From Planctomycetales bacterium (lineage in GTDB: Bacteria > 4484-113): DNA of 64,000 bases. The notes below the pieces were generated by a model. The model saw only the letters and a list, made by a program, of their open reading frames with translations. It searched no databases and was not told where the DNA came from. Below, one piece after another: positions 1-64,000 of the stretch (its first letter is position 1; each line of letters starts with the position of its first letter). The translations under genes were made by a program, and so were the position numbers. The stretch covers positions 240,696-304,695 of the forward strand of contig JAUWGS010000001.1 of assembly GCA_030606285.1 (NCBI GenBank). Direction: 5' to 3'.

Positions 1-383
1 ACATACATTCTGGCAAGCTCGTACTTGGGGAGAGCAACGCCGACAAAAAGGAACTTCTCCTCGGCGGGCTTGAGCGTGAAGGGAAACAGCGGGGAAACGA
101 GCACCCAGCCGGTTGGCAGCTCCGCGGCCGCTGAGAATTCGCGCTCTGCATCAGTTTCGTTCCAGATGCGGAAGGTAGCTACGACAATCTGGCCGGGCTC
201 TGTATCAACCTGTGAAGGTGAAAAGTTCTCGATGCGGACTCCAGGTCCCTGTGCTGAGGTGGAAAAGGGCAGGATGAGGACCAGCGCAATGAGGAACAGG
301 ATGACTCCGAGCCTGTAGGGCGGGATTTTACCAGCCCAAGCGGATGGCTCCGCGCCCCGCCTACAAGGGTAGGGGTTTGGCAT
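1..383 (-). CDS. Partial secreted protein with N-terminal signal/TM segment, Ig-like (COG1470-like) ectodomain; runs off left edge
   Basis: Hand translation of the minus strand: MPNPYPCRRGAEPSAWAGKIPPYRLGVILFLIALVLILPFSTSAQGPGVRIENFSPSQVDTEPGQIVVATFRIWNETDAEREFSAAAELPTGWVLVSPLFPF...; no stop to the window edge. Only in-frame ATG is at 383. Confidence 0.6.
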   Translation of the reverse strand, partial: MPNPYPCRRGAEPSAWAGKIPPYRLGVILFLIALVLILPFSTSAQGPGVRIENFSPSQVDTEPGQIVVATFRIWNETDAEREFSAAAELPTGWVLVSPLFPFTLKPAEEKFLFVGVALPKYELARMY

Positions 384-443
384 GCCAAACCCAAAATGGG
401 CACGGCGTGCCGTGCCCCTACAGCCCATCCCGCGGAACGCGGG
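340..443. repeat. Array of four consecutive hairpins/palindromes (REP-like intergenic element)
   Basis: GCGGAtggcTCCGC (340-353); GTTTGGCATGCCAAAC perfect palindrome (375-390); GGGCACGGCgtGCCGTGCCC (398-417); CCCGCGgaaCGCGGG (429-443). Confidence 0.75.
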
Positions 444-479
444 ACTGACGCTTGACTTATTTCCCCGTGCTTCCCGCAT

Positions 480-1307
480 CTATTTTCCCTTTACCTCGAT
501 TTCCGCCTGGGCGGCAATAAGGTTCGGCGCGTCGTAGTCAGCGATGATTAGCGCGGTGTAGCGGCCCGGTGGAAGGTTCAGCTTGCGAAGTTCGAACGTG
601 TAGTCACGTTTGCTCTTGGGGAGTACCGTCTTCAGCAGATGGGCCTCAGAATACACAGTTATTCCCGTCTGGTCGCGAAGCTCAAGCCAAACGTATGGTT
701 TCAGGTAGATATTCCCCTGGTTCTCCAGGGTCGCAGTCATATCAAACCCGCCCTTGACGGGCGAGACCTTGGCACCGGGGAAAGTAGCCTGCCGAATCTC
801 CGTGCCAGGAATGGTGACGTAGGCCTTGATACCAAAGCGGAAAATCGATGTGATTCCCACAGTTGGTCCTTCCGCTTGCCCAGACTCTAATGAGGTTGAC
901 TGCGGCTGACCTTCCACAAAAAAGACTCCCCAATAGCTTCCTGAGAGGTCGGGATCCTCCGGCATCGCAATCTCGAAGTAAACCTTCTCTGAACCACCTG
1001 GAGGTATGGTTAGCTGGGCGGGGCTAACGCGCATCCACTTTGAGAGCGATTGTGGCTCTTCTCCCAGCTTCAGGAATACGGCACCCTTCTCAGTCTGTCG
1101 CCAATCACCAAGATAGACCTTAAGGTGCACAGTTTCCTTCTTCTGATTCGTGGCATAAACGAACCCAACATACTTCTCACCTGGTCGCAGCTTTAGCTCA
1201 ATGGGTGTGAAGTCCACGGCAAAGCCCTGCGCGTAAGCGAATCGGGCTGAAAGCAGAATGAATGGCAAGACCAGCAGACAAAGCCTTATGAGTCTCCAGT
1301 ATTTCAT
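480..1307 (-). CDS. Secreted PapD-like/Ig-fold protein (pilus-chaperone-like)
   Basis: 275 aa with signal peptide; beta-rich; PapD-like features (RVSPAQLTIPPGGSEKVYFEIAMPEDPDLSGSYWGVFFVE). Confidence 0.55.
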   Translation of the reverse strand: MKYWRLIRLCLLVLPFILLSARFAYAQGFAVDFTPIELKLRPGEKYVGFVYATNQKKETVHLKVYLGDWRQTEKGAVFLKLGEEPQSLSKWMRVSPAQLTIPPGGSEKVYFEIAMPEDPDLSGSYWGVFFVEGQPQSTSLESGQAEGPTVGITSIFRFGIKAYVTIPGTEIRQATFPGAKVSPVKGGFDMTATLENQGNIYLKPYVWLELRDQTGITVYSEAHLLKTVLPKSKRDYTFELRKLNLPPGRYTALIIADYDAPNLIAAQAEIEVKGK

Positions 1308-1383
1308 TCCCGTGCACCTTCAATATCAAGCAAGGTTGTCATATAGCTTTTTTTCCTTAATTCCTCTTTGGATTCCACCCCGG

Positions 1384-1860
1384 TTAATTTGGACTAATCG
1401 TGTATTGTATAGTGGCTCCATAGCTTCCGGGTATGTCCGCCGACCACGAGAGGAGTACCTTGTAATCCACGTTGAATTGCCCACTACCGGAACTGCCAGC
1501 ACTGACGTTAGCATCGGTAGTGGTCATCGTCAGCCAGAAGGGCCAGGTAGAACGTTTCCACTTGAGGTCGCTGAGGGGCTTGGTGTACGAAAAGTCATTG
1601 CTCTGTCCCAAATCGGAGTCGAGGGACTTGACGGTGATTATCCAGGCAATATCGCTGGTCCATTGAATCAGGTTATTCGGTGCCACCTTCTCGCCAGCGT
1701 TGAAGTCGCTAGCGGTGGCTGTCATGTTTACGGGGGCATGCTCTGTAATCGATTGAGCCGCTTGCACAGTAGAAGGGGTGAGCAAAACGAACAACCAGAG
1801 CGCGAGAAGCACCAGGAAATAGCAGCTTATGCGCGAATGATGTTGATTCATCGTTATCAT
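1384..1860 (-). CDS. Small secreted beta-rich protein, pilin/surface-subunit-like
   Basis: ORF 1384..1905; start at MITMNQHH preferred (signal peptide follows). C-terminus ...GATIQYTISPN resembles the neighbouring 157-aa protein in size and layout. Confidence 0.5.
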   Translation of the reverse strand: MITMNQHHSRISCYFLVLLALWLFVLLTPSTVQAAQSITEHAPVNMTATASDFNAGEKVAPNNLIQWTSDIAWIITVKSLDSDLGQSNDFSYTKPLSDLKWKRSTWPFWLTMTTTDANVSAGSSGSGQFNVDYKVLLSWSADIPGSYGATIQYTISPN

Positions 1861-1970
1861 GTGTCGTCGCTCCCGATCCCTTACTCTGTATTCGTTAGCA
1901 GCCACTCCTTATGATTCAGTACGTTATTCACCGGTTATATCCCCTCATCGGGCCGTGCCTACGTTCAGTG

Positions 1971-2012
1971 TATCCTGGGGGACCAGCCCCGGGCTGGCTT
2001 GTCCCCCAGATA
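1971..2012. terminator. Long stem-loop between the two pilin-like genes (terminator or processing/stabilising hairpin)
   Basis: TATCcTGGGGGACcAGCCC...GGGCTggcttGTCCCCCAgATA. Confidence 0.5.
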
Positions 2013-2038
2013 CTTAGTGAATAGCTGAAAGCCCCTTT

Positions 2039-2512
2039 TTACGAGAGCGTCCAAGTTACGACTGTGCCTGCGGTGCCGGTGCCAGAGGCCCAATTAATTG
2101 TCGAAACCTTCCAGTCCTCGTCTTTGGCCGTGTTGTCCTCACCGGCAGCACCGCTACCGATGGCCGTTGAAGCTACAGGGATCGTCACGTAATTGGTGAA
2201 CGAACCTGCGAACCCGTCGGACTTGAACTCCAAGGTTGTGGGTTGGGTACCCAACGTCCCCCCAAAAGCGGTACGTGTAGTCGTCAGCGTCCAGGCTACG
2301 TTTGACTGTATACCCCAAGTACTGGCGTTGTCCAACTTCTCGACGTACCCAAGATCAAGGTCGGCTGCTGTCGCGGTTTCACTCACCGCAGCTGGCTCAA
2401 CCAGGACCTGGAGAGAGGGAACGGTTATATCAACTGCGGTCGTTGCCATCGCCGGAATCGCGAACAGGCACAGTGCAAAGAGTGTTACGAAAAAGATTAC
2501 TAGTCTTCTCAT
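2039..2512 (-). CDS. Small secreted beta-rich protein, pilin/surface-subunit-like
   Basis: 157 aa, clear signal peptide (MRRLVIFFVTLFALCLFAIPAMA), C-terminal ...TVVTWTLS; AAGGAGG RBS upstream (minus strand). Confidence 0.6.
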   Translation of the reverse strand: MRRLVIFFVTLFALCLFAIPAMATTAVDITVPSLQVLVEPAAVSETATAADLDLGYVEKLDNASTWGIQSNVAWTLTTTRTAFGGTLGTQPTTLEFKSDGFAGSFTNYVTIPVASTAIGSGAAGEDNTAKDEDWKVSTINWASGTGTAGTVVTWTLS

Positions 2513-3016
2513 TTAGTTTTCACCTCCTTTCTTATATAGTGAATGTGGGTGTACCCGCATGTGGCAGGTAAACTCCAGGAAAGCGGATCACCCTACCCGG
2601 ATGGGTTATGCTCCCCTTCCCCGTTCCGTGTTATTCTATATGAATTCCACGCAATCCGCAAGCACAGAGATCTGCGGCGTATCTGCCCGGAGCTTGCAGC
2701 AGCATGCGCAGCCTTGGTTGAGTCTCTGTTGGTATGTCCAGACTTCCGTTGCACTGTCGTCCTCCCGACATGTCCCCGCCGATTAGTCCAGCCAAGCGCA
2801 AACATAGTATGCCTATGAGGTAACATTGTCAAGATATACAATAGTGAAGTAAACTGCGAATCCTTTCAAGCCCGCTTACTTTGCTCTGCTCGGTCACTTG
2901 AGTTGATCCAATCCACGTGAGTTCCGGTCAGCTCTGAGGTGGAAGCAAGCGATGCGCACGCCGTGGTCAAGCAGGACAGAGGAGTGTTCTATGAGCCCTT
3001 CTTTATTTAGGAGAGA

Positions 3017-3087
3017 CTGGGGCGGATGGATTCGAACCATCGATGGAGGCTCCAAAGGCCCCTGCCTTACCGCTTGGCTACGCCCCA
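3017..3087 (-). tRNA. tRNA-Gln (anticodon TTG)
   Basis: Minus strand TGGGGCGTAGCCAAGCGGTAAGGCAGGGGCCTTTGGAGCCTCCATCGATGGTTCGAATCCATCCGCCCCAG: acceptor TGGGGCG/CGCCCCA, T-loop TTCGAAT, anticodon loop CTTTGGA. Confidence 0.92.
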
Positions 3088-3195
3088 AGCCGGATATAAC
3101 TCTAGCACAAAGTAGCTATGGCAACAAAGCTGTTTGCGCTGGGCTACGGCACACTCATGCGGTGGAACCTACGGCTTCATCAGTTTCCAGTACCG

Positions 3196-4395
3196 CTACA
3201 CGCGTGCGGATGCTCTATCCCGCAGGATGGATGTCAGTTCGGGTATTCCCTCACCCGTAACCGTGCTTATCGCAACACTCGGTGAATATTCCTCCTGGAG
3301 AATCGCCAGAGGTGCGAAATCATCGAGCAGGTCTGTTTTGTTGAATATCACGACGCGTGGAATGCCCGATAGCCCAAACTCACTCAATATCCGCACGCCG
3401 CTTTCAATACGAAACTCCACGTTGTCCCGGGAGACATCCACGATGTGGAGCAGCAGGTCGGATTCCGCCACTTCCTCCATCGTAGCGCCGAACGCGGTGG
3501 TCAGCTCCGCCGGCAAATCGTCCAGTAAGCCAACCGTGTCGGTCACCACAGCTTCAACCCCATCTCCCAGGTATATGCGGCGCGCAGCGGGGTCGAGCGT
3601 TGTGAAGTATCGCGACGCGACCTCTTCCTCGCTGCGAGTCAGCGCGTTAATTAGTGACGATTTACCCGAGTTCGTATAGCCTATAAGGCTTGTCGTGAAC
3701 ACTCCCGACTTGACGCGTTTCTTTCGTCGAAGAGCGCGTGTGCGCTTTACCTTCTCCAGCTCGTTCTCTAGGCGGCGTATACGTCTGCGTATGTGGTCCT
3801 TGGTCAGGACAGTAAGCGGTTCGCCACCACCTCCACGTGTGCCTCTGTCGCCGCCGGTTCGCGAGAGCTCCTTCCCCACGCCCACTACACGCGGAAGTTC
3901 ATAGTTATGGCGGGCCAGGTCCACCTGAATACGCCCTTCGCTTGTCGTGGCGTTCTGCTCGAAGATGTTGAAGATGACATCGGCGCGGGTCATAATTGGA
4001 GCGTCCCACTCCTCTTCGAGGTTGCGCTGATGCACGGGTGACAACTGGGCGTTCGTGACGACGCTCGTGGGCTGAAGAGCACGAACCGCTTGAGCAATCT
4101 CTGCAGCCTGCCCCCGGCCGAAAAACGTCCTCGGCGAGACGCGTCTCACGTTGAACTTCATGACGCGGCCGATGCTGAAATCGTCGGCTATGACCAGCTC
4201 AAGGAAGTCGAAGTCCTGCTGTGGGTTGTCAGTCCTCGTGCGATATCGCTCAACAAAGAGGTCTGTCTGCTCGTCGCTTGGGGAGCACGCCTCGTCCGTT
4301 CGGGAGCGCCCGCGCCGGGCGCGCACACCACGAGGCTTCTCAACGAGAAGCACCAGCGCAGTCCGCTTTAGCTGCTTGTCCTGCTGCTTGCCCAT
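3196..4395 (-). CDS. hflX: GTPase HflX
   Basis: 399 aa; G-motifs GYTNSGKSSLINALT, DTVGLLDDLP, NKTD; N-terminal HflX domain (FFGRGQAAEIAQAV...VTNAQLSPVHQRNLEEEW). Confidence 0.93.
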   Translation of the reverse strand: MGKQQDKQLKRTALVLLVEKPRGVRARRGRSRTDEACSPSDEQTDLFVERYRTRTDNPQQDFDFLELVIADDFSIGRVMKFNVRRVSPRTFFGRGQAAEIAQAVRALQPTSVVTNAQLSPVHQRNLEEEWDAPIMTRADVIFNIFEQNATTSEGRIQVDLARHNYELPRVVGVGKELSRTGGDRGTRGGGGEPLTVLTKDHIRRRIRRLENELEKVKRTRALRRKKRVKSGVFTTSLIGYTNSGKSSLINALTRSEEEVASRYFTTLDPAARRIYLGDGVEAVVTDTVGLLDDLPAELTTAFGATMEEVAESDLLLHIVDVSRDNVEFRIESGVRILSEFGLSGIPRVVIFNKTDLLDDFAPLAILQEEYSPSVAISTVTGEGIPELTSILRDRASARV

Positions 4396-4523
4396 CGACG
4401 TGATTAGTATACCCGCGCGATTGTAGGCTGGGCAAGACTGACACCTAGCACGGAGAGTCCCGACTACTGCAGATTGCCATGTAGTGAAAGGCTGCCACGC
4501 TTTTCGTGGTATATATACACGCC

Positions 4524-4874
4524 ATGCCGAAAGACCAAACGAAGTTCGTCCCGAAAGGGTGGGGCGGTGAGCTGTGGATTCACAACGACGACCTCTATTG
4601 CGGCAAGAAACTCACCCTCAAGAAGGGAAAACGCGGCAGCCTGCACTATCACAAGAAGAAGACCGAGACCTTTTTCCTGCAGTCAGGCAAGCTCCAGCTT
4701 GAGCTGAAGTACGCCGATGGGCGAGAGGAGGTCCTGATTATGGAGCCCGGCGATACAGTTCATTTGCCGGCAGGGACCCTTCACCGCTATACAGGGCTTG
4801 AAAACTCAGAGATGTTTGAATTCTCCACGCAGCACTTCGATGACGATACATACCGCGTCGAGCCAGGAGACTAG
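4524..4874 (+). CDS. Cupin domain protein
   Basis: Cupin motifs GSLHYHKKKTETFFLQSGKLQL and PGDTVHLPAGTLHRY; start MPKDQ favoured over the upstream MVYIHA. Confidence 0.8.
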   Translation: MPKDQTKFVPKGWGGELWIHNDDLYCGKKLTLKKGKRGSLHYHKKKTETFFLQSGKLQLELKYADGREEVLIMEPGDTVHLPAGTLHRYTGLENSEMFEFSTQHFDDDTYRVEPGD

Positions 4875-4881
4875 ACCAGAC

Positions 4882-5337
4882 TCATTCACGACTCTCAAAG
4901 ACGTGCCGCAGAGCATCCTCCGCATCTTGCGAAAGGCGCTCGTACTTCTCTCGTCCTCCTTCTTCCGAGAGCAGGCGCGACATCACCAGTGGTTCTCCTG
5001 TGTCCGTACGCCGCACCATCGCTGACGTGCCGAGAGCATGCGCGAAGTCACGATAGGCTCTTAGTGCCTGGAAAACCTTCGTGCTGGCAACTTCGGCAAA
5101 CTCCGGGCTAGTAAGGAGTGTCTCGATAGTCTTGAGCTTTAACGCCAGTGCAGTCGTTTCTGTGGGATGAGCCAGTTCACGGCGGTTGAAGTCGATCTCG
5201 TCCAGCGCGCGCCTAGCGAGATTGAAAGCCTCCGCCATCTGCAGCTTCGCCTGTTTCTTTTTGGATGACAGGGCGATCGCCGCTACAAGCACGGCAACAA
5301 TGACTGCAGCGGCCAGAATCCACACGCCCAGTGTCAT
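4882..5337 (-). CDS. Hypothetical protein, N-terminal TM anchor
   Basis: 151-aa ORF, N-terminal hydrophobic helix, helical cytoplasmic part. Confidence 0.6.
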   Translation of the reverse strand: MTLGVWILAAAVIVAVLVAAIALSSKKKQAKLQMAEAFNLARRALDEIDFNRRELAHPTETTALALKLKTIETLLTSPEFAEVASTKVFQALRAYRDFAHALGTSAMVRRTDTGEPLVMSRLLSEEGGREKYERLSQDAEDALRHVFESRE

Positions 5338-5422
5338 GAGCCTTCCCTCCGCTCACTAGAATAGCATAGAGGGTAGGGGGGGTCATTTACATATCGCCGT
5401 CCATGCGCAAGAATACTCCCGA

Positions 5423-5956
5423 ATGGTTTGGAGAATACTTTCTGCAGCGTCACTGCTGGCGTTAGTGGTTGTCGCGTCGCTTGCCTGCACAGGTCGCAGG
5501 ATTCACGCTGAGGCGGTGCTTATGGAGGCTGAGCTGACGAAACCCGCCGTGGGAGACCTGGAGCGCATTGTCAAGCAGGGCGTCAGCAAGACCGGCCGTG
5601 ACATCCAGATAGTCACCATTGTTTTCCTTATCGACGAGCCTGTCTTTGAGTATCGTGACCAGTCAAACGCGTACCTCCTTGACCGCGGCTACACGCAGTC
5701 GATGAATCTCTCTACGCCAACCGAGTTTAGTATCGCGTATAACGGACCTGAAGGCTTGATTTACATTGAAGTAATGGCCGAAGTCGCCCTGCCGCCTGAG
5801 TCGCTTCTGACAGGTCTCCCGGAGCAAGCTCCGACTGAGCCTGAAGATGGTTTGCCTCCTCCTGATACATCCCCGGATGAAGGCATTGATGACGGTGCAG
5901 AACCGCCACTTCCCGCTCCAGACTTCCATCGTGTCACAATTAAGATCAGCTACTAG
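5423..5956 (+). CDS. Hypothetical lipoprotein
   Basis: 177 aa with lipobox-like LVVVASLAC. Confidence 0.55.
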   Translation: MVWRILSAASLLALVVVASLACTGRRIHAEAVLMEAELTKPAVGDLERIVKQGVSKTGRDIQIVTIVFLIDEPVFEYRDQSNAYLLDRGYTQSMNLSTPTEFSIAYNGPEGLIYIEVMAEVALPPESLLTGLPEQAPTEPEDGLPPPDTSPDEGIDDGAEPPLPAPDFHRVTIKISY

Positions 5957-6213
5957 CGCTCCTCTCTGCTTCTACTCAAGAACTTCCCTAAGCAACGCCT
6001 GGCACCTCTCAGAACCTTTCTGAGAGCTTATCTAGCGGTGCGGGTAGGGCAAAGCTGGAATCTTCGTGTTATTAGTAAATACTGCCCTGAAGAGGTTAAA
6101 TCCTCTAAGAAAATCGGTCAGGTTCGCTTCACAACTCCCGTATGTAACATAATAGTTCTTATGGGCGGATGCGGAGTGGCGTACCTGAACCCCAGTCCGA
6201 GAACTAATTCCCT

Positions 6214-6675
6214 TTGACCCTAATCCAAATGGGTGATGACACTGTAATATTAAGGCTCCGAATGGCTCCACATCGCTCCAAATGGCTGCTTGTACTCACT
6301 ATCCTTCTACTTGGCACATCAGTGGAGCTTGTCGTCGGCTCCTCCGTCTTCTTCGTCGGAATGAGCATCGCTCCAGCCATATTGCCTACACATCCAATTG
6401 CAGGCATCGTCCTGAGTTATGTCCTTCTTGCAGTCGTAGTCGGAATCCTCGTGTCTCTCTTCTACCACAATCCTGCAATAACCTGGCGGCATCTGCTGGC
6501 CACAGTCTGGGGAGCGCTTCTGTTCTTCGCCGCTATGGGGTCATTGCATGAACTCGACGCGTCCCGCTCCGATAACACAACAGGAATGACGCTTGCGGGT
6601 CTGGGAACATTCGCGTTCCTCGTAACACTAACGGCAGTTGTTACGCGACTTGACAACAGCACGGTCAGAGAGTAG
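6214..6675 (+). CDS. Hypothetical membrane protein (about four TM segments)
   Basis: 153-aa hydrophobic ORF. Confidence 0.5.
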   Translation: MTLIQMGDDTVILRLRMAPHRSKWLLVLTILLLGTSVELVVGSSVFFVGMSIAPAILPTHPIAGIVLSYVLLAVVVGILVSLFYHNPAITWRHLLATVWGALLFFAAMGSLHELDASRSDNTTGMTLAGLGTFAFLVTLTAVVTRLDNSTVRE

Positions 6676-6695
6676 CCGGGACCGAAATGACCCCC

Positions 6696-9600
6696 CTACC
6701 CCGCTGGCGCGTCAACCAGCGCCTTTTCGAGAACATCGGTGAATCTGCGCGGTATGCTGTGAAGCTCGGTGACGTGGGGCAAGCCGTCTTCATCTTCTAG
6801 CGGCGTGATTAGCGCTGTAAGCAACGCGTTAGCCGTATCCAGGCTTGTAAGCACCGGGATGTTGCTTTCCACCGCCACCCGCCGAATAGCCCGCGCCTCG
6901 ATCTCGGCGGTGCGGTTATCTGAAATCGTATTGATGATTAGCTCAAAGCTGCCGTTGCGCAGCATATCAATAATGTGCGGCCGGCCTTCGGTTAGCTTAA
7001 ACACCGGAGTTGCCTTCAGCCCTTTGTCGTTGAAGAACGCGGCTGTGCCGGCAGTCGCATAGATCCTGAAGCCCAGCTCGGCGAATCGCTGCATCATATA
7101 AAGCGCCTCTTCCTTATCCTTGTCCGCGACTGTGCACAGAAGCGGCAGGTGTTTCTCGCGGCTCTTGCTCAGTTCAGGTACCTTCAACCCCGCAGCCATC
7201 ATGGATTTCTTCAGCGCCTGGGCGAAGGTCTGTCCGATACCCATGACTTCACCGGTGCTCTTCATCTCCGGCCCCAGACCCACATCCACCTGTATCATCT
7301 TGGCGAAGCTGAAAACCGGCGACTTGACCGCGTACATAGACGCGTCCGGCATGAGTCCTGTTGGCAAGCCCATCTTTTTGAACTCGTGCCCGGTGATAGC
7401 CATTATTGCCAGCGTAACCATCGGAATTCCGGTGACCTTGCTCAGGAAGGGGATAGTCCGCGAAGCACGCGGGTTCACTTCGATAACGAAAAGCTCGCCT
7501 TGCTCATCCACGATGAACTGGATATTGATGATGCCCTTTGCGGCGATGCTGCGCGCAATGCGACCAGCGTAGTCGGTGATGCACTCGCGCAGCTCCTTAG
7601 ACAGCGAAACCGGCGGATAGACCGCCATGCTATCTCCGCTGTGGATGCCTGAGCGCTCGATGTGCTCCATGATGCCGGGGATGATGATGTCTTTACCGTC
7701 GCTTATGAGATCAACTTCGACCTCCACTCCCCGGTAGTACTTGTCGATCAGCAGGGGCTGTTTCTGGAATGCGTATTCGTTGGCTTCAATGTATCGCGCA
7801 AGGCTCTCCGGCGTGAAAATGATCTCCATCGCCCGGCCGCCCAGCACGTAGCTAGGGCGAACCAGCACTGGAAAACCGATGCGCTCCGCAATCTCGACCG
7901 CCTTTGAATAATCAGTAACAGTTCCGCCAGCCGGCCTGGGGATTCTCAACTCCGCCATGAGATTGTCGAATTTCTCGCGGTCCTCCGTAACGTCTATGCC
8001 TTCCTCAGTCGTACCGAGAATGCGCACGCCTGCGCGTGCCAGGTCGCTGGCAATATTGATAGCCGTCTGGCCCCCGAACTGCACCACGACGCCCTTGGGT
8101 TTTTCGCGCTCCACAACCGCCATCACTTTTTCCATCGTTATGGGCTCGAAGTAAAGCCCGTCACTCATGTCAAAGTCGGTGGAGACAGTCTCGGGGTTGT
8201 TGTTGATGATAATGGCGTCGTAACCCAGCTTCGAAAGCGCCATCAGCGCGTGAACACTGCAATAATCGAACTCGATGCCCTGGCCGATGCGGATAGGGCC
8301 GCTGCCGATCACGAGTACCTTTTCCCGTCCCCCACCCTCTTTCGGTCTGGCGTCGGTCGAGTGCCCCTGAGTGGAATAAAAATACGGCGTCTCAGCTACA
8401 AACTCACTGGCGCACGTGTCCACTGCCTTGAATACCGGAATGGTCCCAAGGCTCCGCCGATGAGCGGCTACCTCGGCCTCGTCCTTTTCGCACATCTTCC
8501 CCAAGAGCTTATCTGAGAACCCGTTGTTCTTGTACCAGAGCATCTCTTGCGCGTCGATACCATCCAGACCTTTCTCCTTCAGACGCGTTTCCCCCTCTAC
8601 CAGCTCGGCGAACTTGCGCACAAAGTAAGGGCTGATCTTCGTGAGCGTGGACAAGTACTCAACGGAGTGTCCTCTGTGCAGCGCCTCAAACAGTGCGAAT
8701 ATCCGCCCGTCGGTCGCCGTTGACAGGAATGAGAGCAGCTCCGCATCGTTAAGCACAAGAAAGCGGCGGGTGTGGAAGCTCCAGAGCTTCACTTCCAGGC
8801 TGTCGAGCGCCTTCAGAAATGCCCCGGTGAACGTGCGGTCAATCGCCATAACCTCGCCGGTGCTCTTCATCTGCGTGCCCAGTCTCCGGTCGGCCTCACT
8901 GAACTTGTCAAACGGCCACTTGGGAACCTTCAGCACCACATAGTCCAACGCTGGCTCGAAGCTCGCCATTGTCTGGCCTGTCACCTGGTTGACGATTTCG
9001 TCGAGCCTCAGTCCCAGCGCGATTTTCGCCGCCACCCGCGCTATCGGATAGCCCGTTGCCTTACTCGCGAGCGCCGAGCTGCGCGATACGCGCGGGTTCA
9101 CTTCAATGACGTAATACTGCATCTCGGAGGGATGTAGCGCGAACTGGACGTTACATCCTCCTTCGATCTTCAGCGCCCGGATGATGGCTATGGACGCGGT
9201 GCGCAGCAACTGATACTCCCGGTCGCTGAGCGTAAGCGACGGGGCCACCACCATCGAATCACCGGTGTGGATCCCCATCGCGTCCAGGTTCTCCATATTA
9301 CAGACTGTGATGCAGTTGTCCGCTCCGTCGCGCATCACTTCGTACTCAATTTCCTTCCAGCCGACGACGCACTCTTCGATGAGCACCTGGTGGTTGGGCG
9401 AATGCACGAACCCGCGAGTAACGATCTCGCGGAATTCGTCGAGGTTGTAGGCAATGCCACCACCAGTTCCGCCCAGGGTGAAGCCGGGCCGTACAATGAG
9501 CGGGAACTCCTGTTTCTCCGCATATCTCATTGCCTCTTCAAAGGTCGTGGCAGTAATGCTCTGCGGCATAGGCATATCCACGCCCTTCATCGTGTCTTTG

Positions 9601-9995
9601 AACAGCTCGCGGTCCTCCGCGCGGCCAATCGCCAGCGCGCTGGTTCCGAGGAATTTCATGCCGTATCGTTCCGCGATGCCGCTGGAAAACAGCTCCGTCG
9701 CCAGATTGAGCCCCGTCTGACCGCCGATGGTGGGTAGGATGCCATCCGGTCGCTCCAGTGCGATGATCTTTTCCAGGTGCGGCAGGTCCATCGGCTCGAT
9801 GTATACCCGGTCGGCGGTTTCCACATCTGTCATGATGGTAGCGGGATTGGAATTGACCAGGACGACTTCCACGCCTTCCTCGCGCAGCGCCTTGCAGGCT
9901 TGGGTACCAGAGTAGTCAAATTCTGCGGCCTGGCCGATTATGATCGGCCCGTTCCCTATCACCATTACCTTGTTGATTTCTTCTCTTTTAGGCAT
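6696..9995 (-). CDS. carB: Carbamoyl-phosphate synthase large subunit
   Basis: 1099 aa; duplicated ATP-grasp halves and C-terminal MGS-like domain ([51 protein letters not shown]). Confidence 0.98.
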   Translation of the reverse strand: [1099 protein letters not shown]

Positions 9996-10006
9996 AATTT
10001 CTTATT

Positions 10007-10034
10007 CCCGGAGACCGTCGGTCTCCAGACCGGG
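10007..10034 (-). repeat. REP-like repeat copy L1 at the 3' end of the RAYT
   Basis: cccGGAGACCgtcGGTCTCCagaccggg; minus-strand reading CCCGGTCTGGAGACCGACGGTCTCCGGG. Confidence 0.7.
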
Positions 10035-10049
10035 TGTCCCTCGTTCCCT

Positions 10050-10076
10050 CCGGGGACTGTCGGTCTCCAGACCGGG
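10050..10076 (-). repeat. REP-like repeat copy L2 at the 3' end of the RAYT
   Basis: ccggggactgtcggtctccagaccggg, near-identical to L1. Confidence 0.7.
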
Positions 10077-10680
10077 CGTCCTCGCGTCCGGGACAATCTT
10101 CATATACCACATACCCTCGTACCACAGCGCCGCATACTCATCCGGCAAACCCACAAGCTCATCCCGAACCGGATTCGACACAATATAGTCCGCCTTCTCA
10201 CGGAAATCCGTCTCCGAGCGGATAATCCGGTCATAGTAGTCGCGCTTCCACAGGGCCCCGGAGACCCCACGCCGACGGTTTAGCTCACGAGCCGAGAAAC
10301 TCTTGACGCTCTTGAGTAGCTCATCGAGTCGCCACCACTCTCCCGATGACTTCCGCAGCGGCGTGACTACCAGATGAACGTGATTCGGCATTACGACGCA
10401 AGTGTGGAGAAGCCACTTCTCATCATGCCAGTATAGGCACGCTTTCAAAACGCATATGCGCTCTGAAAGTGAGAGCTCACGAATCCCTTCGCGAAGGCTG
10501 TAAGTAACGAAGTAAGTGCTTCCGCCTACCTGCCAATGCGGCAGGTAGTGGCGATACTTGTGCACCCAGAAAGATGGATGCTTCCTATTCCCATTCACAC
10601 CTGCTGTATTGCCGTTAGCCACTTGCCGACCCATGAACCGTCAGCTTCTCGACCGGACGCTCTGGCAGTTCAGAGTGCAC

Positions 10681-10706
10681 GCCCGACCTGGAGGTCGACG
10701 GTCCCC
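10681..10706 (+). repeat. REP-like repeat copy R upstream of the RAYT, opposite orientation
   Basis: gcccgacctggaggtcgacggtcccc resembles the reverse complement of L1; enclosed by GAGTGCA...TGCACTC. Confidence 0.5.
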
Positions 10707-10717
10707 AAACTGCACTC

Positions 10718-10740
10718 AAAAAAAACACCCCTTTCGGGAT
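10718..10740 (-). terminator. Rho-independent terminator of trpS
   Basis: Minus strand ATCCCgaaaGGGGTG followed by TTTTTTTT, just after the trpS stop. Confidence 0.75.
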
Positions 10741-10743
10741 ACG

Positions 10744-11976
10744 CTAGAGTGCAAAGTAGTTTATCTTCATTGCCTCCTTAACCATACCGAGCGTCTCTTT
10801 GCCCAGAATTCGCGCCTTTCTCGTGCCCTCCAGCAGGATTTCTTTCACCCGCTCTGGGTGTTCCTCGTACGGCTTGCGCCGCTCGCGAATGGGCGCTAGC
10901 ATCTCGTTGAGCACGTCAGTCAGCCTTTCTTTACACTCGACACAGCCCAGTTCGCCGGTCTTGCAGTCGCGCTCGATCTCAGCCACGCGCTCCGCTTGGT
11001 TGAAGACCTTATGGTACTTGAACACGTTGCAGATTTCGGGATTGCCCGGGTCGCCCTTATGTATCTTATCCTTATCGGTGATTGCCTTCCACACCGTTTC
11101 CTTCACCGCTTCCGGCGGGTCGGCGAGGTTTATGACGTTTCCCAGGCTCTTGCTCATCTTCGTGTCGCCATCCAATCCTGCCAGGCGCGGCACGTCGCCG
11201 ATGAGCGCCTCCGGCATAGGGATTATCTCCTTTCCGCCGCCGTAGAGCTGGTTGAACTTGCTGACTACGTCGCGCGTAAGCTCCACGTGCGGCTTCTGGT
11301 CTTCGCCTACCGGCACCAGATGCGCCCGCACGAACGTTATGTCCGCCGCCTGCGACAGCGGATACCCGAAGAATCCGTATGTGAGTTGGTCGAAGCCTAT
11401 AAAATCGGGCGTCTGGTGGCGTATGGGAGTAAGGCTTAGCCACTTGTCAACTTGCTCCGTAATACTCTCAACAGAAACCGCTCCGTCTTCGTCAAGAGTT
11501 GCCTTTCCTACTTTCTCCCTATTCTGGATGTATTCCCTGGAGCCATAACAGAAGGCGTTAATCAAGTACTGTCTGAATTCCTCAGAAGCATCCTTAGCAA
11601 TCATTCCATATTGAATCGCTTCCGCCTTCGTCGTGGGATTATGCCGCAGCTTATTCATATTGGTGAATAGCCCGTAGATGCTCGTGAGTTCGGCGATCTC
11701 AGGGATCATTGACTGCACGCAAAGCGTCGTGACCTCCGGATCGATGCCCACCGCAAGGTTGTCCATCGCCACGTCCAGCACCGCCTGTTTTAGCAACTCC
11801 GGCTTGTCCCAGTGGGTCGTCAGCGCCTGTATATCAGCGATGAGCAGGTAGGTCTCGTAGTCGTGCTGGAGCTTCACTCGGTTTTTAAGGCTGCCCACGT
11901 AGTGCCCCAGGTGCAGCTTGCCCGTCGGGCGGTCGCCCGTCAGGATGCGCTTGCGGTTGGATTTTGGCTCGACCAT
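10744..11976 (-). CDS. trpS: Tryptophanyl-tRNA synthetase
   Basis: 410 aa; RPTGKLHLGHYVGSL (HIGH region), TKMSKSLGN (KMSKS), YPLSQAADITFVRAHLVPVGEDQ. Confidence 0.95.
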   Translation of the reverse strand: MVEPKSNRKRILTGDRPTGKLHLGHYVGSLKNRVKLQHDYETYLLIADIQALTTHWDKPELLKQAVLDVAMDNLAVGIDPEVTTLCVQSMIPEIAELTSIYGLFTNMNKLRHNPTTKAEAIQYGMIAKDASEEFRQYLINAFCYGSREYIQNREKVGKATLDEDGAVSVESITEQVDKWLSLTPIRHQTPDFIGFDQLTYGFFGYPLSQAADITFVRAHLVPVGEDQKPHVELTRDVVSKFNQLYGGGKEIIPMPEALIGDVPRLAGLDGDTKMSKSLGNVINLADPPEAVKETVWKAITDKDKIHKGDPGNPEICNVFKYHKVFNQAERVAEIERDCKTGELGCVECKERLTDVLNEMLAPIRERRKPYEEHPERVKEILLEGTRKARILGKETLGMVKEAMKINYFAL

Positions 11977-12194
11977 CAGACGGTGATTCTACCACGCCAG
12001 GCAGGATGTCAATCAGCAGGCGGAGTTGTGTCTTTAGATCGCCAATTACTCACGAACACTGTACAAGCGGTCTCGAGTCTATTCTGATCGCTTAGTAGTT
12101 GAATTTCCTGCATGACATCCCATTATGAAGGAACGGTTCCAGTAAGGTCTCCTTCCTTTGCAGACGGTTTTGAAGATAATACAGCGCTTATTCT

Positions 12195-12698
12195 TCAACG
12201 AGCCTTTCTTATTCCAGTAAACGTCCACGTAGGATTTGGATAAAAGTGACCTCTGCGTTCGTCAAGGTCGAAGCGTCTAAACAGGATGTTCCCACCATTC
12301 GTACACAGAAGCTGGAATTCGGTCGTTTCAAATGACTCACAAATAATCCACTTATACTTATCACTAAGAGAGCGGAAGAGAGCTTTGCGGGCATCGAAGT
12401 TAATTTTCATAGACATCGGCTTGTCCACTATTAGACAAACAGATGTCTCGTTGATGCACTTAATTCTACCTGTGTAAAGCCTTTTTCTTGTTTCGGAGTC
12501 TCCCGGTAGCGAATACTCGTCTAACCATGTGTATTCGCCAGTGATGCCAGGAAGGTCATCGACAACAGTCGCGACAACGTATGCGGCCCGTGACCCCGGA
12601 TCGCAGCTGACTAACACTGATACCAGCACTGAGAATGCTATTAAGCAGCCCATACTACAAACGCACGTCTGGCGCCAGGTGGATTTTGGCTCACCCAT
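12195..12698 (-). CDS. Hypothetical lipoprotein-like protein
   Basis: 167 aa; lipobox-like VLVSVLVSC; first residues MGEPKS mirror trpS MVEPKS. Confidence 0.5.
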   Translation of the reverse strand: MGEPKSTWRQTCVCSMGCLIAFSVLVSVLVSCDPGSRAAYVVATVVDDLPGITGEYTWLDEYSLPGDSETRKRLYTGRIKCINETSVCLIVDKPMSMKINFDARKALFRSLSDKYKWIICESFETTEFQLLCTNGGNILFRRFDLDERRGHFYPNPTWTFTGIRKAR

Positions 12699-12794
12699 CA
12701 GATTGTGATTTTACCACGCCTGAGCCTCTAATATTCGCGCTCGCCCGGTAACCTGCTAGAATAGCTTTAAGTCTACGAGGAGGTTTTCTCAAGC

Positions 12795-13568
12795 ATGCGT
12801 GCAACCATCATTACACTTGGTATTCTGGCCGCACTGGTTCTGGCAATGCCCGCCGGCGCGACGTTTATGGTCGGCGAAGAGCATTTCGACGCTGGAACGA
12901 TGCGCGTCCTGCAGACAACGACATTCTTCTTTGAATATGTCACAACGATGACCGAAGACGGCGAGACCTCCGTGTTCAAGGGCCTTTTTGCCCAGAACGT
13001 GGACCGGACGCGGGTGGACACGGATATTCGCGGGATGCTGGGCGACGCAGAAGGTCAGGAGGCTATGTTCGCCCAAATTATGGGTTACACCGGCGTGATT
13101 ATGAAGCCCGAAAGCGACACCATAACGCTCTATCACGTGCCCGAGAAGTACATAATCCTCCATCCCGAAGAGCTCGAGGGAGAAATCCCCGACTTTATGC
13201 CCGACATTGAGGAGATGACCAAGGCCACCGCAAAGCCTGAAGAGGGCAAAGAGCCCATCGTCACCAAGGCGAAAATCGGCGAGGAGAAAATCGACGGCCA
13301 TCCCTGCATCATCTACGCGCTTACTGTCACCATTCCGGACGAAGACACGCTAACCGGTAAAATCTGGGTGGCCCAGGATTACGGCGATTTCAAGCCGCAC
13401 CTCAAGATTATCGCCACGCACGAAGACGGTGACGAGACGATGATAGAGTTCCACAACGTCAAAGTCGGTAAGCCCGACGACATCTGGTTTAACATCCCGG
13501 AGGGCTACGTTGAGGTAAAAGACATGATGGGGCTCTTCGACATGGGCGCAATGACGGGCGAAGGCTAG
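12795..13568 (+). CDS. Secreted protein, outer-membrane lipoprotein-sorting-like
   Basis: 257 aa; signal peptide; GAGGAGG RBS; ...KIDGHPCIIYALTVTIPDEDTLTGKIWVAQDYGDFKPHLKI... Confidence 0.65.
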   Translation: MRATIITLGILAALVLAMPAGATFMVGEEHFDAGTMRVLQTTTFFFEYVTTMTEDGETSVFKGLFAQNVDRTRVDTDIRGMLGDAEGQEAMFAQIMGYTGVIMKPESDTITLYHVPEKYIILHPEELEGEIPDFMPDIEEMTKATAKPEEGKEPIVTKAKIGEEKIDGHPCIIYALTVTIPDEDTLTGKIWVAQDYGDFKPHLKIIATHEDGDETMIEFHNVKVGKPDDIWFNIPEGYVEVKDMMGLFDMGAMTGEG

Positions 13569-13623
13569 GTCGAGAACGCACTGGCCTGATTTTCAGCTAC
13601 CTTGCTTAGGATCTAAGTGGAGG

Positions 13624-14757
13624 CTATTCCTCCTTAGCATCTTCCCCTTCTGTCGCGTTCTTTACGTTTGCAACCGACGCTTCTGCATCTCCCTCCGTCA
13701 CAGTTGACGACTCATTGTACATTGTCTCCGCCGTGATCCGCATCCGCGAGTTATCCACTATCGCTCGCATCTGCTGCTTTTCGCCGTCTGCTTCGGTCGT
13801 AATGAGCAACGCCATATTCATCGTCAGGTCGCCGTCAATGCTGCTGTAGTTGCCCCGTTCAAGGTCGAACACGAGGCTGTAGCTGCCGGCGATGGTCATC
13901 TTCTCCACTTCAGTGTCGTACCTGACGCCGCCTTCCGTTCCCTTGAATGTCAGACCCTCCGGTGCCTGCCCCGAGATTTGCGCGGCAAAAAGCACAAGCT
14001 CTTCATGCTCCTCACCGACTATCTCTTTGAGCCGCCAGATAACCTGCACTTCCAGCGCACTATCGCCCAGGGGCAACTCCACCGTGCGTTCCCAGGGCTC
14101 GCCCACCGACACCTCGCCTTCCGGCAGCTCCATTACGAGTTCTGTGAGCCGGTCCCAGTCCAGGTAAGGGAACATCGGAGAACTTTTCGCCTTCGTCAGC
14201 CGGTCCCATGCGCTTCCGGTTCGCCTGTAATGCCCTCTCGCATCAACTCGGCTCGTGAACGAAGCTTGTAGCGCGTTCGCCAGCGCCTGTTCCTCAGGCT
14301 CAAACAGCTCTTCTTCGCCGTTGGCCAGCACTCGCGCGCCTTCATCGTCCAGAATAAGCGTTCTCTTCAGCGTTTCCTGATCGGCCGTCTGCACCTTATC
14401 CATCACGAAAGACGAAACGCGCGATGTCTGCGCGAGGGTTCCGCTCTCACCAAGGCTTCCGGTGGAAACGTTTTTCAGCATATCCACCGTCGCAGTGCTA
14501 CTCGTCACGGCGCGTTGCTCTGCGCCGTTCTCCACATTGGGCTCCAGCATCAACGTGGTCTGAGACTCGCTGTGGTAGCTCACGTCATAGCGTTCATCTG
14601 GAGTGAGCTTGAGCGCCAGCTCTACCTTCTCGTAGGTCGGTCGCTTGCCAGCGGCTTGAATGACCGATCCCTCGTCGTTTTCAGTGGTAGGTATGCACGC
14701 GCCTATTGCTCCCATAATTAGAGCGATTATTGCGCACAACAAGAGTTCCCGACACAT
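13624..14757 (-). CDS. Hypothetical lipoprotein
   Basis: ORF 13624..15015; start moved to MCRELLLCAIIALIMGAIGAC (lipobox); upstream part overlaps the ornithine cyclodeaminase gene. Confidence 0.65.
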   Translation of the reverse strand: MCRELLLCAIIALIMGAIGACIPTTENDEGSVIQAAGKRPTYEKVELALKLTPDERYDVSYHSESQTTLMLEPNVENGAEQRAVTSSTATVDMLKNVSTGSLGESGTLAQTSRVSSFVMDKVQTADQETLKRTLILDDEGARVLANGEEELFEPEEQALANALQASFTSRVDARGHYRRTGSAWDRLTKAKSSPMFPYLDWDRLTELVMELPEGEVSVGEPWERTVELPLGDSALEVQVIWRLKEIVGEEHEELVLFAAQISGQAPEGLTFKGTEGGVRYDTEVEKMTIAGSYSLVFDLERGNYSSIDGDLTMNMALLITTEADGEKQQMRAIVDNSRMRITAETMYNESSTVTEGDAEASVANVKNATEGEDAKEE

Positions 14758-14815
14758 ATCAGCCCCCTTGAGTTTACGCCACTCAGTTATTGACCGAACA
14801 CTTGCGCCGCCGTTA

Positions 14816-15808
14816 TTAGAATTCGAACTCGTGGCCCACGCCCCGTTCGGCGGCTTCCTTATACACATAGGTCGCCGTAGCCATGTCCTGCAACGCCAGC
14901 CCGACAGATTTGAATAGCGTGATGTCGCTGTCCGCGACACGTCCTGTCTTAGTGCCCGCAACAACTTCACCGAGCTCCGCAGCGATGTTGTCCATGCTCC
15001 ATGCTCCTTCCTCAATCGGTATCTGGAAATCTCCAGCTTCCGCCTTGCACGCTTCAGCCGAATCCGGGAAGACCTTGCTCTTCACCACGGTTGCCGTATC
15101 CAGCTCGCGCATTCCCGGCGCATGCGAGCCAATAGCGTTAATATGCGTGCCTGCCTCCACCCACGATCCGTTGATTATCGGGTCTTTGGCGCTTGTGGCG
15201 AGTGTCAGGATGTCGCACGCGCGCACAGCGCTTTCCGCGTCTTTCGCAACTTCCGTTTGTACCCCGGTAATCTTGGTGGCATCGCGGGCGAACATCTGTT
15301 TTGTCTCGTCATCGTCCACGCTACAAACCAGGCAGCGCTCCAGTTCGCGCGTTTTGGCGACAGCCCAGGCCTGCGTGCGCGCCTGTACGCCGGTTCCGAA
15401 CAGCGTGTGCACCTTGGCGTCCATTCGCGCAAGGTACTTGGTCGCGAGTCCCGATACTGCGCCCGTCCGCACTGCCGTCAGGTATCCGCCATCCATAATG
15501 CATATCGGCGCGCCGGTTTCGGGATTGAGCAGGATAATCGTGCCCATCACGTTGGGCAGGTTGAACTTCGCAGGATTATCCTTATAGACGGTCACGACCT
15601 TTGCGCCCAGCGCTTTCAGCCCCGGGATGTACGCCGGCATAAACAATGACAGCCCGGCGTAATCGGGCGCTGTAATGGGCGTGCGCACCGGCATAATGAC
15701 GTTGCCTGCGGCGAAATCGGCAAACGCCTGTTCGAGGATACTGATTGCGCCCTCCATCGTGATGAGTTCCTGCACGTGGGCGCGGGACAGAAGTCGTACT
15801 TTCGCCAT
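14816..15808 (-). CDS. Ornithine cyclodeaminase / mu-crystallin family protein
   Basis: 330 aa; LTAVRTGAVSGLATKYLARMDAKVHTLFGTGVQARTQ; GSHAPGMRELD. Confidence 0.92.
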   Translation of the reverse strand: MAKVRLLSRAHVQELITMEGAISILEQAFADFAAGNVIMPVRTPITAPDYAGLSLFMPAYIPGLKALGAKVVTVYKDNPAKFNLPNVMGTIILLNPETGAPICIMDGGYLTAVRTGAVSGLATKYLARMDAKVHTLFGTGVQARTQAWAVAKTRELERCLVCSVDDDETKQMFARDATKITGVQTEVAKDAESAVRACDILTLATSAKDPIINGSWVEAGTHINAIGSHAPGMRELDTATVVKSKVFPDSAEACKAEAGDFQIPIEEGAWSMDNIAAELGEVVAGTKTGRVADSDITLFKSVGLALQDMATATYVYKEAAERGVGHEFEF

Positions 15809-15987
15809 ACTACCCCCCTCCGATGGTTTCGTTTTGGCATCCCGATTCTAGCACACGTTGTTTCCTGCTATTTTCCTGAAGCTGCACGGTGCGTCTATAA
15901 TGTTAGTGCTGAAACCTAATGCCAGCTTCCACGAGAGCCGTTGCATTTGAGAGTAAGCCTGTTCTTTTCATTAAGGAGCATTGCACT

Positions 15988-17166
15988 ATGAATATTCAGA
16001 GAGAATCTGAACTGCGTTCGAAGCGCATCACCGCAATGCCGCGCTCGGTCATCCATATGATGAGCGCACTTGCCCGTGATGTGGATGACCCGGTATCGCT
16101 ATCGTGGGCCAAGCCGGTCCACGGGACACCGGAGCACATTAACGCTGCTGCTATCGAAGCCATCGAAAGGGGTTTGTGCAGCGGGTATTCGACGGGACTG
16201 GGCCTGCCAGAGTTGCGGGAATCCATCGCAAAGAAGCTGCGACGTGACAACGGCATCCTCGCCAGCCCTGAAGAAGTTCTGGTGACAGTTGGCGCAATCG
16301 AGGGTATTACGGGTGCGCTGGCGGCTGTGATCGATCCCGGCGATGAAGTCCTCCTGCCGTCACCCAACTACTCAACTCACACCGAGCAGGTTCGCATGTT
16401 ATCGGGCAAGCCCGTGTTTGTGCCGTGCATAGAAGAAGAGGGCTTCCGGCCTGATGTAGCAGCGCTTCGCGCTGCCGTAACTGATCGCACGAAGGCCATT
16501 CTCTTGAGCACACCCTGCAACCCCACCGGCGCGGTCTTCAATGAAACCGATCTCCGCGCCATCGGTGATCTCGCGCTTGAACGCAATCTCACAGTCATCA
16601 TTGATGAAGCCTACGAGTACTTCGTGTTTGACGACACCGTTCATTTCAGCCTGGCATCGGTTCTTGAATACGGCAATAACATCATCAGCGTCTTCACCGT
16701 AACCAAGACTTACGCGATGACCGGCTGGCGCATCGGATACATACACGCGCGCGCCGACCTTGTCTTCGAGATGAACAAAGCTCACAACTGTATGGCCATT
16801 TGCGCGCCAGTCGTTTCGCAGTACGCTTCGCTCGCCGCGATTGAGGGCCCTCAGGACTGCGTGGAGGACTTCCGCTTGAAGTACCTGCGCAACCGCGACC
16901 ATGTCTGCGAGCGATTGGATGCGCTTTCCGAGCACTTCAGCTATCAGCGCCCCGCCGGTTCTTACTGCATGTTTCCTCGCATTCTACATCCCGATGGCAA
17001 GGACTCTCTTGAGTTCTGCAAGCGGATGCTGACCGAAGCTCGCGTGTCCACAACGCCCGGTGTGGGCTTCGGCACCGGCGGCGAAGAGCATGTGCGCATC
17101 ACCTTCTGTTGTGCCTACGAGGATATCGATCGCGCGTTTGACCGCATAGAAGCCTGGCTCACTTAA
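15988..17166 (+). CDS. PLP-dependent aminotransferase class I/II
   Basis: VTKTYAMTGWRIGYIHA, STPCNPTGAVF, IDEAYEYFVFD; AAGGAG RBS before ATG 15988. Confidence 0.92.
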   Translation: MNIQRESELRSKRITAMPRSVIHMMSALARDVDDPVSLSWAKPVHGTPEHINAAAIEAIERGLCSGYSTGLGLPELRESIAKKLRRDNGILASPEEVLVTVGAIEGITGALAAVIDPGDEVLLPSPNYSTHTEQVRMLSGKPVFVPCIEEEGFRPDVAALRAAVTDRTKAILLSTPCNPTGAVFNETDLRAIGDLALERNLTVIIDEAYEYFVFDDTVHFSLASVLEYGNNIISVFTVTKTYAMTGWRIGYIHARADLVFEMNKAHNCMAICAPVVSQYASLAAIEGPQDCVEDFRLKYLRNRDHVCERLDALSEHFSYQRPAGSYCMFPRILHPDGKDSLEFCKRMLTEARVSTTPGVGFGTGGEEHVRITFCCAYEDIDRAFDRIEAWLT

Positions 17167-17363
17167 GCTACAGGATAGGACAGGCTGGAGTTCTGCAAGG
17201 CCACAAAAGAGGTTCCCGGCTATCTCACCCCCAAGCGCCTACAGCATCCCTGCACTCGTGTCCTCACCGGCGCGAAAAGGGGATATGAAGGTTAGGATGC
17301 GCGCAACCCCTTCTAGGGGTCCCTCAGGAGTGCTTTGAAGCTGGCTCGAAACTCCTCGTCCAA

Positions 17364-17735
17364 CTACGGATGCTGGATTTGCTCAGGCCATTCTCCTAGT
17401 TTGGCGTAGTAAATGTACCACTTCATGAGCCTATCCCCATCTTCCCGCGTCAGAACTGTACTTCCGCTCTTTTTCAGGAGCCTTATCTGGCTGGGAGCTT
17501 TCTTGAATCCTATCGCAGCGTCCTCAGGTGGGAAGACCTTCTCATACTCGCCTGAACACCTATCAATCCACTTATTGAAAACATCTACTTCGAAGTCCAC
17601 CTGCCTCTCAAACCTGCCAGCGCAGTCGACTTGACTGCCGTGAAAACCGTCCTCCAAGCCACACCGGAGGAGACTTGCATGAATCTCCTGGCCAAGTTCC
17701 TGTAGAGTCCAATATCCCTTACTTTCCACTATCAC
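17364..17735 (-). CDS. Hypothetical protein
   Basis: 123-aa ORF overlapping by ATGA the stop of 17732..18430. Confidence 0.45.
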   Translation of the reverse strand: MIVESKGYWTLQELGQEIHASLLRCGLEDGFHGSQVDCAGRFERQVDFEVDVFNKWIDRCSGEYEKVFPPEDAAIGFKKAPSQIRLLKKSGSTVLTREDGDRLMKWYIYYAKLGEWPEQIQHP

Positions 17736-18430
17736 CTCGTCAGATTCTTCGTTCCCTTTGCACCTATTACCGATACGGTGGGCAACGCGGATTCTGCTAG
17801 AACATACTCCGCGCTTAGGCGTACGTACTTGACTTTGTCTAGGATACTGAGCGTAACCGTAATACGTTCAGGTCCTTGACGTTCGTCTAGAGTGACATCG
17901 ACCGTTAGTTCTTGGAGATTCCATCCACCATCGTCGAGGACCGTCAGTTCGATATAGCCTACTTCTAGTAGGTCCAGACCGTAGATCTTGTCCCAGAAAT
18001 CCGTCCAATATTCCGTCCGTAATTCTTCACGAACCCCCATGAAGTCGAGTTCCGCTTCATCCCAGCCGGAATCCTTGAGTATCCCTGTCAGCGAACGAAT
18101 AGTGGCCCGCTGTAAGAGGCTCAAATGATGATATCGCCTCCCCTCCCGTTTCTGCTCTCGCCAGCTATCAAATATGTCATACGCGGCGGTCGGCCAACGG
18201 CTGACCCCCAGTTCAATGCCACGCAGCGCTGAGGACGGCAGAGGTCTGGGAGTAACCTGCTGCCATCCGTAAATTGTAAGAATGTCAGTATACCCTCTGA
18301 AGCGGTCGATGCGGATACGCTCTCCGTCTGTGCGGTCATAGGAGTATCGCGTCGGCCAGACAAACATTGCAGCAAGTGCAATGACTACTACCAGCGAGAG
18401 TATCGCTAAGCCTTTGGTCAGCCGGCTCAT
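17732..18430 (-). CDS. Hypothetical membrane-anchored protein
   Basis: 232 aa, N-terminal TM helix. Confidence 0.5.
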   Translation of the reverse strand: MSRLTKGLAILSLVVVIALAAMFVWPTRYSYDRTDGERIRIDRFRGYTDILTIYGWQQVTPRPLPSSALRGIELGVSRWPTAAYDIFDSWREQKREGRRYHHLSLLQRATIRSLTGILKDSGWDEAELDFMGVREELRTEYWTDFWDKIYGLDLLEVGYIELTVLDDGGWNLQELTVDVTLDERQGPERITVTLSILDKVKYVRLSAEYVLAESALPTVSVIGAKGTKNLTR

Positions 18431-18535
18431 AATGTGGCAATTCTAACACAGACTCCTTCCAGCTTCTGTGCAGTCAAGCTTCGTCTCTAGGTCTCAGGGT
18501 GGGTATAATCCCCTACCCTATTTGGGAGGTACGAA

Positions 18536-18727
18536 ATGTTTGGCCCGGAAATCGTGGGAAAATTGGTAAAGCTCGCGCCGATGGACGAATCGATGGCGGA
18601 GACTTTCTTTTCGTGCATCAACGATCCGAAGCCCAACCGCTTCCGTCCCACGCCGCCTGTTGAGAGGGTAGAAACGGAGCGCGAATGGCTGGACTTCTAC
18701 CTCTTTGAGTGCATGCGCGAAGACTAG
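18536..18727 (+). pseudogene. Truncated GNAT acetyltransferase (N-terminal fragment)
   Basis: 63 aa GKLVKLAPMDESMAETFFSCINDPKPNRFRPTPPVERVETEREWLDFYLF resembles a RimJ-type GNAT N-terminus, with no acetyl-CoA-binding part; RBS gggaggt upstream. Confidence 0.5.
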
Positions 18728-18810
18728 GAGTTCGCCCGTCCTGGCAGCATTCAGAGGGATTGATCTGACGGCATCTCAGTGCTCCTGTTCAACCTGAGTG
18801 CACAAGCCCT

Positions 18811-19533
18811 GTGCTATCATTTCGCACTGATATGCCCCATCCGCCGAGACCCCCGCAGGCAGTTCTGTTTGACCTCTACGGGACGCTCGTGCCCAACTTC
18901 CCGCCTGATGCGTACCGACAGGCGACAGAGGATATAGCTCGAATCCTGGGGGTCTCGGTGGACGACTTCATGGCGAAGTGGAGCGACCGCTTTCTCACGC
19001 GGGTCCGAGGAAAGGACGGAGGTGTCGCCGAGAGCATCCAGGCTGTACTTGCAGAAATGGGTGTTCAGGTGACCCCGGAAATCCTTCGCCACGCTACAGA
19101 GCGCCGTCTTGCTTTCGCACGATACCTCTTCGACCGCAGCGACGAAACTTTGCCGGCTCTGCACAGCCTTCGCGAGCTGGGGATTCCCCTTGCACTCGTA
19201 AGCGATTGCACATTCGAGGTTGTGGAATGCTGGGATAACCACCCGTTATTTGCAGTCTTCAGCGCCCGCAGCCTCTCTTGCGAGCTCGGAGCGATGAAGC
19301 CCGACCCTGAACGCTACCGGCACGTCCTGCGCAAGCTGAACGTTGAAGCAGATAAATGCTGGTACGTGGGCGATGGCGGCAGCAGGGAGTTTGCAGGAGC
19401 GCGCGCAGTGGGCCTTTTCACCATCTGCTATCGTCAGCCCGGCAGCCGCGACTTCGTTTATGACGAGGACGATTCTTCAGCCGACCTGGAGATAAAAGAC
19501 TTCTCCGAGCTTCTTGCGCTGCTCACGGCTTAA
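18811..19533 (+). CDS. HAD-superfamily hydrolase
   Basis: FDLYGTLVPN, LVSDCTFE, KPDPERYRHVLRKL, YVGDGGSREFAGARAVG. Confidence 0.9.
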   Translation: MLSFRTDMPHPPRPPQAVLFDLYGTLVPNFPPDAYRQATEDIARILGVSVDDFMAKWSDRFLTRVRGKDGGVAESIQAVLAEMGVQVTPEILRHATERRLAFARYLFDRSDETLPALHSLRELGIPLALVSDCTFEVVECWDNHPLFAVFSARSLSCELGAMKPDPERYRHVLRKLNVEADKCWYVGDGGSREFAGARAVGLFTICYRQPGSRDFVYDEDDSSADLEIKDFSELLALLTA

Positions 19534-19538
19534 GTCTG

Positions 19539-20438
19539 TTATCCCTGAATGAGTAGAAACACGCCAAGGATCATCAGCACGCAGGCAAGCAACCGCGCGT
19601 GAATGCGCTCGCCGAACATGAAGTGCCCAAGCACAACTGCCAGAAGCATGCTCGTGTTGCCGACCGGCTCGGCCACAGACATGTCCAGGCCAAGTCCAAG
19701 CGTCACCAGCAGCGTGAAGTATGCGTATCCATTCACGGCGCCATTGACCCACACGAGTTTCGTGCGCTCACGGTACAGCGCGACAGCTTCTCTCCATTTT
19801 CCGCTGACTAGCACAGCCACCATAAAGAAAATACCGTTGAAGGTTGCGCACGATATAGCATAGAAGACCGGCTCGAAATCCGCGCTGTAGTTGTCAATCA
19901 GCCGGATTGCGGCGATGAGTATTGTGTTCAGGATGATAAACTGCGCGCCGCGGTCGGTGGCGACATTTCGCAGGCTGTCCAGCGGGTTCACGCCCGGCAT
20001 CAGGAAAAAGACGCCAGCGAAGATGAGAAGCGCGCCCCCGAGCTTCATCCAGGTGAACGCTTCGTTCTGAAACAGGATGGGCAGGAAGAAAACGAGTAGC
20101 GTGCCCAACGAATACAACGGTGTGATGACCGAGACTTCGCCGTGCTGAAGCGCCTTCATATAGAAAACGAACGGTGTCATGAAGAGGCTGGACGTCAGGA
20201 GCGCATAGGCCAGAAATGTCCAGCTTTCGGGCCGGTGAAAGAACGAATATACGGCAAGTGTCGGAAGCAACGTCAGCGCCGCAACGCCGAAAAAGATGAA
20301 GCCACCTACCTGAGTGGAATAGCCGGACACCGTTTTCTTGCCCAAAGGGCGCTCCAGCCCTAGCAGAATCACCCTGAGAGCAAGGAACAACCAGGCGGCG
20401 GTCGCTACTTGCATCGGCCAATTATACAGGCCATTCAC
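19539..20438 (-). CDS. EamA/DMT-family transporter
   Basis: 299 aa, about ten TM segments, two-repeat EamA pattern. Confidence 0.8.
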   Translation of the reverse strand: MNGLYNWPMQVATAAWLFLALRVILLGLERPLGKKTVSGYSTQVGGFIFFGVAALTLLPTLAVYSFFHRPESWTFLAYALLTSSLFMTPFVFYMKALQHGEVSVITPLYSLGTLLVFFLPILFQNEAFTWMKLGGALLIFAGVFFLMPGVNPLDSLRNVATDRGAQFIILNTILIAAIRLIDNYSADFEPVFYAISCATFNGIFFMVAVLVSGKWREAVALYRERTKLVWVNGAVNGYAYFTLLVTLGLGLDMSVAEPVGNTSMLLAVVLGHFMFGERIHARLLACVLMILGVFLLIQG

Positions 20439-20485
20439 TCCTGCTGGACTAGACTAAAAGAGCATTAACCCGATAAGATTAACAG

Positions 20486-21460
20486 ATGGTGTATCTCATA
20501 GCAGAGGTGGGGGTCAACCATCAGGGGGATTACGACCTGGCCCTGGAGCATCTCCGTGCCGCCACGCAGGCCGGTGCAGACGCAGTCAAGTTCCAGGCCT
20601 TCCGCGCTACTGAACTGGCATCTCGCGCTTACGCCAAAGACCAGCTAGACTTCTTCGCCGAAGTTGAGCTTACCTTCCCGGAGCTGGGCAAGCTTTACGA
20701 GGAGGCGCAGAAGCTGGAAGTTGTGTTCCTGGGTACCCCTTTTGATACGGAGGCTGTGGATTTTCTTGACCAGCTTCCAGTGCCCGCATTCAAAGTGTCG
20801 TCCGGGGACCTTACTAACCATCCCCTGCTGGCTCACGTAGCGCGTACCGGCAAGCCCATCTACCTCTCCACGGGCATGAGTAACATAGGCGAGATTGTGG
20901 ACGCCGTCGGTGTCTGTCGTCGCAACGGCAACCAGGACATCACCGTGCTCCACTGCGTCAGCCTCTACCCCACCCCGCCAGAGCAAGCGAACCTGCTGGC
21001 TATCCGCACCTTGGCGGGAGCCGTCGATTTGCCTGTTGGATACTCCGACCACACGACCGGCATTGAAGCATGCCTGGCCGCCGTCGCTCTTGGCGCTACG
21101 GTCATCGAGAAGCACTTCGTGCTTGACCGCTCACGTAAGGGCCCCGATGTTGAACTCTCAGCAACACCAGAGGAACTCGCCGAACTGCGGCACGGCGTAG
21201 ACAAGATATACCAGGAGCTGGGCGACGGCAATAAGGTTCCGCGCCCGGGTGAGATGGAGGTTGCCCAGATAGCGCGCAGAAGCCTATTTGCAGCTCGGGA
21301 CATCAAGAAAGGCGAGGCGCTGACACCCGACCTTCTTACCTGCCATCGTCCGGGCAGCGGCATTCCCGCGAGTCAATACTCGGAAGTCGTGGGGTATCGA
21401 GTGATTCAGGATGTGCCGGCTGGCGAAATGCTCCTCTGGGAGATGCTGGAAGGCGTCTGA
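20486..21460 (+). CDS. neuB: N-acetylneuraminate synthase family protein (NeuB-like, C-terminal SAF domain)
   Basis: IAEVGVNHQGD, DAVKFQAF, KVSSGDLTNHPLL, LHCVSLYPTPPEQANL, GYSDHT, EKHFVLDRSRKGPDVELS, RSLFAARDIKKGE. Confidence 0.9.
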   Translation: MVYLIAEVGVNHQGDYDLALEHLRAATQAGADAVKFQAFRATELASRAYAKDQLDFFAEVELTFPELGKLYEEAQKLEVVFLGTPFDTEAVDFLDQLPVPAFKVSSGDLTNHPLLAHVARTGKPIYLSTGMSNIGEIVDAVGVCRRNGNQDITVLHCVSLYPTPPEQANLLAIRTLAGAVDLPVGYSDHTTGIEACLAAVALGATVIEKHFVLDRSRKGPDVELSATPEELAELRHGVDKIYQELGDGNKVPRPGEMEVAQIARRSLFAARDIKKGEALTPDLLTCHRPGSGIPASQYSEVVGYRVIQDVPAGEMLLWEMLEGV

Positions 21461-21574
21461 ACCCATCCTGCCGGGTCCCTGGATACACACTCTCCTCGAT
21501 TGGACACCGTTAAGAAGCGTATATTCAATTACCCCAGTGTTCTCGCCACACCCGATTCCTTGTGCCCAGTTCAG

Positions 21575-21602
21575 TTGATATTTGCCGGTCAGAGAGTATA
21601 AT
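21575..21602 (+). promoter_or_regulatory. Sigma70-like promoter for korDABC
   Basis: TTGATA-N16-TATAAT upstream of 21655. Confidence 0.55.
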
Positions 21603-21654
21603 TCCAGCCATCTCGTGGTGACGGCGGCGTGAGAATCACAATATCACTGACACT

Positions 21655-21954
21655 GTGCTGCAAATGGCTATTCAGCATCTTAAACTGAAGGAAGGAGGTC
21701 GGGTCGAGTTCCCGATAAGCAAGGACGACAAGTCCATCTACATCAACTACGACTGGTGCAAGGGATGTGGCATTTGCATCCATTTCTGTCCGAAAGAGGT
21801 CTTCGACGCATCTGCTCTGGAACAGCCAGTCCCCACGCGCATCGAGGATTGCACGCAGTGCATGATCTGTGTACACGGCTGCCCGGATTTCGCCATTGTC
21901 ATTACTGACGCCTCCGATGAGGCTGAGCTGATCGTTGACAGCGAGGTGAAGTAG
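21655..21954 (+). CDS. korD: 2-oxoacid:ferredoxin oxidoreductase, ferredoxin (delta) subunit
   Basis: Two 4Fe-4S motifs CKGCGICIHFCP and CTQCMICVHGCP. Confidence 0.88.
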   Translation: MLQMAIQHLKLKEGGRVEFPISKDDKSIYINYDWCKGCGICIHFCPKEVFDASALEQPVPTRIEDCTQCMICVHGCPDFAIVITDASDEAELIVDSEVK

Positions 21955-21955
21955 T

Positions 21956-23098
21956 ATGAGCGGCACAAAAGGACGAACTCTGCTGCTTCAGGGCAATGAA
22001 GCCTGCGCCATGGGCGCGATATACGCCGGTTGCAGGTTCTTCGGCGGCTATCCGATTACACCGAGCACCGAGATTGCCGAACACTTCGCCCGCAAACTGC
22101 CAACCGTCGGCGGCGTATTCATACAAATGGAAGATGAGATTGCATCTATATCATCCATCATCGGCTCGAGTCTTGCAGGGGTGAAGGCTATGACCGCCAC
22201 AAGCGGTCCTGGCTTCAGCCTGATGCAGGAGAACCTCGGCCTAGCTACAGTGCTGGAAACGCCTATCGTCATAGTGAACATCATGCGCAGCGGTGCTTCC
22301 ACCGGCCACCCTACCGGTACTGGCCAGGGGGACCTGATGCAGTCCAGGTGGGGAACGCACAGCGACCATCCGGTTGTTGCGCTGGCTCCTGCGACGGCCC
22401 AGGAGATGTTCGACCTTACCGTTAAAGCCTTCAACATCGCGGAGAAACTTCGCGTACCAGTCATACTGCTGCCGGAAGCCGTAGTTGGCCACATCCGTGA
22501 AGCGGTCTACATACCCGCAGAAGGTGAGATGGAAGTCATCGACCGGGAACGGCCGGGCTCATACGAGAACTTCCTTTTCTTCAAGCGCGACACAAATGGG
22601 GTGGCCCACCCACCCGATCTCGGCGCTGGTTTCCGACCCCACTATACAGGCCTTACTCATGACGAAAGCGGTTTCTTCACGGCTGTCCCTGATCGGGTGA
22701 ACGCATTCACAGTCGGATTGAATTCCAAGATGGAGCTCCACCGCGAATACCTTACAGATTACTGTGAGGAAACTGTGGAAGACGCAGATGTCCTGCTTAT
22801 ATCATTTGGAGTCACCGCGCGCGCATGCGCTCACGTAACACGCGACCTTCGTAAGCGCGGCGTCAAAGCCGGCTGCTTCCGGCCGCGCATTGTGTGGCCG
22901 TTTCCAGAAGAGCGGCTGAACCGGATAGCTCAGCATGCGCATACTTTCATCGTGCCGGAGCTTAACCTGGGTCAGATGCGCCTTGTGGTCCAGCGCGTAG
23001 TCGGTCCGGAAAAGCGCGTGGTGGGCATAAACCGCGTGGACGGTGCAATGCTAACTCTTGAAAGGATGCAGAAGGAAGTAGAGGAGGTGCTGGCCTGA
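21956..23098 (+). CDS. korA: 2-oxoacid:ferredoxin oxidoreductase subunit alpha
   Basis: GNEACAMGAIYAGCRFFGGYPITPSTEIAE; TSGPGFSLMQENLG. Confidence 0.95.
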   Translation: MSGTKGRTLLLQGNEACAMGAIYAGCRFFGGYPITPSTEIAEHFARKLPTVGGVFIQMEDEIASISSIIGSSLAGVKAMTATSGPGFSLMQENLGLATVLETPIVIVNIMRSGASTGHPTGTGQGDLMQSRWGTHSDHPVVALAPATAQEMFDLTVKAFNIAEKLRVPVILLPEAVVGHIREAVYIPAEGEMEVIDRERPGSYENFLFFKRDTNGVAHPPDLGAGFRPHYTGLTHDESGFFTAVPDRVNAFTVGLNSKMELHREYLTDYCEETVEDADVLLISFGVTARACAHVTRDLRKRGVKAGCFRPRIVWPFPEERLNRIAQHAHTFIVPELNLGQMRLVVQRVVGPEKRVVGINRVDGAMLTLERMQKEVEEVLA

Positions 23099-23931
23099 TG
23101 CCGACGGAGCCGTTTGTAAAGAAGTACTTGCGTCAGCGCGTGCTTCCCACCATCTGGTGTGGAGGCTGTGGCCTCGGCACCGTGATGCGTGTCATCGTTG
23201 AGGCTCTCGACGACCTCAAGATCGACCAGAACAACCTGGTAGTCGTATCGGGCATCGGATGTTCATCGCGCATGGCCGGCTACCTGGACGCAAATACGGT
23301 TCATACGACTCACGGCCGAGCACTTCCCGTCGCGACCGGCATAAAGCTCGCGCATCCTGAGCTGGAAGTAGTTGTAATCATGGGCGACGGCGACGGCACG
23401 GCAATTGGCGGTAATCATCTCATCCACGCATCCCGCCGCAATATCAACCTCAACGTGTTCCTGCTGAACAATGGAAACTACGGCATGACCAGCGGTCAGG
23501 TGTCGCCAATGACGCCGCACGAGTGGCACGCCAGCACATGTCCTTTTGGCAATCTGGAGCACGCTTTCCACCTGTGCGATATGGTGAAAAGCGCCGGCGC
23601 AACATACATAGCGCGGACAACCACCTTTCATTACATGCAAGCTGTCAGACTGGCAAAAGAAGTCCTAGAGCACAAAGGATTCGCCTTCTTGGAAATCTAC
23701 TTCCAGTGCCCGACGTACTTCGGTCGCTTCAACGAAATGACGGACGCGCCCGCCATGCTCCAGTGGTTAAAGAAAAACGCCGTGCGTTACGATCCGGAAA
23801 AGCCACGCGAACTTGAAAAAGGGCAGTTCTACGTCGGTAAGTTGTGGGAAGACAATACGAAGGATGAATACACCGACCTCTATTGTAAGCTCTGCGGCCG
23901 CGCTCAGGAGATGATGCAGGTTGCGGATTAG
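23098..23931 (+). CDS. korB: 2-oxoacid:ferredoxin oxidoreductase subunit beta (TPP-binding)
   Basis: PTIWCGGCGLGTVMR; MGDGDGTAIGGNHLIHASRRNINLNVFLLNNGNYGMT. Confidence 0.95.
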   Translation: MPTEPFVKKYLRQRVLPTIWCGGCGLGTVMRVIVEALDDLKIDQNNLVVVSGIGCSSRMAGYLDANTVHTTHGRALPVATGIKLAHPELEVVVIMGDGDGTAIGGNHLIHASRRNINLNVFLLNNGNYGMTSGQVSPMTPHEWHASTCPFGNLEHAFHLCDMVKSAGATYIARTTTFHYMQAVRLAKEVLEHKGFAFLEIYFQCPTYFGRFNEMTDAPAMLQWLKKNAVRYDPEKPRELEKGQFYVGKLWEDNTKDEYTDLYCKLCGRAQEMMQVAD

Positions 23932-23940
23932 GATGGGGCA

Positions 23941-24492
23941 ATGAGCGATCGCAGCGAACGCTACGAGGTTTTACTTTCCGGCTCTGGCGGTCAGGGGATA
24001 ATCCTTGCGGGAGTCATTGTCGCCGAAGCAGGTATAGCCCATGACCTGAAAGTCGTCCAGACTGCAAGCTACGGCCCTGAGAGCCGCGGCGGCGCGAGCC
24101 ACAGCGAAGTGATATTATCCGGCACGGATATAGATTATCCCGCGGTGACCAAGCCCGATTTCGTGATTGCCTTGACGCAGGAGGCTGCGGACAAGTTCGC
24201 ACATCTGGCTAGGCCACGCGGGAACGTCCTTCTTGATACAACCTGGGTTGAGAAACTTCCGCAAAATATTCAGGCTAATATGGCGAGCTTCCCGCTTACC
24301 GAAGAGGCATCCAACCGTTTCGGCAAGCCACTGGTGGCAAACATCATCGCGCTCGGATACTTCGCCGAGCACAACCCGCTTCTGGGCGCTGACGAACTCC
24401 TGCAGGCGATTATCCGCCGTGTGCCGTCGCACTACCGTGAACTCAACGAGCACGCCTTTGCCTACGGCAGAGAATTGGCAGATCAGGCATAG
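23941..24492 (+). CDS. korC: 2-oxoacid:ferredoxin oxidoreductase subunit gamma
   Basis: LSGSGGQGIILAGVIVAEA; SYGPESRGGASHSEVILS. Confidence 0.95.
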   Translation: MSDRSERYEVLLSGSGGQGIILAGVIVAEAGIAHDLKVVQTASYGPESRGGASHSEVILSGTDIDYPAVTKPDFVIALTQEAADKFAHLARPRGNVLLDTTWVEKLPQNIQANMASFPLTEEASNRFGKPLVANIIALGYFAEHNPLLGADELLQAIIRRVPSHYRELNEHAFAYGRELADQA

Positions 24493-24603
24493 CTCCACTA
24501 GTCGCACCGGTTATCGTAACGCAGGTACGAAACTCGCGATTCGCTATGTCGGCACGCTTTAAGGCATAATACTAGGTGCAAATCCAAGAGGAGGTGTAGG
24601 GAA

Positions 24604-24864
24604 ATGAGACTCAATGCATGGGCATTTGGGCTCGCATTTGGAATTATTTGGGCGATAGTGATCTTCATTGTCGCGATCATCGGCATCTGGTCAGACTGGT
24701 GCGGCGGCTTCTTGGACGTGATGAGCTCCATCTATATTGGCACGAGCGCAAGCTGGGGTGGCGCGTTCATCGGCCTAGTCTGGGGCTTCGTAGATGGCTT
24801 CATTGGCGCATGGCTCGTCGCCCTCGTTTACAACGGCTTTGTCGGGAAGCCCAGGTCAATGTAG
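24604..24864 (+). CDS. Small two-TM membrane protein (holin-like)
   Basis: 86 aa; GGAGGTG RBS; MRLNAWAFGLAFGIIWAIVIFIVAIIGIW... Confidence 0.6.
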   Translation: MRLNAWAFGLAFGIIWAIVIFIVAIIGIWSDWCGGFLDVMSSIYIGTSASWGGAFIGLVWGFVDGFIGAWLVALVYNGFVGKPRSM

Positions 24865-24922
24865 CTTGATAACAAAGCACACCCACCTGTAGGGCATATG
24901 CGCTGGGCGTAAGCGCACGGAG

Positions 24923-25486
24923 CTACTCGACTTGCAGCTTCCGCCACTCGCGGTCGAGAATATCCATCACGACGCGCCCGTAGAACTTGCCGTCAATCTG
25001 CGTGATACGACGCTGCACTCCCTGACGCTGAAAGCCTTTCTTCTCCAGGAACCGGATGAACGGCTCGTTGAACTCCAGCGGGCCTGCGCATACGGTGTGC
25101 AGTCTAAGCCCCAGAAAACACTTGGCCAGCGTCCAGTCAACCGCTTCCGACAGCGCTTTACTTCGCAGATGCTGCGCTTTGCGGGGAATCACATTGATTC
25201 CTGCATTCTGTGACGGTTCGGCCCAGAAATGACGGTTAATTCCAATGTAGCCGATATACTCTTTCCGCTTATTCTTCACTAGATAGTGGTATTCCTTCCG
25301 CGCATCCTTGCTCTTGAGCTGCTTCTCGATTTCCTTTTCCAGCTCGCGCTTGGAGTATACGCGCAGCACGTTGCCCCAGTAGTTGCGCTTGGCGTATGCG
25401 CCGTTCTTTAGCTCCCACCAGAAGCCAAGCTGCTTCTTCTCCAGAACCTCGATTGTGCAGTGCCTAAGTGTCTCCATACACTCCAT
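24923..25486 (-). CDS. GNAT-family N-acetyltransferase
   Basis: YHYLVKNKRKEYIGYIGINRHF...SKALSEAVDWTLAKCFLGLRLHTVCAGPLEFNEPFIRFLEKKGFQRQG. Confidence 0.8.
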   Translation of the reverse strand: MECMETLRHCTIEVLEKKQLGFWWELKNGAYAKRNYWGNVLRVYSKRELEKEIEKQLKSKDARKEYHYLVKNKRKEYIGYIGINRHFWAEPSQNAGINVIPRKAQHLRSKALSEAVDWTLAKCFLGLRLHTVCAGPLEFNEPFIRFLEKKGFQRQGVQRRITQIDGKFYGRVVMDILDREWRKLQVE

Positions 25487-26057
25487 CCTTCTTCAGCCGA
25501 TCGTATTCCTCTCGCGTGATGCTCGCAATCTCCATGTCGTAGAACTCGCCTTCCCACAGTATAGCCTCGCGCCGACGAGCTTCGTATTTGAAACCGCACT
25601 TGTCGATGTAACAGCGCTTACCGCGCAGGTTATACGCGTGCCAGCACAGCATCACCGTGTGCGCCGCATACGACTCGAACAGCGACTCTGTGAGCACCTT
25701 AATAACTTCCGTTCCGAGCCCCTTGCTCAGGAGGTTTCCCTCTCCGATAAACAGCCACAGCTCGTAGCGCCCCGGGATATCGCCCGTCTGGTGCCATCCA
25801 GCCATGCCAATGGGCTTCTCCTTATTCCTGCTTCCACTTGTGCTCTTTTTCTGCAGCACCTTATAGAAGCAGGCTACTCCCTTTTCTAGTTCTTCGAGCC
25901 ACGTGTCGAACATCTCCTTTTCGCGCTCCGGCTCTGGAAGCGCGTAAGCGTTAGCGAAGAAGTACTTCCGCACGTCTGGGGACTCGTCCCAGCGCGCCAC
26001 CAGTCCAGAATCATCCTTCTCAAACGCAACGAGTTTTAGCCTTTTGGTTTCCAGCAT
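25464..26057 (-). CDS. GNAT-family N-acetyltransferase
   Basis: MLETKRLKLVAFEKDDSGLVARWDESPDV...GKGLGTEVIKVLTESLFESYAAHTVMLCWHAYNLRGKRCYIDKCGFKYEARRREAILWEGEFYDMEI; start refined from 26132. Confidence 0.85.
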   Translation of the reverse strand: MLETKRLKLVAFEKDDSGLVARWDESPDVRKYFFANAYALPEPEREKEMFDTWLEELEKGVACFYKVLQKKSTSGSRNKEKPIGMAGWHQTGDIPGRYELWLFIGEGNLLSKGLGTEVIKVLTESLFESYAAHTVMLCWHAYNLRGKRCYIDKCGFKYEARRREAILWEGEFYDMEIASITREEYDRLKKDGVYGDT

Positions 26058-26145
26058 CGGATTCTCCAGCGGATTGATTATACCCGTACGCAGTACTCCT
26101 GTACGGCTACTTCCATAATGCGCCTTAGCCATCAGACGAAAGATG

Positions 26146-26174
26146 TTGTAAAGCGTCTTTCGCTCCGGTATAAT
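26146..26174 (+). promoter_or_regulatory. Sigma70-like promoter
   Basis: TTGTAA-N17-TATAAT upstream of the 26219 ORF. Confidence 0.5.
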
Positions 26175-26218
26175 CGTGTCAGTCTGCTTCGTTAAAACGC
26201 TATACGGGGGCTTATAAG

Positions 26219-26467
26219 GTGCTGGTATTCACCAACACTGAAAAGCGGCTATGCAGGTTAACCGCCAAAGAGGTGGAAATCGTCATTTCCCATAAGGACA
26301 CGCTCCTTACTGGTGTTGGCGGTATGCTGATGCCTCGGCATCACGGCCCCATCGAGGTCAAGTGCCCATACGCTGAAGAGTGCCTGAGCCAGGGACGTGA
26401 CTGCGTCTGGGCGGTAGGCGTAATGCGAAGCACTAACGATCCCCTCGACCTGAATATTAAGTTCTAG
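26219..26467 (+). CDS. Hypothetical small protein
   Basis: 82-aa ORF, GTG start, preceded by a plausible promoter. Confidence 0.4.
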   Translation: MLVFTNTEKRLCRLTAKEVEIVISHKDTLLTGVGGMLMPRHHGPIEVKCPYAEECLSQGRDCVWAVGVMRSTNDPLDLNIKF

Positions 26468-26496
26468 CTTTGCGTATCGTTTAGAGCACGTATTGT

Positions 26497-29133
26497 TTAG
26501 AGCAGGTGTCGTTCCAGGACTCTGGACAGCTCCTCGAAGGTGAACGGCTTCTGAAGGACTTCCGACAGACCCATGCGAATGTGATCGGTGCTGGCCAGGT
26601 CCTCCCCGAACCCGGTCATCACAACGCCGATGATGCTGGGATTCAGGTGGTGTATGATCGAGAACGCCTCAGTGCCGCTCAACCGGGGCATCCGCAGGTC
26701 CAGCAGGACGAGCCCAATCTCGTGCTGGTGCCTCTTAAACTCTTCGATAGCCTCAACTCCGTCGCTAGCAGTGAAAACTACGAGCCCGTGCCTGGCGAAG
26801 AAGCGCTGCACCGGTTGAACGATCATCTCCTCGTCGTCTACAACCAATATCGGCTTGGCCTTCGAGAAGTCCGGGATTTGGTACTCGCTGGCACTCTCAG
26901 ATCCGACCATCCCCTCCTCAGCGATAGGCAGGTAAACACTGAACACGCTGCCGCGTCCCCAGTCGGAGTCAATCACTATGGTGCCGCTGTACTTATTGAT
27001 GATGCTGTACGCGATGGACAGCCCAAGCCCCGTGCCTTTCCCCGACTCCTTGGTCGTGAAGAACGGCTCGAATATGCTCTCCTTTACTTCCGGGCTGATG
27101 CCGGTGCCGTTGTCGGTAACCCTGATGCGCGCGAACATCATCGTAGGTGCCACGTTCAGCGGGAAGTTGGGGTCTTCTCCAGCCTGCACGCGGGCCGCAA
27201 TCACCTGGAGCTTGCCTCCGCGGGGCATAGCCTCAATGGCGTTGATACAAAGATTGAGGAGCACTTGCTGGATTTCCGTAGCGCTACCGAGGATTTTCAA
27301 GTCTTCGTCACAGATGCTCTTAGTGTATTGTATGTCTTGCGGCAGTGTGGTTCGCAGCAGGCTGGACACTTCTTCAACCGACTGCTTGAGATCAACCACC
27401 TTACGGTCTTCCGTCTCCTTGCGGCTGAAGTAAAGCAGCTTCCGCGTGAGGTCCGCGCCCCTCCTGGACGCAGTCTCTATGATGTCGAAGAGCTTGCGCA
27501 CTTCCTCGTCGCTGCTGTCTCCACCAACCTGTTCTCTTAACAACGCCAGATTGCCGAAGATGCCGGCGAGGATGTTGTTGAAGTCGTGCGCGATGCCGCC
27601 TGCAAGCCTGCCGACGCTCTCCAGCTTCTGTGCCTGAAGTACCTGGTGCTCCATGTGCTTCTGGCCGGTCACATCGCGGAAGAAACCGAGAAACCTATCC
27701 TTCGACCAGGTCTCCAGCCGCTTGATGGAGCCTTCCCATACCCGGACTTCTTTATCCTTTCCCCGCACCTCAAGGCCGGAGAGATCAGTAGTCGTTTCTC
27801 CCTCTGACAGGCGCGCCATCGCGCTGAGAAGTGCAGGGCGGGAGTCAACGTCCACCATATCCATGAACTTCCGGTTCAGTAACTCCGCTTCGCCGTCTTC
27901 CATCTGGAGGGAGTTGCGGAAAGGTGGATTGGCATATGTAAGCTCACCTTTATCGAGCAAGAATATGATTGTGGACACGTTCTCCACCAACTGTCGGTAG
28001 AGCTCCTCACTCTCCCGCAGTTTCCTGGTATGTCGCACGACCTGCTTTTCTAGTCCGAGGGCATGTTTCTCAAGTTCAGCTTTGGCGCTGGCAAGCTGCT
28101 CCGTCCGTGCTTTCAGCTCCATCTCGAACTGGTCGGCCAGGTGCGCACGCTCCTCAGCCATCAAGTACTGCCTGCGCGCGCCCACAAGATAAAGAGCCAG
28201 CAACACTCCTAGAAGCGTGACCACAGATGCACTGGCAAGAACAATGACCCGGTATGTGCTGATGGCGCCTGCAAGCTCATCGTCCCTAATACCACTGAGC
28301 ATATGCCAGCGGCTGTCCCCCACCCGGATTGTCGTTACAGCCACAATCCAGGTACCGGATTTCCCCGGCAGTTTCGTTCGCAGCGACACCGACAGATCTT
28401 CCGGCTGAGCCTGGAAAGCATCGCGAAGCTCGTAAAGTCCCGCTTTCTCCAGATCTTCTGGGCTAAAGTTCCCAGCCTCCTGCACCATCCCTTTAGACCA
28501 GAACACTCCTCCCTCTTCGTTCACCAGCGCCGCGATACCGCCCGCACCAAGCTGCTGCATCGGTTTCCAGAACACCTTGTCCAGCCATGCAGTCCGCATC
28601 AGCATTGTGAGAGTGCCGTCAAAGACACCGTCCCTGAAGACGGGTTGCACAAGCGGCATCGCTTCATAGCCCTGAACGGCCATGAAGCACTCGCCGACCA
28701 GCGGGCGCTTCGTCTCCATGAGTTTAACGTTGTGCGCCTGGGCCCCAACGAACTTGCCCTTAGCTTGTTTGTCCACAGGATATGTGTAGGCAATCCTCAT
28801 ATCCTTATCGAGCCGAGTTACATTGCCCACCAGGCCACCCATCACGGCCTGCAGGCCTTGAAGCTTGAGTTTGCCGCTCTCCGTTAGGCGCACAATGTCC
28901 GGGTCCTTGGCCATCACTTGTATCTGGCGCAACGAGGAGTCGATGAACTCTTCGAACGTTTGTGCGGACATGCGACCGCTTGTCTCCTGAAGCTGAAGAT
29001 ACTGGGCGAACACGTTGTCTTCGACGAACAGGTGGCCGTAGAGCACCAGCCCTGCAAGCATCAGGGCAAGGATAACCAGGATTGAAAGCAGAATCCGAGA
29101 CCTCAATCTGTTCTCCCAGGATAAGTTTATCAT
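26497..29133 (-). CDS. Hybrid sensor histidine kinase (Cache-like sensor, PAS, HisKA, HATPase, C-terminal receiver)
   Basis: GRLAGGIAHDFNNILAGIFGNL (H-box), TDNGTGISPEVKESIFEPFFTTKESGKGTGLGLSIAYSI, PILVVDDEEMIVQPV...LLDLRMP; start moved to MINLSWENRL. Confidence 0.92.
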   Translation of the reverse strand: MINLSWENRLRSRILLSILVILALMLAGLVLYGHLFVEDNVFAQYLQLQETSGRMSAQTFEEFIDSSLRQIQVMAKDPDIVRLTESGKLKLQGLQAVMGGLVGNVTRLDKDMRIAYTYPVDKQAKGKFVGAQAHNVKLMETKRPLVGECFMAVQGYEAMPLVQPVFRDGVFDGTLTMLMRTAWLDKVFWKPMQQLGAGGIAALVNEEGGVFWSKGMVQEAGNFSPEDLEKAGLYELRDAFQAQPEDLSVSLRTKLPGKSGTWIVAVTTIRVGDSRWHMLSGIRDDELAGAISTYRVIVLASASVVTLLGVLLALYLVGARRQYLMAEERAHLADQFEMELKARTEQLASAKAELEKHALGLEKQVVRHTRKLRESEELYRQLVENVSTIIFLLDKGELTYANPPFRNSLQMEDGEAELLNRKFMDMVDVDSRPALLSAMARLSEGETTTDLSGLEVRGKDKEVRVWEGSIKRLETWSKDRFLGFFRDVTGQKHMEHQVLQAQKLESVGRLAGGIAHDFNNILAGIFGNLALLREQVGGDSSDEEVRKLFDIIETASRRGADLTRKLLYFSRKETEDRKVVDLKQSVEEVSSLLRTTLPQDIQYTKSICDEDLKILGSATEIQQVLLNLCINAIEAMPRGGKLQVIAARVQAGEDPNFPLNVAPTMMFARIRVTDNGTGISPEVKESIFEPFFTTKESGKGTGLGLSIAYSIINKYSGTIVIDSDWGRGSVFSVYLPIAEEGMVGSESASEYQIPDFSKAKPILVVDDEEMIVQPVQRFFARHGLVVFTASDGVEAIEEFKRHQHEIGLVLLDLRMPRLSGTEAFSIIHHLNPSIIGVVMTGFGEDLASTDHIRMGLSEVLQKPFTFEELSRVLERHLL

Positions 29134-29223
29134 AAGCCATCCCTCGTTCTTGTCTGCAAGCCGCTCTGGGAATATAATGTACTGGCCTGCGCCGCTGCGG
29201 GTATCTTCACCAGAGGAGTTGCT

Positions 29224-31155
29224 GTGGCTCAAAACCTGGCCCACAAGATTCTGTCGAGTCATCTCCGCGCCGGACAGCTCGAGCCGGGCTGTGAGATTGG
29301 CATTCGCATCGACCAGACGCTCACGCAGGACGCAACCGGCACAATGGCCTGTCTCCAGTTCGAGGCTCTGGGCGTGGACCGCGTGAAGACCGAGCTTTCA
29401 GTCTCGTACGTGGATCACAATATGCTCCAGTCGGACTTCCGGAACGCCGACGACCATCGTTTCCTCCAGAGTGTCGCAGCGAAGTACGGTATCCACTTCT
29501 CCCGGCCCGGCAACGGTATCTGCCATCAGGTCCACCTGGAGCGCTTCGCCAAGCCTGGAAAGACCTTGCTGGGAAGTGATTCTCACACTCCCACTGCTGG
29601 CGGCATGGGCATGATAGCGATCGGTGCCGGAGGCCTGGATGTTGCAGTGGCAATGGCCGGCGGCGCGTTCTACCTTCCATGTCCGCGCATCGTGGGCGTA
29701 AAGCTCACAGGCACTCTTCCCGACTGGGTTTCGGCCAAGGACGTAATACTCGCCCTCCTGCAACGCCTAACGGTCAAGGGCGGCGTGGGAAAGATAATGG
29801 AGTACTGCGGCCCCGGAGTCGAGGCCTTGGACGTGCCCTCCCGGGCAACCATCACCAATATGGGGGCGGAACTGGGTGCTACGACGAGTATTTTCCCGGC
29901 AGACGCGCTATCCGCCGAGTTCTTGAAGGCTCAGGAACGCGAGCAGAGCTTTACAGCCCTGGCGGCCGATCCCGACGCTGACTACGACGAGATGATTGAA
30001 CTCGACCTGAGCAGTCTTGAACCTCTGGTGGCTCAACCGCATATGCCTGACAGAGTTGTGCCTGTGAAAGAACTCGCGGGACGAAAAGTCGACCAAGTCT
30101 GTGTGGGCTCCTGTACCAACAGCTCTTACCGCGATATGCACATGCTTGCAGCACTCCTGAAGGGCAAGCTTATCGCCAACACCGTAAACCTGACCGTCAA
30201 TCCGGGCAGTAAGCAGGTGCTAGCGATGATGGCGGAAGACGGGAGCTTGTACGATATCGTTGCTGCAGGCGCGCGAATCCTCGAAGCTTCCTGCGGCCCC
30301 TGCATAGGAATGGGACAGGCGCCACCTTCGCGAGCCGTCAGCGTGCGCACGTTCAACCGGAACTTCGAGGGTAGAAGCGGCACCCGCGACGCCCTGCTAT
30401 ATCTCACAAGTCCGGAGGTGGCTGCGGCGTGTGCGCTAACAGGTGAGTTCACCGACCCGCGCGCTTTGGGAGACTACCCGCACATTGAGTATCCTGACCA
30501 TTTCCTGGTGGACGACAGCAGCATCATCGTTCCGCCCCCTGCCGGAACCGATGTGGAAATCCTGCGCGGTCCCAATATCGTCCCGCTGGAGATGAAGGAG
30601 CCTCTGCCCGATGAGGTCAGTGGTAAGGTACTCCTCAAGGTGGGAGACGACATCACGACGGATCACATAATGCCAGCAGGCGCTAAGGTCCTTCCCTACC
30701 GCAGCAATATCCCAAAGATTTCCGAATTCGTATACGAGGGCGTGGATCCTGACTTCGTCAACCGCGCCAAAGCTGAAGGTGGTGGGTTCATCGTAGGCGG
30801 CGCGAACTACGGCCAGGGCAGCAGCCGCGAACACGCAGGTCTCGCCCCATCCTTCCTCGGGATAAGAGCCAAGATTGTGAAGGGCTACGCCCGCATCCAC
30901 CGCGCCAACCTTATCAATTTCGGCATTGTTCCGCTGATGCTTGCCCACCCCGAGGATTATGATGCCTTGGAGCTTGGCCACGAGATGTCCATCCCCGATG
31001 TCCGCAGCCAGATGAAGTCCGGCCAGCGGATTCTGGTCAAGAATCTCACGACTGGCAAGGAGATCGAGTGCAAACATGACCTTAGCGCACGCGAGGTGGA
31101 CATTGTCCTGGCAGGTGGCAAGCTCAACTACACGAGACAGGAGATGGCGGGCTGA
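29224..31155 (+). CDS. Aconitate hydratase
   Basis: 643 aa; LLGSDSHTPTAGGMGMIAIGAGG; VCVGSCTNSSYRD; SCGPCIGMGQ; GGANYGQGSSREHAGL. Confidence 0.95.
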   Translation: MAQNLAHKILSSHLRAGQLEPGCEIGIRIDQTLTQDATGTMACLQFEALGVDRVKTELSVSYVDHNMLQSDFRNADDHRFLQSVAAKYGIHFSRPGNGICHQVHLERFAKPGKTLLGSDSHTPTAGGMGMIAIGAGGLDVAVAMAGGAFYLPCPRIVGVKLTGTLPDWVSAKDVILALLQRLTVKGGVGKIMEYCGPGVEALDVPSRATITNMGAELGATTSIFPADALSAEFLKAQEREQSFTALAADPDADYDEMIELDLSSLEPLVAQPHMPDRVVPVKELAGRKVDQVCVGSCTNSSYRDMHMLAALLKGKLIANTVNLTVNPGSKQVLAMMAEDGSLYDIVAAGARILEASCGPCIGMGQAPPSRAVSVRTFNRNFEGRSGTRDALLYLTSPEVAAACALTGEFTDPRALGDYPHIEYPDHFLVDDSSIIVPPPAGTDVEILRGPNIVPLEMKEPLPDEVSGKVLLKVGDDITTDHIMPAGAKVLPYRSNIPKISEFVYEGVDPDFVNRAKAEGGGFIVGGANYGQGSSREHAGLAPSFLGIRAKIVKGYARIHRANLINFGIVPLMLAHPEDYDALELGHEMSIPDVRSQMKSGQRILVKNLTTGKEIECKHDLSAREVDIVLAGGKLNYTRQEMAG

Positions 31156-31203
31156 TGCCGCCTTCGCGCGCTGGCGGGCGCAAGGCGCTATAATCAACGT
31201 TTC

Positions 31204-31626
31204 GTGGAGATGACGGCAGTCACAGACGACGCGCTTCGGTGGCGCTATTCCCCTTGGAGCAAACGCCCGCTCAAGACTTGGGCACTGCTCTTCGTGAATC
31301 TCGCGGTCTCAGCCGTCGTCTACTTCACCTTTCCGGAAAAGGGCTTCACCGGACTGGCGATTTTGCTTATGTTTGGAATGACAATCTCAATGCTCGTGCC
31401 CATCCGTTATGAATTCAATGGCAAAGGTGTCACCGTGTACTTCCTGGGCACGCGCAGTTTCCGCCGCTGGGCGCATTACCGCAACTTCTACGTGCACAAG
31501 GACGGCGTATTCCTGACGTCAATGAAGAAACCGAGCAGCCTGGACCCCTTCCGCGGGCACTTCCTGTACTATGGGGGTAACCGCGACGAAGTCGTTAACC
31601 ATGCCAGAAGACACATCAAGCGGTAA
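31204..31626 (+). CDS. Hypothetical membrane protein
   Basis: 140 aa with two TM segments; overlaps the next ORF. Confidence 0.5.
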   Translation: MEMTAVTDDALRWRYSPWSKRPLKTWALLFVNLAVSAVVYFTFPEKGFTGLAILLMFGMTISMLVPIRYEFNGKGVTVYFLGTRSFRRWAHYRNFYVHKDGVFLTSMKKPSSLDPFRGHFLYYGGNRDEVVNHARRHIKR

Positions 31627-32047
31627 ATCCAGCTGGCTCCAGCGCCTCCGTGCCGAACTTGGGCACGCGTTTACCGTCGAGCGGGGGACGGAGGACGAGC
31701 TAACCGAAGAAGAGCTTGAAACTCTGGAAAAGCTCGCCGAGCGCGTCGTGAAGATGAATATGGCCGTTCCCGCGATAATGTTCTTGGAGAGCGTGCGTCC
31801 GCTAAACTACCTGGGCTCGCAGGTGATGCTTTTCTTCCGTCCGCTTCTGGGCATCGCCAGCGAGACCGTGAGTTTGGCGACTGCGCCCTTGCTTGGATTC
31901 TCAGTTGATGTTAAATTCTATAACCGTCTACAAGAGGTTCTGGAGAAGAGGGCTTCCGTCGAAGCCCTCATTGTTCGAATCGAGCGAAAACTGGAGGACA
32001 CCACGCCCGGCGGCTGTCTGGACAGCCCGGAGGAATCCCGTAAATGA
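31601..32047 (+). CDS. Hypothetical protein upstream of and overlapping the GlmL-like gene
   Basis: Start MPEDTSSG refined; stop overlaps the 32044 ATG. Confidence 0.6.
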   Translation: MPEDTSSGKSSWLQRLRAELGHAFTVERGTEDELTEEELETLEKLAERVVKMNMAVPAIMFLESVRPLNYLGSQVMLFFRPLLGIASETVSLATAPLLGFSVDVKFYNRLQEVLEKRASVEALIVRIERKLEDTTPGGCLDSPEESRK

Positions 32048-33900
32048 AGGAACACTCACAAGCAGACCCTGAGGCAATCAGGATTATCATAGCGACCGAC
32101 TGCGGAAGCACAACCACCAAGTGCATTCTCATCGAGAGAAAAGAAGAAGGGTTCAGGCAGACTTTCCGCGGGGAAGCCCCCACTACCGTCGAAGCGCCGT
32201 TCGAAGACGTCACCAAGGGCGTCCTCAATTCCATCCAGGAAGTTGAGGAGCTTTCCGGGCGCAAGATCCTCGATGAGAACGACAAGATCATCTATCCTTC
32301 GCAAGGCGACACCGGCGTGGACATCTACATAAGCACCAGCTCAGCCGGCGGAGGCCTGCAGATGATGGTTGCGGGCGTCGTCGCGTCAATGACCGGTGAG
32401 AGCGCGCAGCGTGCCGCTTTGGGCGCAGGCGCCATCGTAATGGACGTGCTGGCCAGCAACGACGGTCGGCTGCCGCACCAGCGCATCGACCGCATCCGCC
32501 GCCTGCGTCCCGATATGATTCTGCTCTCGGGCGGCATTGACGGCGGGACAGTCAGCCACGTGGTGGAAATGTCGGAGCTCATCGCTGCTGCCGACCCTAA
32601 GCCCCGCCTGGGCATCACCTACCGGCTACCGGTCATCTTTGGCGGCAATGTGGACTGTCAGGACAAAGTACGGGACACTCTCGGCGAGAAAACAGCGCTC
32701 ACGATAACCGACAACATCCGCCCCACCCTCGAGCGTGAGAACCTCATGCCCGCCCGCGCGAAGATTCAGGACCTTTTTGAAGAGCACGTAATGGCGCAGG
32801 CTCCCGGCTACGACAAGCTTATGGAATGGGTAGACGCGCCCATTATGCCCACGCCGGCGGCAATGGGCCTGATTATGCAGACCATCGCCCGCAAGAAGAA
32901 AATGAACGTCATCGGCGTGGATATCGGCGGCGCGACGACGGACGTCTTTAGCGACTTCAAAGTCGAAGGGCAGCGCATCTTCAACCGCAGCGTCTCGGCG
33001 AATCTTGGAATGAGCTACTCCGTGAGCAACGTAATGGCGGAGGCGGGTTTCGCCAATGTGATGCGCTGGGTACCCTTTGACGTCGAGGAACAGTGGCTGC
33101 GCAATCAGATAAAGAATAAGATGATCCGCCCGACGACAATCCCGCAAGCGCTTTCCTCCTTGGTCATTGAGCACGGCCTGGCCCGTGAGGCTCTGCGCAT
33201 GGCTTTCATCCAGCATAAGAGCCTGGCTGTAGGTCTCAAAGGCGTGCAGCAGGAACGCGGCATATCCGATACGTTCACCCAGGTCGCCACCGGCGAGAGC
33301 TTCATCCGGATGATGGACCTCGACCTGCTGGTGGGTTCCGGAGGTGTTCTAAGCCACGCTCCTCGCCGCAGCCAAGCCATGCTGTTGATGCTCGACGCCT
33401 TCCAGCCCGAGGCGTTCACCATTCTCGCCGTCGACAGCATCTTTATGATGCCGCACTTGGGCGTCCTTTCGCAGGTGCACGAGGAAGCCGCCACGCAGGT
33501 ATTCGACCGCGACTGCATGATATACCTCGGCAGCGCCGTTGTGCCGTCAGGCGTCGCCCGTCCCGGCGACCGCGTATGCACCTACAAGTTCAAGTGGCCT
33601 GATGGTAGCACCGATGAAGGTGAACTGAAGCTTGGTGAACTCAAGCTCTTCCCCAAGCTCGCCGTTGGCGAGGTTGGAGAGGCGGAGATTCATCCGACAC
33701 GCGCGTTCGATGTCGGCCAGGGGCGTGGTCACGCTGTCAAAGCACACGTCCACGGCGGAGTCGTCGGCGTTGTGCTGGACGGTCGCGGCCGCCCGATTTA
33801 CCTGTCAGAAAACCACGAGGAACGGCGCAAGCAGCTGCTGTCGTGGTTTGCGGCGATGAATGCATATCCGGACCTTTCGGGGATCACCGACGTAAGGTAA
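32044..33900 (+). CDS. GlmL/MutL-family (glutamate mutase L-like) ASKHA ATPase
   Basis: IIATDCGSTTTKCILIE; ILLSGGIDGGTVSHVVEMSELI; VIGVDIGGATTDVFS; LLVGSGGVLSHAP. Confidence 0.88.
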   Translation: MKEHSQADPEAIRIIIATDCGSTTTKCILIERKEEGFRQTFRGEAPTTVEAPFEDVTKGVLNSIQEVEELSGRKILDENDKIIYPSQGDTGVDIYISTSSAGGGLQMMVAGVVASMTGESAQRAALGAGAIVMDVLASNDGRLPHQRIDRIRRLRPDMILLSGGIDGGTVSHVVEMSELIAAADPKPRLGITYRLPVIFGGNVDCQDKVRDTLGEKTALTITDNIRPTLERENLMPARAKIQDLFEEHVMAQAPGYDKLMEWVDAPIMPTPAAMGLIMQTIARKKKMNVIGVDIGGATTDVFSDFKVEGQRIFNRSVSANLGMSYSVSNVMAEAGFANVMRWVPFDVEEQWLRNQIKNKMIRPTTIPQALSSLVIEHGLAREALRMAFIQHKSLAVGLKGVQQERGISDTFTQVATGESFIRMMDLDLLVGSGGVLSHAPRRSQAMLLMLDAFQPEAFTILAVDSIFMMPHLGVLSQVHEEAATQVFDRDCMIYLGSAVVPSGVARPGDRVCTYKFKWPDGSTDEGELKLGELKLFPKLAVGEVGEAEIHPTRAFDVGQGRGHAVKAHVHGGVVGVVLDGRGRPIYLSENHEERRKQLLSWFAAMNAYPDLSGITDVR

Positions 33901-33947
33901 CGGGAGATTTGTGTTATTTGGTGAAAGAAACAAAGGGGGATTGAACC

Positions 33948-34784
33948 ATGTTTGAACTTGGTGTGGGACCCGTATTCAGCGATGGGTGGAAGGCCTTTAC
34001 TGAGAATATCGGCAAAGTGCTGCTCTTCGCCCTGTTCTACTTCATCGGTATCGTGGTTGCGATGATCCCGATAATGCTTATCCTCGGAGGAGCCTTCTTT
34101 ACCATGATGGTTGCTGGGGCTTCAGGCGGAAATGAAGCCAGCCAGATGCTTGCCGGGCTTGCCGGTGGCACGCTTTTCCTGTTCGTTATCGTTTACATCG
34201 TCGTTCTGATAGCGCTCATAGGTTGGTACGCGGGCTTTGCTCACGGCCTCAAGATGATTATGTTTGGCGGCTCCCCTGAGTTCAGCGATCTATTCTCACA
34301 GTATCGTAAGCTGGGTAATCTTATTCTGCTAGCGATCATCTTAGGCGTCCTCATCGGAATCGCGTCTATCTTCTTGATCATCCCCGGAATCATCCTTGCG
34401 GTGTTCTGGTCACAGTCCTATCTGCTGGTCATTGACAAGGATATGGACGCAATCAGTGCCATGAGCGCGTCCTGGAAGCGCGTGGCGTCCGACTTCTGGA
34501 CAGTGCTCGGTATCATCGTGGTGCTGACCCTTGCTTTTGGTATCGTCGGTTGGCTGTTGGGCATGATTCCTGTCCTAGGCGGTTTGGTGGATCTCTTCTT
34601 TCTGACGCCCTTCGCGTTTATGTGCATTTGGGCGCTGTACTACGCCCTTTTCCCGCCGGTACCGGATGCGCAAGCTGCGCCGGTTGCCGCTACCGATTAC
34701 GTCGAACCGGCTCCACCACCTCCGCCTCCCCCACCCCCATCGACCGAAGACAAAGGCGACGATGAAGGAATAACGCTGAAATGA
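33948..34784 (+). CDS. Multi-TM membrane protein with proline-rich C-terminal tail
   Basis: 278 aa; glycerophosphodiester-phosphodiesterase-membrane-domain-like helices; tail EPAPPPPPPPPPSTEDKGDDEG. Confidence 0.65.
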   Translation: MFELGVGPVFSDGWKAFTENIGKVLLFALFYFIGIVVAMIPIMLILGGAFFTMMVAGASGGNEASQMLAGLAGGTLFLFVIVYIVVLIALIGWYAGFAHGLKMIMFGGSPEFSDLFSQYRKLGNLILLAIILGVLIGIASIFLIIPGIILAVFWSQSYLLVIDKDMDAISAMSASWKRVASDFWTVLGIIVVLTLAFGIVGWLLGMIPVLGGLVDLFFLTPFAFMCIWALYYALFPPVPDAQAAPVAATDYVEPAPPPPPPPPPSTEDKGDDEGITLK

Positions 34785-34821
34785 TTTCTGTGATGCGAAT
34801 GCACACAGGAGGTAACAATTA

Positions 34822-35958
34822 GTGGCACATGCTTATACGCCCGGGCTGCGGGTTGCCCGCCGCACGCACCTTTCACGCGAACGCACGCTTCCACTTAAAG
34901 GTGATGTTCTCGTCGAAGAAGGCGATACTGTCCGCTCCGAAGACGTCGTCGCCAAGACATTGCTCCCCGGCCCGGTCACCATCTTGAACGTGGTCAACCA
35001 GCTCGGCATCGAGCCCGACGAGATTCACGACTATATGCTGGTAAAGGAAGGCGACTCGTTTACCAAGGGCGCCCCCTTGGCTCAAAACAAGCCACTTTTC
35101 GGCCTCTCCTTCCTCAAGACCATCGTCAAAGCGCCCACTGACGGCATTGTTGAGAGCATATCCACCATCACCGGCCAGGTCGTCCTCCGCGAGCCGCCGC
35201 AGCCGGTGCAGGTTTTCGCCTACTTCGACGGCCGTATCACGCGCGTTCTGCCCGGCGACGGCGTGCAGATGGAGACTGTGGGCACATTCGTACAGGGCAT
35301 CTTCGGCATCGGCGGCGAGACCTGGGGCGAACTCAGCCGTGCCGTAGAAAGCGCCGACGAAACGCTTACCGCCGACAAGCTCAAGCCCGAACAGAAGGGC
35401 AAGATCCTCGTCGGCGGCTGCCACTTCACTCGTGAAGCATTCGCCAAGGCATGCGAAATTGGCGTCGCCGGCGCAATCGTCGGCGGCTTCCACGACCAGG
35501 ACGTGCGAGACATTCTAGGCTACGATCTCGGTGTTGCCATTACCGGCCATGAAGAACTGGGCCTTACGCTCGTAATGACCGAAGGCTTCGGCGAGATCCC
35601 GATGGCGCCCAAGACCTTCGCCCTGTTAAAAGAACGTGCAGGCGCGCGTGCCGCGCTCTCAGGCGCGACGCAGATTCGCGCAGGCGTAATCCGCCCCGAA
35701 ATAATCATCCCCTACGCCCAGGAGCACTGGGCCGACGCCGCAGACGACGTGCGCGAGTCCGCGCAGGCGGTGCGCGAGGGCGACCAGATCCGTGTCATCC
35801 GCGAGCCCTACTTCGGCTGGCTGGGCACGGTCAAGGAGCTAACACCGGCGCTGGAGCGCGTCGAGTGCGAGACCAAAGTCCGCGTCCTGGAAGTCGCATT
35901 CGAAGACGGCTCCACCGCCACAGTCCCCCGCGCCAATATCGAGCGAATTGAGGATTAG
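34822..35958 (+). CDS. Conserved hypothetical protein with barrel-sandwich-hybrid-like N-terminus and KOW-like C-terminus
   Basis: GTG start with AGGAGG RBS; KAPTDGIVESISTITGQVVLREPP; WLGTVKELTPALERVECETKVRVLEVAFEDGSTATVPRANIE. Confidence 0.7.
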   Translation: MAHAYTPGLRVARRTHLSRERTLPLKGDVLVEEGDTVRSEDVVAKTLLPGPVTILNVVNQLGIEPDEIHDYMLVKEGDSFTKGAPLAQNKPLFGLSFLKTIVKAPTDGIVESISTITGQVVLREPPQPVQVFAYFDGRITRVLPGDGVQMETVGTFVQGIFGIGGETWGELSRAVESADETLTADKLKPEQKGKILVGGCHFTREAFAKACEIGVAGAIVGGFHDQDVRDILGYDLGVAITGHEELGLTLVMTEGFGEIPMAPKTFALLKERAGARAALSGATQIRAGVIRPEIIIPYAQEHWADAADDVRESAQAVREGDQIRVIREPYFGWLGTVKELTPALERVECETKVRVLEVAFEDGSTATVPRANIERIED

Positions 35959-35963
35959 AGAGC

Positions 35964-37277
35964 ATGAAAAACGATCTCCATGAAGCAGTCGTTGTACATG
36001 AGAGCGTAGCTCCACCGTTCCCGCTCACAACGGAAGTGCCGCTTCAGATGGTAGGGCAACCTGCGCATCTGCGTGAGTATGACCTTGTCTGGGTCTATCC
36101 GGCTCTTCCCGCTTATGAATATACGTATGAAACGACTAGGATGGTGAAAGCTCGCTTGAGAAGCTGGACATCAGCGATATTAGATTATCTTCAAGCCGAG
36201 GGAAAACCACTAGTTCTAATTCTTTCAAGGCACCAGACAATAAGAAGGCACAGTGACTCAGGAGCGTGGGGAGCAAGATCCGACACCTGCACGATTGGCA
36301 CCCTGGATGTCTACGGTGCTTTGCTTCCGGGAGCTAAACGTTCATCCTATCAAGGTGAACGGTGTACCGCAACGCCAAATTGCTCACCGGTACTTAGCAG
36401 TTTATTTAACAAATTCTCATGGAACTGGTCCGTGTATTTCGACACCGGTGACTTACAAGGGAGAGGTGATGTGGTTCCTCTTGCCACGGCATTCGGAGAC
36501 GATGACAAAACTGTAGCCTACATGATGACACGTGAGAAGTCGAGCCTCCTGGCACTTCCGCCTATTTCCAGTGAGATATGGAAGCAGCACAAGCCTGAGC
36601 TTATCGAAGCTGTTCGTGAGCAGCTGGCGCAGGACTCGCGGGTGCCCATCCCCGAATGGTTGTCAAGTGTAATGTCGCAGGATCTTCGCGAAGCAAGCGA
36701 TGCATTGCGGCAAGGCAAAGACGAGCTAGAGGATATTCGTGGGAGGGTCGAGCAAGCTGAGCAGCGAATGCACAGTGTCAACCTCAGATTTGCTCGGGCG
36801 CTTCACTGCAACGGCAAAGAGCTGGTCAAAGGTGTTGCTGAATTTCTGAGAGAACTTGGCTTTAGGGTGGAAGTCGTCGGTGGGAAAAAGGAAGACCTGC
36901 GCCTTTTCTTGGAGGACAACTTCTTGGCTGCAGCCGAAGTTAAGGGCTGCATAAGGTCCTGCCATCTAGATGCAATCGGACAACTGCTGAGTCATACGAC
37001 TCCGCTTCTGGAGGAGTTCCCTCGGCTGAAGAGGATTGTTATCTGCAACGCATATCGTGAGCTTCCTCCTTCGAAGCGTGACCGGCCATTCGAACCTACG
37101 ATCATTGATATCGCCATGAAAAACGAGGTCTGCTTACTAACCAGCTGCCAACTCCTCCAAATGGTTGAGGAAGTGAAGAGAGCACAGAACGATGCAGAGT
37201 ACTTCCGGAATCTAATACTCTCTACAGTCGGTGAAGTTGAGTGGCCCCGCGAAGAAAACGAGGACGTTATAGACTGA
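35964..37277 (+). CDS. Two-domain protein: unknown N-terminal domain plus C-terminal PD-(D/E)XK-nuclease-like domain
   Basis: 437 aa; C-terminal KELVKGVAEFLRELGFRVEVVGGKKEDLRLFLEDNFLAAAEVKGC...RIVICNAYRELPPSKRDRPFEPTIIDIAMKNEVCLLTSCQLLQMVEEV fits a restriction-endonuclease-like fold (D...ExK). Confidence 0.65.
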   Translation: MKNDLHEAVVVHESVAPPFPLTTEVPLQMVGQPAHLREYDLVWVYPALPAYEYTYETTRMVKARLRSWTSAILDYLQAEGKPLVLILSRHQTIRRHSDSGAWGARSDTCTIGTLDVYGALLPGAKRSSYQGERCTATPNCSPVLSSLFNKFSWNWSVYFDTGDLQGRGDVVPLATAFGDDDKTVAYMMTREKSSLLALPPISSEIWKQHKPELIEAVREQLAQDSRVPIPEWLSSVMSQDLREASDALRQGKDELEDIRGRVEQAEQRMHSVNLRFARALHCNGKELVKGVAEFLRELGFRVEVVGGKKEDLRLFLEDNFLAAAEVKGCIRSCHLDAIGQLLSHTTPLLEEFPRLKRIVICNAYRELPPSKRDRPFEPTIIDIAMKNEVCLLTSCQLLQMVEEVKRAQNDAEYFRNLILSTVGEVEWPREENEDVID

Positions 37278-37302
37278 GTGCCTTCCGCGCACACGACGCT
37301 GT

Positions 37303-37605
37303 GTGATACACTCATTCGGAGGAGGGAAACCGATGAGTGTTAGTTTCGAGAGCGTCTGGGCTTCAATCTGCGCAAATGAAGGGCAGATATTCTACACAAA
37401 AACGGGATTAGATTTTAGCTACAGAATCAAGGACAACACCTTCTATCCAAGCAGAACTAAATACGCTATAGGAAAAGGCGACTTCGAAAAAGCCTATCGC
37501 ATGGTTCCAATCAAGGGGCCCGGTGTCATAAACGAAATAGTCAGAGGCCCAGCCTACATCTGGGCAGTCCTCCACGATTCAAGAATATCTAAAGGTGAGT
37601 GGTGA
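37303..37605 (+). CDS. Small ~100-aa protein of unknown function
   Basis: GQIFYTKTGLDFSYRIKDNTFYPSRTKYAIGKGDFEKAYRMVPIKGPGVINEIVRGPAYIWAVLHDSRI; first listed Met is MIHSF, MSVSFES (37333) preceded by GGAGGG. Confidence 0.6.
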   Translation: MIHSFGGGKPMSVSFESVWASICANEGQIFYTKTGLDFSYRIKDNTFYPSRTKYAIGKGDFEKAYRMVPIKGPGVINEIVRGPAYIWAVLHDSRISKGEW

Positions 37606-37611
37606 TTACTA

Positions 37612-38103
37612 ATGCGTTACAGAGTCTTTCTTAGTCACTGCAGTAAGGATATACATTTGGTGGAAGCCCTTCCTGCCTACGCCAAATCCCACAACATCGA
37701 TATATACCTATACGAACATGACCCTCAGCTTGGCATGATGATTGCCGACAAGATACAGCGTAGAATCGAGCAATCGGACGCGTTCGTGGTGATTTTAACA
37801 AAGAGTAGTGAAGACTCAGTATACGTGCAACAGGAAATTGGCGCCGCACTCAACGCGAAAAAGCCGGTTGTCCCGCTCGTTGGCGTAGGATTCGATACAT
37901 CCAAGCTCGGCATGTTAGAGGGAACGAAGTACATACCGTTCGCGGAGGATGATCCCGAATCAGCTCTGTCAAAGCTCGTGCGATATCTAGCTAATCTTAA
38001 AAAAGGTAAGGAAAGGGGGCTAATGAACGCGCTTCTATTCGTTGCTGGAACGCTGCTACTTGGAGCTATGTTTGGCGGCGACCAAGATAACGATATCGCA
38101 TAG
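37612..38103 (+). CDS. TIR-domain protein with C-terminal transmembrane segment
   Basis: RVFLSHCSKDIHLVEALPAYAKSHNIDIYLYEHDPQLG...SDAFVVILTKSSEDSVYVQQEIGAALNAKKPVVPL; C-terminal NALLFVAGTLLLGAMFGG. Confidence 0.8.
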   Translation: MRYRVFLSHCSKDIHLVEALPAYAKSHNIDIYLYEHDPQLGMMIADKIQRRIEQSDAFVVILTKSSEDSVYVQQEIGAALNAKKPVVPLVGVGFDTSKLGMLEGTKYIPFAEDDPESALSKLVRYLANLKKGKERGLMNALLFVAGTLLLGAMFGGDQDNDIA

Positions 38104-38124
38104 CAGATTAGACCGCCTCTTCAT

Positions 38125-38802
38125 TTATGCGCCGTTATCCCCTGGTGGCACCACCGTCTCCTCTGGCTTGGGCTTCCATCCATCGTCAAATCCCCAACTA
38201 AGCCAGCTCTTGTAATCGTCCATAAGGACGTTAGCGACGCGTATCAATCGCTGAGCAAGGTCCGGAGGAAACTTCTCACGGGCGGCGACGTTGCACAGTT
38301 TCAGTACATTACTTGTGAGCACAGCTTGTTCTTTTGTCATCGCGCCGACAGAAAGTAGGTTCGATAAAAGCTCTATCTGTGATGCTCAGGGTCTCAACTT
38401 AAGCCCGGACCATTTGGCTAGGTTTCTCAGCCCAATCTCGATCTCGCCCCGCAAACCAGACAAGGCCATCTCCGGTAAGTCCTTTGCTGCAACCGCATAA
38501 TGATTAGTCTCGAGTCCACTAGGAGACTGCTCAAAGTTGAGCGCCTGCAGGCGCTTATTCCATTGATTGGCTAGATAGCTCACACTTCTACGAGACGACG
38601 GAGATGGCTGGGGCGTGGGCGAATGCGCCTTAATCATCTTCTCAGACTCTCGAAGTGTCGGCTCAAACTCAATATCTGCACCTGGCAAGCGTGCCCTCAG
38701 CAATCGTTGAAGCAGCATTCCGATCTCTCTTCGGAACAGAAAGAGAAAAAGCACTGCTACCAGCGGCCAATAAGCACCAGTAACTAGAGGAATCAACTCC
38801 AT
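38125..38802 (-). pseudogene. Membrane-anchored protein (HEPN/DUF4145-like helical C-terminus) interrupted by one in-frame TGA
   Basis: ORFs 38386..38802 and 38125..38340 share one frame: ...GLRNLAKWSGLKLRP*ASQIELLSNLLSVGAMTKEQAVLTSNVLKLCNVAAREKFPPDLAQRLIRVANVLMDDYKSWL...; stop at 38386-38388. Confidence 0.7.
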
Positions 38803-38897
38803 AACTCACCCCCGATATCCGCTCGTGATACCGCTGCTCAGGCTTGCGGCCCCTGTGTAAGTATAAGATGTATAAGCTGTTAAGACAATCGCCGCCC

Positions 38898-40007
38898 CTA
38901 CCCCCGGCCAGCCGGCAGGTGGCGTTCCAAGCTTGCGAGAATGCCGCAAAGCGCCCACATGGTCACCATCGAGCTTCCGCCGTAGCTCAAAAACGGCAGC
39001 GGCAGGCCTGTAACCGGCATCAGCCCAATCGTCATCCCCACGTTGATGAACAGCTGGAAGAACATCACCGCCAGCACGCCATACACGATAAGCCTCTGGT
39101 AATCCCCCGGCACGCGCTGCGCCAACCGCAGCATCTTCCAGAAAAACGCGCCGAATGCAAAAAGCACCGCAAGCGACCCAATTAGCCCCCATTCCTCGCC
39201 CACCGTGGCGAAGATGAAGTCCGCCGCCTGCTCCGGCACGAACTGCCCCTGCGTCTGCGTGCCCTGCAAAACTCCCTTGCCCCACACGCCGCCGGAGCCC
39301 ACCGCTATCTTGCTCTGATGCACCTGGTAGCCGCTCTCCAGGATGTCGCGACCGGGCTGCAAATACGTCACGATGCGCGCCTTCTGGTAGTCGTTGAGCA
39401 CAAACCATCCCGGCACTGCGACCACAACGAGCGCTGCGAAGATGCCCACGAGGTATCGCCAGGGAAACGGCTTGACCCACAGCACCGTGAGCAGCAGGAA
39501 CATAAACACCATCGCCGTGCCGAGGTCGGGCTGCAACACGATTGGCACCATGAGGGCGAGCAGCACGCCCACCGCCGCAAAGAACCTGCGCGCCTCCTCG
39601 CTGTGGAAATACTCCGTGAGGAAGTACGCGAGCAGCAGCACGGCGAAAAACTTCGCAAACTCCGACGGCTGCACCGTTATCTCCCAGATTTTCAGCCAGC
39701 GGCGTGAGCCGTGCGCCGCCCAGCCCACGAAAAGCGTGAGCAGCAGCAGCGCTTCAATGGGAAAAAGCAGCAAGTAGAAGTTCGCCGGGCGCACGCCGAA
39801 GTGCACACGCGAAATCAGCATGTAACCGACAATACCGGCAGCAATCCACAGCGTCTGCATCCACACCGTGCGCGAGGGCACCAAGCCGCCGGTGTAGGTC
39901 GTGGAGTACAGGCAGATCAGCCCAAGCAGGCTGAAGACCAGCGGGAACACGAAGTGCCACGCGCCGAGCGTCTGTCGAACCTCGTCCCGCCGCTTCTGCA
40001 TGCGCAA
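38898..40007 (-). CDS. rodA: Rod shape-determining protein RodA/FtsW family
   Basis: 369 aa; QSKIAVGSGGVWGKGVLQGTQTQGQFVPEQAADFIFATVGEEWG; GLPLPFLSYGGSSMV. Confidence 0.95.
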   Translation of the reverse strand: MRMQKRRDEVRQTLGAWHFVFPLVFSLLGLICLYSTTYTGGLVPSRTVWMQTLWIAAGIVGYMLISRVHFGVRPANFYLLLFPIEALLLLTLFVGWAAHGSRRWLKIWEITVQPSEFAKFFAVLLLAYFLTEYFHSEEARRFFAAVGVLLALMVPIVLQPDLGTAMVFMFLLLTVLWVKPFPWRYLVGIFAALVVVAVPGWFVLNDYQKARIVTYLQPGRDILESGYQVHQSKIAVGSGGVWGKGVLQGTQTQGQFVPEQAADFIFATVGEEWGLIGSLAVLFAFGAFFWKMLRLAQRVPGDYQRLIVYGVLAVMFFQLFINVGMTIGLMPVTGLPLPFLSYGGSSMVTMWALCGILASLERHLPAGRG

Positions 40008-40069
40008 GATGATACCAGATGCATGCGGGAACTCTCGCGTGTTGCGCTGTATACTATCGTATTAAAGTA

Positions 40070-40093
40070 AGCGCCCCGGATAGCCGGGGCGCT
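40070..40093 (-). terminator. Strong GC stem-loop terminator after the 1060-aa gene
   Basis: AGCGCCCCGGatagCCGGGGCGCT between the 40132 stop and rodA. Confidence 0.75.
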
Positions 40094-40131
40094 TTGTTGC
40101 GCAAGTTTCTCAAATCAAAACGGTCTTATAG

Positions 40132-43100
40132 CTACCCCCCAATCGTCGCAACGCCATCGGTCACCGTAATCGTCGTCGGCAGCCACCAGGAAGCGCCGCT
40201 GCTGAATAGGTCGGCGCCGGAGTTGTGCTGCGAAACCGAGCCGCTGAAATACTGCGTCTGCTCGTATTCCGTGCCCGGATTGACAATCACGCGAAGCTGG
40301 CAACCCACCACGCGCGGAGGTATCGGCGGGTCGGCGTCCGGGTCAGCTTGGTCATCAGTGTAGTAGTTCACGCCGATTTCATACGTACCTTCCTCAAACA
40401 GGCTGGTTTCCGCATCGGGCGTGCACGTGAAGTTCTCCGGTCCGTAACCTTCCATGTTATCCACGTCCAGGTTGCCCGAGTTGATACCCTTATGTCCGTA
40501 GTAGCTCACGTCGCCGCTTGGGTCGCGAGCGTAGAGGTCAATATCGCTGCCGCCACCCATGTTCCACGTTAGCGTCACCCGGAAGATTAGCTCGCGCGTA
40601 AACTCCACCTCCATCGGCGCGCTGTAGGTCGTTCCCAGCGCATTGGTCGCCTTTATCTGCATCACGTTCAAGCCCGGCACCAGCGCGACCTTCTTGTCGA
40701 AGTTGCCGCTGACATCAACCGAGAATATCTCCTCACTGCCGTTGTGCATCACGAGGATTTCCGGCCCGTCGAGGTTCAGCACCTGACCTGCGATGTGGTA
40801 GATGCCGTTGGTCTCGTCGGTCTCATTGTCAAACTGGCTCATCGTGATGGAGATATCGGGAACCTCCAGCACGTCGCCGGTGTAAGCTGGCAAAACGACG
40901 TTTACCGTTACCGGCACCAGCGCAATGACCGTCACTTTATTCGTCGTTGAAAGGCCACGTGCCGAGAACGTTACTACCTTCCAGCCCGTCGGGACGTTGG
41001 AAAGGACGTAGTAGCCACCTGGATTTGTGATGTCCGTAATGACACCTTCGTCTCCCTCCACCTGCACGTTCACGTTGGCGATTGGCTCGTCGTTGGTGTC
41101 ACGCACCTGGCCGATTATTGCACCGTGGAACTCAAACGGATTGAAGATGAAGTCTATGTCGGTTGTATCGCCCGCATCTATCTGCACGTCATTCAGATTC
41201 GTCGTGTCGCCGTTTTCGCTCACCAGCCAGAAGTCCCAGAGGCCGGGTGGCAGGTCGAGGTTGTCCAGGTTCAGGTCGAAGTCCAGCAAGTCCCAGGTAA
41301 TCCACACGTCGCGGTCGGGATCGCCCGTATCGTTCATACCGATAACGATGCGCTCCGTACCCTCAGCATTGTTGTCCGGATTGTTGTCGTGCAGGTTCCC
41401 GACGTGCTCCTGGATGATGTCCGTCGGGCTGTCGGTGCCAAAAAATAGCTCCAGCCAGTCACCGGCGCAATCGGGCAATTTCTCCTTAATGGCATCGTCT
41501 ATGTACCCCTTCACGTTGTCGGTAATCTCGTTCTTGATGCCCTGCACCGGGTCTTCATAAATCTCCTCGGCGCGCTCGACGAACTTGATGCCCTTCTCAG
41601 CCATGTCCATCCCTTCGCCGATACCGGGTATGGCGGTCTTCACCACCTCCTGGTAAAACTCCGCGCCCTTCTCCAGGGCTTCGGCACCTTCACGATGTGT
41701 GATGTCAATCGGCCGGAAGTTTTGGTCCGTCGCACGGTCGGCAAACCGGCTCTGAACCTCGTACTCCCCCATCCCCGAAGCATGGATCATATCGTTGTAT
41801 ATCGTGCTGCCCGCGGTGTCGAAGTCGCCGGTGTAGAGCTTGTCCCGGAACTCCGCTGCGCTGTAAGGAGTTCCATCCGTCTGTCGCGGGAGCCGCGATA
41901 CCGGAAGCACGTAGTCGTAGAACTGCTCCCAGTCCGAAGCCGAGTAATCCTGCGTGAGCTGCTGAATTTTCTCGCGCTGCCGCCCGCCGCTTCCGCCGAG
42001 GAAGCTGAAGAACCCCCACAGTTTGTTGAGCATGCTCCCCGCGCCGGACGTCTCTTTCAGGCTTGACGGCACGTGGGTGGGGAACAGCATCTCCGCTGCG
42101 ACCTTCGTCGCTTCCTCCATCCCCAGCAGCTTATTCTGCAAAAACTCCAGTTCCAGCATCTCCTCGTAGCTAAGGTCGGTATCGCGGCTGAGAAGCTCGT
42201 CCGTGAACCCGTTACTCAACATCTCCATGTTGGTAAGCTGGTAGAGCGTGTTTACTGTGGAGAAGTAGGCGATTGTCTGCGCCGCCTCGAACGTGTTATC
42301 CGGAATCGGTGCAACTTCGCGCACGTCGCCGTCAATGTAGCTGAAGTTGATGCCACGGCTGTCGATGCCTTCTTCACCCTGATCGTCAACCGAAACCACC
42401 GAGTATTCGGCACCAGCGATGCTGTCCTGGATGCTGTAGGTGGGATATATGCCGGGGCCGTTGTTCATTTCCCGGCGCATCAACGTTTCGTTGAGCTTCA
42501 GTCTTTCGCCAACACCAGTCAGGCGGTAGACGTTGTAGCCTGTGAGCACGTTGCCGTAATTGATGGCCAGGGGCGTGATATCAGCGATACCCACCGTGCC
42601 GCTGCCGTCGCCGTCCACGGGGCGCTCGTAATCGTCCTCGGTGCCGTCAGTCGTATCTTTGCCATAGTAGACCGCGACAGGTGTTATGTCGGCGATACTC
42701 ACGGTGCCGCTCAGATCGTAGTCGCCCGCATTGCGCTCTTCCCAGACAACCTCTATGACTCCACCGCCTATGTCGGTTACAGTCACAGGGACGATGCTGC
42801 GGGAAGTGCGCGGCGCGCGGCATGTCTCCTTGTCGACTGCTCGCACGAACGGCGTTGGCGAGAAGGTCACTGTGAACAACTCGCCGCTGCCGCTGATTCC
42901 ACCAGATTCCTGCGGTCGGATGCGGGCAAATCCGAGCACGACCTCGCCGGGCTCTTCGCTGATGGAAAATGCGATCGTGTCGTCCTGCGGCAGAAGCTCG
43001 CCGCGCTCCATATCGAGCGGTGTCATCTCGCTGGCGGGATAGCGCAGCAAGAAGTACGCGTGCTCGCAATCCGTAAGATCGCGGGCAATGACTCGTGCCG

Positions 43101-43299
43101 TCATCCCGTCAACGACAAGCTCGAACCGTCCGTCGTCGGGTACAGGTGTAAGCCCGTCCTCGCCCAGCGTCACCAGTTTGAGCGACTCCACATCAGCCGG
43201 TGCCGCAAGCTGCGGTGTCACCGAGCGCGAGCTTCCCCCACAAGCTGACAGCGCAAGCGCTGCTGTCAGCAGCAATAGCAGAAAAACACAGCGTTTCAT
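40132..43299 (-). CDS. Large secreted lipoprotein with dockerin-like EF-hand repeats, carboxypeptidase-regulatory-like domain and DUF2135-like C-terminus
   Basis: MKRCVFLLLLLTAALALSACGG; GDYDLSGTVSIADITPVAVYYG and DGDGSGTVGIADITPLAINYG; TLTWNMGGGSDIDLYARDPSGDVSYYGHKG; start refined to ATG 43299 after GGAGGTG. Confidence 0.8.
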   Translation of the reverse strand: MKRCVFLLLLLTAALALSACGGSSRSVTPQLAAPADVESLKLVTLGEDGLTPVPDDGRFELVVDGMTARVIARDLTDCEHAYFLLRYPASEMTPLDMERGELLPQDDTIAFSISEEPGEVVLGFARIRPQESGGISGSGELFTVTFSPTPFVRAVDKETCRAPRTSRSIVPVTVTDIGGGVIEVVWEERNAGDYDLSGTVSIADITPVAVYYGKDTTDGTEDDYERPVDGDGSGTVGIADITPLAINYGNVLTGYNVYRLTGVGERLKLNETLMRREMNNGPGIYPTYSIQDSIAGAEYSVVSVDDQGEEGIDSRGINFSYIDGDVREVAPIPDNTFEAAQTIAYFSTVNTLYQLTNMEMLSNGFTDELLSRDTDLSYEEMLELEFLQNKLLGMEEATKVAAEMLFPTHVPSSLKETSGAGSMLNKLWGFFSFLGGSGGRQREKIQQLTQDYSASDWEQFYDYVLPVSRLPRQTDGTPYSAAEFRDKLYTGDFDTAGSTIYNDMIHASGMGEYEVQSRFADRATDQNFRPIDITHREGAEALEKGAEFYQEVVKTAIPGIGEGMDMAEKGIKFVERAEEIYEDPVQGIKNEITDNVKGYIDDAIKEKLPDCAGDWLELFFGTDSPTDIIQEHVGNLHDNNPDNNAEGTERIVIGMNDTGDPDRDVWITWDLLDFDLNLDNLDLPPGLWDFWLVSENGDTTNLNDVQIDAGDTTDIDFIFNPFEFHGAIIGQVRDTNDEPIANVNVQVEGDEGVITDITNPGGYYVLSNVPTGWKVVTFSARGLSTTNKVTVIALVPVTVNVVLPAYTGDVLEVPDISITMSQFDNETDETNGIYHIAGQVLNLDGPEILVMHNGSEEIFSVDVSGNFDKKVALVPGLNVMQIKATNALGTTYSAPMEVEFTRELIFRVTLTWNMGGGSDIDLYARDPSGDVSYYGHKGINSGNLDVDNMEGYGPENFTCTPDAETSLFEEGTYEIGVNYYTDDQADPDADPPIPPRVVGCQLRVIVNPGTEYEQTQYFSGSVSQHNSGADLFSSGASWWLPTTITVTDGVATIGG

Positions 43300-43395
43300 G
43301 CCAAACACCTCCACACTGGAGTATCTGTATTGTATCTTATAGACAAGTTATACTCAAACCGCTGGGCCCGGTGCAGCGGGAGCATCGCCGGAGCG

Positions 43396-43902
43396 CTATA
43401 GCAGTTCGCCTTCTTGCACGATTGCCCGTATGCTCTCAATGACCTCATCTACAGCCGCTGTGACATCAGGATGCATGTTTTCTGAAACGGTTAGATTGTC
43501 CGCAATCTCAACAGTGAATATGCGTATGCCCCGGTCGTCGGGCATATCAAGGCCGATAGTGCGGCCGAACTCCACTGCTGACTTGAAGCCGATGCCATGG
43601 CTTGTGAGCAGTCTTGACGTTGATTCCAGATCATCCATGCCGATCTCGCGGACAGTTCCAACAGCGTACTCACCGGTCATGATGGAATCAACGACTATCA
43701 CTCCGTCAAAGCCCGCAAGCTTTTCTGTGAACTCGAAGCCGGCCTCTGTAGCGACATCCATAACGATCTCAACACCTTCAGGAGTGCGGGGAGGATTCTT
43801 CTGCAGCTCTTCAATCACAACCAGGCCTACCCGGTCGTCCGAGAGCACCGGGTTGCCCACGCCGAGTATCATTAACCTTCTCATTGAATCCTTTTTGGCC
43901 AT
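43396..43902 (-). CDS. Hydrogenase maturation endopeptidase
   Basis: MILGVGNPVLSDDRVGLVVIEEL; DGVIVVDSIMTGEYAVGTV; LLTSHGIGFKSAVEFGRTIGLDMPD. Confidence 0.9.
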   Translation of the reverse strand: MAKKDSMRRLMILGVGNPVLSDDRVGLVVIEELQKNPPRTPEGVEIVMDVATEAGFEFTEKLAGFDGVIVVDSIMTGEYAVGTVREIGMDDLESTSRLLTSHGIGFKSAVEFGRTIGLDMPDDRGIRIFTVEIADNLTVSENMHPDVTAAVDEVIESIRAIVQEGELL

Positions 43903-43950
43903 CCTTCCCGTCTAGAATACCACGCTCAATCCTGCCGTCCACGTATAAGA

Positions 43951-43977
43951 AAGAGGGAGAGACTTACCCTCCCTCTT
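43951..43977. terminator. Stem-loop between the protease and hydrogenase large-subunit genes
   Basis: AAGAGGGAG...CTCCCTCTT, 9-bp stem. Confidence 0.5.
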
Positions 43978-44014
43978 CGATCATCGTTCAAACAAAAGCC
44001 GGTGGTGCGCTACT

Positions 44015-45484
44015 TCACTCCCGGCGTATGCTGTCCAGGAGGTTACCCTCCTTATCGTACAGGCGCACTTCGAGTGGCATTTGCCCCGGCAATGAATGCG
44101 TCGCGCAGGCAAAGCACGGGTCGTATGCCCTGAACGCCATCTCAACCATGTTCAGCATCGGTTCGGTAACCTCCGCTCCGGCTTTAATGACCCCCTGCGC
44201 CGCCTTCTTAATCGACATACAAATTGCACCGTTGTTGTTTGTGGTGCCGACGATCAGATTCGCCTTCTGCACAATTCCCTTCTCGTCAGTAATGTAGTGA
44301 TGCGTGAGTGTGCCGCGCGGGGCTTCAACGATGCCCACGCCTTCGGTCGGTTTCTCCGTCGGGATAACGCGGTAGTCTGGACCCGTGATATCGGGATCCT
44401 GTGCCAGCTCCAGGAAGCGCTCAGCTGCATACATTATCTCAATAACGCGCGCCCAGTGGGTAGCAAGCGTGGCGTTCACCGGCTTACCGCCGAGCGTGTC
44501 GTAGAAGCGCTCATATTGCTCCTGTGCCAGCGGGGTGGCCATCCCGTCCGCTACGTTCAGGCGTGACAGCGGGGTTGCGCGGTAAATCCCTGAATCCTGA
44601 CCATCCACCAGGCCCTTCCAGCCAATGGACTTGATGTACGGGAACTTGAGGTAGGACCATGGCAGGACACACTCCTCTACAACATCGAGGTAATCCTTGG
44701 GTTCGTACTTAACGATTTCCTTACCCTCGGTATCGGTGACTCTTACCTTGCCATCGTAGAAGTTTATGTGGTTATTCTCATCAACCATCCCCATGTTGTG
44801 GCACGTGAGCACATAGGGATCGGAAAGGATGAGATCCACATACTCCTTTTTAGCGAGCACGAAGTCATCCACTACTTTGAGTGTGAACTTCGCGAACTCA
44901 AGCTTGTGCTTCGCAATCTCCAGGATGCGATCGTGATCTTCCTTGTCTGTGAGACCCTTGCTCATTCCGCCGGGGAGCATGTTGACCGGAATCACCGGCT
45001 TCCCGCCCAGAATCTTCGCAACTTCGTGACACTCAATGCGCGTGCGAATAACTTCCTTGCCAATTTCGACGCCCACTTTGTGAATCACGCCGAGGATATT
45101 GCGAACCGCGGGGTCAGCATCCGGTCCCATCACGAAGTCGGGGCCGCCCAGAGCGTAGAAATGCGTCGTATGGTCGCCCAGCATGAAGGCGCTGTACTGC
45201 AACTCACGCAGTTTCCTGGCGGTTGGCGGAAGCTCCACATGATAGACCGCATCGCCGGCTTTGGCCGATGCTGTAAGGTGAGCCTCCGGACAGACACCGC
45301 AGATTCGGCTCGTTATGCGCGGCATCTCCTCCACTGGCCGGCCTTCGGCGAACTTCTCGAAGCCGCGTAGCTCCGGTACCTGGAAAAAGACGTTATCCAC
45401 GCTTCCGTCGTCATTGAGGAAAATCTCTATTTTCCCATGGCCTTCAAGGCGTGTAATCGGGTCGATGGTTATTCGCTTGGTCAT
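44015..45484 (-). CDS. mvhA: Cytoplasmic [NiFe] hydrogenase large subunit (group 3, MvhA-like)
   Basis: RICGVCPEAH and DPCFACATH Ni-binding motifs; ITRLEGHGKIEIFL. Confidence 0.93.
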   Translation of the reverse strand: MTKRITIDPITRLEGHGKIEIFLNDDGSVDNVFFQVPELRGFEKFAEGRPVEEMPRITSRICGVCPEAHLTASAKAGDAVYHVELPPTARKLRELQYSAFMLGDHTTHFYALGGPDFVMGPDADPAVRNILGVIHKVGVEIGKEVIRTRIECHEVAKILGGKPVIPVNMLPGGMSKGLTDKEDHDRILEIAKHKLEFAKFTLKVVDDFVLAKKEYVDLILSDPYVLTCHNMGMVDENNHINFYDGKVRVTDTEGKEIVKYEPKDYLDVVEECVLPWSYLKFPYIKSIGWKGLVDGQDSGIYRATPLSRLNVADGMATPLAQEQYERFYDTLGGKPVNATLATHWARVIEIMYAAERFLELAQDPDITGPDYRVIPTEKPTEGVGIVEAPRGTLTHHYITDEKGIVQKANLIVGTTNNNGAICMSIKKAAQGVIKAGAEVTEPMLNMVEMAFRAYDPCFACATHSLPGQMPLEVRLYDKEGNLLDSIRRE

Positions 45485-46476
45485 TTCGTCTCCTTCTTAG
45501 CCCCAACAAGACGCCGCCTTACCAGATACGAATGTGACATGCTGAAGCGATAGAAAAGACCCGCTGGGTCAACGATTTCATCAATGACGCGCTGGATCTC
45601 TTCCTCGTCTTCGCTCTCAAGAACCGAGCCAATGGCGGATATCATCTTGGCTCCCTGGTCGTAGACATCCGCGCATGGACCGTAGCAGCCACGGCAGGGC
45701 ATTCCGGCGTTAATACAGCGAGCCTCGCAGCCGCTGCGGGTCGCCGGTCCCATGCATATAATTCCCTGCTCCAGCAGGCATTGCTCGGGATCCGGCGCTA
45801 CGTATTCATGCGGGCGTTTGAATCTTTTAATCTTCGTCTCTTTCCTCTCCCGGGGACACTCGTCGCACACGGACTTATTGCCCGCCCCGATGACGCTACC
45901 GGTGGGAGGAAGTTCTCCCGATACAATCGCTTCAATAGCAGCCCATGTGGTATTCTCCGCCGGTGGGCAGCCCGGTATGAAATAATCCACATCGACGATA
46001 TCGGACAGCTTCCGCACTGTTTCCCAGAACTCCGGCAGGTAGAGTTCGTAGCCGTTCTCCGTATGTTTCGTCTTCGGCTCGATTCTGTCGGGATTCACCG
46101 TGCTCTGACTCTCATGGTAGGCGCGGTCAAATACCTCCTCCTTGCTGTAGAAGTTCGCAAGAGCAGGGATACCGCCTTCGTAGGAACAAGAACCGTAGGC
46201 TATGAGTATCTTGGACTTCTCGCGCAGAAGATGGGCGATTTCTTCGGCTTCCGAGTTGCGGATCGCGCCGTTGAAAAAAGTCACATCGATGTACTTGTCC
46301 GGATAGGCCTTCACATCCTTGTACTTGAAGTCTGCGATGCACGGCCATAAAACGATATCGGCAAGTTCATCAACAATCAGAATCTTCTCGCCAATCTCCA
46401 GCATACTGATATCGCAGCCTCCACAGGAGGCAGCCCAGTAAACTCCGAGTTTCAGCTTTTCTTTAGGTTGTTCCAT
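45481..46476 (-). CDS. mvhG: Cytoplasmic [NiFe] hydrogenase small subunit (MvhG-like)
   Basis: GVYWAASCGGCDISMLEIGE; YGSCSYEGGIPALANFY; VDYFIPGCPPAENTTW. Confidence 0.92.
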   Translation of the reverse strand: MEQPKEKLKLGVYWAASCGGCDISMLEIGEKILIVDELADIVLWPCIADFKYKDVKAYPDKYIDVTFFNGAIRNSEAEEIAHLLREKSKILIAYGSCSYEGGIPALANFYSKEEVFDRAYHESQSTVNPDRIEPKTKHTENGYELYLPEFWETVRKLSDIVDVDYFIPGCPPAENTTWAAIEAIVSGELPPTGSVIGAGNKSVCDECPRERKETKIKRFKRPHEYVAPDPEQCLLEQGIICMGPATRSGCEARCINAGMPCRGCYGPCADVYDQGAKMISAIGSVLESEDEEEIQRVIDEIVDPAGLFYRFSMSHSYLVRRRLVGAKKETK

Positions 46477-46563
46477 AAAGAAAACTCCAGATGGTTACCA
46501 TATCCGGTGCCCCGGCTCCCCGAAACCCGAGAAGGCCAGAAGCTTCGGGATCTACATCCATAA

Positions 46564-47049
46564 TCACTTCGGTTCGAAGTTCTTGCGCCAGTTGAGTGGA
46601 CCGAGCTTACGAACCTTCTCCGTCATATCGGTGACAACCTTGGCGTACTTGTGGATCTCCCCGGCGGATATCCATTCGAGTCGCAGTCGTTCATCCTCCA
46701 CGCCAAACTGCGAAAGCATCTTCTTGAGAAGCGAAATCCTCGCCACTGTCTTGTAGTTGCCGCTAATGTAATGGCACTGTCCGGGATGGCACCCGCCTAT
46801 GAGCACACCATCCGCGCCTTCTGCGAATGCTCGCATAACGAAAGATGGGTCCACTCGGCTCGAACACATTACACGGATGATACTGACATTGGGCGGGTAC
46901 TTAAGGCGACTTGTGCCAGCCATATCAGAAGCCGCGTACGTGCACCACCAGCATAAGAAGCCGATGATTTTTGGCTCGAAGGGAACGATCCCTTCAGCGG
47001 TGTTTGCCGGACTCTTTTCGGCAGCTGTTATATCAGCCATAGATTCCAC
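46564..47049 (-). CDS. mvhD: MvhD-like hydrogenase iron-sulfur (delta) subunit
   Basis: IGFLCWWCTYAASDMAGTSRLKYPPNVSIIRVMCSSRVDPSFVMRAFAEGADGVLIGGCHPGQCHY. Confidence 0.93.
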   Translation of the reverse strand: MESMADITAAEKSPANTAEGIVPFEPKIIGFLCWWCTYAASDMAGTSRLKYPPNVSIIRVMCSSRVDPSFVMRAFAEGADGVLIGGCHPGQCHYISGNYKTVARISLLKKMLSQFGVEDERLRLEWISAGEIHKYAKVVTDMTEKVRKLGPLNWRKNFEPK

Positions 47050-47053
47050 TCCT

Positions 47054-48844
47054 TCACGACATCAAGAGAGCAGCCAATTCCGCCTCTATTTGAGCATCAT
47101 CGAAGCCGCGCTGGGTAATGGCACCGCTTGGGCAGGCAGCAACACAGCATCCACAAGCCTTACAGAGCACATCATTGATGACGGAAATGTGCTTCTCCTC
47201 ATCATAAGAAATAGCTCCAAACGGACACACAACCATGCAAGTCTTGCAGCCGGTGCATACTTCCTCGTCAACCACTGAAGTAATCGGTTCGAGGGCTACT
47301 TCACCCGCATCTATCAAGCTCATCGCAGCCGCAGCCGCGGCAGCACCTTGAGCCACGCTATCGGGAATGTCTTTGGGCCCCTGAGCACACCCGGCGATGA
47401 AAATCCCGTCTGATAGGGTGTCAACAGGTGCAAGCTTGGGATGCTTCTCCATAAAGAAGCCGTCAGCCTTGCTGGTTATCTTGAATACGCGGGCTATCTC
47501 CTCCGCATCCGCAGTCGGTTCAAGCCCTACAGATAGAATCACCATATCTACCGGTAGCTCGCGCGGCACACCGAGAAGGGTGTCCTCGCAGCGGACATAC
47601 AGCTTCTTGCCCTCCGCGCGCTCTGCGGTGGCCAGCGTAGGCGCGCTGCTCACCTCCACACCCTTGCCACGGATGAAATGCACGCCTTCTTCAAGCAGCC
47701 GATTGTAAAACTCTTCATAACCGCTTCCGGGGCAACGCATATCAATGTACAGCTCGTAGATATCGGCGTCAGGGATCTTCTCTCTGATTAGGTGCGCCAT
47801 CTTCAGACTGTACATACAGCAGACGCGCGAGCAGTACTCGTTGAAGTTCTTGTCGCGGGAGCCGATACAGTGAAGGATGGCAACAGACTTGGGCTCCGTA
47901 CCGTCCTCCTTCACTAACGCGCCACCGGTCACGCCTGAGGCATGAGACATGTGCTCAAACTCAAGGGAAGTAATAACGTTGTCCAATCTGCCATACCCGT
48001 ACTGCTCCGCTCTCGCGGGATCGAAGGTCTTGAACCCGGTAGCAAGTATAATGCTGCCAACCTCCATCTCCTCGAAGGTGTCCTGCATCTCATAGTCTAT
48101 CGCATCAGGCTCGCAAACCTTAGAGCAAATCCCGCATCCGCCGGTCTGCATATGGATGCAACTTTGAGCATCAATGACCGGTATGCCGGGGATCGCCGCC
48201 GCGAACGGAATATGGATCGGTGTCGTCGGACCTAGCGCAAGTTCGGATACTACGTATTTCCGCCCGCGGATGTCCTCGACCTTTATGTGACCTGTCGGGC
48301 ATACATAGGCGCATGCGCCGCAGGCAATGCAAGTCTCTGATTCCCCTTCGAAAGGCGTTGAGACGTAACGCTCGGTTCCCCGTTTCACAAACGTAAGCGC
48401 ATTCGCGCCCACGACTTCCGCGCACACTCGCACGCATAGTCCGCAGTTGATGCATTGCTCCGAGGGCATCTCCTCAAAGCGGGTCGTATCCACACCGTAC
48501 TCGTGCGCCAGTTTGCGCACGACATCAACCTGCGAGTGGCGTGCGAGCATCAGTTCCAGCAGCATCTTGCGGTGCTTGATGACCTCTTCGGAGCGTGTCT
48601 GAACGACTATCCCGTCCCTCACGTTGTAGGTGCAGGCGGGCACCATCCGCGTTTTCCCGTGCACCTCAACTTCCACTGTGCATATTCGACAGGCGCCGTA
48701 CGGCTTGACGAACTTCCAGTGGCATAGGGTCGGGATATCGATCAGCAGGCGCTCGGCAACTTGGAGTATCGTCTCGCCTTCTCGCGCCTCAGTCTCGATA
48801 CCGTCGATGGTCAGCTTCAACAGTTTTTCACTGGTTTCTTCCAT
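47054..48844 (-). CDS. Fusion: NuoG-like [2Fe-2S]/[4Fe-4S] N-terminus plus C-terminal half of HdrA
   Basis: N-term GACRICTVEVEVHGKTRMVPACTYNVRDG, CINCGLCVRVC; C-term GSIILATGFKTFDPARAEQYGYG...ILHCIGSRDKNFNEYCSRVCCMYSLKMA...CTGCKTCMVVCP, CKACGCCVAACP. Confidence 0.88.
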   Translation of the reverse strand: MEETSEKLLKLTIDGIETEAREGETILQVAERLLIDIPTLCHWKFVKPYGACRICTVEVEVHGKTRMVPACTYNVRDGIVVQTRSEEVIKHRKMLLELMLARHSQVDVVRKLAHEYGVDTTRFEEMPSEQCINCGLCVRVCAEVVGANALTFVKRGTERYVSTPFEGESETCIACGACAYVCPTGHIKVEDIRGRKYVVSELALGPTTPIHIPFAAAIPGIPVIDAQSCIHMQTGGCGICSKVCEPDAIDYEMQDTFEEMEVGSIILATGFKTFDPARAEQYGYGRLDNVITSLEFEHMSHASGVTGGALVKEDGTEPKSVAILHCIGSRDKNFNEYCSRVCCMYSLKMAHLIREKIPDADIYELYIDMRCPGSGYEEFYNRLLEEGVHFIRGKGVEVSSAPTLATAERAEGKKLYVRCEDTLLGVPRELPVDMVILSVGLEPTADAEEIARVFKITSKADGFFMEKHPKLAPVDTLSDGIFIAGCAQGPKDIPDSVAQGAAAAAAAMSLIDAGEVALEPITSVVDEEVCTGCKTCMVVCPFGAISYDEEKHISVINDVLCKACGCCVAACPSGAITQRGFDDAQIEAELAALLMS

Positions 48845-50758
48845 TTACCGCATCTCCGTCACGTTCTTGCGACAATGTTCGGTCGTAACTGCTGGAGACT
48901 CCACTACTATGGCATCCTCCGGGCAAACCTCTTTGCACGCGCTGCACTTCTCGCACACAGCCACATCGATCTCACGCAGCAAGCCGTCCTTGCGTTTTTC
49001 ATCAGGAACGGGCTGGATGGCCTCCACGGGGCACACCTTCTCACAGGCACCGCAACCGGTGCAACGTGCCGGATCAACGTGGTACGAGATGAGCGCCCGG
49101 CAAACGCGCCCCGGGCATCTGTGCTCATTGATATGGGCCAGGTACTCGTCCTCGAAGTACCTGATGCTGGACAAAACCGGATTCGGAGCCGATACCCCGA
49201 GACCGCACAGAGCGGATACGGCAATCGCGTCGCCGAACCTGGCAAGGCGGTCCATGTCCTCAGGCTTGCCCTTGCCTTCAGTAATCCGGTGCAGGATTCG
49301 GGACATGTGCATCAGCCCTTCCCGGCACGGCAGACACTTCCCGCAGCTTTCTTCAAGCAGGAAATCGGTAAAGTACTTGGCGACGTCCACCACGCACGTG
49401 TCCTCGTCCATGACGATCATGCCGCCCGATCCCATCATCGAGCCGGCCTGAGTCAGCACGTCGAAGTCAACCGGCAGGTCGAGCGACGACGCGGGCAGGC
49501 AGCCACCTGACGGCCCGCCGGTCTGCACCGCTTTAAAGGCCTTGCCGCCCTTGATGCCGCCACCGATATCAAAGACGATCTCCCTCAGCGTGATCCCCAT
49601 CGGGACTTCGATGAGTCCCGTATTCTCCACCTTGCCCACGAGCGAGAATACCTTCGTCCCCGGGCTGTCCTCTGTGCCAATGCCGCGGAACCACTTCGCG
49701 CCCCGACTGATGATATGCGGCACATTCGCCCAGGTCTCAACGTTGTTGAGGTTCGTGGGTTCCTCGTGGTAACCCCGCTCGACAGAATGGATGTATTTCG
49801 CGCGCGGTTCACCGACCATTCCTTCAAGGCTGCGGAACAGCGCAGAAGACTCGCCGCATACAAACGCGCCACCACCGCGCGAGATTTTGATGTCGAAGTC
49901 CAATCCCGAGCCAAGGATGTTCTCCCCCAGGAAGCCGTACTCATGCGCCTGTTTCAACGCGTTGCTGAAGGCTTTTAACGCCCTTGGGTACTCGTTGCGT
50001 ATGTAGATAAAGCCGTCGTCGCCGCCGATGGCCCAGGCGCCGATAACCATTCCTTCAATGACACTGTGGGGATTGCCCTCAAGAATGGACTCATCCATAA
50101 ATGCGCCGGGGTCACCCTCATCGGCGTTGCAGATGATGTGACGGCGCTCGCCGGGTGCTTCGCGGCAGTTCTTCCATTTGCGTCCCGCGTCAAAGCCACC
50201 GCCGCCGCGCCCGCGCAGCTTAGCGTCTGATATTTCCTTTAGCACAGCGTCAGGTGTCATTTCAAGCAGCGCTCTGCTGAGCGCGCCGTATCCACCGTAT
50301 GCCAGGTAATCGTCGATGCTGTACGGGTCGATATGGCTGTTCAGCGCGAGCACAACCTTGCTTTGCTTCGCGTAAAACGGGATCTCGTCCTCTTTTGCGA
50401 ATACGTTGCCGTTGTCTCCGGGGTGGTAAAGCAGGCGGTCAATAACTTCGCCTTTCTTCAGCGAGCGCTCGACGATTTCAGGCACGTCGTCCGACTTCAC
50501 CCGCTGGTATACAACGTCCAGCGGCCGGACAACTACTAAAGGCCCAACTTCACAGAATCCGTGGCAGCCGCTCTTGATAAACTTCACAGACTTGTCGCCG
50601 CCCAGCGCCTCTTCGAACGCTTCTGCCAGTTCCTTGGCTCCTATAGCGCAGCACGCGGTACCGTGGCAAAGGGACACCACGAGCGGGAACTCGTCGAGCG
50701 AGCTCTTGCAGCGCTCCTGGAAGCGCTTCACCTGTTCAGCTGTCTGAAGCCTAGGCAT
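48845..50758 (-). CDS. NuoF/HndC-like NADH-binding flavoprotein subunit with C-terminal 4Fe-4S domains
   Basis: 637 aa; LRGRGGGGFDAGRKWKNC; GGGAFVCGESSALFRSLEG; ESCGKCLPCREG; CTGCGACEKVCP. Confidence 0.92.
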   Translation of the reverse strand: MPRLQTAEQVKRFQERCKSSLDEFPLVVSLCHGTACCAIGAKELAEAFEEALGGDKSVKFIKSGCHGFCEVGPLVVVRPLDVVYQRVKSDDVPEIVERSLKKGEVIDRLLYHPGDNGNVFAKEDEIPFYAKQSKVVLALNSHIDPYSIDDYLAYGGYGALSRALLEMTPDAVLKEISDAKLRGRGGGGFDAGRKWKNCREAPGERRHIICNADEGDPGAFMDESILEGNPHSVIEGMVIGAWAIGGDDGFIYIRNEYPRALKAFSNALKQAHEYGFLGENILGSGLDFDIKISRGGGAFVCGESSALFRSLEGMVGEPRAKYIHSVERGYHEEPTNLNNVETWANVPHIISRGAKWFRGIGTEDSPGTKVFSLVGKVENTGLIEVPMGITLREIVFDIGGGIKGGKAFKAVQTGGPSGGCLPASSLDLPVDFDVLTQAGSMMGSGGMIVMDEDTCVVDVAKYFTDFLLEESCGKCLPCREGLMHMSRILHRITEGKGKPEDMDRLARFGDAIAVSALCGLGVSAPNPVLSSIRYFEDEYLAHINEHRCPGRVCRALISYHVDPARCTGCGACEKVCPVEAIQPVPDEKRKDGLLREIDVAVCEKCSACKEVCPEDAIVVESPAVTTEHCRKNVTEMR

Positions 50759-51272
50759 TCGCGCCTTCTTCTTTAGCTGCTTCCCGCTTTAGCCGCTTAA
50801 CAACGGCATTAGTGCGATTCGTGGTCATATTGCCCTTGTATTCTCCGTCGACAACGAGGATCGGGCCGATAGCGCACGCTCCGAGGCAGTTCACCCTTTC
50901 TAGAGTGAACAGCCCGTCGTCAGTCGTTTTGCCGAACTGCAAACCGTGCTGCCGGGACATAGCGCCTGCGATCAGTTCCGCTCCTCGCACGTGGCAAGCG
51001 GTACCCATGCAGAGTTGAAGTATATGCTTACCCCGTGGAACCAGGCTGAACACGCGGTAGAACGTCGCAATATGGTAGATACGCGGCTTGCGGACGTTCA
51101 GCCGGCGGGAGATATAGTCCAGGGCTTCCGGCGGCAGCCAATTGTACTTCTCCTGAACAGCGAGCATGGCCGCTATAAGATCCTCCGAGTCGACCACCCA
51201 ATCCTTGAGTAGCTCCTCGACCTGCTGGTCGGTAACAGCAGTCTGCTCACTTCCACCCGCCAGTTCAACCAC
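50751..51272 (-). CDS. NuoE-like [2Fe-2S] subunit
   Basis: IYHIATFYRVFSLVPRGKHILQLCMGTACHVRGAELI; VNCLGACAIGPILVVD. Confidence 0.93.
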   Translation of the reverse strand: MVELAGGSEQTAVTDQQVEELLKDWVVDSEDLIAAMLAVQEKYNWLPPEALDYISRRLNVRKPRIYHIATFYRVFSLVPRGKHILQLCMGTACHVRGAELIAGAMSRQHGLQFGKTTDDGLFTLERVNCLGACAIGPILVVDGEYKGNMTTNRTNAVVKRLKREAAKEEGANA

Positions 51273-51294
51273 TTCAGTTACGATTTATAACCTC

Positions 51295-52212
51295 CTACAC
51301 GCCTTTCGTGAGTTTCCTTTCCCGAACAAGCTTGTCCCCGAGCATTATCCTTCTATCCGATGGATAGAATGAAGAAGGACATACCGTCCAGCAGAGCTTG
51401 CATATCGTGCATTTGTCCACATCAACGTAGCGCGCTTTCTTCCGCACCTTCACCGTAAAGTTGCCCACATAGCCGCCGACTTCCTCAACTTCCGAGTAAG
51501 AAAGCAGTTCGATATTCGGATGCCTACCGACGGAGAAGATCTTCGGCGTGAGAATGCAGGATGCGCAGTCCAGCGTTGGGAAGGTCTTATCGAAGTCCGC
51601 CATGTGCCCGCCGATGGATGACTGCTTTTCCACCAGGTAGACCTTGTGCCCGCCGTCGGCTATGCGCAGCGCGGCTTCGATACCTGCTATACCACCGCCG
51701 ACAATCATCGTATTCGGATTGACCGGCACCTTCTTTGGCTCCAAAGGCTTCTGGAAAGCGACTCTGGCGACTGCAGCCTTGAGAATCTTCTTAGCCTTCT
51801 CCAGGGCAGCTTTCTTATCCACCGTCACCCACGAAACATGTTCGCGGATATTCGCCATTTGCATGAGGTACTCATTCAATCCGCTGGTTTTGCTGGCCGC
51901 GCGATATGTGGGTTCGTGAAGTCTAGGTGAGCAAGCTGCAACCACGATTCGCGAAATATCATTTTCCTCTACGCTCTTGGTTATCTGGTTCTGACCCGGG
52001 CTTGAGCAGAAAAACTTGTTGTCTTCTGCAACCACAACCCCGGGTAAAGACCTCGCGTACTCAAGAAGCGCAGGCATGCTAATAACTCCAGCTATGTTGG
52101 CTCCACAGTGGCAGATGTATACGCCTACCCGTACTTTCTCCAGCTGCTGCCGGATAAGCTCTTCTTCAGTGAAGGACATCTTGTTTTTGCCGTTATCGCT
52201 TATTTCGTCCAT
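51295..52212 (-). CDS. hdrA: N-terminal half of HdrA (FAD-binding)
   Basis: GVYICHCGANIAGVI; VAACSPRLHEPTYRAA; NTMIVGGGIAGIEAALRIADGGHKVYLVEKQSSIGGHMADFDKTFPTLDCASC; CTICKLCWTVCP; ends at 305 aa. Confidence 0.88.
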   Translation of the reverse strand: MDEISDNGKNKMSFTEEELIRQQLEKVRVGVYICHCGANIAGVISMPALLEYARSLPGVVVAEDNKFFCSSPGQNQITKSVEENDISRIVVAACSPRLHEPTYRAASKTSGLNEYLMQMANIREHVSWVTVDKKAALEKAKKILKAAVARVAFQKPLEPKKVPVNPNTMIVGGGIAGIEAALRIADGGHKVYLVEKQSSIGGHMADFDKTFPTLDCASCILTPKIFSVGRHPNIELLSYSEVEEVGGYVGNFTVKVRKKARYVDVDKCTICKLCWTVCPSSFYPSDRRIMLGDKLVRERKLTKGV

Positions 52213-52227
52213 ATTCGGCTCCTGTAG

Positions 52228-53097
52228 TTATGCATACCGAGAGACCAGCTTGTCCGCAGAGACGAGCTCAAGCCCAAATCCCAGCTTTTCCTTCGGAATA
52301 CCGAAGGCAAGCCCCATCAACTGAGTGAAGTAGACGATGGGGATGGTGTAGTCTCCCCCGAGATACTGGTTAACCTCGGGCTGGTAGAAATCAAGATTCA
52401 TGTGGCACAGAGGGCACGCCACGGCAATGCAGTCAGCGCCGTTATACTTGGCCTCTCTGAGCAGCCTGGCAACCACTGGTATGGTCTTGCTGGATTCAGT
52501 GTTGGTGACCATTCCCCCGCAGCACTTGGCTGTCAGAGGATAATCCACAACCTCCGCTCCCAGCGATCGGGTGATGCGATCCAGAATTACCGGCCTTTCC
52601 TCGGAGTCGAATCCCCCGAAAGGGCGCGTGAGCATGCAGCCGTGGTAGGCCGCCACCTTCAAGCCATTCAGCGGCTTCGTGACTCGCTTTTCAACTTCAT
52701 CCAGCCCAACAGTGTTGACCAGAACATCAACGAGATGCCGGATCCTCAGTCCACCGTCATAGTCCAGTCCTGCGGCCTGAAGGCCCTGGCGGATCAGATC
52801 CGCGAACTCAGGATTCGTCTGGAAGTACTCGTTGGTCTTATACAGGGTGATGTAGCAGGCCGGGCAAACGGTGACCATCTGGTCAGCGCCCTCCCGGCGT
52901 GCCAGCGCTAGATTCCTCGCGCTGTTCCCGTGGGAAACCAGCTCGTGAACCGACATATACGTTGTTGCACCGCAGCAGTTCCAGTCCGGAAGCTCCTTGA
53001 GCTCCACATCCAATTCCTTGCATACGGCTCTCGCGGAGGTGTCGTACATCTTCGCGGTGTATTCAACAGAACAACCCGGGTAATAAAGCAGTTCCAT
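52228..53097 (-). CDS. hdrB: Heterodisulfide reductase subunit B
   Basis: Two CCG domains: ...WNCCGATTY...CPAC and HGC...KCCGGM...CPLC. Confidence 0.93.
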   Translation of the reverse strand: MELLYYPGCSVEYTAKMYDTSARAVCKELDVELKELPDWNCCGATTYMSVHELVSHGNSARNLALARREGADQMVTVCPACYITLYKTNEYFQTNPEFADLIRQGLQAAGLDYDGGLRIRHLVDVLVNTVGLDEVEKRVTKPLNGLKVAAYHGCMLTRPFGGFDSEERPVILDRITRSLGAEVVDYPLTAKCCGGMVTNTESSKTIPVVARLLREAKYNGADCIAVACPLCHMNLDFYQPEVNQYLGGDYTIPIVYFTQLMGLAFGIPKEKLGFGLELVSADKLVSRYA

Positions 53098-53729
53098 TAG
53101 CGCGCTTCCTCCTTGGCCATTTTCTCTTCCTCGAGCCGCTCAAGGGTCTCGCGTATCTTCCGCATTTCGTCGAGCCCCGCAACTTTCCTGCCGCTAATGG
53201 GCATCGGCAGGCGACCCCTGAAGAACATTTTGGCTCCTCGCCAAGCGTTCTTTATCGCATCGCCCCATCTTCCAGCCAGGTAGAACCTCGCCATGAGTTC
53301 CGATTCGTTATTTCTGCCGAGCCGGTTGGTGATGTTGATGAAGATGCGAGCCATTGCCGCTGCCCGAGTGCTGGGAGATGTATACCCGTACTTGATGCCC
53401 AGCCGCTTCAGCTCGTACATTATGTCCGTTATCTTTATTTGCTGCGGGCACCGCACGGTGCAGATGTAGCAGGACGTGCACATCCACGCCGTGTTGCTGT
53501 AAAGCACCCGATCCAGCATTCCCGCCCTCAGGGCCGCAAAGATTTCCCGCGGTGAGTAGTCCATGGCGTATGCCGTGGGACAGGAGGCGCTGCACGTGCC
53601 GCACTGGATACAAAGGTCGATTTTACGTCCGTCAGGCAGCGCGTAAACGTGCGACAGGAAGATGTCTGAGAGCTCCTCTGGCGAGAGTTTTTGTACCCGC
53701 GTCTTGGTCCTTAATTCGGATCGCGGCAT
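53097..53729 (-). CDS. hdrC: Heterodisulfide reductase subunit C
   Basis: CIQCGTCSASCPTAYAMDYSPREIFAALRAG; CTSCYICTVRCPQ. Confidence 0.93.
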   Translation of the reverse strand: MPRSELRTKTRVQKLSPEELSDIFLSHVYALPDGRKIDLCIQCGTCSASCPTAYAMDYSPREIFAALRAGMLDRVLYSNTAWMCTSCYICTVRCPQQIKITDIMYELKRLGIKYGYTSPSTRAAAMARIFINITNRLGRNNESELMARFYLAGRWGDAIKNAWRGAKMFFRGRLPMPISGRKVAGLDEMRKIRETLERLEEEKMAKEEAR

Positions 53730-53741
53730 ATCGTATCTCCT

Positions 53742-54311
53742 TCAGTCCGACCTGTTCACGCTATATAAGTCGGTCAGACTCATAAACAAGCCCCGGAGAT
53801 TCTCCAGGTCCTTGAGTGCACGATAAGTTTCGCAGCAACGGCACTGTTCGCATGCAGCCCGGTTTTGAAGGCTGACCTTGCACCAGCACGGTTCACCCGC
53901 ACTTCCCAGCTTTTCGCACCGCTCCCTGTCTTCAGGTGGGCAATGCTTGAACATCCAGCACGGCAGACACGCCGCTAGGAACTTGAGCGCCGCCAGGCTT
54001 AGGCGGTGATCCTTCTGTAGACTGCGCAGGTGCCGCGCATTTTCGATGTCCACATTGGAGAAAATCCGCCGGTTCGTATCGGTAAGGTGGGGAATCAGCA
54101 ACCCGCTCGACTCGTATTCCCGTAGAACACTGATGGGAACGCCCGATTTCTGCGAAGCGATACCCATCGTGTACACGGAATCGTATGGCGAGTTCTCTTT
54201 CTTCCGGTCTGCCACGGGTCCTGCAACCCTCTCGTCCCCAAAAACCCGCAAATGTAGTTTATCCCGCGAGAGAGCTGTGAAAACAATAACATATAGCTTA
54301 TGATTCGTCAA
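53742..54311 (-). CDS. MerR-type regulator with Cys-rich C-terminal domain
   Basis: YTMGIASQKSGVPISVLREYESSGLLIPHLTDTNRRIFSNVDIENARHLRSLQ; C-term CLPCWMFKHCPPEDRERC...CWC...CEQCRCC; true start may be internal. Confidence 0.75.
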   Translation of the reverse strand: MTNHKLYVIVFTALSRDKLHLRVFGDERVAGPVADRKKENSPYDSVYTMGIASQKSGVPISVLREYESSGLLIPHLTDTNRRIFSNVDIENARHLRSLQKDHRLSLAALKFLAACLPCWMFKHCPPEDRERCEKLGSAGEPCWCKVSLQNRAACEQCRCCETYRALKDLENLRGLFMSLTDLYSVNRSD

Positions 54312-54546
54312 GCATCACAAGCACATTTCGTCGCGTAAGCAGGACCGGAACACGGGTCTCGGATGTCCCTGGTGTGTGCTCTCTTTCAAGGTTCGCGTGT
54401 TAAGCCGTGCAGTATAGCAGTTATCTACCACAGTGTGAAGAGCGTCACTAAGTCCTTTTACTGAAATATAATAAGCGTGAGCATATACGTTCACATCTGC
54501 AAATGGTCAAAAGACAGCTTAAGCAGCCCCTTTCTCGGTCATACAG

Positions 54547-55698
54547 TCAGATCGCGCTCATCTCGCGTAGTTTATCTACAATTGGCGCCAGCTGTTCCAG
54601 TACGTACTCGATATCGTCATTTGTAGTCCGGTGGCCCAGCGAGAACCGGATTGAACCGTGTATGAGCATCGTGTCAATGCCCATAGCTGCAAGTACATGG
54701 CTGGGATCGAGCGACCCGCTGGTGCAGGCCGACCCGCTGGAAGCGCAAATGCCGGCCAGGTCGAGTTTCAGCAGGATACCCTCCCCTTCGATGCGGGCGA
54801 AATAGAGATTTGCGTTGTGCGGCAGCCGCTTTGTAGGATGGCCGTTCAGCCCGGTATCCGGGATGCTCGCCAGCACCCCATCGATCAGCTTGTCGCGCAG
54901 TCCGCGAATCCTGGATACGGCAACCGGCATCTCTTCGTACGCTATCTCCAGAGCCTTTGCAAGCCCAACCATACCGGCGATGTTCTCGGTTCCCGCACGC
55001 AAGCTGCGTTCCTGCTCGCCTCCGTGGATGAGCGGATCCAGGCGCGTTCCCGAGCGCACGAAGAGCCCACCGACGCCCTTGGGTCCGTAGAACTTGTGCG
55101 CGCTGAAACTCAGCATGTCTATCGGGTCCTTGTCGAGTCCGAGGTCGTAGTAGCCCACGCTCTGCACCGCATCGGTGTGAAACGCCACTCCGTGCTTATC
55201 GCAAACAGCCGCCAGTTCGGAGATATCCAGCACCGTGCCGCATTCGTTGTTCGACGCCATTATCGTCACGAGGATGGTCTTGTCGCTTATAGCCGCTTCA
55301 AGGTCGTCGGGGCTGACCATGCCGTAATGGTCCACCGGCAGGTAAGTGGCCGTAAAGCCCTGCGTCTCCAGCCACTGCACGGAATGTAGCACGGCGTGGT
55401 GCTCGATGCTCGATGTGATTATGTGATTGCCCTTCTCCTTCAAGGCCCACGCACGCCCCTTGATGGCGAGGTTGTCGGCCTCACTCCCTCCGCCGGTGAA
55501 GATTATCTCGTTGGGTTTCACCTTGAGCAGCCCGGCCACTCTCTCTCGGCAATCGTCCATCACTGCCTTGTTCGACCTGCCCATGTGGTGAATCGAGCTT
55601 GGATTCCCGTACCTCTCGTCGAAGTACGGCAGCATCGCTTCCAGCACTTCGCCGCGCACATATGTCGTTGCAGCGTGATCCAGATAAACAGTCCTCAT
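54547..55698 (-). CDS. Cysteine desulfurase (NifS/IscS family)
   Basis: MRTVYLDHAATTYVRGEVLEAMLPYF; SFSAHKFYGPKGVGGLFVR; ASSGSACTSGSLDPSHVL; start refined (ORF to 55824). Confidence 0.95.
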   Translation of the reverse strand: MRTVYLDHAATTYVRGEVLEAMLPYFDERYGNPSSIHHMGRSNKAVMDDCRERVAGLLKVKPNEIIFTGGGSEADNLAIKGRAWALKEKGNHIITSSIEHHAVLHSVQWLETQGFTATYLPVDHYGMVSPDDLEAAISDKTILVTIMASNNECGTVLDISELAAVCDKHGVAFHTDAVQSVGYYDLGLDKDPIDMLSFSAHKFYGPKGVGGLFVRSGTRLDPLIHGGEQERSLRAGTENIAGMVGLAKALEIAYEEMPVAVSRIRGLRDKLIDGVLASIPDTGLNGHPTKRLPHNANLYFARIEGEGILLKLDLAGICASSGSACTSGSLDPSHVLAAMGIDTMLIHGSIRFSLGHRTTNDDIEYVLEQLAPIVDKLREMSAI

Positions 55699-56027
55699 AT
55701 CAGACTCCTGAGGTCTTCTTCCAGGCGGTTCACGAGCGCGGTTTTGCTCATCAGCCCGACGACGCGGTCCGCGAACTTCCCGTTCTTGAATAATACCGAG
55801 GTAGGTACCGAGAGTATTCCGCAATGGTCAGCAGCTTGAAGAGATTCTTCCGCGTCAACAATGGCGAACGAGATGACGCCCTTATAACTCTCAGCTAAAT
55901 CTACGATAGTCGCGAGCTGTTCGCTGGCGGGTTTGCTAGTCTTGGTGATAAAAGTGACGACCACCGGCGTCGTCGCCTCCGCGATGAAGGAAAAGAAGTT
56001 CGCATCCTTCAGTGTCGGAATATCCAT
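55695..56027 (-). CDS. Thioredoxin-fold protein lacking the CxxC active site
   Basis: 110 aa; VVVTFITKTSKPASEQL replaces WCxxC; retains GILSVPTSVLFKNGKFADRVVG. Confidence 0.75.
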   Translation of the reverse strand: MDIPTLKDANFFSFIAEATTPVVVTFITKTSKPASEQLATIVDLAESYKGVISFAIVDAEESLQAADHCGILSVPTSVLFKNGKFADRVVGLMSKTALVNRLEEDLRSLI

Positions 56028-56087
56028 AATTCCATATTATAGCCCAAGCGTGCGCGTCTATCGCGGCCTATTATGAAGAGGAGTGTT

Positions 56088-56275
56088 CATTCTAGTTCGC
56101 TAGCGGAACGCGGACGCGAGGAACCCCGCCTGTGCCGTAGTCACGGGTACGAACCTTGAGCCTGCGCAGCAGGTGGGTGCCTAGCCGGTACCCCACGGGG
56201 CAACGGACATCAGCTCCCGGTCTCAAGATGTTGGCTCGGTTCCAGATCCCGCGCCTCGAACACCGCAGGGCCCTC
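56088..56275 (-). ncRNA. ssrS: Probable 6S RNA
   Basis: Minus-strand transcript resembles 6S: GAACCGAGCCAACATCTT in the 5' half; GGCTCAAGGTTCGTACCCGTGACTACGGCACAGGCGGGG in the 3' half; terminal stem CGAGG/CCTCG with flanking GCGG/CCGC. Ends approximate. Confidence 0.62.
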
Positions 56276-56281
56276 ACATTC

Positions 56282-56310
56282 AGTCTACGGCAGCACAAAG
56301 TCTGTGTCAA
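56282..56310 (-). promoter_or_regulatory. Sigma70 promoter of the 6S RNA candidate
   Basis: TTGACA-N17-TAGACT on the minus strand. Confidence 0.75.
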
Positions 56311-56395
56311 GGAGAACCCGCCATGAATCCTTGCGCTCCCGGCGCGGAGCGTGACGCTTCTTCGCCACTAGCTGCCGAGATACGAGCGTCCAGCT

Positions 56396-57652
56396 CTACA
56401 CCGAGAAATTCACCACATATGCCGGCTTGGGCACTGTGTACAGGCGCACCTCGAACTCGCTATTGCCGCGCAAGATGTTCAGGACGTATTCCTCGCCGAT
56501 TTCGCCGAGCAGAACGTCCACGCGGAAGTCCTCGGGCGTCGGTGACAGCTGTGCGTTGACGCTCAGTATCTGGTCACCATCTTGCAAACCGGCCAGCGCT
56601 GCGGGCGATTCCTTCTCGACAGCCAGCGCCCACAGGCCTTCAGGCCGCGTCAGCTCGCGAAATTCGATGAAACTCTCAACGTCGGTGATGTTCGGCGGGA
56701 AGATGCAGTGAATTCCCAGCCACGGAATGTCGTGCCGCTTGTGCTCCAGCACCTCCACCACGAAGTTCTTGGCGAAGTTGATGGGCACGGCCCAGTTGGT
56801 CTGCTGCGCAACGGGAAGCGACCTTCCCCATGTATTGATGGCGATGACCTCGCCGTGGCGGTTGAAGAGCGGGCCGCCGGAATTGCCCTGGTTGATCGGC
56901 ACCTGGATGCGGAATACGTACGGCAGGTTCATCGAATAGCTCAGCCCGAACTGCCCTCCCCCGCGATAACGGTTGTAGAAGTGCTGCATCACTTCAAACG
57001 TTAGATCGGTGTCGCGGCCGGAAACCACGCGCATCGTCGCCGTCTGGCGCAGCCCCCAGTATTCCAGCGGATCGCTGCGGTCAATGTTGAAGCCCTCCAT
57101 CGCGCCGGGGCTGCCCATCGCCAGCGCCACTTCGCCTGCCCGCACTCTGTCGGAATCTCCCAGCGGCACCGGAAACAGACTGTCCGGATCGGGCTCATCG
57201 AGTTTAAGCAACGCGGTATCATAATAAGGCGCAACAGCGACCAGGGTTGCCCGCGCGCTGCTCCCGTCCGAAAAGATGATCTGCACCACCGAAGACTTTC
57301 CTGCGACATGAGCGTTGGTGATTATGTGGCCTTCCTTGTCGATGACGAAACCGGAACCGAGGATTGAGACCTCAGCCGCAGCAACGGACACGATCTCTAT
57401 CGGCTGCACAACGACCACGCCGCGCTTGACCTTCTCTATAAGCTCGGGTACGTTGATGGGGATCTCGCGCAGAATCTGTTGAGCTTCGTTTTCGCTGACG
57501 GTCTGCCATTCGTCACCTGCAACAAGGCCTTCGTTTTCCGATGACTGCAATGCGGGGGCTTGCGCGAAACCCGATTGCGTAAGGGCTGCTGAGGAACCGA
57601 CTGCCGCCACAAGCAGCACCGTTGCCAGAACAGCCGTTAATCTGACGACCAT
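56396..57652 (-). CDS. HtrA/DegP-like S1C serine protease with PDZ domain (copy 1)
   Basis: ITNAHVAG (His), YYDTALLKLD (Asp), INQGNSGGPLFN (Ser), PDZ SPAALAGLQDGDQILSVN. Confidence 0.9.
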   Translation of the reverse strand: MVVRLTAVLATVLLVAAVGSSAALTQSGFAQAPALQSSENEGLVAGDEWQTVSENEAQQILREIPINVPELIEKVKRGVVVVQPIEIVSVAAAEVSILGSGFVIDKEGHIITNAHVAGKSSVVQIIFSDGSSARATLVAVAPYYDTALLKLDEPDPDSLFPVPLGDSDRVRAGEVALAMGSPGAMEGFNIDRSDPLEYWGLRQTATMRVVSGRDTDLTFEVMQHFYNRYRGGGQFGLSYSMNLPYVFRIQVPINQGNSGGPLFNRHGEVIAINTWGRSLPVAQQTNWAVPINFAKNFVVEVLEHKRHDIPWLGIHCIFPPNITDVESFIEFRELTRPEGLWALAVEKESPAALAGLQDGDQILSVNAQLSPTPEDFRVDVLLGEIGEEYVLNILRGNSEFEVRLYTVPKPAYVVNFSV

Positions 57653-57705
57653 AATTCGCCTCCTGATACGTGTTGGTTTTGACTGAGCGAACGTGCTCCC
57701 ACAAA

Positions 57706-57743
57706 TCAGTTAGACTGAAGTTCGTCAGAATCGTTCCGCTGCT
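57706..57743. repeat. Duplication-unit boundary repeat, copy 1
   Basis: tcagttagactgaagttcgtcagaatcgttccgctgct; 36/38 match to 59172-59209. Confidence 0.8.
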
Positions 57744-57755
57744 ATGGTGTGCGGG

Positions 57756-58952
57756 CTACACGGAAAAGTCCGTCACGTACGTCGGCTTGGGCACGGTGTA
57801 CAGGTGAACCATAAACTCCTGCTTGCCCCTCCGGATGCCCATAACGTACTCCTGACCAATATCTCCTTCAAGTACTTCCAGACGGAAGTCCTCCGGTCGC
57901 GGCGGCGGCATCTCATTGACCATCAGGATCTGGTCGCCCTTTTGCAGACCGGCCTGCTCGGCAGGCGATTCCGCTGCCACTTCAAATACCCACAACCCGT
58001 CGGGCCGCTGTGTCTCCACGAACTCAACGTAGGCTTCCGGGTTATTCACGTTCACCGGGAAGATGCAGTGTATGCCCAGCCAGGGAATGTCATGCCGCCC
58101 GTGCTCCAGCACCTCGACGACAAAGTTCTTGGCGCAATTTATCGGCACCCCAAAGTTAGTTTGCTGTGAGACTGGATGGGCCCCGCCCCCCCAGGTGTTG
58201 AGGGCGATAACCTCCCCCTGGCGGTTGAACAGCGGGCCGCCGGAGTTGCCTCCGTTTATGGGAACCTGTGTTCTGAATATATAGGGTAAATAAAGGCCGT
58301 ACTTCAGGCTCATCCCTCTACCCCTGTAATTCCAGTAAACCGGCCAGCTTAGATCGGTGTCGCGCCCCGAAACTACGCGCATAGTCGCCGTGGCCCGCAA
58401 CCCAAAGTACTCATACGGATCGCTGCGGTCAATGTTGAAGCCCTCGCCCGAGCCGGGGCTGCCCATCGCCAGTGCCAGGTCTCCCGGCTTTACTAGGTCA
58501 GAATCACCGAGCGTTACCGGGAACAGCTTCTCCGCGTCCGGATTATCCAGCTTCAACAGCGCAACCTCGTAGTACGGCGCTGTGGCGACCAGCGATGCCC
58601 GCATGTGCGTTCCATCCCACAAGATTACGTCCGCGACCGAAGCCTGACCCGCAACGTGGTGATTCGTGATGATGTGGCCCTGCTTATCAATGATGAAGCC
58701 CGAACCGATAATCCCTGCCTCAACAGCAGCAATGGAGGCAACTGGTAGCGGTTGAACGATGACTACACCGCGCTTGACCTTCTCGATCAGCTCAGGCACA
58801 TTCATGGGAGTCTCACGCAGAATCTTCTGCGCTTCCTGAGAACTGATGCTCTCTTCCGATGATTCATCCTGCGCCGCTACCTGTCCCAGGCTTAGCGCCA
58901 GGCCGAAGATCACCGACACAGCCATCAGCGCAATAGTATTCAACTTCATCAT
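57756..58952 (-). CDS. HtrA/DegP-like S1C serine protease with PDZ domain (copy 2)
   Basis: ITNHHVAG, YYEVALLKLD (Asp position is Glu), INGGNSGGPLFN, SPAEQAGLQKGDQILMVN. Confidence 0.9.
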   Translation of the reverse strand: MMKLNTIALMAVSVIFGLALSLGQVAAQDESSEESISSQEAQKILRETPMNVPELIEKVKRGVVIVQPLPVASIAAVEAGIIGSGFIIDKQGHIITNHHVAGQASVADVILWDGTHMRASLVATAPYYEVALLKLDNPDAEKLFPVTLGDSDLVKPGDLALAMGSPGSGEGFNIDRSDPYEYFGLRATATMRVVSGRDTDLSWPVYWNYRGRGMSLKYGLYLPYIFRTQVPINGGNSGGPLFNRQGEVIALNTWGGGAHPVSQQTNFGVPINCAKNFVVEVLEHGRHDIPWLGIHCIFPVNVNNPEAYVEFVETQRPDGLWVFEVAAESPAEQAGLQKGDQILMVNEMPPPRPEDFRLEVLEGDIGQEYVMGIRRGKQEFMVHLYTVPKPTYVTDFSV

Positions 58953-59066
58953 GTCCTCCTCTTGAGGTTCAGTTTCAAAGCTCTGTCAATGAGCGTTAAC
59001 GAAAACACTGGACTCCCCGCCCTGCGAGAATCCGTCCGGACATAGGCGTGCTCGTCGCTGTGTTTC

Positions 59067-59161
59067 CCGCTAGATTCTACCTTTAACTGCGACCTGTTAC
59101 AATCTCACTGATGGCAAAGGGCGTATTGGCGATTCTTATCAGCTCTCTAGCGGCTGCTGCG
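59067..59161 (+). repeat. Duplicated promoter/start fragment of the 60528 gene (fossil)
   Basis: 95 nt, 91/95 identical by hand count to 60484-60578; encodes MAKGVLAILISSLAAAA, then LHLVS and stop. Confidence 0.85.
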
Positions 59162-59171
59162 CTCCATCTAG

Positions 59172-59209
59172 TCAGTTAGACTGAAGTTCGTCAGAATCTT
59201 TCCGCCGCT
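59172..59209. repeat. Duplication-unit boundary repeat, copy 2
   Basis: tcagttagactgaagttcgtcagaatctttccgccgct. Confidence 0.8.
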
Positions 59210-59221
59210 CCAGCGAGTCCG

Positions 59222-60415
59222 TCACACGGAGAAGTCCGGCACGTAAGTCGGCTTGGGCACGGTGTACACGTGAACAGTAAATTCCCGCCTGCCGCGCCGG
59301 ATGCTAAGAGCGAACTCCTCTCCAATATCAGCGCTCAACACCATCACGCGGAAATCCTCCGGTCTGGGTGGCACTCCCTCATTGACCATCAGTATCTGGT
59401 CGCCCTTCCGCAACCCGGCCATCTCCGCCGGGGATTCCGGCGCAACGTCAAATACCCACAGGCCTTCCGGCCGCTGCGTCTCCACGAACTCAACGTAGGC
59501 TTCCGCGTTATTGACGTTCGGCGGGAAGATACAATGCAGGCCCAGCCAGGGGATATCATGCCGCCCGTGCTCCAGCACCTGGACCACGAAGTCCTTGGCG
59601 CAGTTTATGGGTACGCCCAAGTTGGATTGCTGGGCAGCTGGACTGAAACCCGCCCAGGTGTTAATCGCGATGACCTCGCCCTGCCGGTTGAAGAGCGGGC
59701 CGCCGGAGTTGCCAGCGTTTAGGGGAACCTGCGTGCGGAACACGTACGGTAAGTAGAGCGCGTACTTAAGGCTCATGCGCCTGCCGTAGGTGTTCCATCT
59801 GACCTCGAATTTGAGATCGGTGTGGCGCCCCGTGATTACCCGCATCGTCGCGGTGGACCGCAAGCCCCAATATTCCATCGGGTCACTGCGGTCAATGTTC
59901 TCACCCTCAGCGGAGCCAGGGCTGCCCATGGCCAGCGCTAGGTCGCCCGGCTTCACGGTGTCTGAATCGCCGAGCGTGACCGGGAATAGCTTCGCCGGGT
60001 CCGGATCGTCCAGTTTCAACAGCGCGACTTCATAGTACGGTGCTGTAGCAACCAGCGACGCTCGCTCGTGCGTACCATCCCAGAAAATGATATCCGCGAC
60101 CGAAGCCTCGCCGCCAACGTGATGATTGGTGATGATGTGCCCCTGCTTGTCAATGACGAAGCCTGATCCGATAGACTGAAGCTCAGCCGCTGCAATCGAT
60201 GACACGTCTATCGGCTGGATTACGACCACACCGCGCTTTACCTTCTCGATCAGCTCTGGCACGTTGACAGGAGTCTCGCGCAGGATTATCTGCGCTTCTT
60301 GAGGACTGATGCTCTCTTCCGATGATTCATCCTGCGCCGCTACCGGCCACAGGCTGAACGCCAGCCCGAGGATTACCGACACAGCCATCAGCGCAATTGC
60401 ATTCAGCTTCATCAT
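59222..60415 (-). CDS. HtrA/DegP-like S1C serine protease with PDZ domain (copy 3)
   Basis: ITNHHVGG, YYEVALLKLD, LNAGNSGGPLFN, SPAEMAGLRKGDQILMVN; start MMKLNAIAL refined from 60463. Confidence 0.9.
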   Translation of the reverse strand: MMKLNAIALMAVSVILGLAFSLWPVAAQDESSEESISPQEAQIILRETPVNVPELIEKVKRGVVVIQPIDVSSIAAAELQSIGSGFVIDKQGHIITNHHVGGEASVADIIFWDGTHERASLVATAPYYEVALLKLDDPDPAKLFPVTLGDSDTVKPGDLALAMGSPGSAEGENIDRSDPMEYWGLRSTATMRVITGRHTDLKFEVRWNTYGRRMSLKYALYLPYVFRTQVPLNAGNSGGPLFNRQGEVIAINTWAGFSPAAQQSNLGVPINCAKDFVVQVLEHGRHDIPWLGLHCIFPPNVNNAEAYVEFVETQRPEGLWVFDVAPESPAEMAGLRKGDQILMVNEGVPPRPEDFRVMVLSADIGEEFALSIRRGRREFTVHVYTVPKPTYVPDFSV

Positions 60416-60527
60416 GTCCTCCTTAATGAGGTTCGGTTTCAGAGTTCCTACAATGAGCGTCACTGGAGAAACTCCAGTTTGCCCCGCTAGATTCTACCTT
60501 TAACTGCGACCTGTTACAATCTCACTG

Positions 60528-61430
60528 ATGGCAAAGGGCGTATTGGCGATTCTCGTCTGCTCTCTTGCGGCTGCTGCGTTTTTGCTGTGGACGCTCTCAG
60601 CACCCGTATCAGCCGCCGGGAAGTTCGTCGTCCTCAAGAAGGTGCAGCTCGAAGGGCCGATTGTGCGTGCGCGCTTGACGGGCAGCGAGCTCGTCTGCGC
60701 CACCCAGGGAGAGACGGGCCGGTTCGCGTTCTTCAACGTCTCAAGCGGCAGCGTCCTCTACCACTTAAGCGAATCCGGCTCCGCCCGGCGCTTTCACCCC
60801 ACGCTGGTATCACCACTGCACGGAAGCGCCCTCGTGCTGGATGAAGCACGCGAGCGCATTGAGTGCTTCGGCTCCGACGGGAACGCAACCGCGCGATGCA
60901 CGCTCACCGCAGCCGTGCTCGCCGTTCCCTTCGGCTCGCCGGTGGATATGCTGGCTGCTGGAAGGAGCTTCAGCGAAGGCTTCTTCATCCTCACCGAACG
61001 CGGACGCTTCCTCACAGTTGATGGCGAGGGCGAACTTGTCTCCGAGATGAACTTGCGCGAGCTATGCGGCAGGCCGGAGGCCTTTTTCGCTCTATTGGGT
61101 CGCACCCCGGACAGCGACGAATTCTTCGCCTTCTCGCCCAACACTGGTTGCGTACTCGTATTCACGCCCGAAGGTAAGCTACGGCGCACAATCAAGCTCA
61201 GCGACATCCTCGCCGGCGACGCTCCGTTTTCCGATGTCATCATGCTCGCTGACGGCTCGCTGATTGTATCGCGCGGCAAGCGGCTGACACATGTGTCCGG
61301 CGAAAGCATCGCGGACATCCCTGTTGCGCCGCAGTTTACAGAAGACGCTCCGTTGTTCCTCGACACTCAGGGCAACCGCCTGCTCGTATACAATCATCTC
61401 GGCCAGATGCTGATTGGAGAAATGCAGTGA
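60528..61430 (+). CDS. Secreted beta-propeller-like protein
   Basis: 300 aa, signal peptide, repeats typical of 6-bladed/NHL-like propellers. Confidence 0.6.
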   Translation: MAKGVLAILVCSLAAAAFLLWTLSAPVSAAGKFVVLKKVQLEGPIVRARLTGSELVCATQGETGRFAFFNVSSGSVLYHLSESGSARRFHPTLVSPLHGSALVLDEARERIECFGSDGNATARCTLTAAVLAVPFGSPVDMLAAGRSFSEGFFILTERGRFLTVDGEGELVSEMNLRELCGRPEAFFALLGRTPDSDEFFAFSPNTGCVLVFTPEGKLRRTIKLSDILAGDAPFSDVIMLADGSLIVSRGKRLTHVSGESIADIPVAPQFTEDAPLFLDTQGNRLLVYNHLGQMLIGEMQ

Positions 61431-63202
61431 GGAACCTCATCATGTCGTTCGCCATGGCGCTGCTCCTTAGCGCCTGCAGTGGCGGTGGCGGGCTGGAGCC
61501 GACTCCGGGGCCCGGGCCTGCAGGCGTTAGCCTGAACGGGCAGGTCGTGGACGAAACCGGCACGCCCGTATCCGGCGCAGCAGTGCAGCTTTCAATGCTT
61601 TCGGCAACCACCGGCACCGACGGTGCGTTCAGCTTTAGCCTGCAGAGCGCCGGCTACTACAGCCTCAGCGTTCAGAGCCCGGCGGGTGTATTCCACGCCG
61701 AAACCGTCACCGTCCCCGATGCGGGCGCCGACGTGCAGATTACCCTCGATCCCATGCCATCGCGTTTCGCTCTGGTCGGCGTGCAGCCTCCGCTTAACTC
61801 GGCGGATGCCCCGCTCCGCGAGCCCATCGTTCTAGCGTTCTCACGCTCCATTGACGAGTCAACGCTTTCATCCGCCACCTTTGCGCTGTCACCCGCGATT
61901 GGCGAACTGACGGTATCGGTTAACGGCTCCGAAGTGCAGCTTCAGCCGCTGTTTGAGCTTCAGACTTCGCAGCGCTATCGCCTGGAAGTCTCCAATGTGC
62001 GCTCGATTGATGGCGCGCAGCTTGCCTCCGATGCTTTCAGCTTCTTCACCACCCAGCTACACGACGACCAGCCACCCGTGCTGGTGCGGACGACGCCCGT
62101 TGACGGCGCATTAAACGTCCCCCGCAACCAATCCTTCGAGTTTATGTTCTCCGACGAAGTCCAGGCACCGTCCGGCGGACTACAGGCTGCATTCACGCCT
62201 TCCGCTTCAATTGCGCAAATAGCCGCTGCGGAGAATACCGTGAAAGTGGCTCCCGACGGGATGCTCAGTGCCAGCACCGAATACACGCTCACGCTTGAGC
62301 CGGTGAGCGACGCTGCGGGCAACCTTTCGGAATCCGTGTCGCTCGGCTTCACGACCGGAACGGCGGTAATGGCGTTCGACGACATCGAGCCCCACTGGAA
62401 CTCGTTCGCCAACGCCATAGTGTTCGCCCGCGCAGCCGGTGGCGTATACGACCTTTACCTTATCTCGCCGGAGGGTACCGGTCTGGAACGCCTTACCGAC
62501 ACCTACGCGAGCGAACGGCATCCCCGCTTCTCCTCCGACGGCCAGCTTATCGTCTACCAATCCAACGAGGACGGTAACTGGGACATCTTCGCGCGCAGCG
62601 TAGAATCCGGCCTGAGCTCCCAGCTCACGTTCCTGCCGGAAGACGAAGTCTCGCCGGTCTTCAGCGGCACCTTCTCGCAGTTGATCGCATACGTGCGTTA
62701 CGACAGCGAGCCGCACGATTCCCGCATCTTCCTGATGAACGCCGACGGCAGTTTTAGCCGCCCCGCGGACGAGAGCGCCACGCGCGACGAATACGAGCCG
62801 GTCTTCCACCCCCTGCTGGACAACCAGCTTCTATTCATAACCTACGAAGGCGGTGACCGCGACGTGTTCAGCAAGTCCGCATTCCTCGAAAGCGACAGTC
62901 CGGTGAACGCCAATCTCACGTCCAATCTCGCGGGTAACGAGTTTCAAGCGGTATGGGCGCCCGACGCGCAGGCGATTGCGTTCATCAGCGACCAGGGCGG
63001 CGTGCGCAACGTCTGGATAATGGATCCCAGCGGCAGCGCCCACTATCAGATAACTCACTTCACCGATCCCGTCCACTCAATCGCCTACAGCCCCATCTCT
63101 GGCGAGGAGCGCGTCGTCGTCTCGGTTGGGCCCGGCAATTCCCGCAGCCTCTACATCGTCAGCCTCATCAGCGGTGACATCGAGCGCCGCCTTACGGAGT
63201 AG
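61427..63202 (+). CDS. Lipoprotein with carboxypeptidase-regulatory-like, Big_5-like and TolB/WD40-like propeller domains
   Basis: LLLSACSGGG lipobox; GQVVDETGTPVSGAAVQLS; DDQPPVLVRTTPVDGALNVPRNQSFEFMFSDEVQ; RHPRFSSDGQLIVYQSNEDGNWDIF. Confidence 0.8.
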   Translation: MRNLIMSFAMALLLSACSGGGGLEPTPGPGPAGVSLNGQVVDETGTPVSGAAVQLSMLSATTGTDGAFSFSLQSAGYYSLSVQSPAGVFHAETVTVPDAGADVQITLDPMPSRFALVGVQPPLNSADAPLREPIVLAFSRSIDESTLSSATFALSPAIGELTVSVNGSEVQLQPLFELQTSQRYRLEVSNVRSIDGAQLASDAFSFFTTQLHDDQPPVLVRTTPVDGALNVPRNQSFEFMFSDEVQAPSGGLQAAFTPSASIAQIAAAENTVKVAPDGMLSASTEYTLTLEPVSDAAGNLSESVSLGFTTGTAVMAFDDIEPHWNSFANAIVFARAAGGVYDLYLISPEGTGLERLTDTYASERHPRFSSDGQLIVYQSNEDGNWDIFARSVESGLSSQLTFLPEDEVSPVFSGTFSQLIAYVRYDSEPHDSRIFLMNADGSFSRPADESATRDEYEPVFHPLLDNQLLFITYEGGDRDVFSKSAFLESDSPVNANLTSNLAGNEFQAVWAPDAQAIAFISDQGGVRNVWIMDPSGSAHYQITHFTDPVHSIAYSPISGEERVVVSVGPGNSRSLYIVSLISGDIERRLTE

Positions 63203-63206
63203 CCAA

Positions 63207-63854
63207 ATGGTGCGTGTCAAAGTAATGAAGGCGGTCAGCACAAAAAACGACGAAGTCGCTGCAGGCATTCGCGCAGAACTCGCCGACCAGGGTATTAAAG
63301 CGCTCAATATAATCTCCAGCCCCGGCAGTGGCAAGACCACGCTTCTTGAGCGCACCATAGCCCATTTCGCGCCCGACATCCGCTCCGCTGTTATTGTCGG
63401 CGATCCGTTTACCGCAAACGACGCCGAACGCCTGGAATCCGCCGGTGGAGAGGCGTTTCAGCTAAACACCGAAGGCTCCTGCCATCTCACCGCGCCGATG
63501 ATACGCGCCGCCCTTGACGAAATGGATATTTCAGGCGTGAGGCTGCTTTTCATCGAAAACATCGGCAATCTCATCTGCCCGACGGCCTGGGACCTCGGCG
63601 AGTCCGCTCGCGTGACGCTCCTTTCGGTCACCGAAGGAACGGACAAGGTGGACAAGTACCGCCGCGCGTTCCTCATCGCCCACTGTGTGGTTATCACCAA
63701 GGTTGACCTTGCGCCTTCCTGCGACTTCGACCTGGAAAAAGCCAGCGCCGACATCCGGACACTGAATTCCCGCGCAAACGTTCTGCCCCTCAGCGCCAAA
63801 ACCGGCGACGGCCTGGATGCTTGGTACGACTGGGTTCGCGAGCGCTTACTCTAG
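63207..63854 (+). CDS. hypB: Hydrogenase nickel-incorporation GTPase HypB
   Basis: NIISSPGSGKTTLLERT; VGDPFTANDAERLESAGGEAFQLNTEGSCHL; LLFIENIGNLICPTAWDLGE; TKVDLAP; no His-rich N-terminus. Confidence 0.92.
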   Translation: MVRVKVMKAVSTKNDEVAAGIRAELADQGIKALNIISSPGSGKTTLLERTIAHFAPDIRSAVIVGDPFTANDAERLESAGGEAFQLNTEGSCHLTAPMIRAALDEMDISGVRLLFIENIGNLICPTAWDLGESARVTLLSVTEGTDKVDKYRRAFLIAHCVVITKVDLAPSCDFDLEKASADIRTLNSRANVLPLSAKTGDGLDAWYDWVRERLL

Positions 63855-64000
63855 CTATTCTCTCAGCGCTCTCGCCGCCCCGACTTCCAGCGCCTGCATC
63901 AATTCTCCAGAAGTTAGCTCCACTCCTTCCTGCGCAAGCGAAGTGACAAACTCCCGATGGGGAATCCCCGATCGGTTCGGCGGTATCCGCAAGAATCGCT
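63855..64000 (-). CDS. Partial CDS (C-terminus only), function not assigned
   Basis: Minus-strand reading ...RFLRIPPNRSGIPHREFVTSLAQEGVELTSGELMQALEVGAARALRE*; runs off right edge. Confidence 0.4.
   Translation of the reverse strand, partial: RFLRIPPNRSGIPHREFVTSLAQEGVELTSGELMQALEVGAARALRE

Follow-up and report, generated by a model that had tools for sequence, protein, structure and literature searches.

The interval between gpA and gpQ of phage P2 is an anti-phage hotspot that houses old, tin, DUF4238 and other genes (Rousset and colleagues, PMC9122126). Among the described systems that contain TIR proteins, SpbK is a stand-alone TIR NADase (PMC12847820), and AC1 is a TIR plus transmembrane-protein system located in a phage hotspot (PMC9122126).

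The locus described here lies in the window, the whole stretch of 64,000 nucleotides of a Planctomycetales contig that was analysed, and contains three plus-strand genes, ORF1, ORF2 and ORF3. ORF1 has the D311 and E325-x-K327 residues and the same core as the PD-(D/E)XK nucleases FokI, R.BspD6I small subunit, Hef/XPF and HJC, but belongs to no named family in Pfam, NCBIfam, PADLOC or PHROGs, its PHROGs matches being weak and of ambiguous meaning. Relatives of ORF1 are lone cargo at exactly the P2 site in two contigs, whereas the window belongs to a contig from the chromosome of a distant lineage, and ordinary genes flank the island on both sides. ORF3, like SpbK, is a TIR protein with a conserved glutamate and its relatives are single genes; unlike SpbK, it has no separate sensing domain and carries a C-terminal hydrophobic helix instead.

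A membrane-associated TIR is common to AC1 and ORF3, but the membrane parts of AC1 are separate proteins; membership in the AC1 type was rejected, since neither ORF1 nor ORF2 shows a segment of transmembrane grade. Thoeris was rejected because no island protein matched ThsA, despite matches of ORF3 to ThsB TIR profiles (best 1.4e-12). CBASS and Pycsar were rejected as well, no CD-NTase or pyrimidine cyclase family being found among the island proteins. A preliminary description of this DNA stated that the three genes match no system it could name, and this stands for PADLOC, Pfam and NCBIfam.

Gene layout and origin of the island

The three ORFs listed in the preliminary description are present (Table 1). 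Profiles were built without the window sequence and run on the six frames of the window, with E-values scaled to a database of 41 million sequences. These relatives-only profiles recovered ORF1 (E 2.2e-9), ORF2 (5.9e-30) and ORF3 (4.8e-24), and each is therefore considered a real gene.

Table 1. Position of the genes and of the island in the window (residue numbers are those of the encoded proteins).
Feature	Position	Strand	Description
ORF1	35964..37277	+	437 aa; coiled coil at about 232-280, between an N-terminal alpha/beta region and a C-terminal PD-(D/E)XK nuclease domain (about 281-428) with E310-D311, E325-x-K327 and Q340
ORF2	37333..37605	+	90 aa, unnamed family; longer 100-aa form from GTG 37303 (37303-37605)
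ORF3	37612..38103	+	163 aa; TIR domain (about 4-123) and C-terminal hydrophobic helix (about 136-155)
Minus-strand gene	38125..38802	-	225-codon frame, broken or read through; right edge of the island
Acquired block	35964..38802		Differs from the flanking genes in GC3; missing behind the counterpart of the 378-aa gene in a genome of the same genus

The sizes first given for ORF1 and ORF3 were correct, but ORF2 most likely starts at the internal ATG and not at the GTG. This ATG is preceded by a GGAGGA motif resembling a ribosome binding site, and the N-termini of ORF2 relatives fall at about the residue that it encodes. The genes had also been called tightly packed, which is true of ORF2 and ORF3, separated by 6 nt, whereas ORF1 and ORF2 are more loosely spaced (55 nt, counted from the ATG). 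Given the 6-nt gap, ORF2 and ORF3 are probably co-transcribed. ORF1 itself starts 6 nt after the stop codon of an upstream gene of 378 aa. Scans for promoters and terminators gave no matches above chance.

The GC3 of ORF1, ORF2, ORF3 and the minus-strand gene is 0.51-0.54, compared with 0.64-0.84 in the five genes of the flanks for which it was determined, and total GC falls to 0.50 in the block. In a genome of the same genus (G001) the upstream 378-aa gene is 85% identical and unrelated DNA, the start of a lipoprotein-like gene, is found past its stop codon; the contig ends 258 bp further on. The foreign GC3 and the absence of the block after the same gene in G001 indicate that the region from 35964 to about 38802 was horizontally acquired. 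No clear target-site repeat was found at the island edges, and single-sequence searches with ORF1 and ORF2 detected neither gene in the other 94 genomes.

The minus-strand frame encodes an N-terminal hydrophobic helix and contains one in-frame TGA (38386-38388), which splits it into listed ORFs of 138 and 71 aa. Neither half matched a Pfam, PADLOC or NCBIfam family. The TGA could reflect decay, a sequencing error or readthrough.

The nuclease domain and family of ORF1

The restriction-endonuclease-like domain proposed earlier for the end of ORF1 was confirmed by a motif kept in 11 relatives, by the core of a structure model and by Foldseek matches to PD-(D/E)XK proteins. Residues E310, D311, E325 (D in one), K327, G328 and Q340 (ORF1 numbering) are common to the 11 aligned relatives, and closer to the N-terminus the same alignment conserves P33, E38, G131 (gap in one) and K150. 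In the model, an alpha-beta-beta-beta-alpha-beta core is formed by helix 285-297, strands 301-304, 312-316 and 319-327, helix 333-345 and strand 356-361, with a pLDDT of about 70-88 in the nuclease domain and low confidence over the first 230 residues. ORF1 thus carries the D...(E/D)xK pattern on the core by which the superfamily is recognised.

The best Foldseek matches were FokI, Hef and R.BspD6I small subunit, with HJC lower; none passes an E of 0.001, the whole-model E being 1.8e-3. Profile searches of the PDB gave no meaningful match, and no relative of the N-terminal half was recognised. On motif and model, the assignment of the ORF1 C-terminus to the PD-(D/E)XK nucleases holds, and metal-dependent DNA cleavage is predicted.

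When ORF1 alone was used as query, nothing was found in viral contigs and no match was found among plasmids. The family was opened through a weak match to a gut phage contig, and a tighter family alignment then worked for the scan of viral contigs, for which the broad alignments were too diverse. Its members are mostly proteins of 550-600 aa, carried on phages, plasmids and genomes; a shorter one of 459 aa occurs in G290. The relatives known are distant from ORF1 (14-22% identity), as also follows from the failure of a narrower, mostly enterobacterial family profile to recover it. The relatives-only profile aligns residues about 117-422, so that the similarity extends past the nuclease domain.

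Most relatives have an extra C-terminal beta-barrel-like domain (one weak Pfam match, to EF-Tu domain 4), which may be a shared accessory domain. ORF1 does not have this barrel and may therefore work differently from its relatives. This domain is also found by itself, without the rest of the family protein, as the end of a helical 353-aa protein in G194 (locus L021, 2384-3445, minus strand), whose gene adjoins DUF262-like and methyltransferase-like genes, assigned by reading the sequence.

Genomic context of ORF1 relatives

In two P2-like prophage contigs (L062 and L055) a lone ORF1-family gene separates gpA (phrog_91) from the portal gene gpQ (phrog_68). In L004, L005, L006 and L048 the family gene adjoins a repressor-type phage gene, which is of the CI type in gut phage contigs. 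Plasmid-borne relatives were found in Klebsiella, Serratia, Pantoea and Synechocystis; the Pantoea element, a phage-plasmid, also carries ddrA and genes for head processing and lysis, and in one Klebsiella case Abi and P-loop NTPase genes lie nearby. In G277 (L020: 3590-5389) the family gene takes the third place (X) in a type I restriction operon with the order HsdM-HsdS-X-HsdR, in which start and stop codons touch or overlap. The gpA-gpQ hotspot, the sites beside repressors and restriction-modification operons are usual places of defence genes. As judged from gene order, the ORF1 family is found in company typical of defence genes.

The HsdR of the G277 operon has 1214 aa and a C-terminal stretch resembling an S24 peptidase, assigned by reading the sequence. 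Two family genes are broken by a stop or frameshift (L055: 5980-7668, a stop; L006: 4169-6005), and intact copies are present in other contigs. No close copy of one family member was found in complete genomes of E. coli.

PADLOC (2023) has no model for this family, and we found no record of a member having been tested. ORF1 could be a DNA-repair or phage-housekeeping nuclease next to a silent or decayed TIR gene, and the presence of the repair nucleases Hef/XPF and HJC besides FokI among the nearest Foldseek folds, as well as the broken minus-strand gene close by, would suit such a reading. We consider it highly improbable, however, in view of the relatives found in the P2 hotspot, beside repressors and inside a restriction-modification operon. 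An anti-phage role of the putative ORF1 nuclease is likely.

ORF2 encodes a small protein of an unnamed family

ORF2 could be assigned to no family of Pfam, PADLOC or NCBIfam. A single scan of the genome collection, with ORF2 as the sole query, yielded one relative, 56% identical, in Marinisporobacter. A profile search then detected the family in 7 of the 398 genomes of the phylum of Marinisporobacter. The neighbours of these genes vary and include a DNA methyltransferase with a restriction-type protein, an XRE-ImmA-PIN group, a GNAT protein and a NucS-like PDC-S11 protein, among others; names were assigned by reading the sequences, except for PDC-S11, which is a PADLOC match. In Marinisporobacter the NucS-like protein of the PADLOC candidate family PDC-S11 (L002: 4533-5531; 6e-39) is encoded two genes before the ORF2-family gene.

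No relatives were obtained from viral contigs or plasmids with ORF2 alone, or from viral contigs with a tighter ORF2 alignment, and the PDB profile search gave no meaningful match. The structure model, built from an alignment of two rows, is poor (pLDDT 57), and the fold matches obtained with it are no better than noise. Our best guess is that ORF2 is a small regulatory or nucleic-acid-binding partner.

ORF3 encodes a TIR protein with a hydrophobic helix

ORF3 belongs to Pfam TIR_2 (E 5.2e-17), and both the glutamate segment and the C-terminal helix noted earlier were found. Residue E75, within VQQE-I-G, is invariant in the ORF3-family alignment and falls in the same column as the glutamate of the Roq1 TIR; the ORF3 profile also matches SARM1 and AbTIR. 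We take E75 to be the catalytic glutamate, as in SARM1. ORF3 thus combines a TIR fold with this glutamate, the two features expected of a TIR NADase. The hydrophobic helix has a Kyte-Doolittle peak of 1.92 and is also present in two full-length, co-linear relatives of 158 aa and 154 aa (in G093 and G061). The neighbours of one relative read as kdsA, pyrG and kdsB types and those of the other as shikimate-pathway types; both are therefore regarded as single genes. From these features we infer that ORF3 is a stand-alone TIR NADase, tethered to the membrane and cleaving NAD+.

ORF3 alone as query found nothing in viral contigs, and a search of one phylum for relatives detected only larger TIR proteins. 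The genome of the window encodes four TIR_2 proteins in all, ORF3 and three others (C12:8201-8524, C11:36517-36846 and C17:71116-71436), the latter within open frames that are 408, 593 and 1484 aa long.

The difference between the two gaps would fit an arrangement in two units, ORF1 alone and a pair formed by ORF2 and ORF3, with ORF2 controlling the TIR protein or sensing for it; relatives of ORF2 often follow, in distal position, genes for enzymes or toxins. Both full-length relatives of ORF3 lack an adjacent ORF2, though, and no ORF2 relative was found beside a TIR gene, which makes this arrangement unlikely.

Relatives of the three genes were found at separate loci

The preliminary description had proposed that the three genes may form one new TIR-based module, to be checked by neighbourhood conservation, with rare co-occurrence of the trio speaking against it. 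This comparison was performed with profiles of all three families over 79 loci, and its result went against the module: more than one family was present only in the window and in re-fetched copies of it, and the recurrent co-occurrence in unrelated genomes that would mark a conserved ORF1-ORF2-ORF3 module was not seen. A search with PF13676 (TIR_2) gave no match in 20 phage and plasmid records of the ORF1 family and none in 3 genomes of the ORF2 family. In 4 ORF1-family genomes and the Marinisporobacter genome no match exceeded the cut-off, one weak sub-threshold match being located on another contig.

Since relatives of each gene were found apart from the other two in all loci fetched, we regard the locus as probably composed of three independently mobile genes that are neighbours in a small acquired island, and not as one three-part system. 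The N-terminal domain of the 437-aa protein had also been suggested as the sensor or regulator of the module. Relatives of ORF1 and of ORF3 are typically single genes, and we therefore prefer to regard ORF1 as a self-contained nuclease and not as the sensor of the TIR protein.

A lineage-specific system in which ORF1 senses and cuts DNA and ORF2 couples it to the membrane TIR NADase would agree with the common strand, the compact order, the shared foreign composition and the closeness of ORF2 to ORF3. It is nevertheless very unlikely, given that no fetched locus besides the window holds two of the families, that relatives of ORF1 and ORF3 stand alone, and that TIR_2 matches over the cut-off were absent from the ORF1-family records and the ORF2-family genomes tested. 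Against independent accretion, the known relatives of ORF1 are distant, so that a close clade with the trio could be unsampled, and the probable co-transcription of ORF2 and ORF3 across their short gap counts against fully independent genes.

Proposed functions and significance

In the accretion reading, which we prefer, ORF1, ORF2 and ORF3 would have come to lie side by side within the acquired island and would not need one another. ORF1 would be a single-protein nuclease of the defence type, its N-terminal region and coiled coil sensing or binding a cue of infection and its PD-(D/E)XK domain using metal ions to cut DNA of the phage or of the cell. ORF3 would cluster upon infection, degrade NAD+ and halt growth. 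ORF2, whose relatives neighbour a wide variety of defence or toxin-antitoxin genes, would act as a small accessory. The data support the view that all three proteins are of the defence type or associated with defence.

The three-gene TIR module was a false lead and is now removed. We tentatively propose, with the chances somewhat below even, that ORF1 represents a family of anti-phage nucleases not described before, whose members act as single proteins, contain a sensor half of their own and are spread by P2-like prophages, phage-plasmids, plasmids and restriction-modification operons. In this genome ORF1 would have come together with the gene of a membrane-tethered TIR protein and with a small accessory, perhaps as a combined system specific to the lineage. 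The better lead is this nuclease family, which has no model in the dated copies of Pfam, NCBIfam, PADLOC and PHROGs that were searched and which recurs where phages store anti-phage genes.
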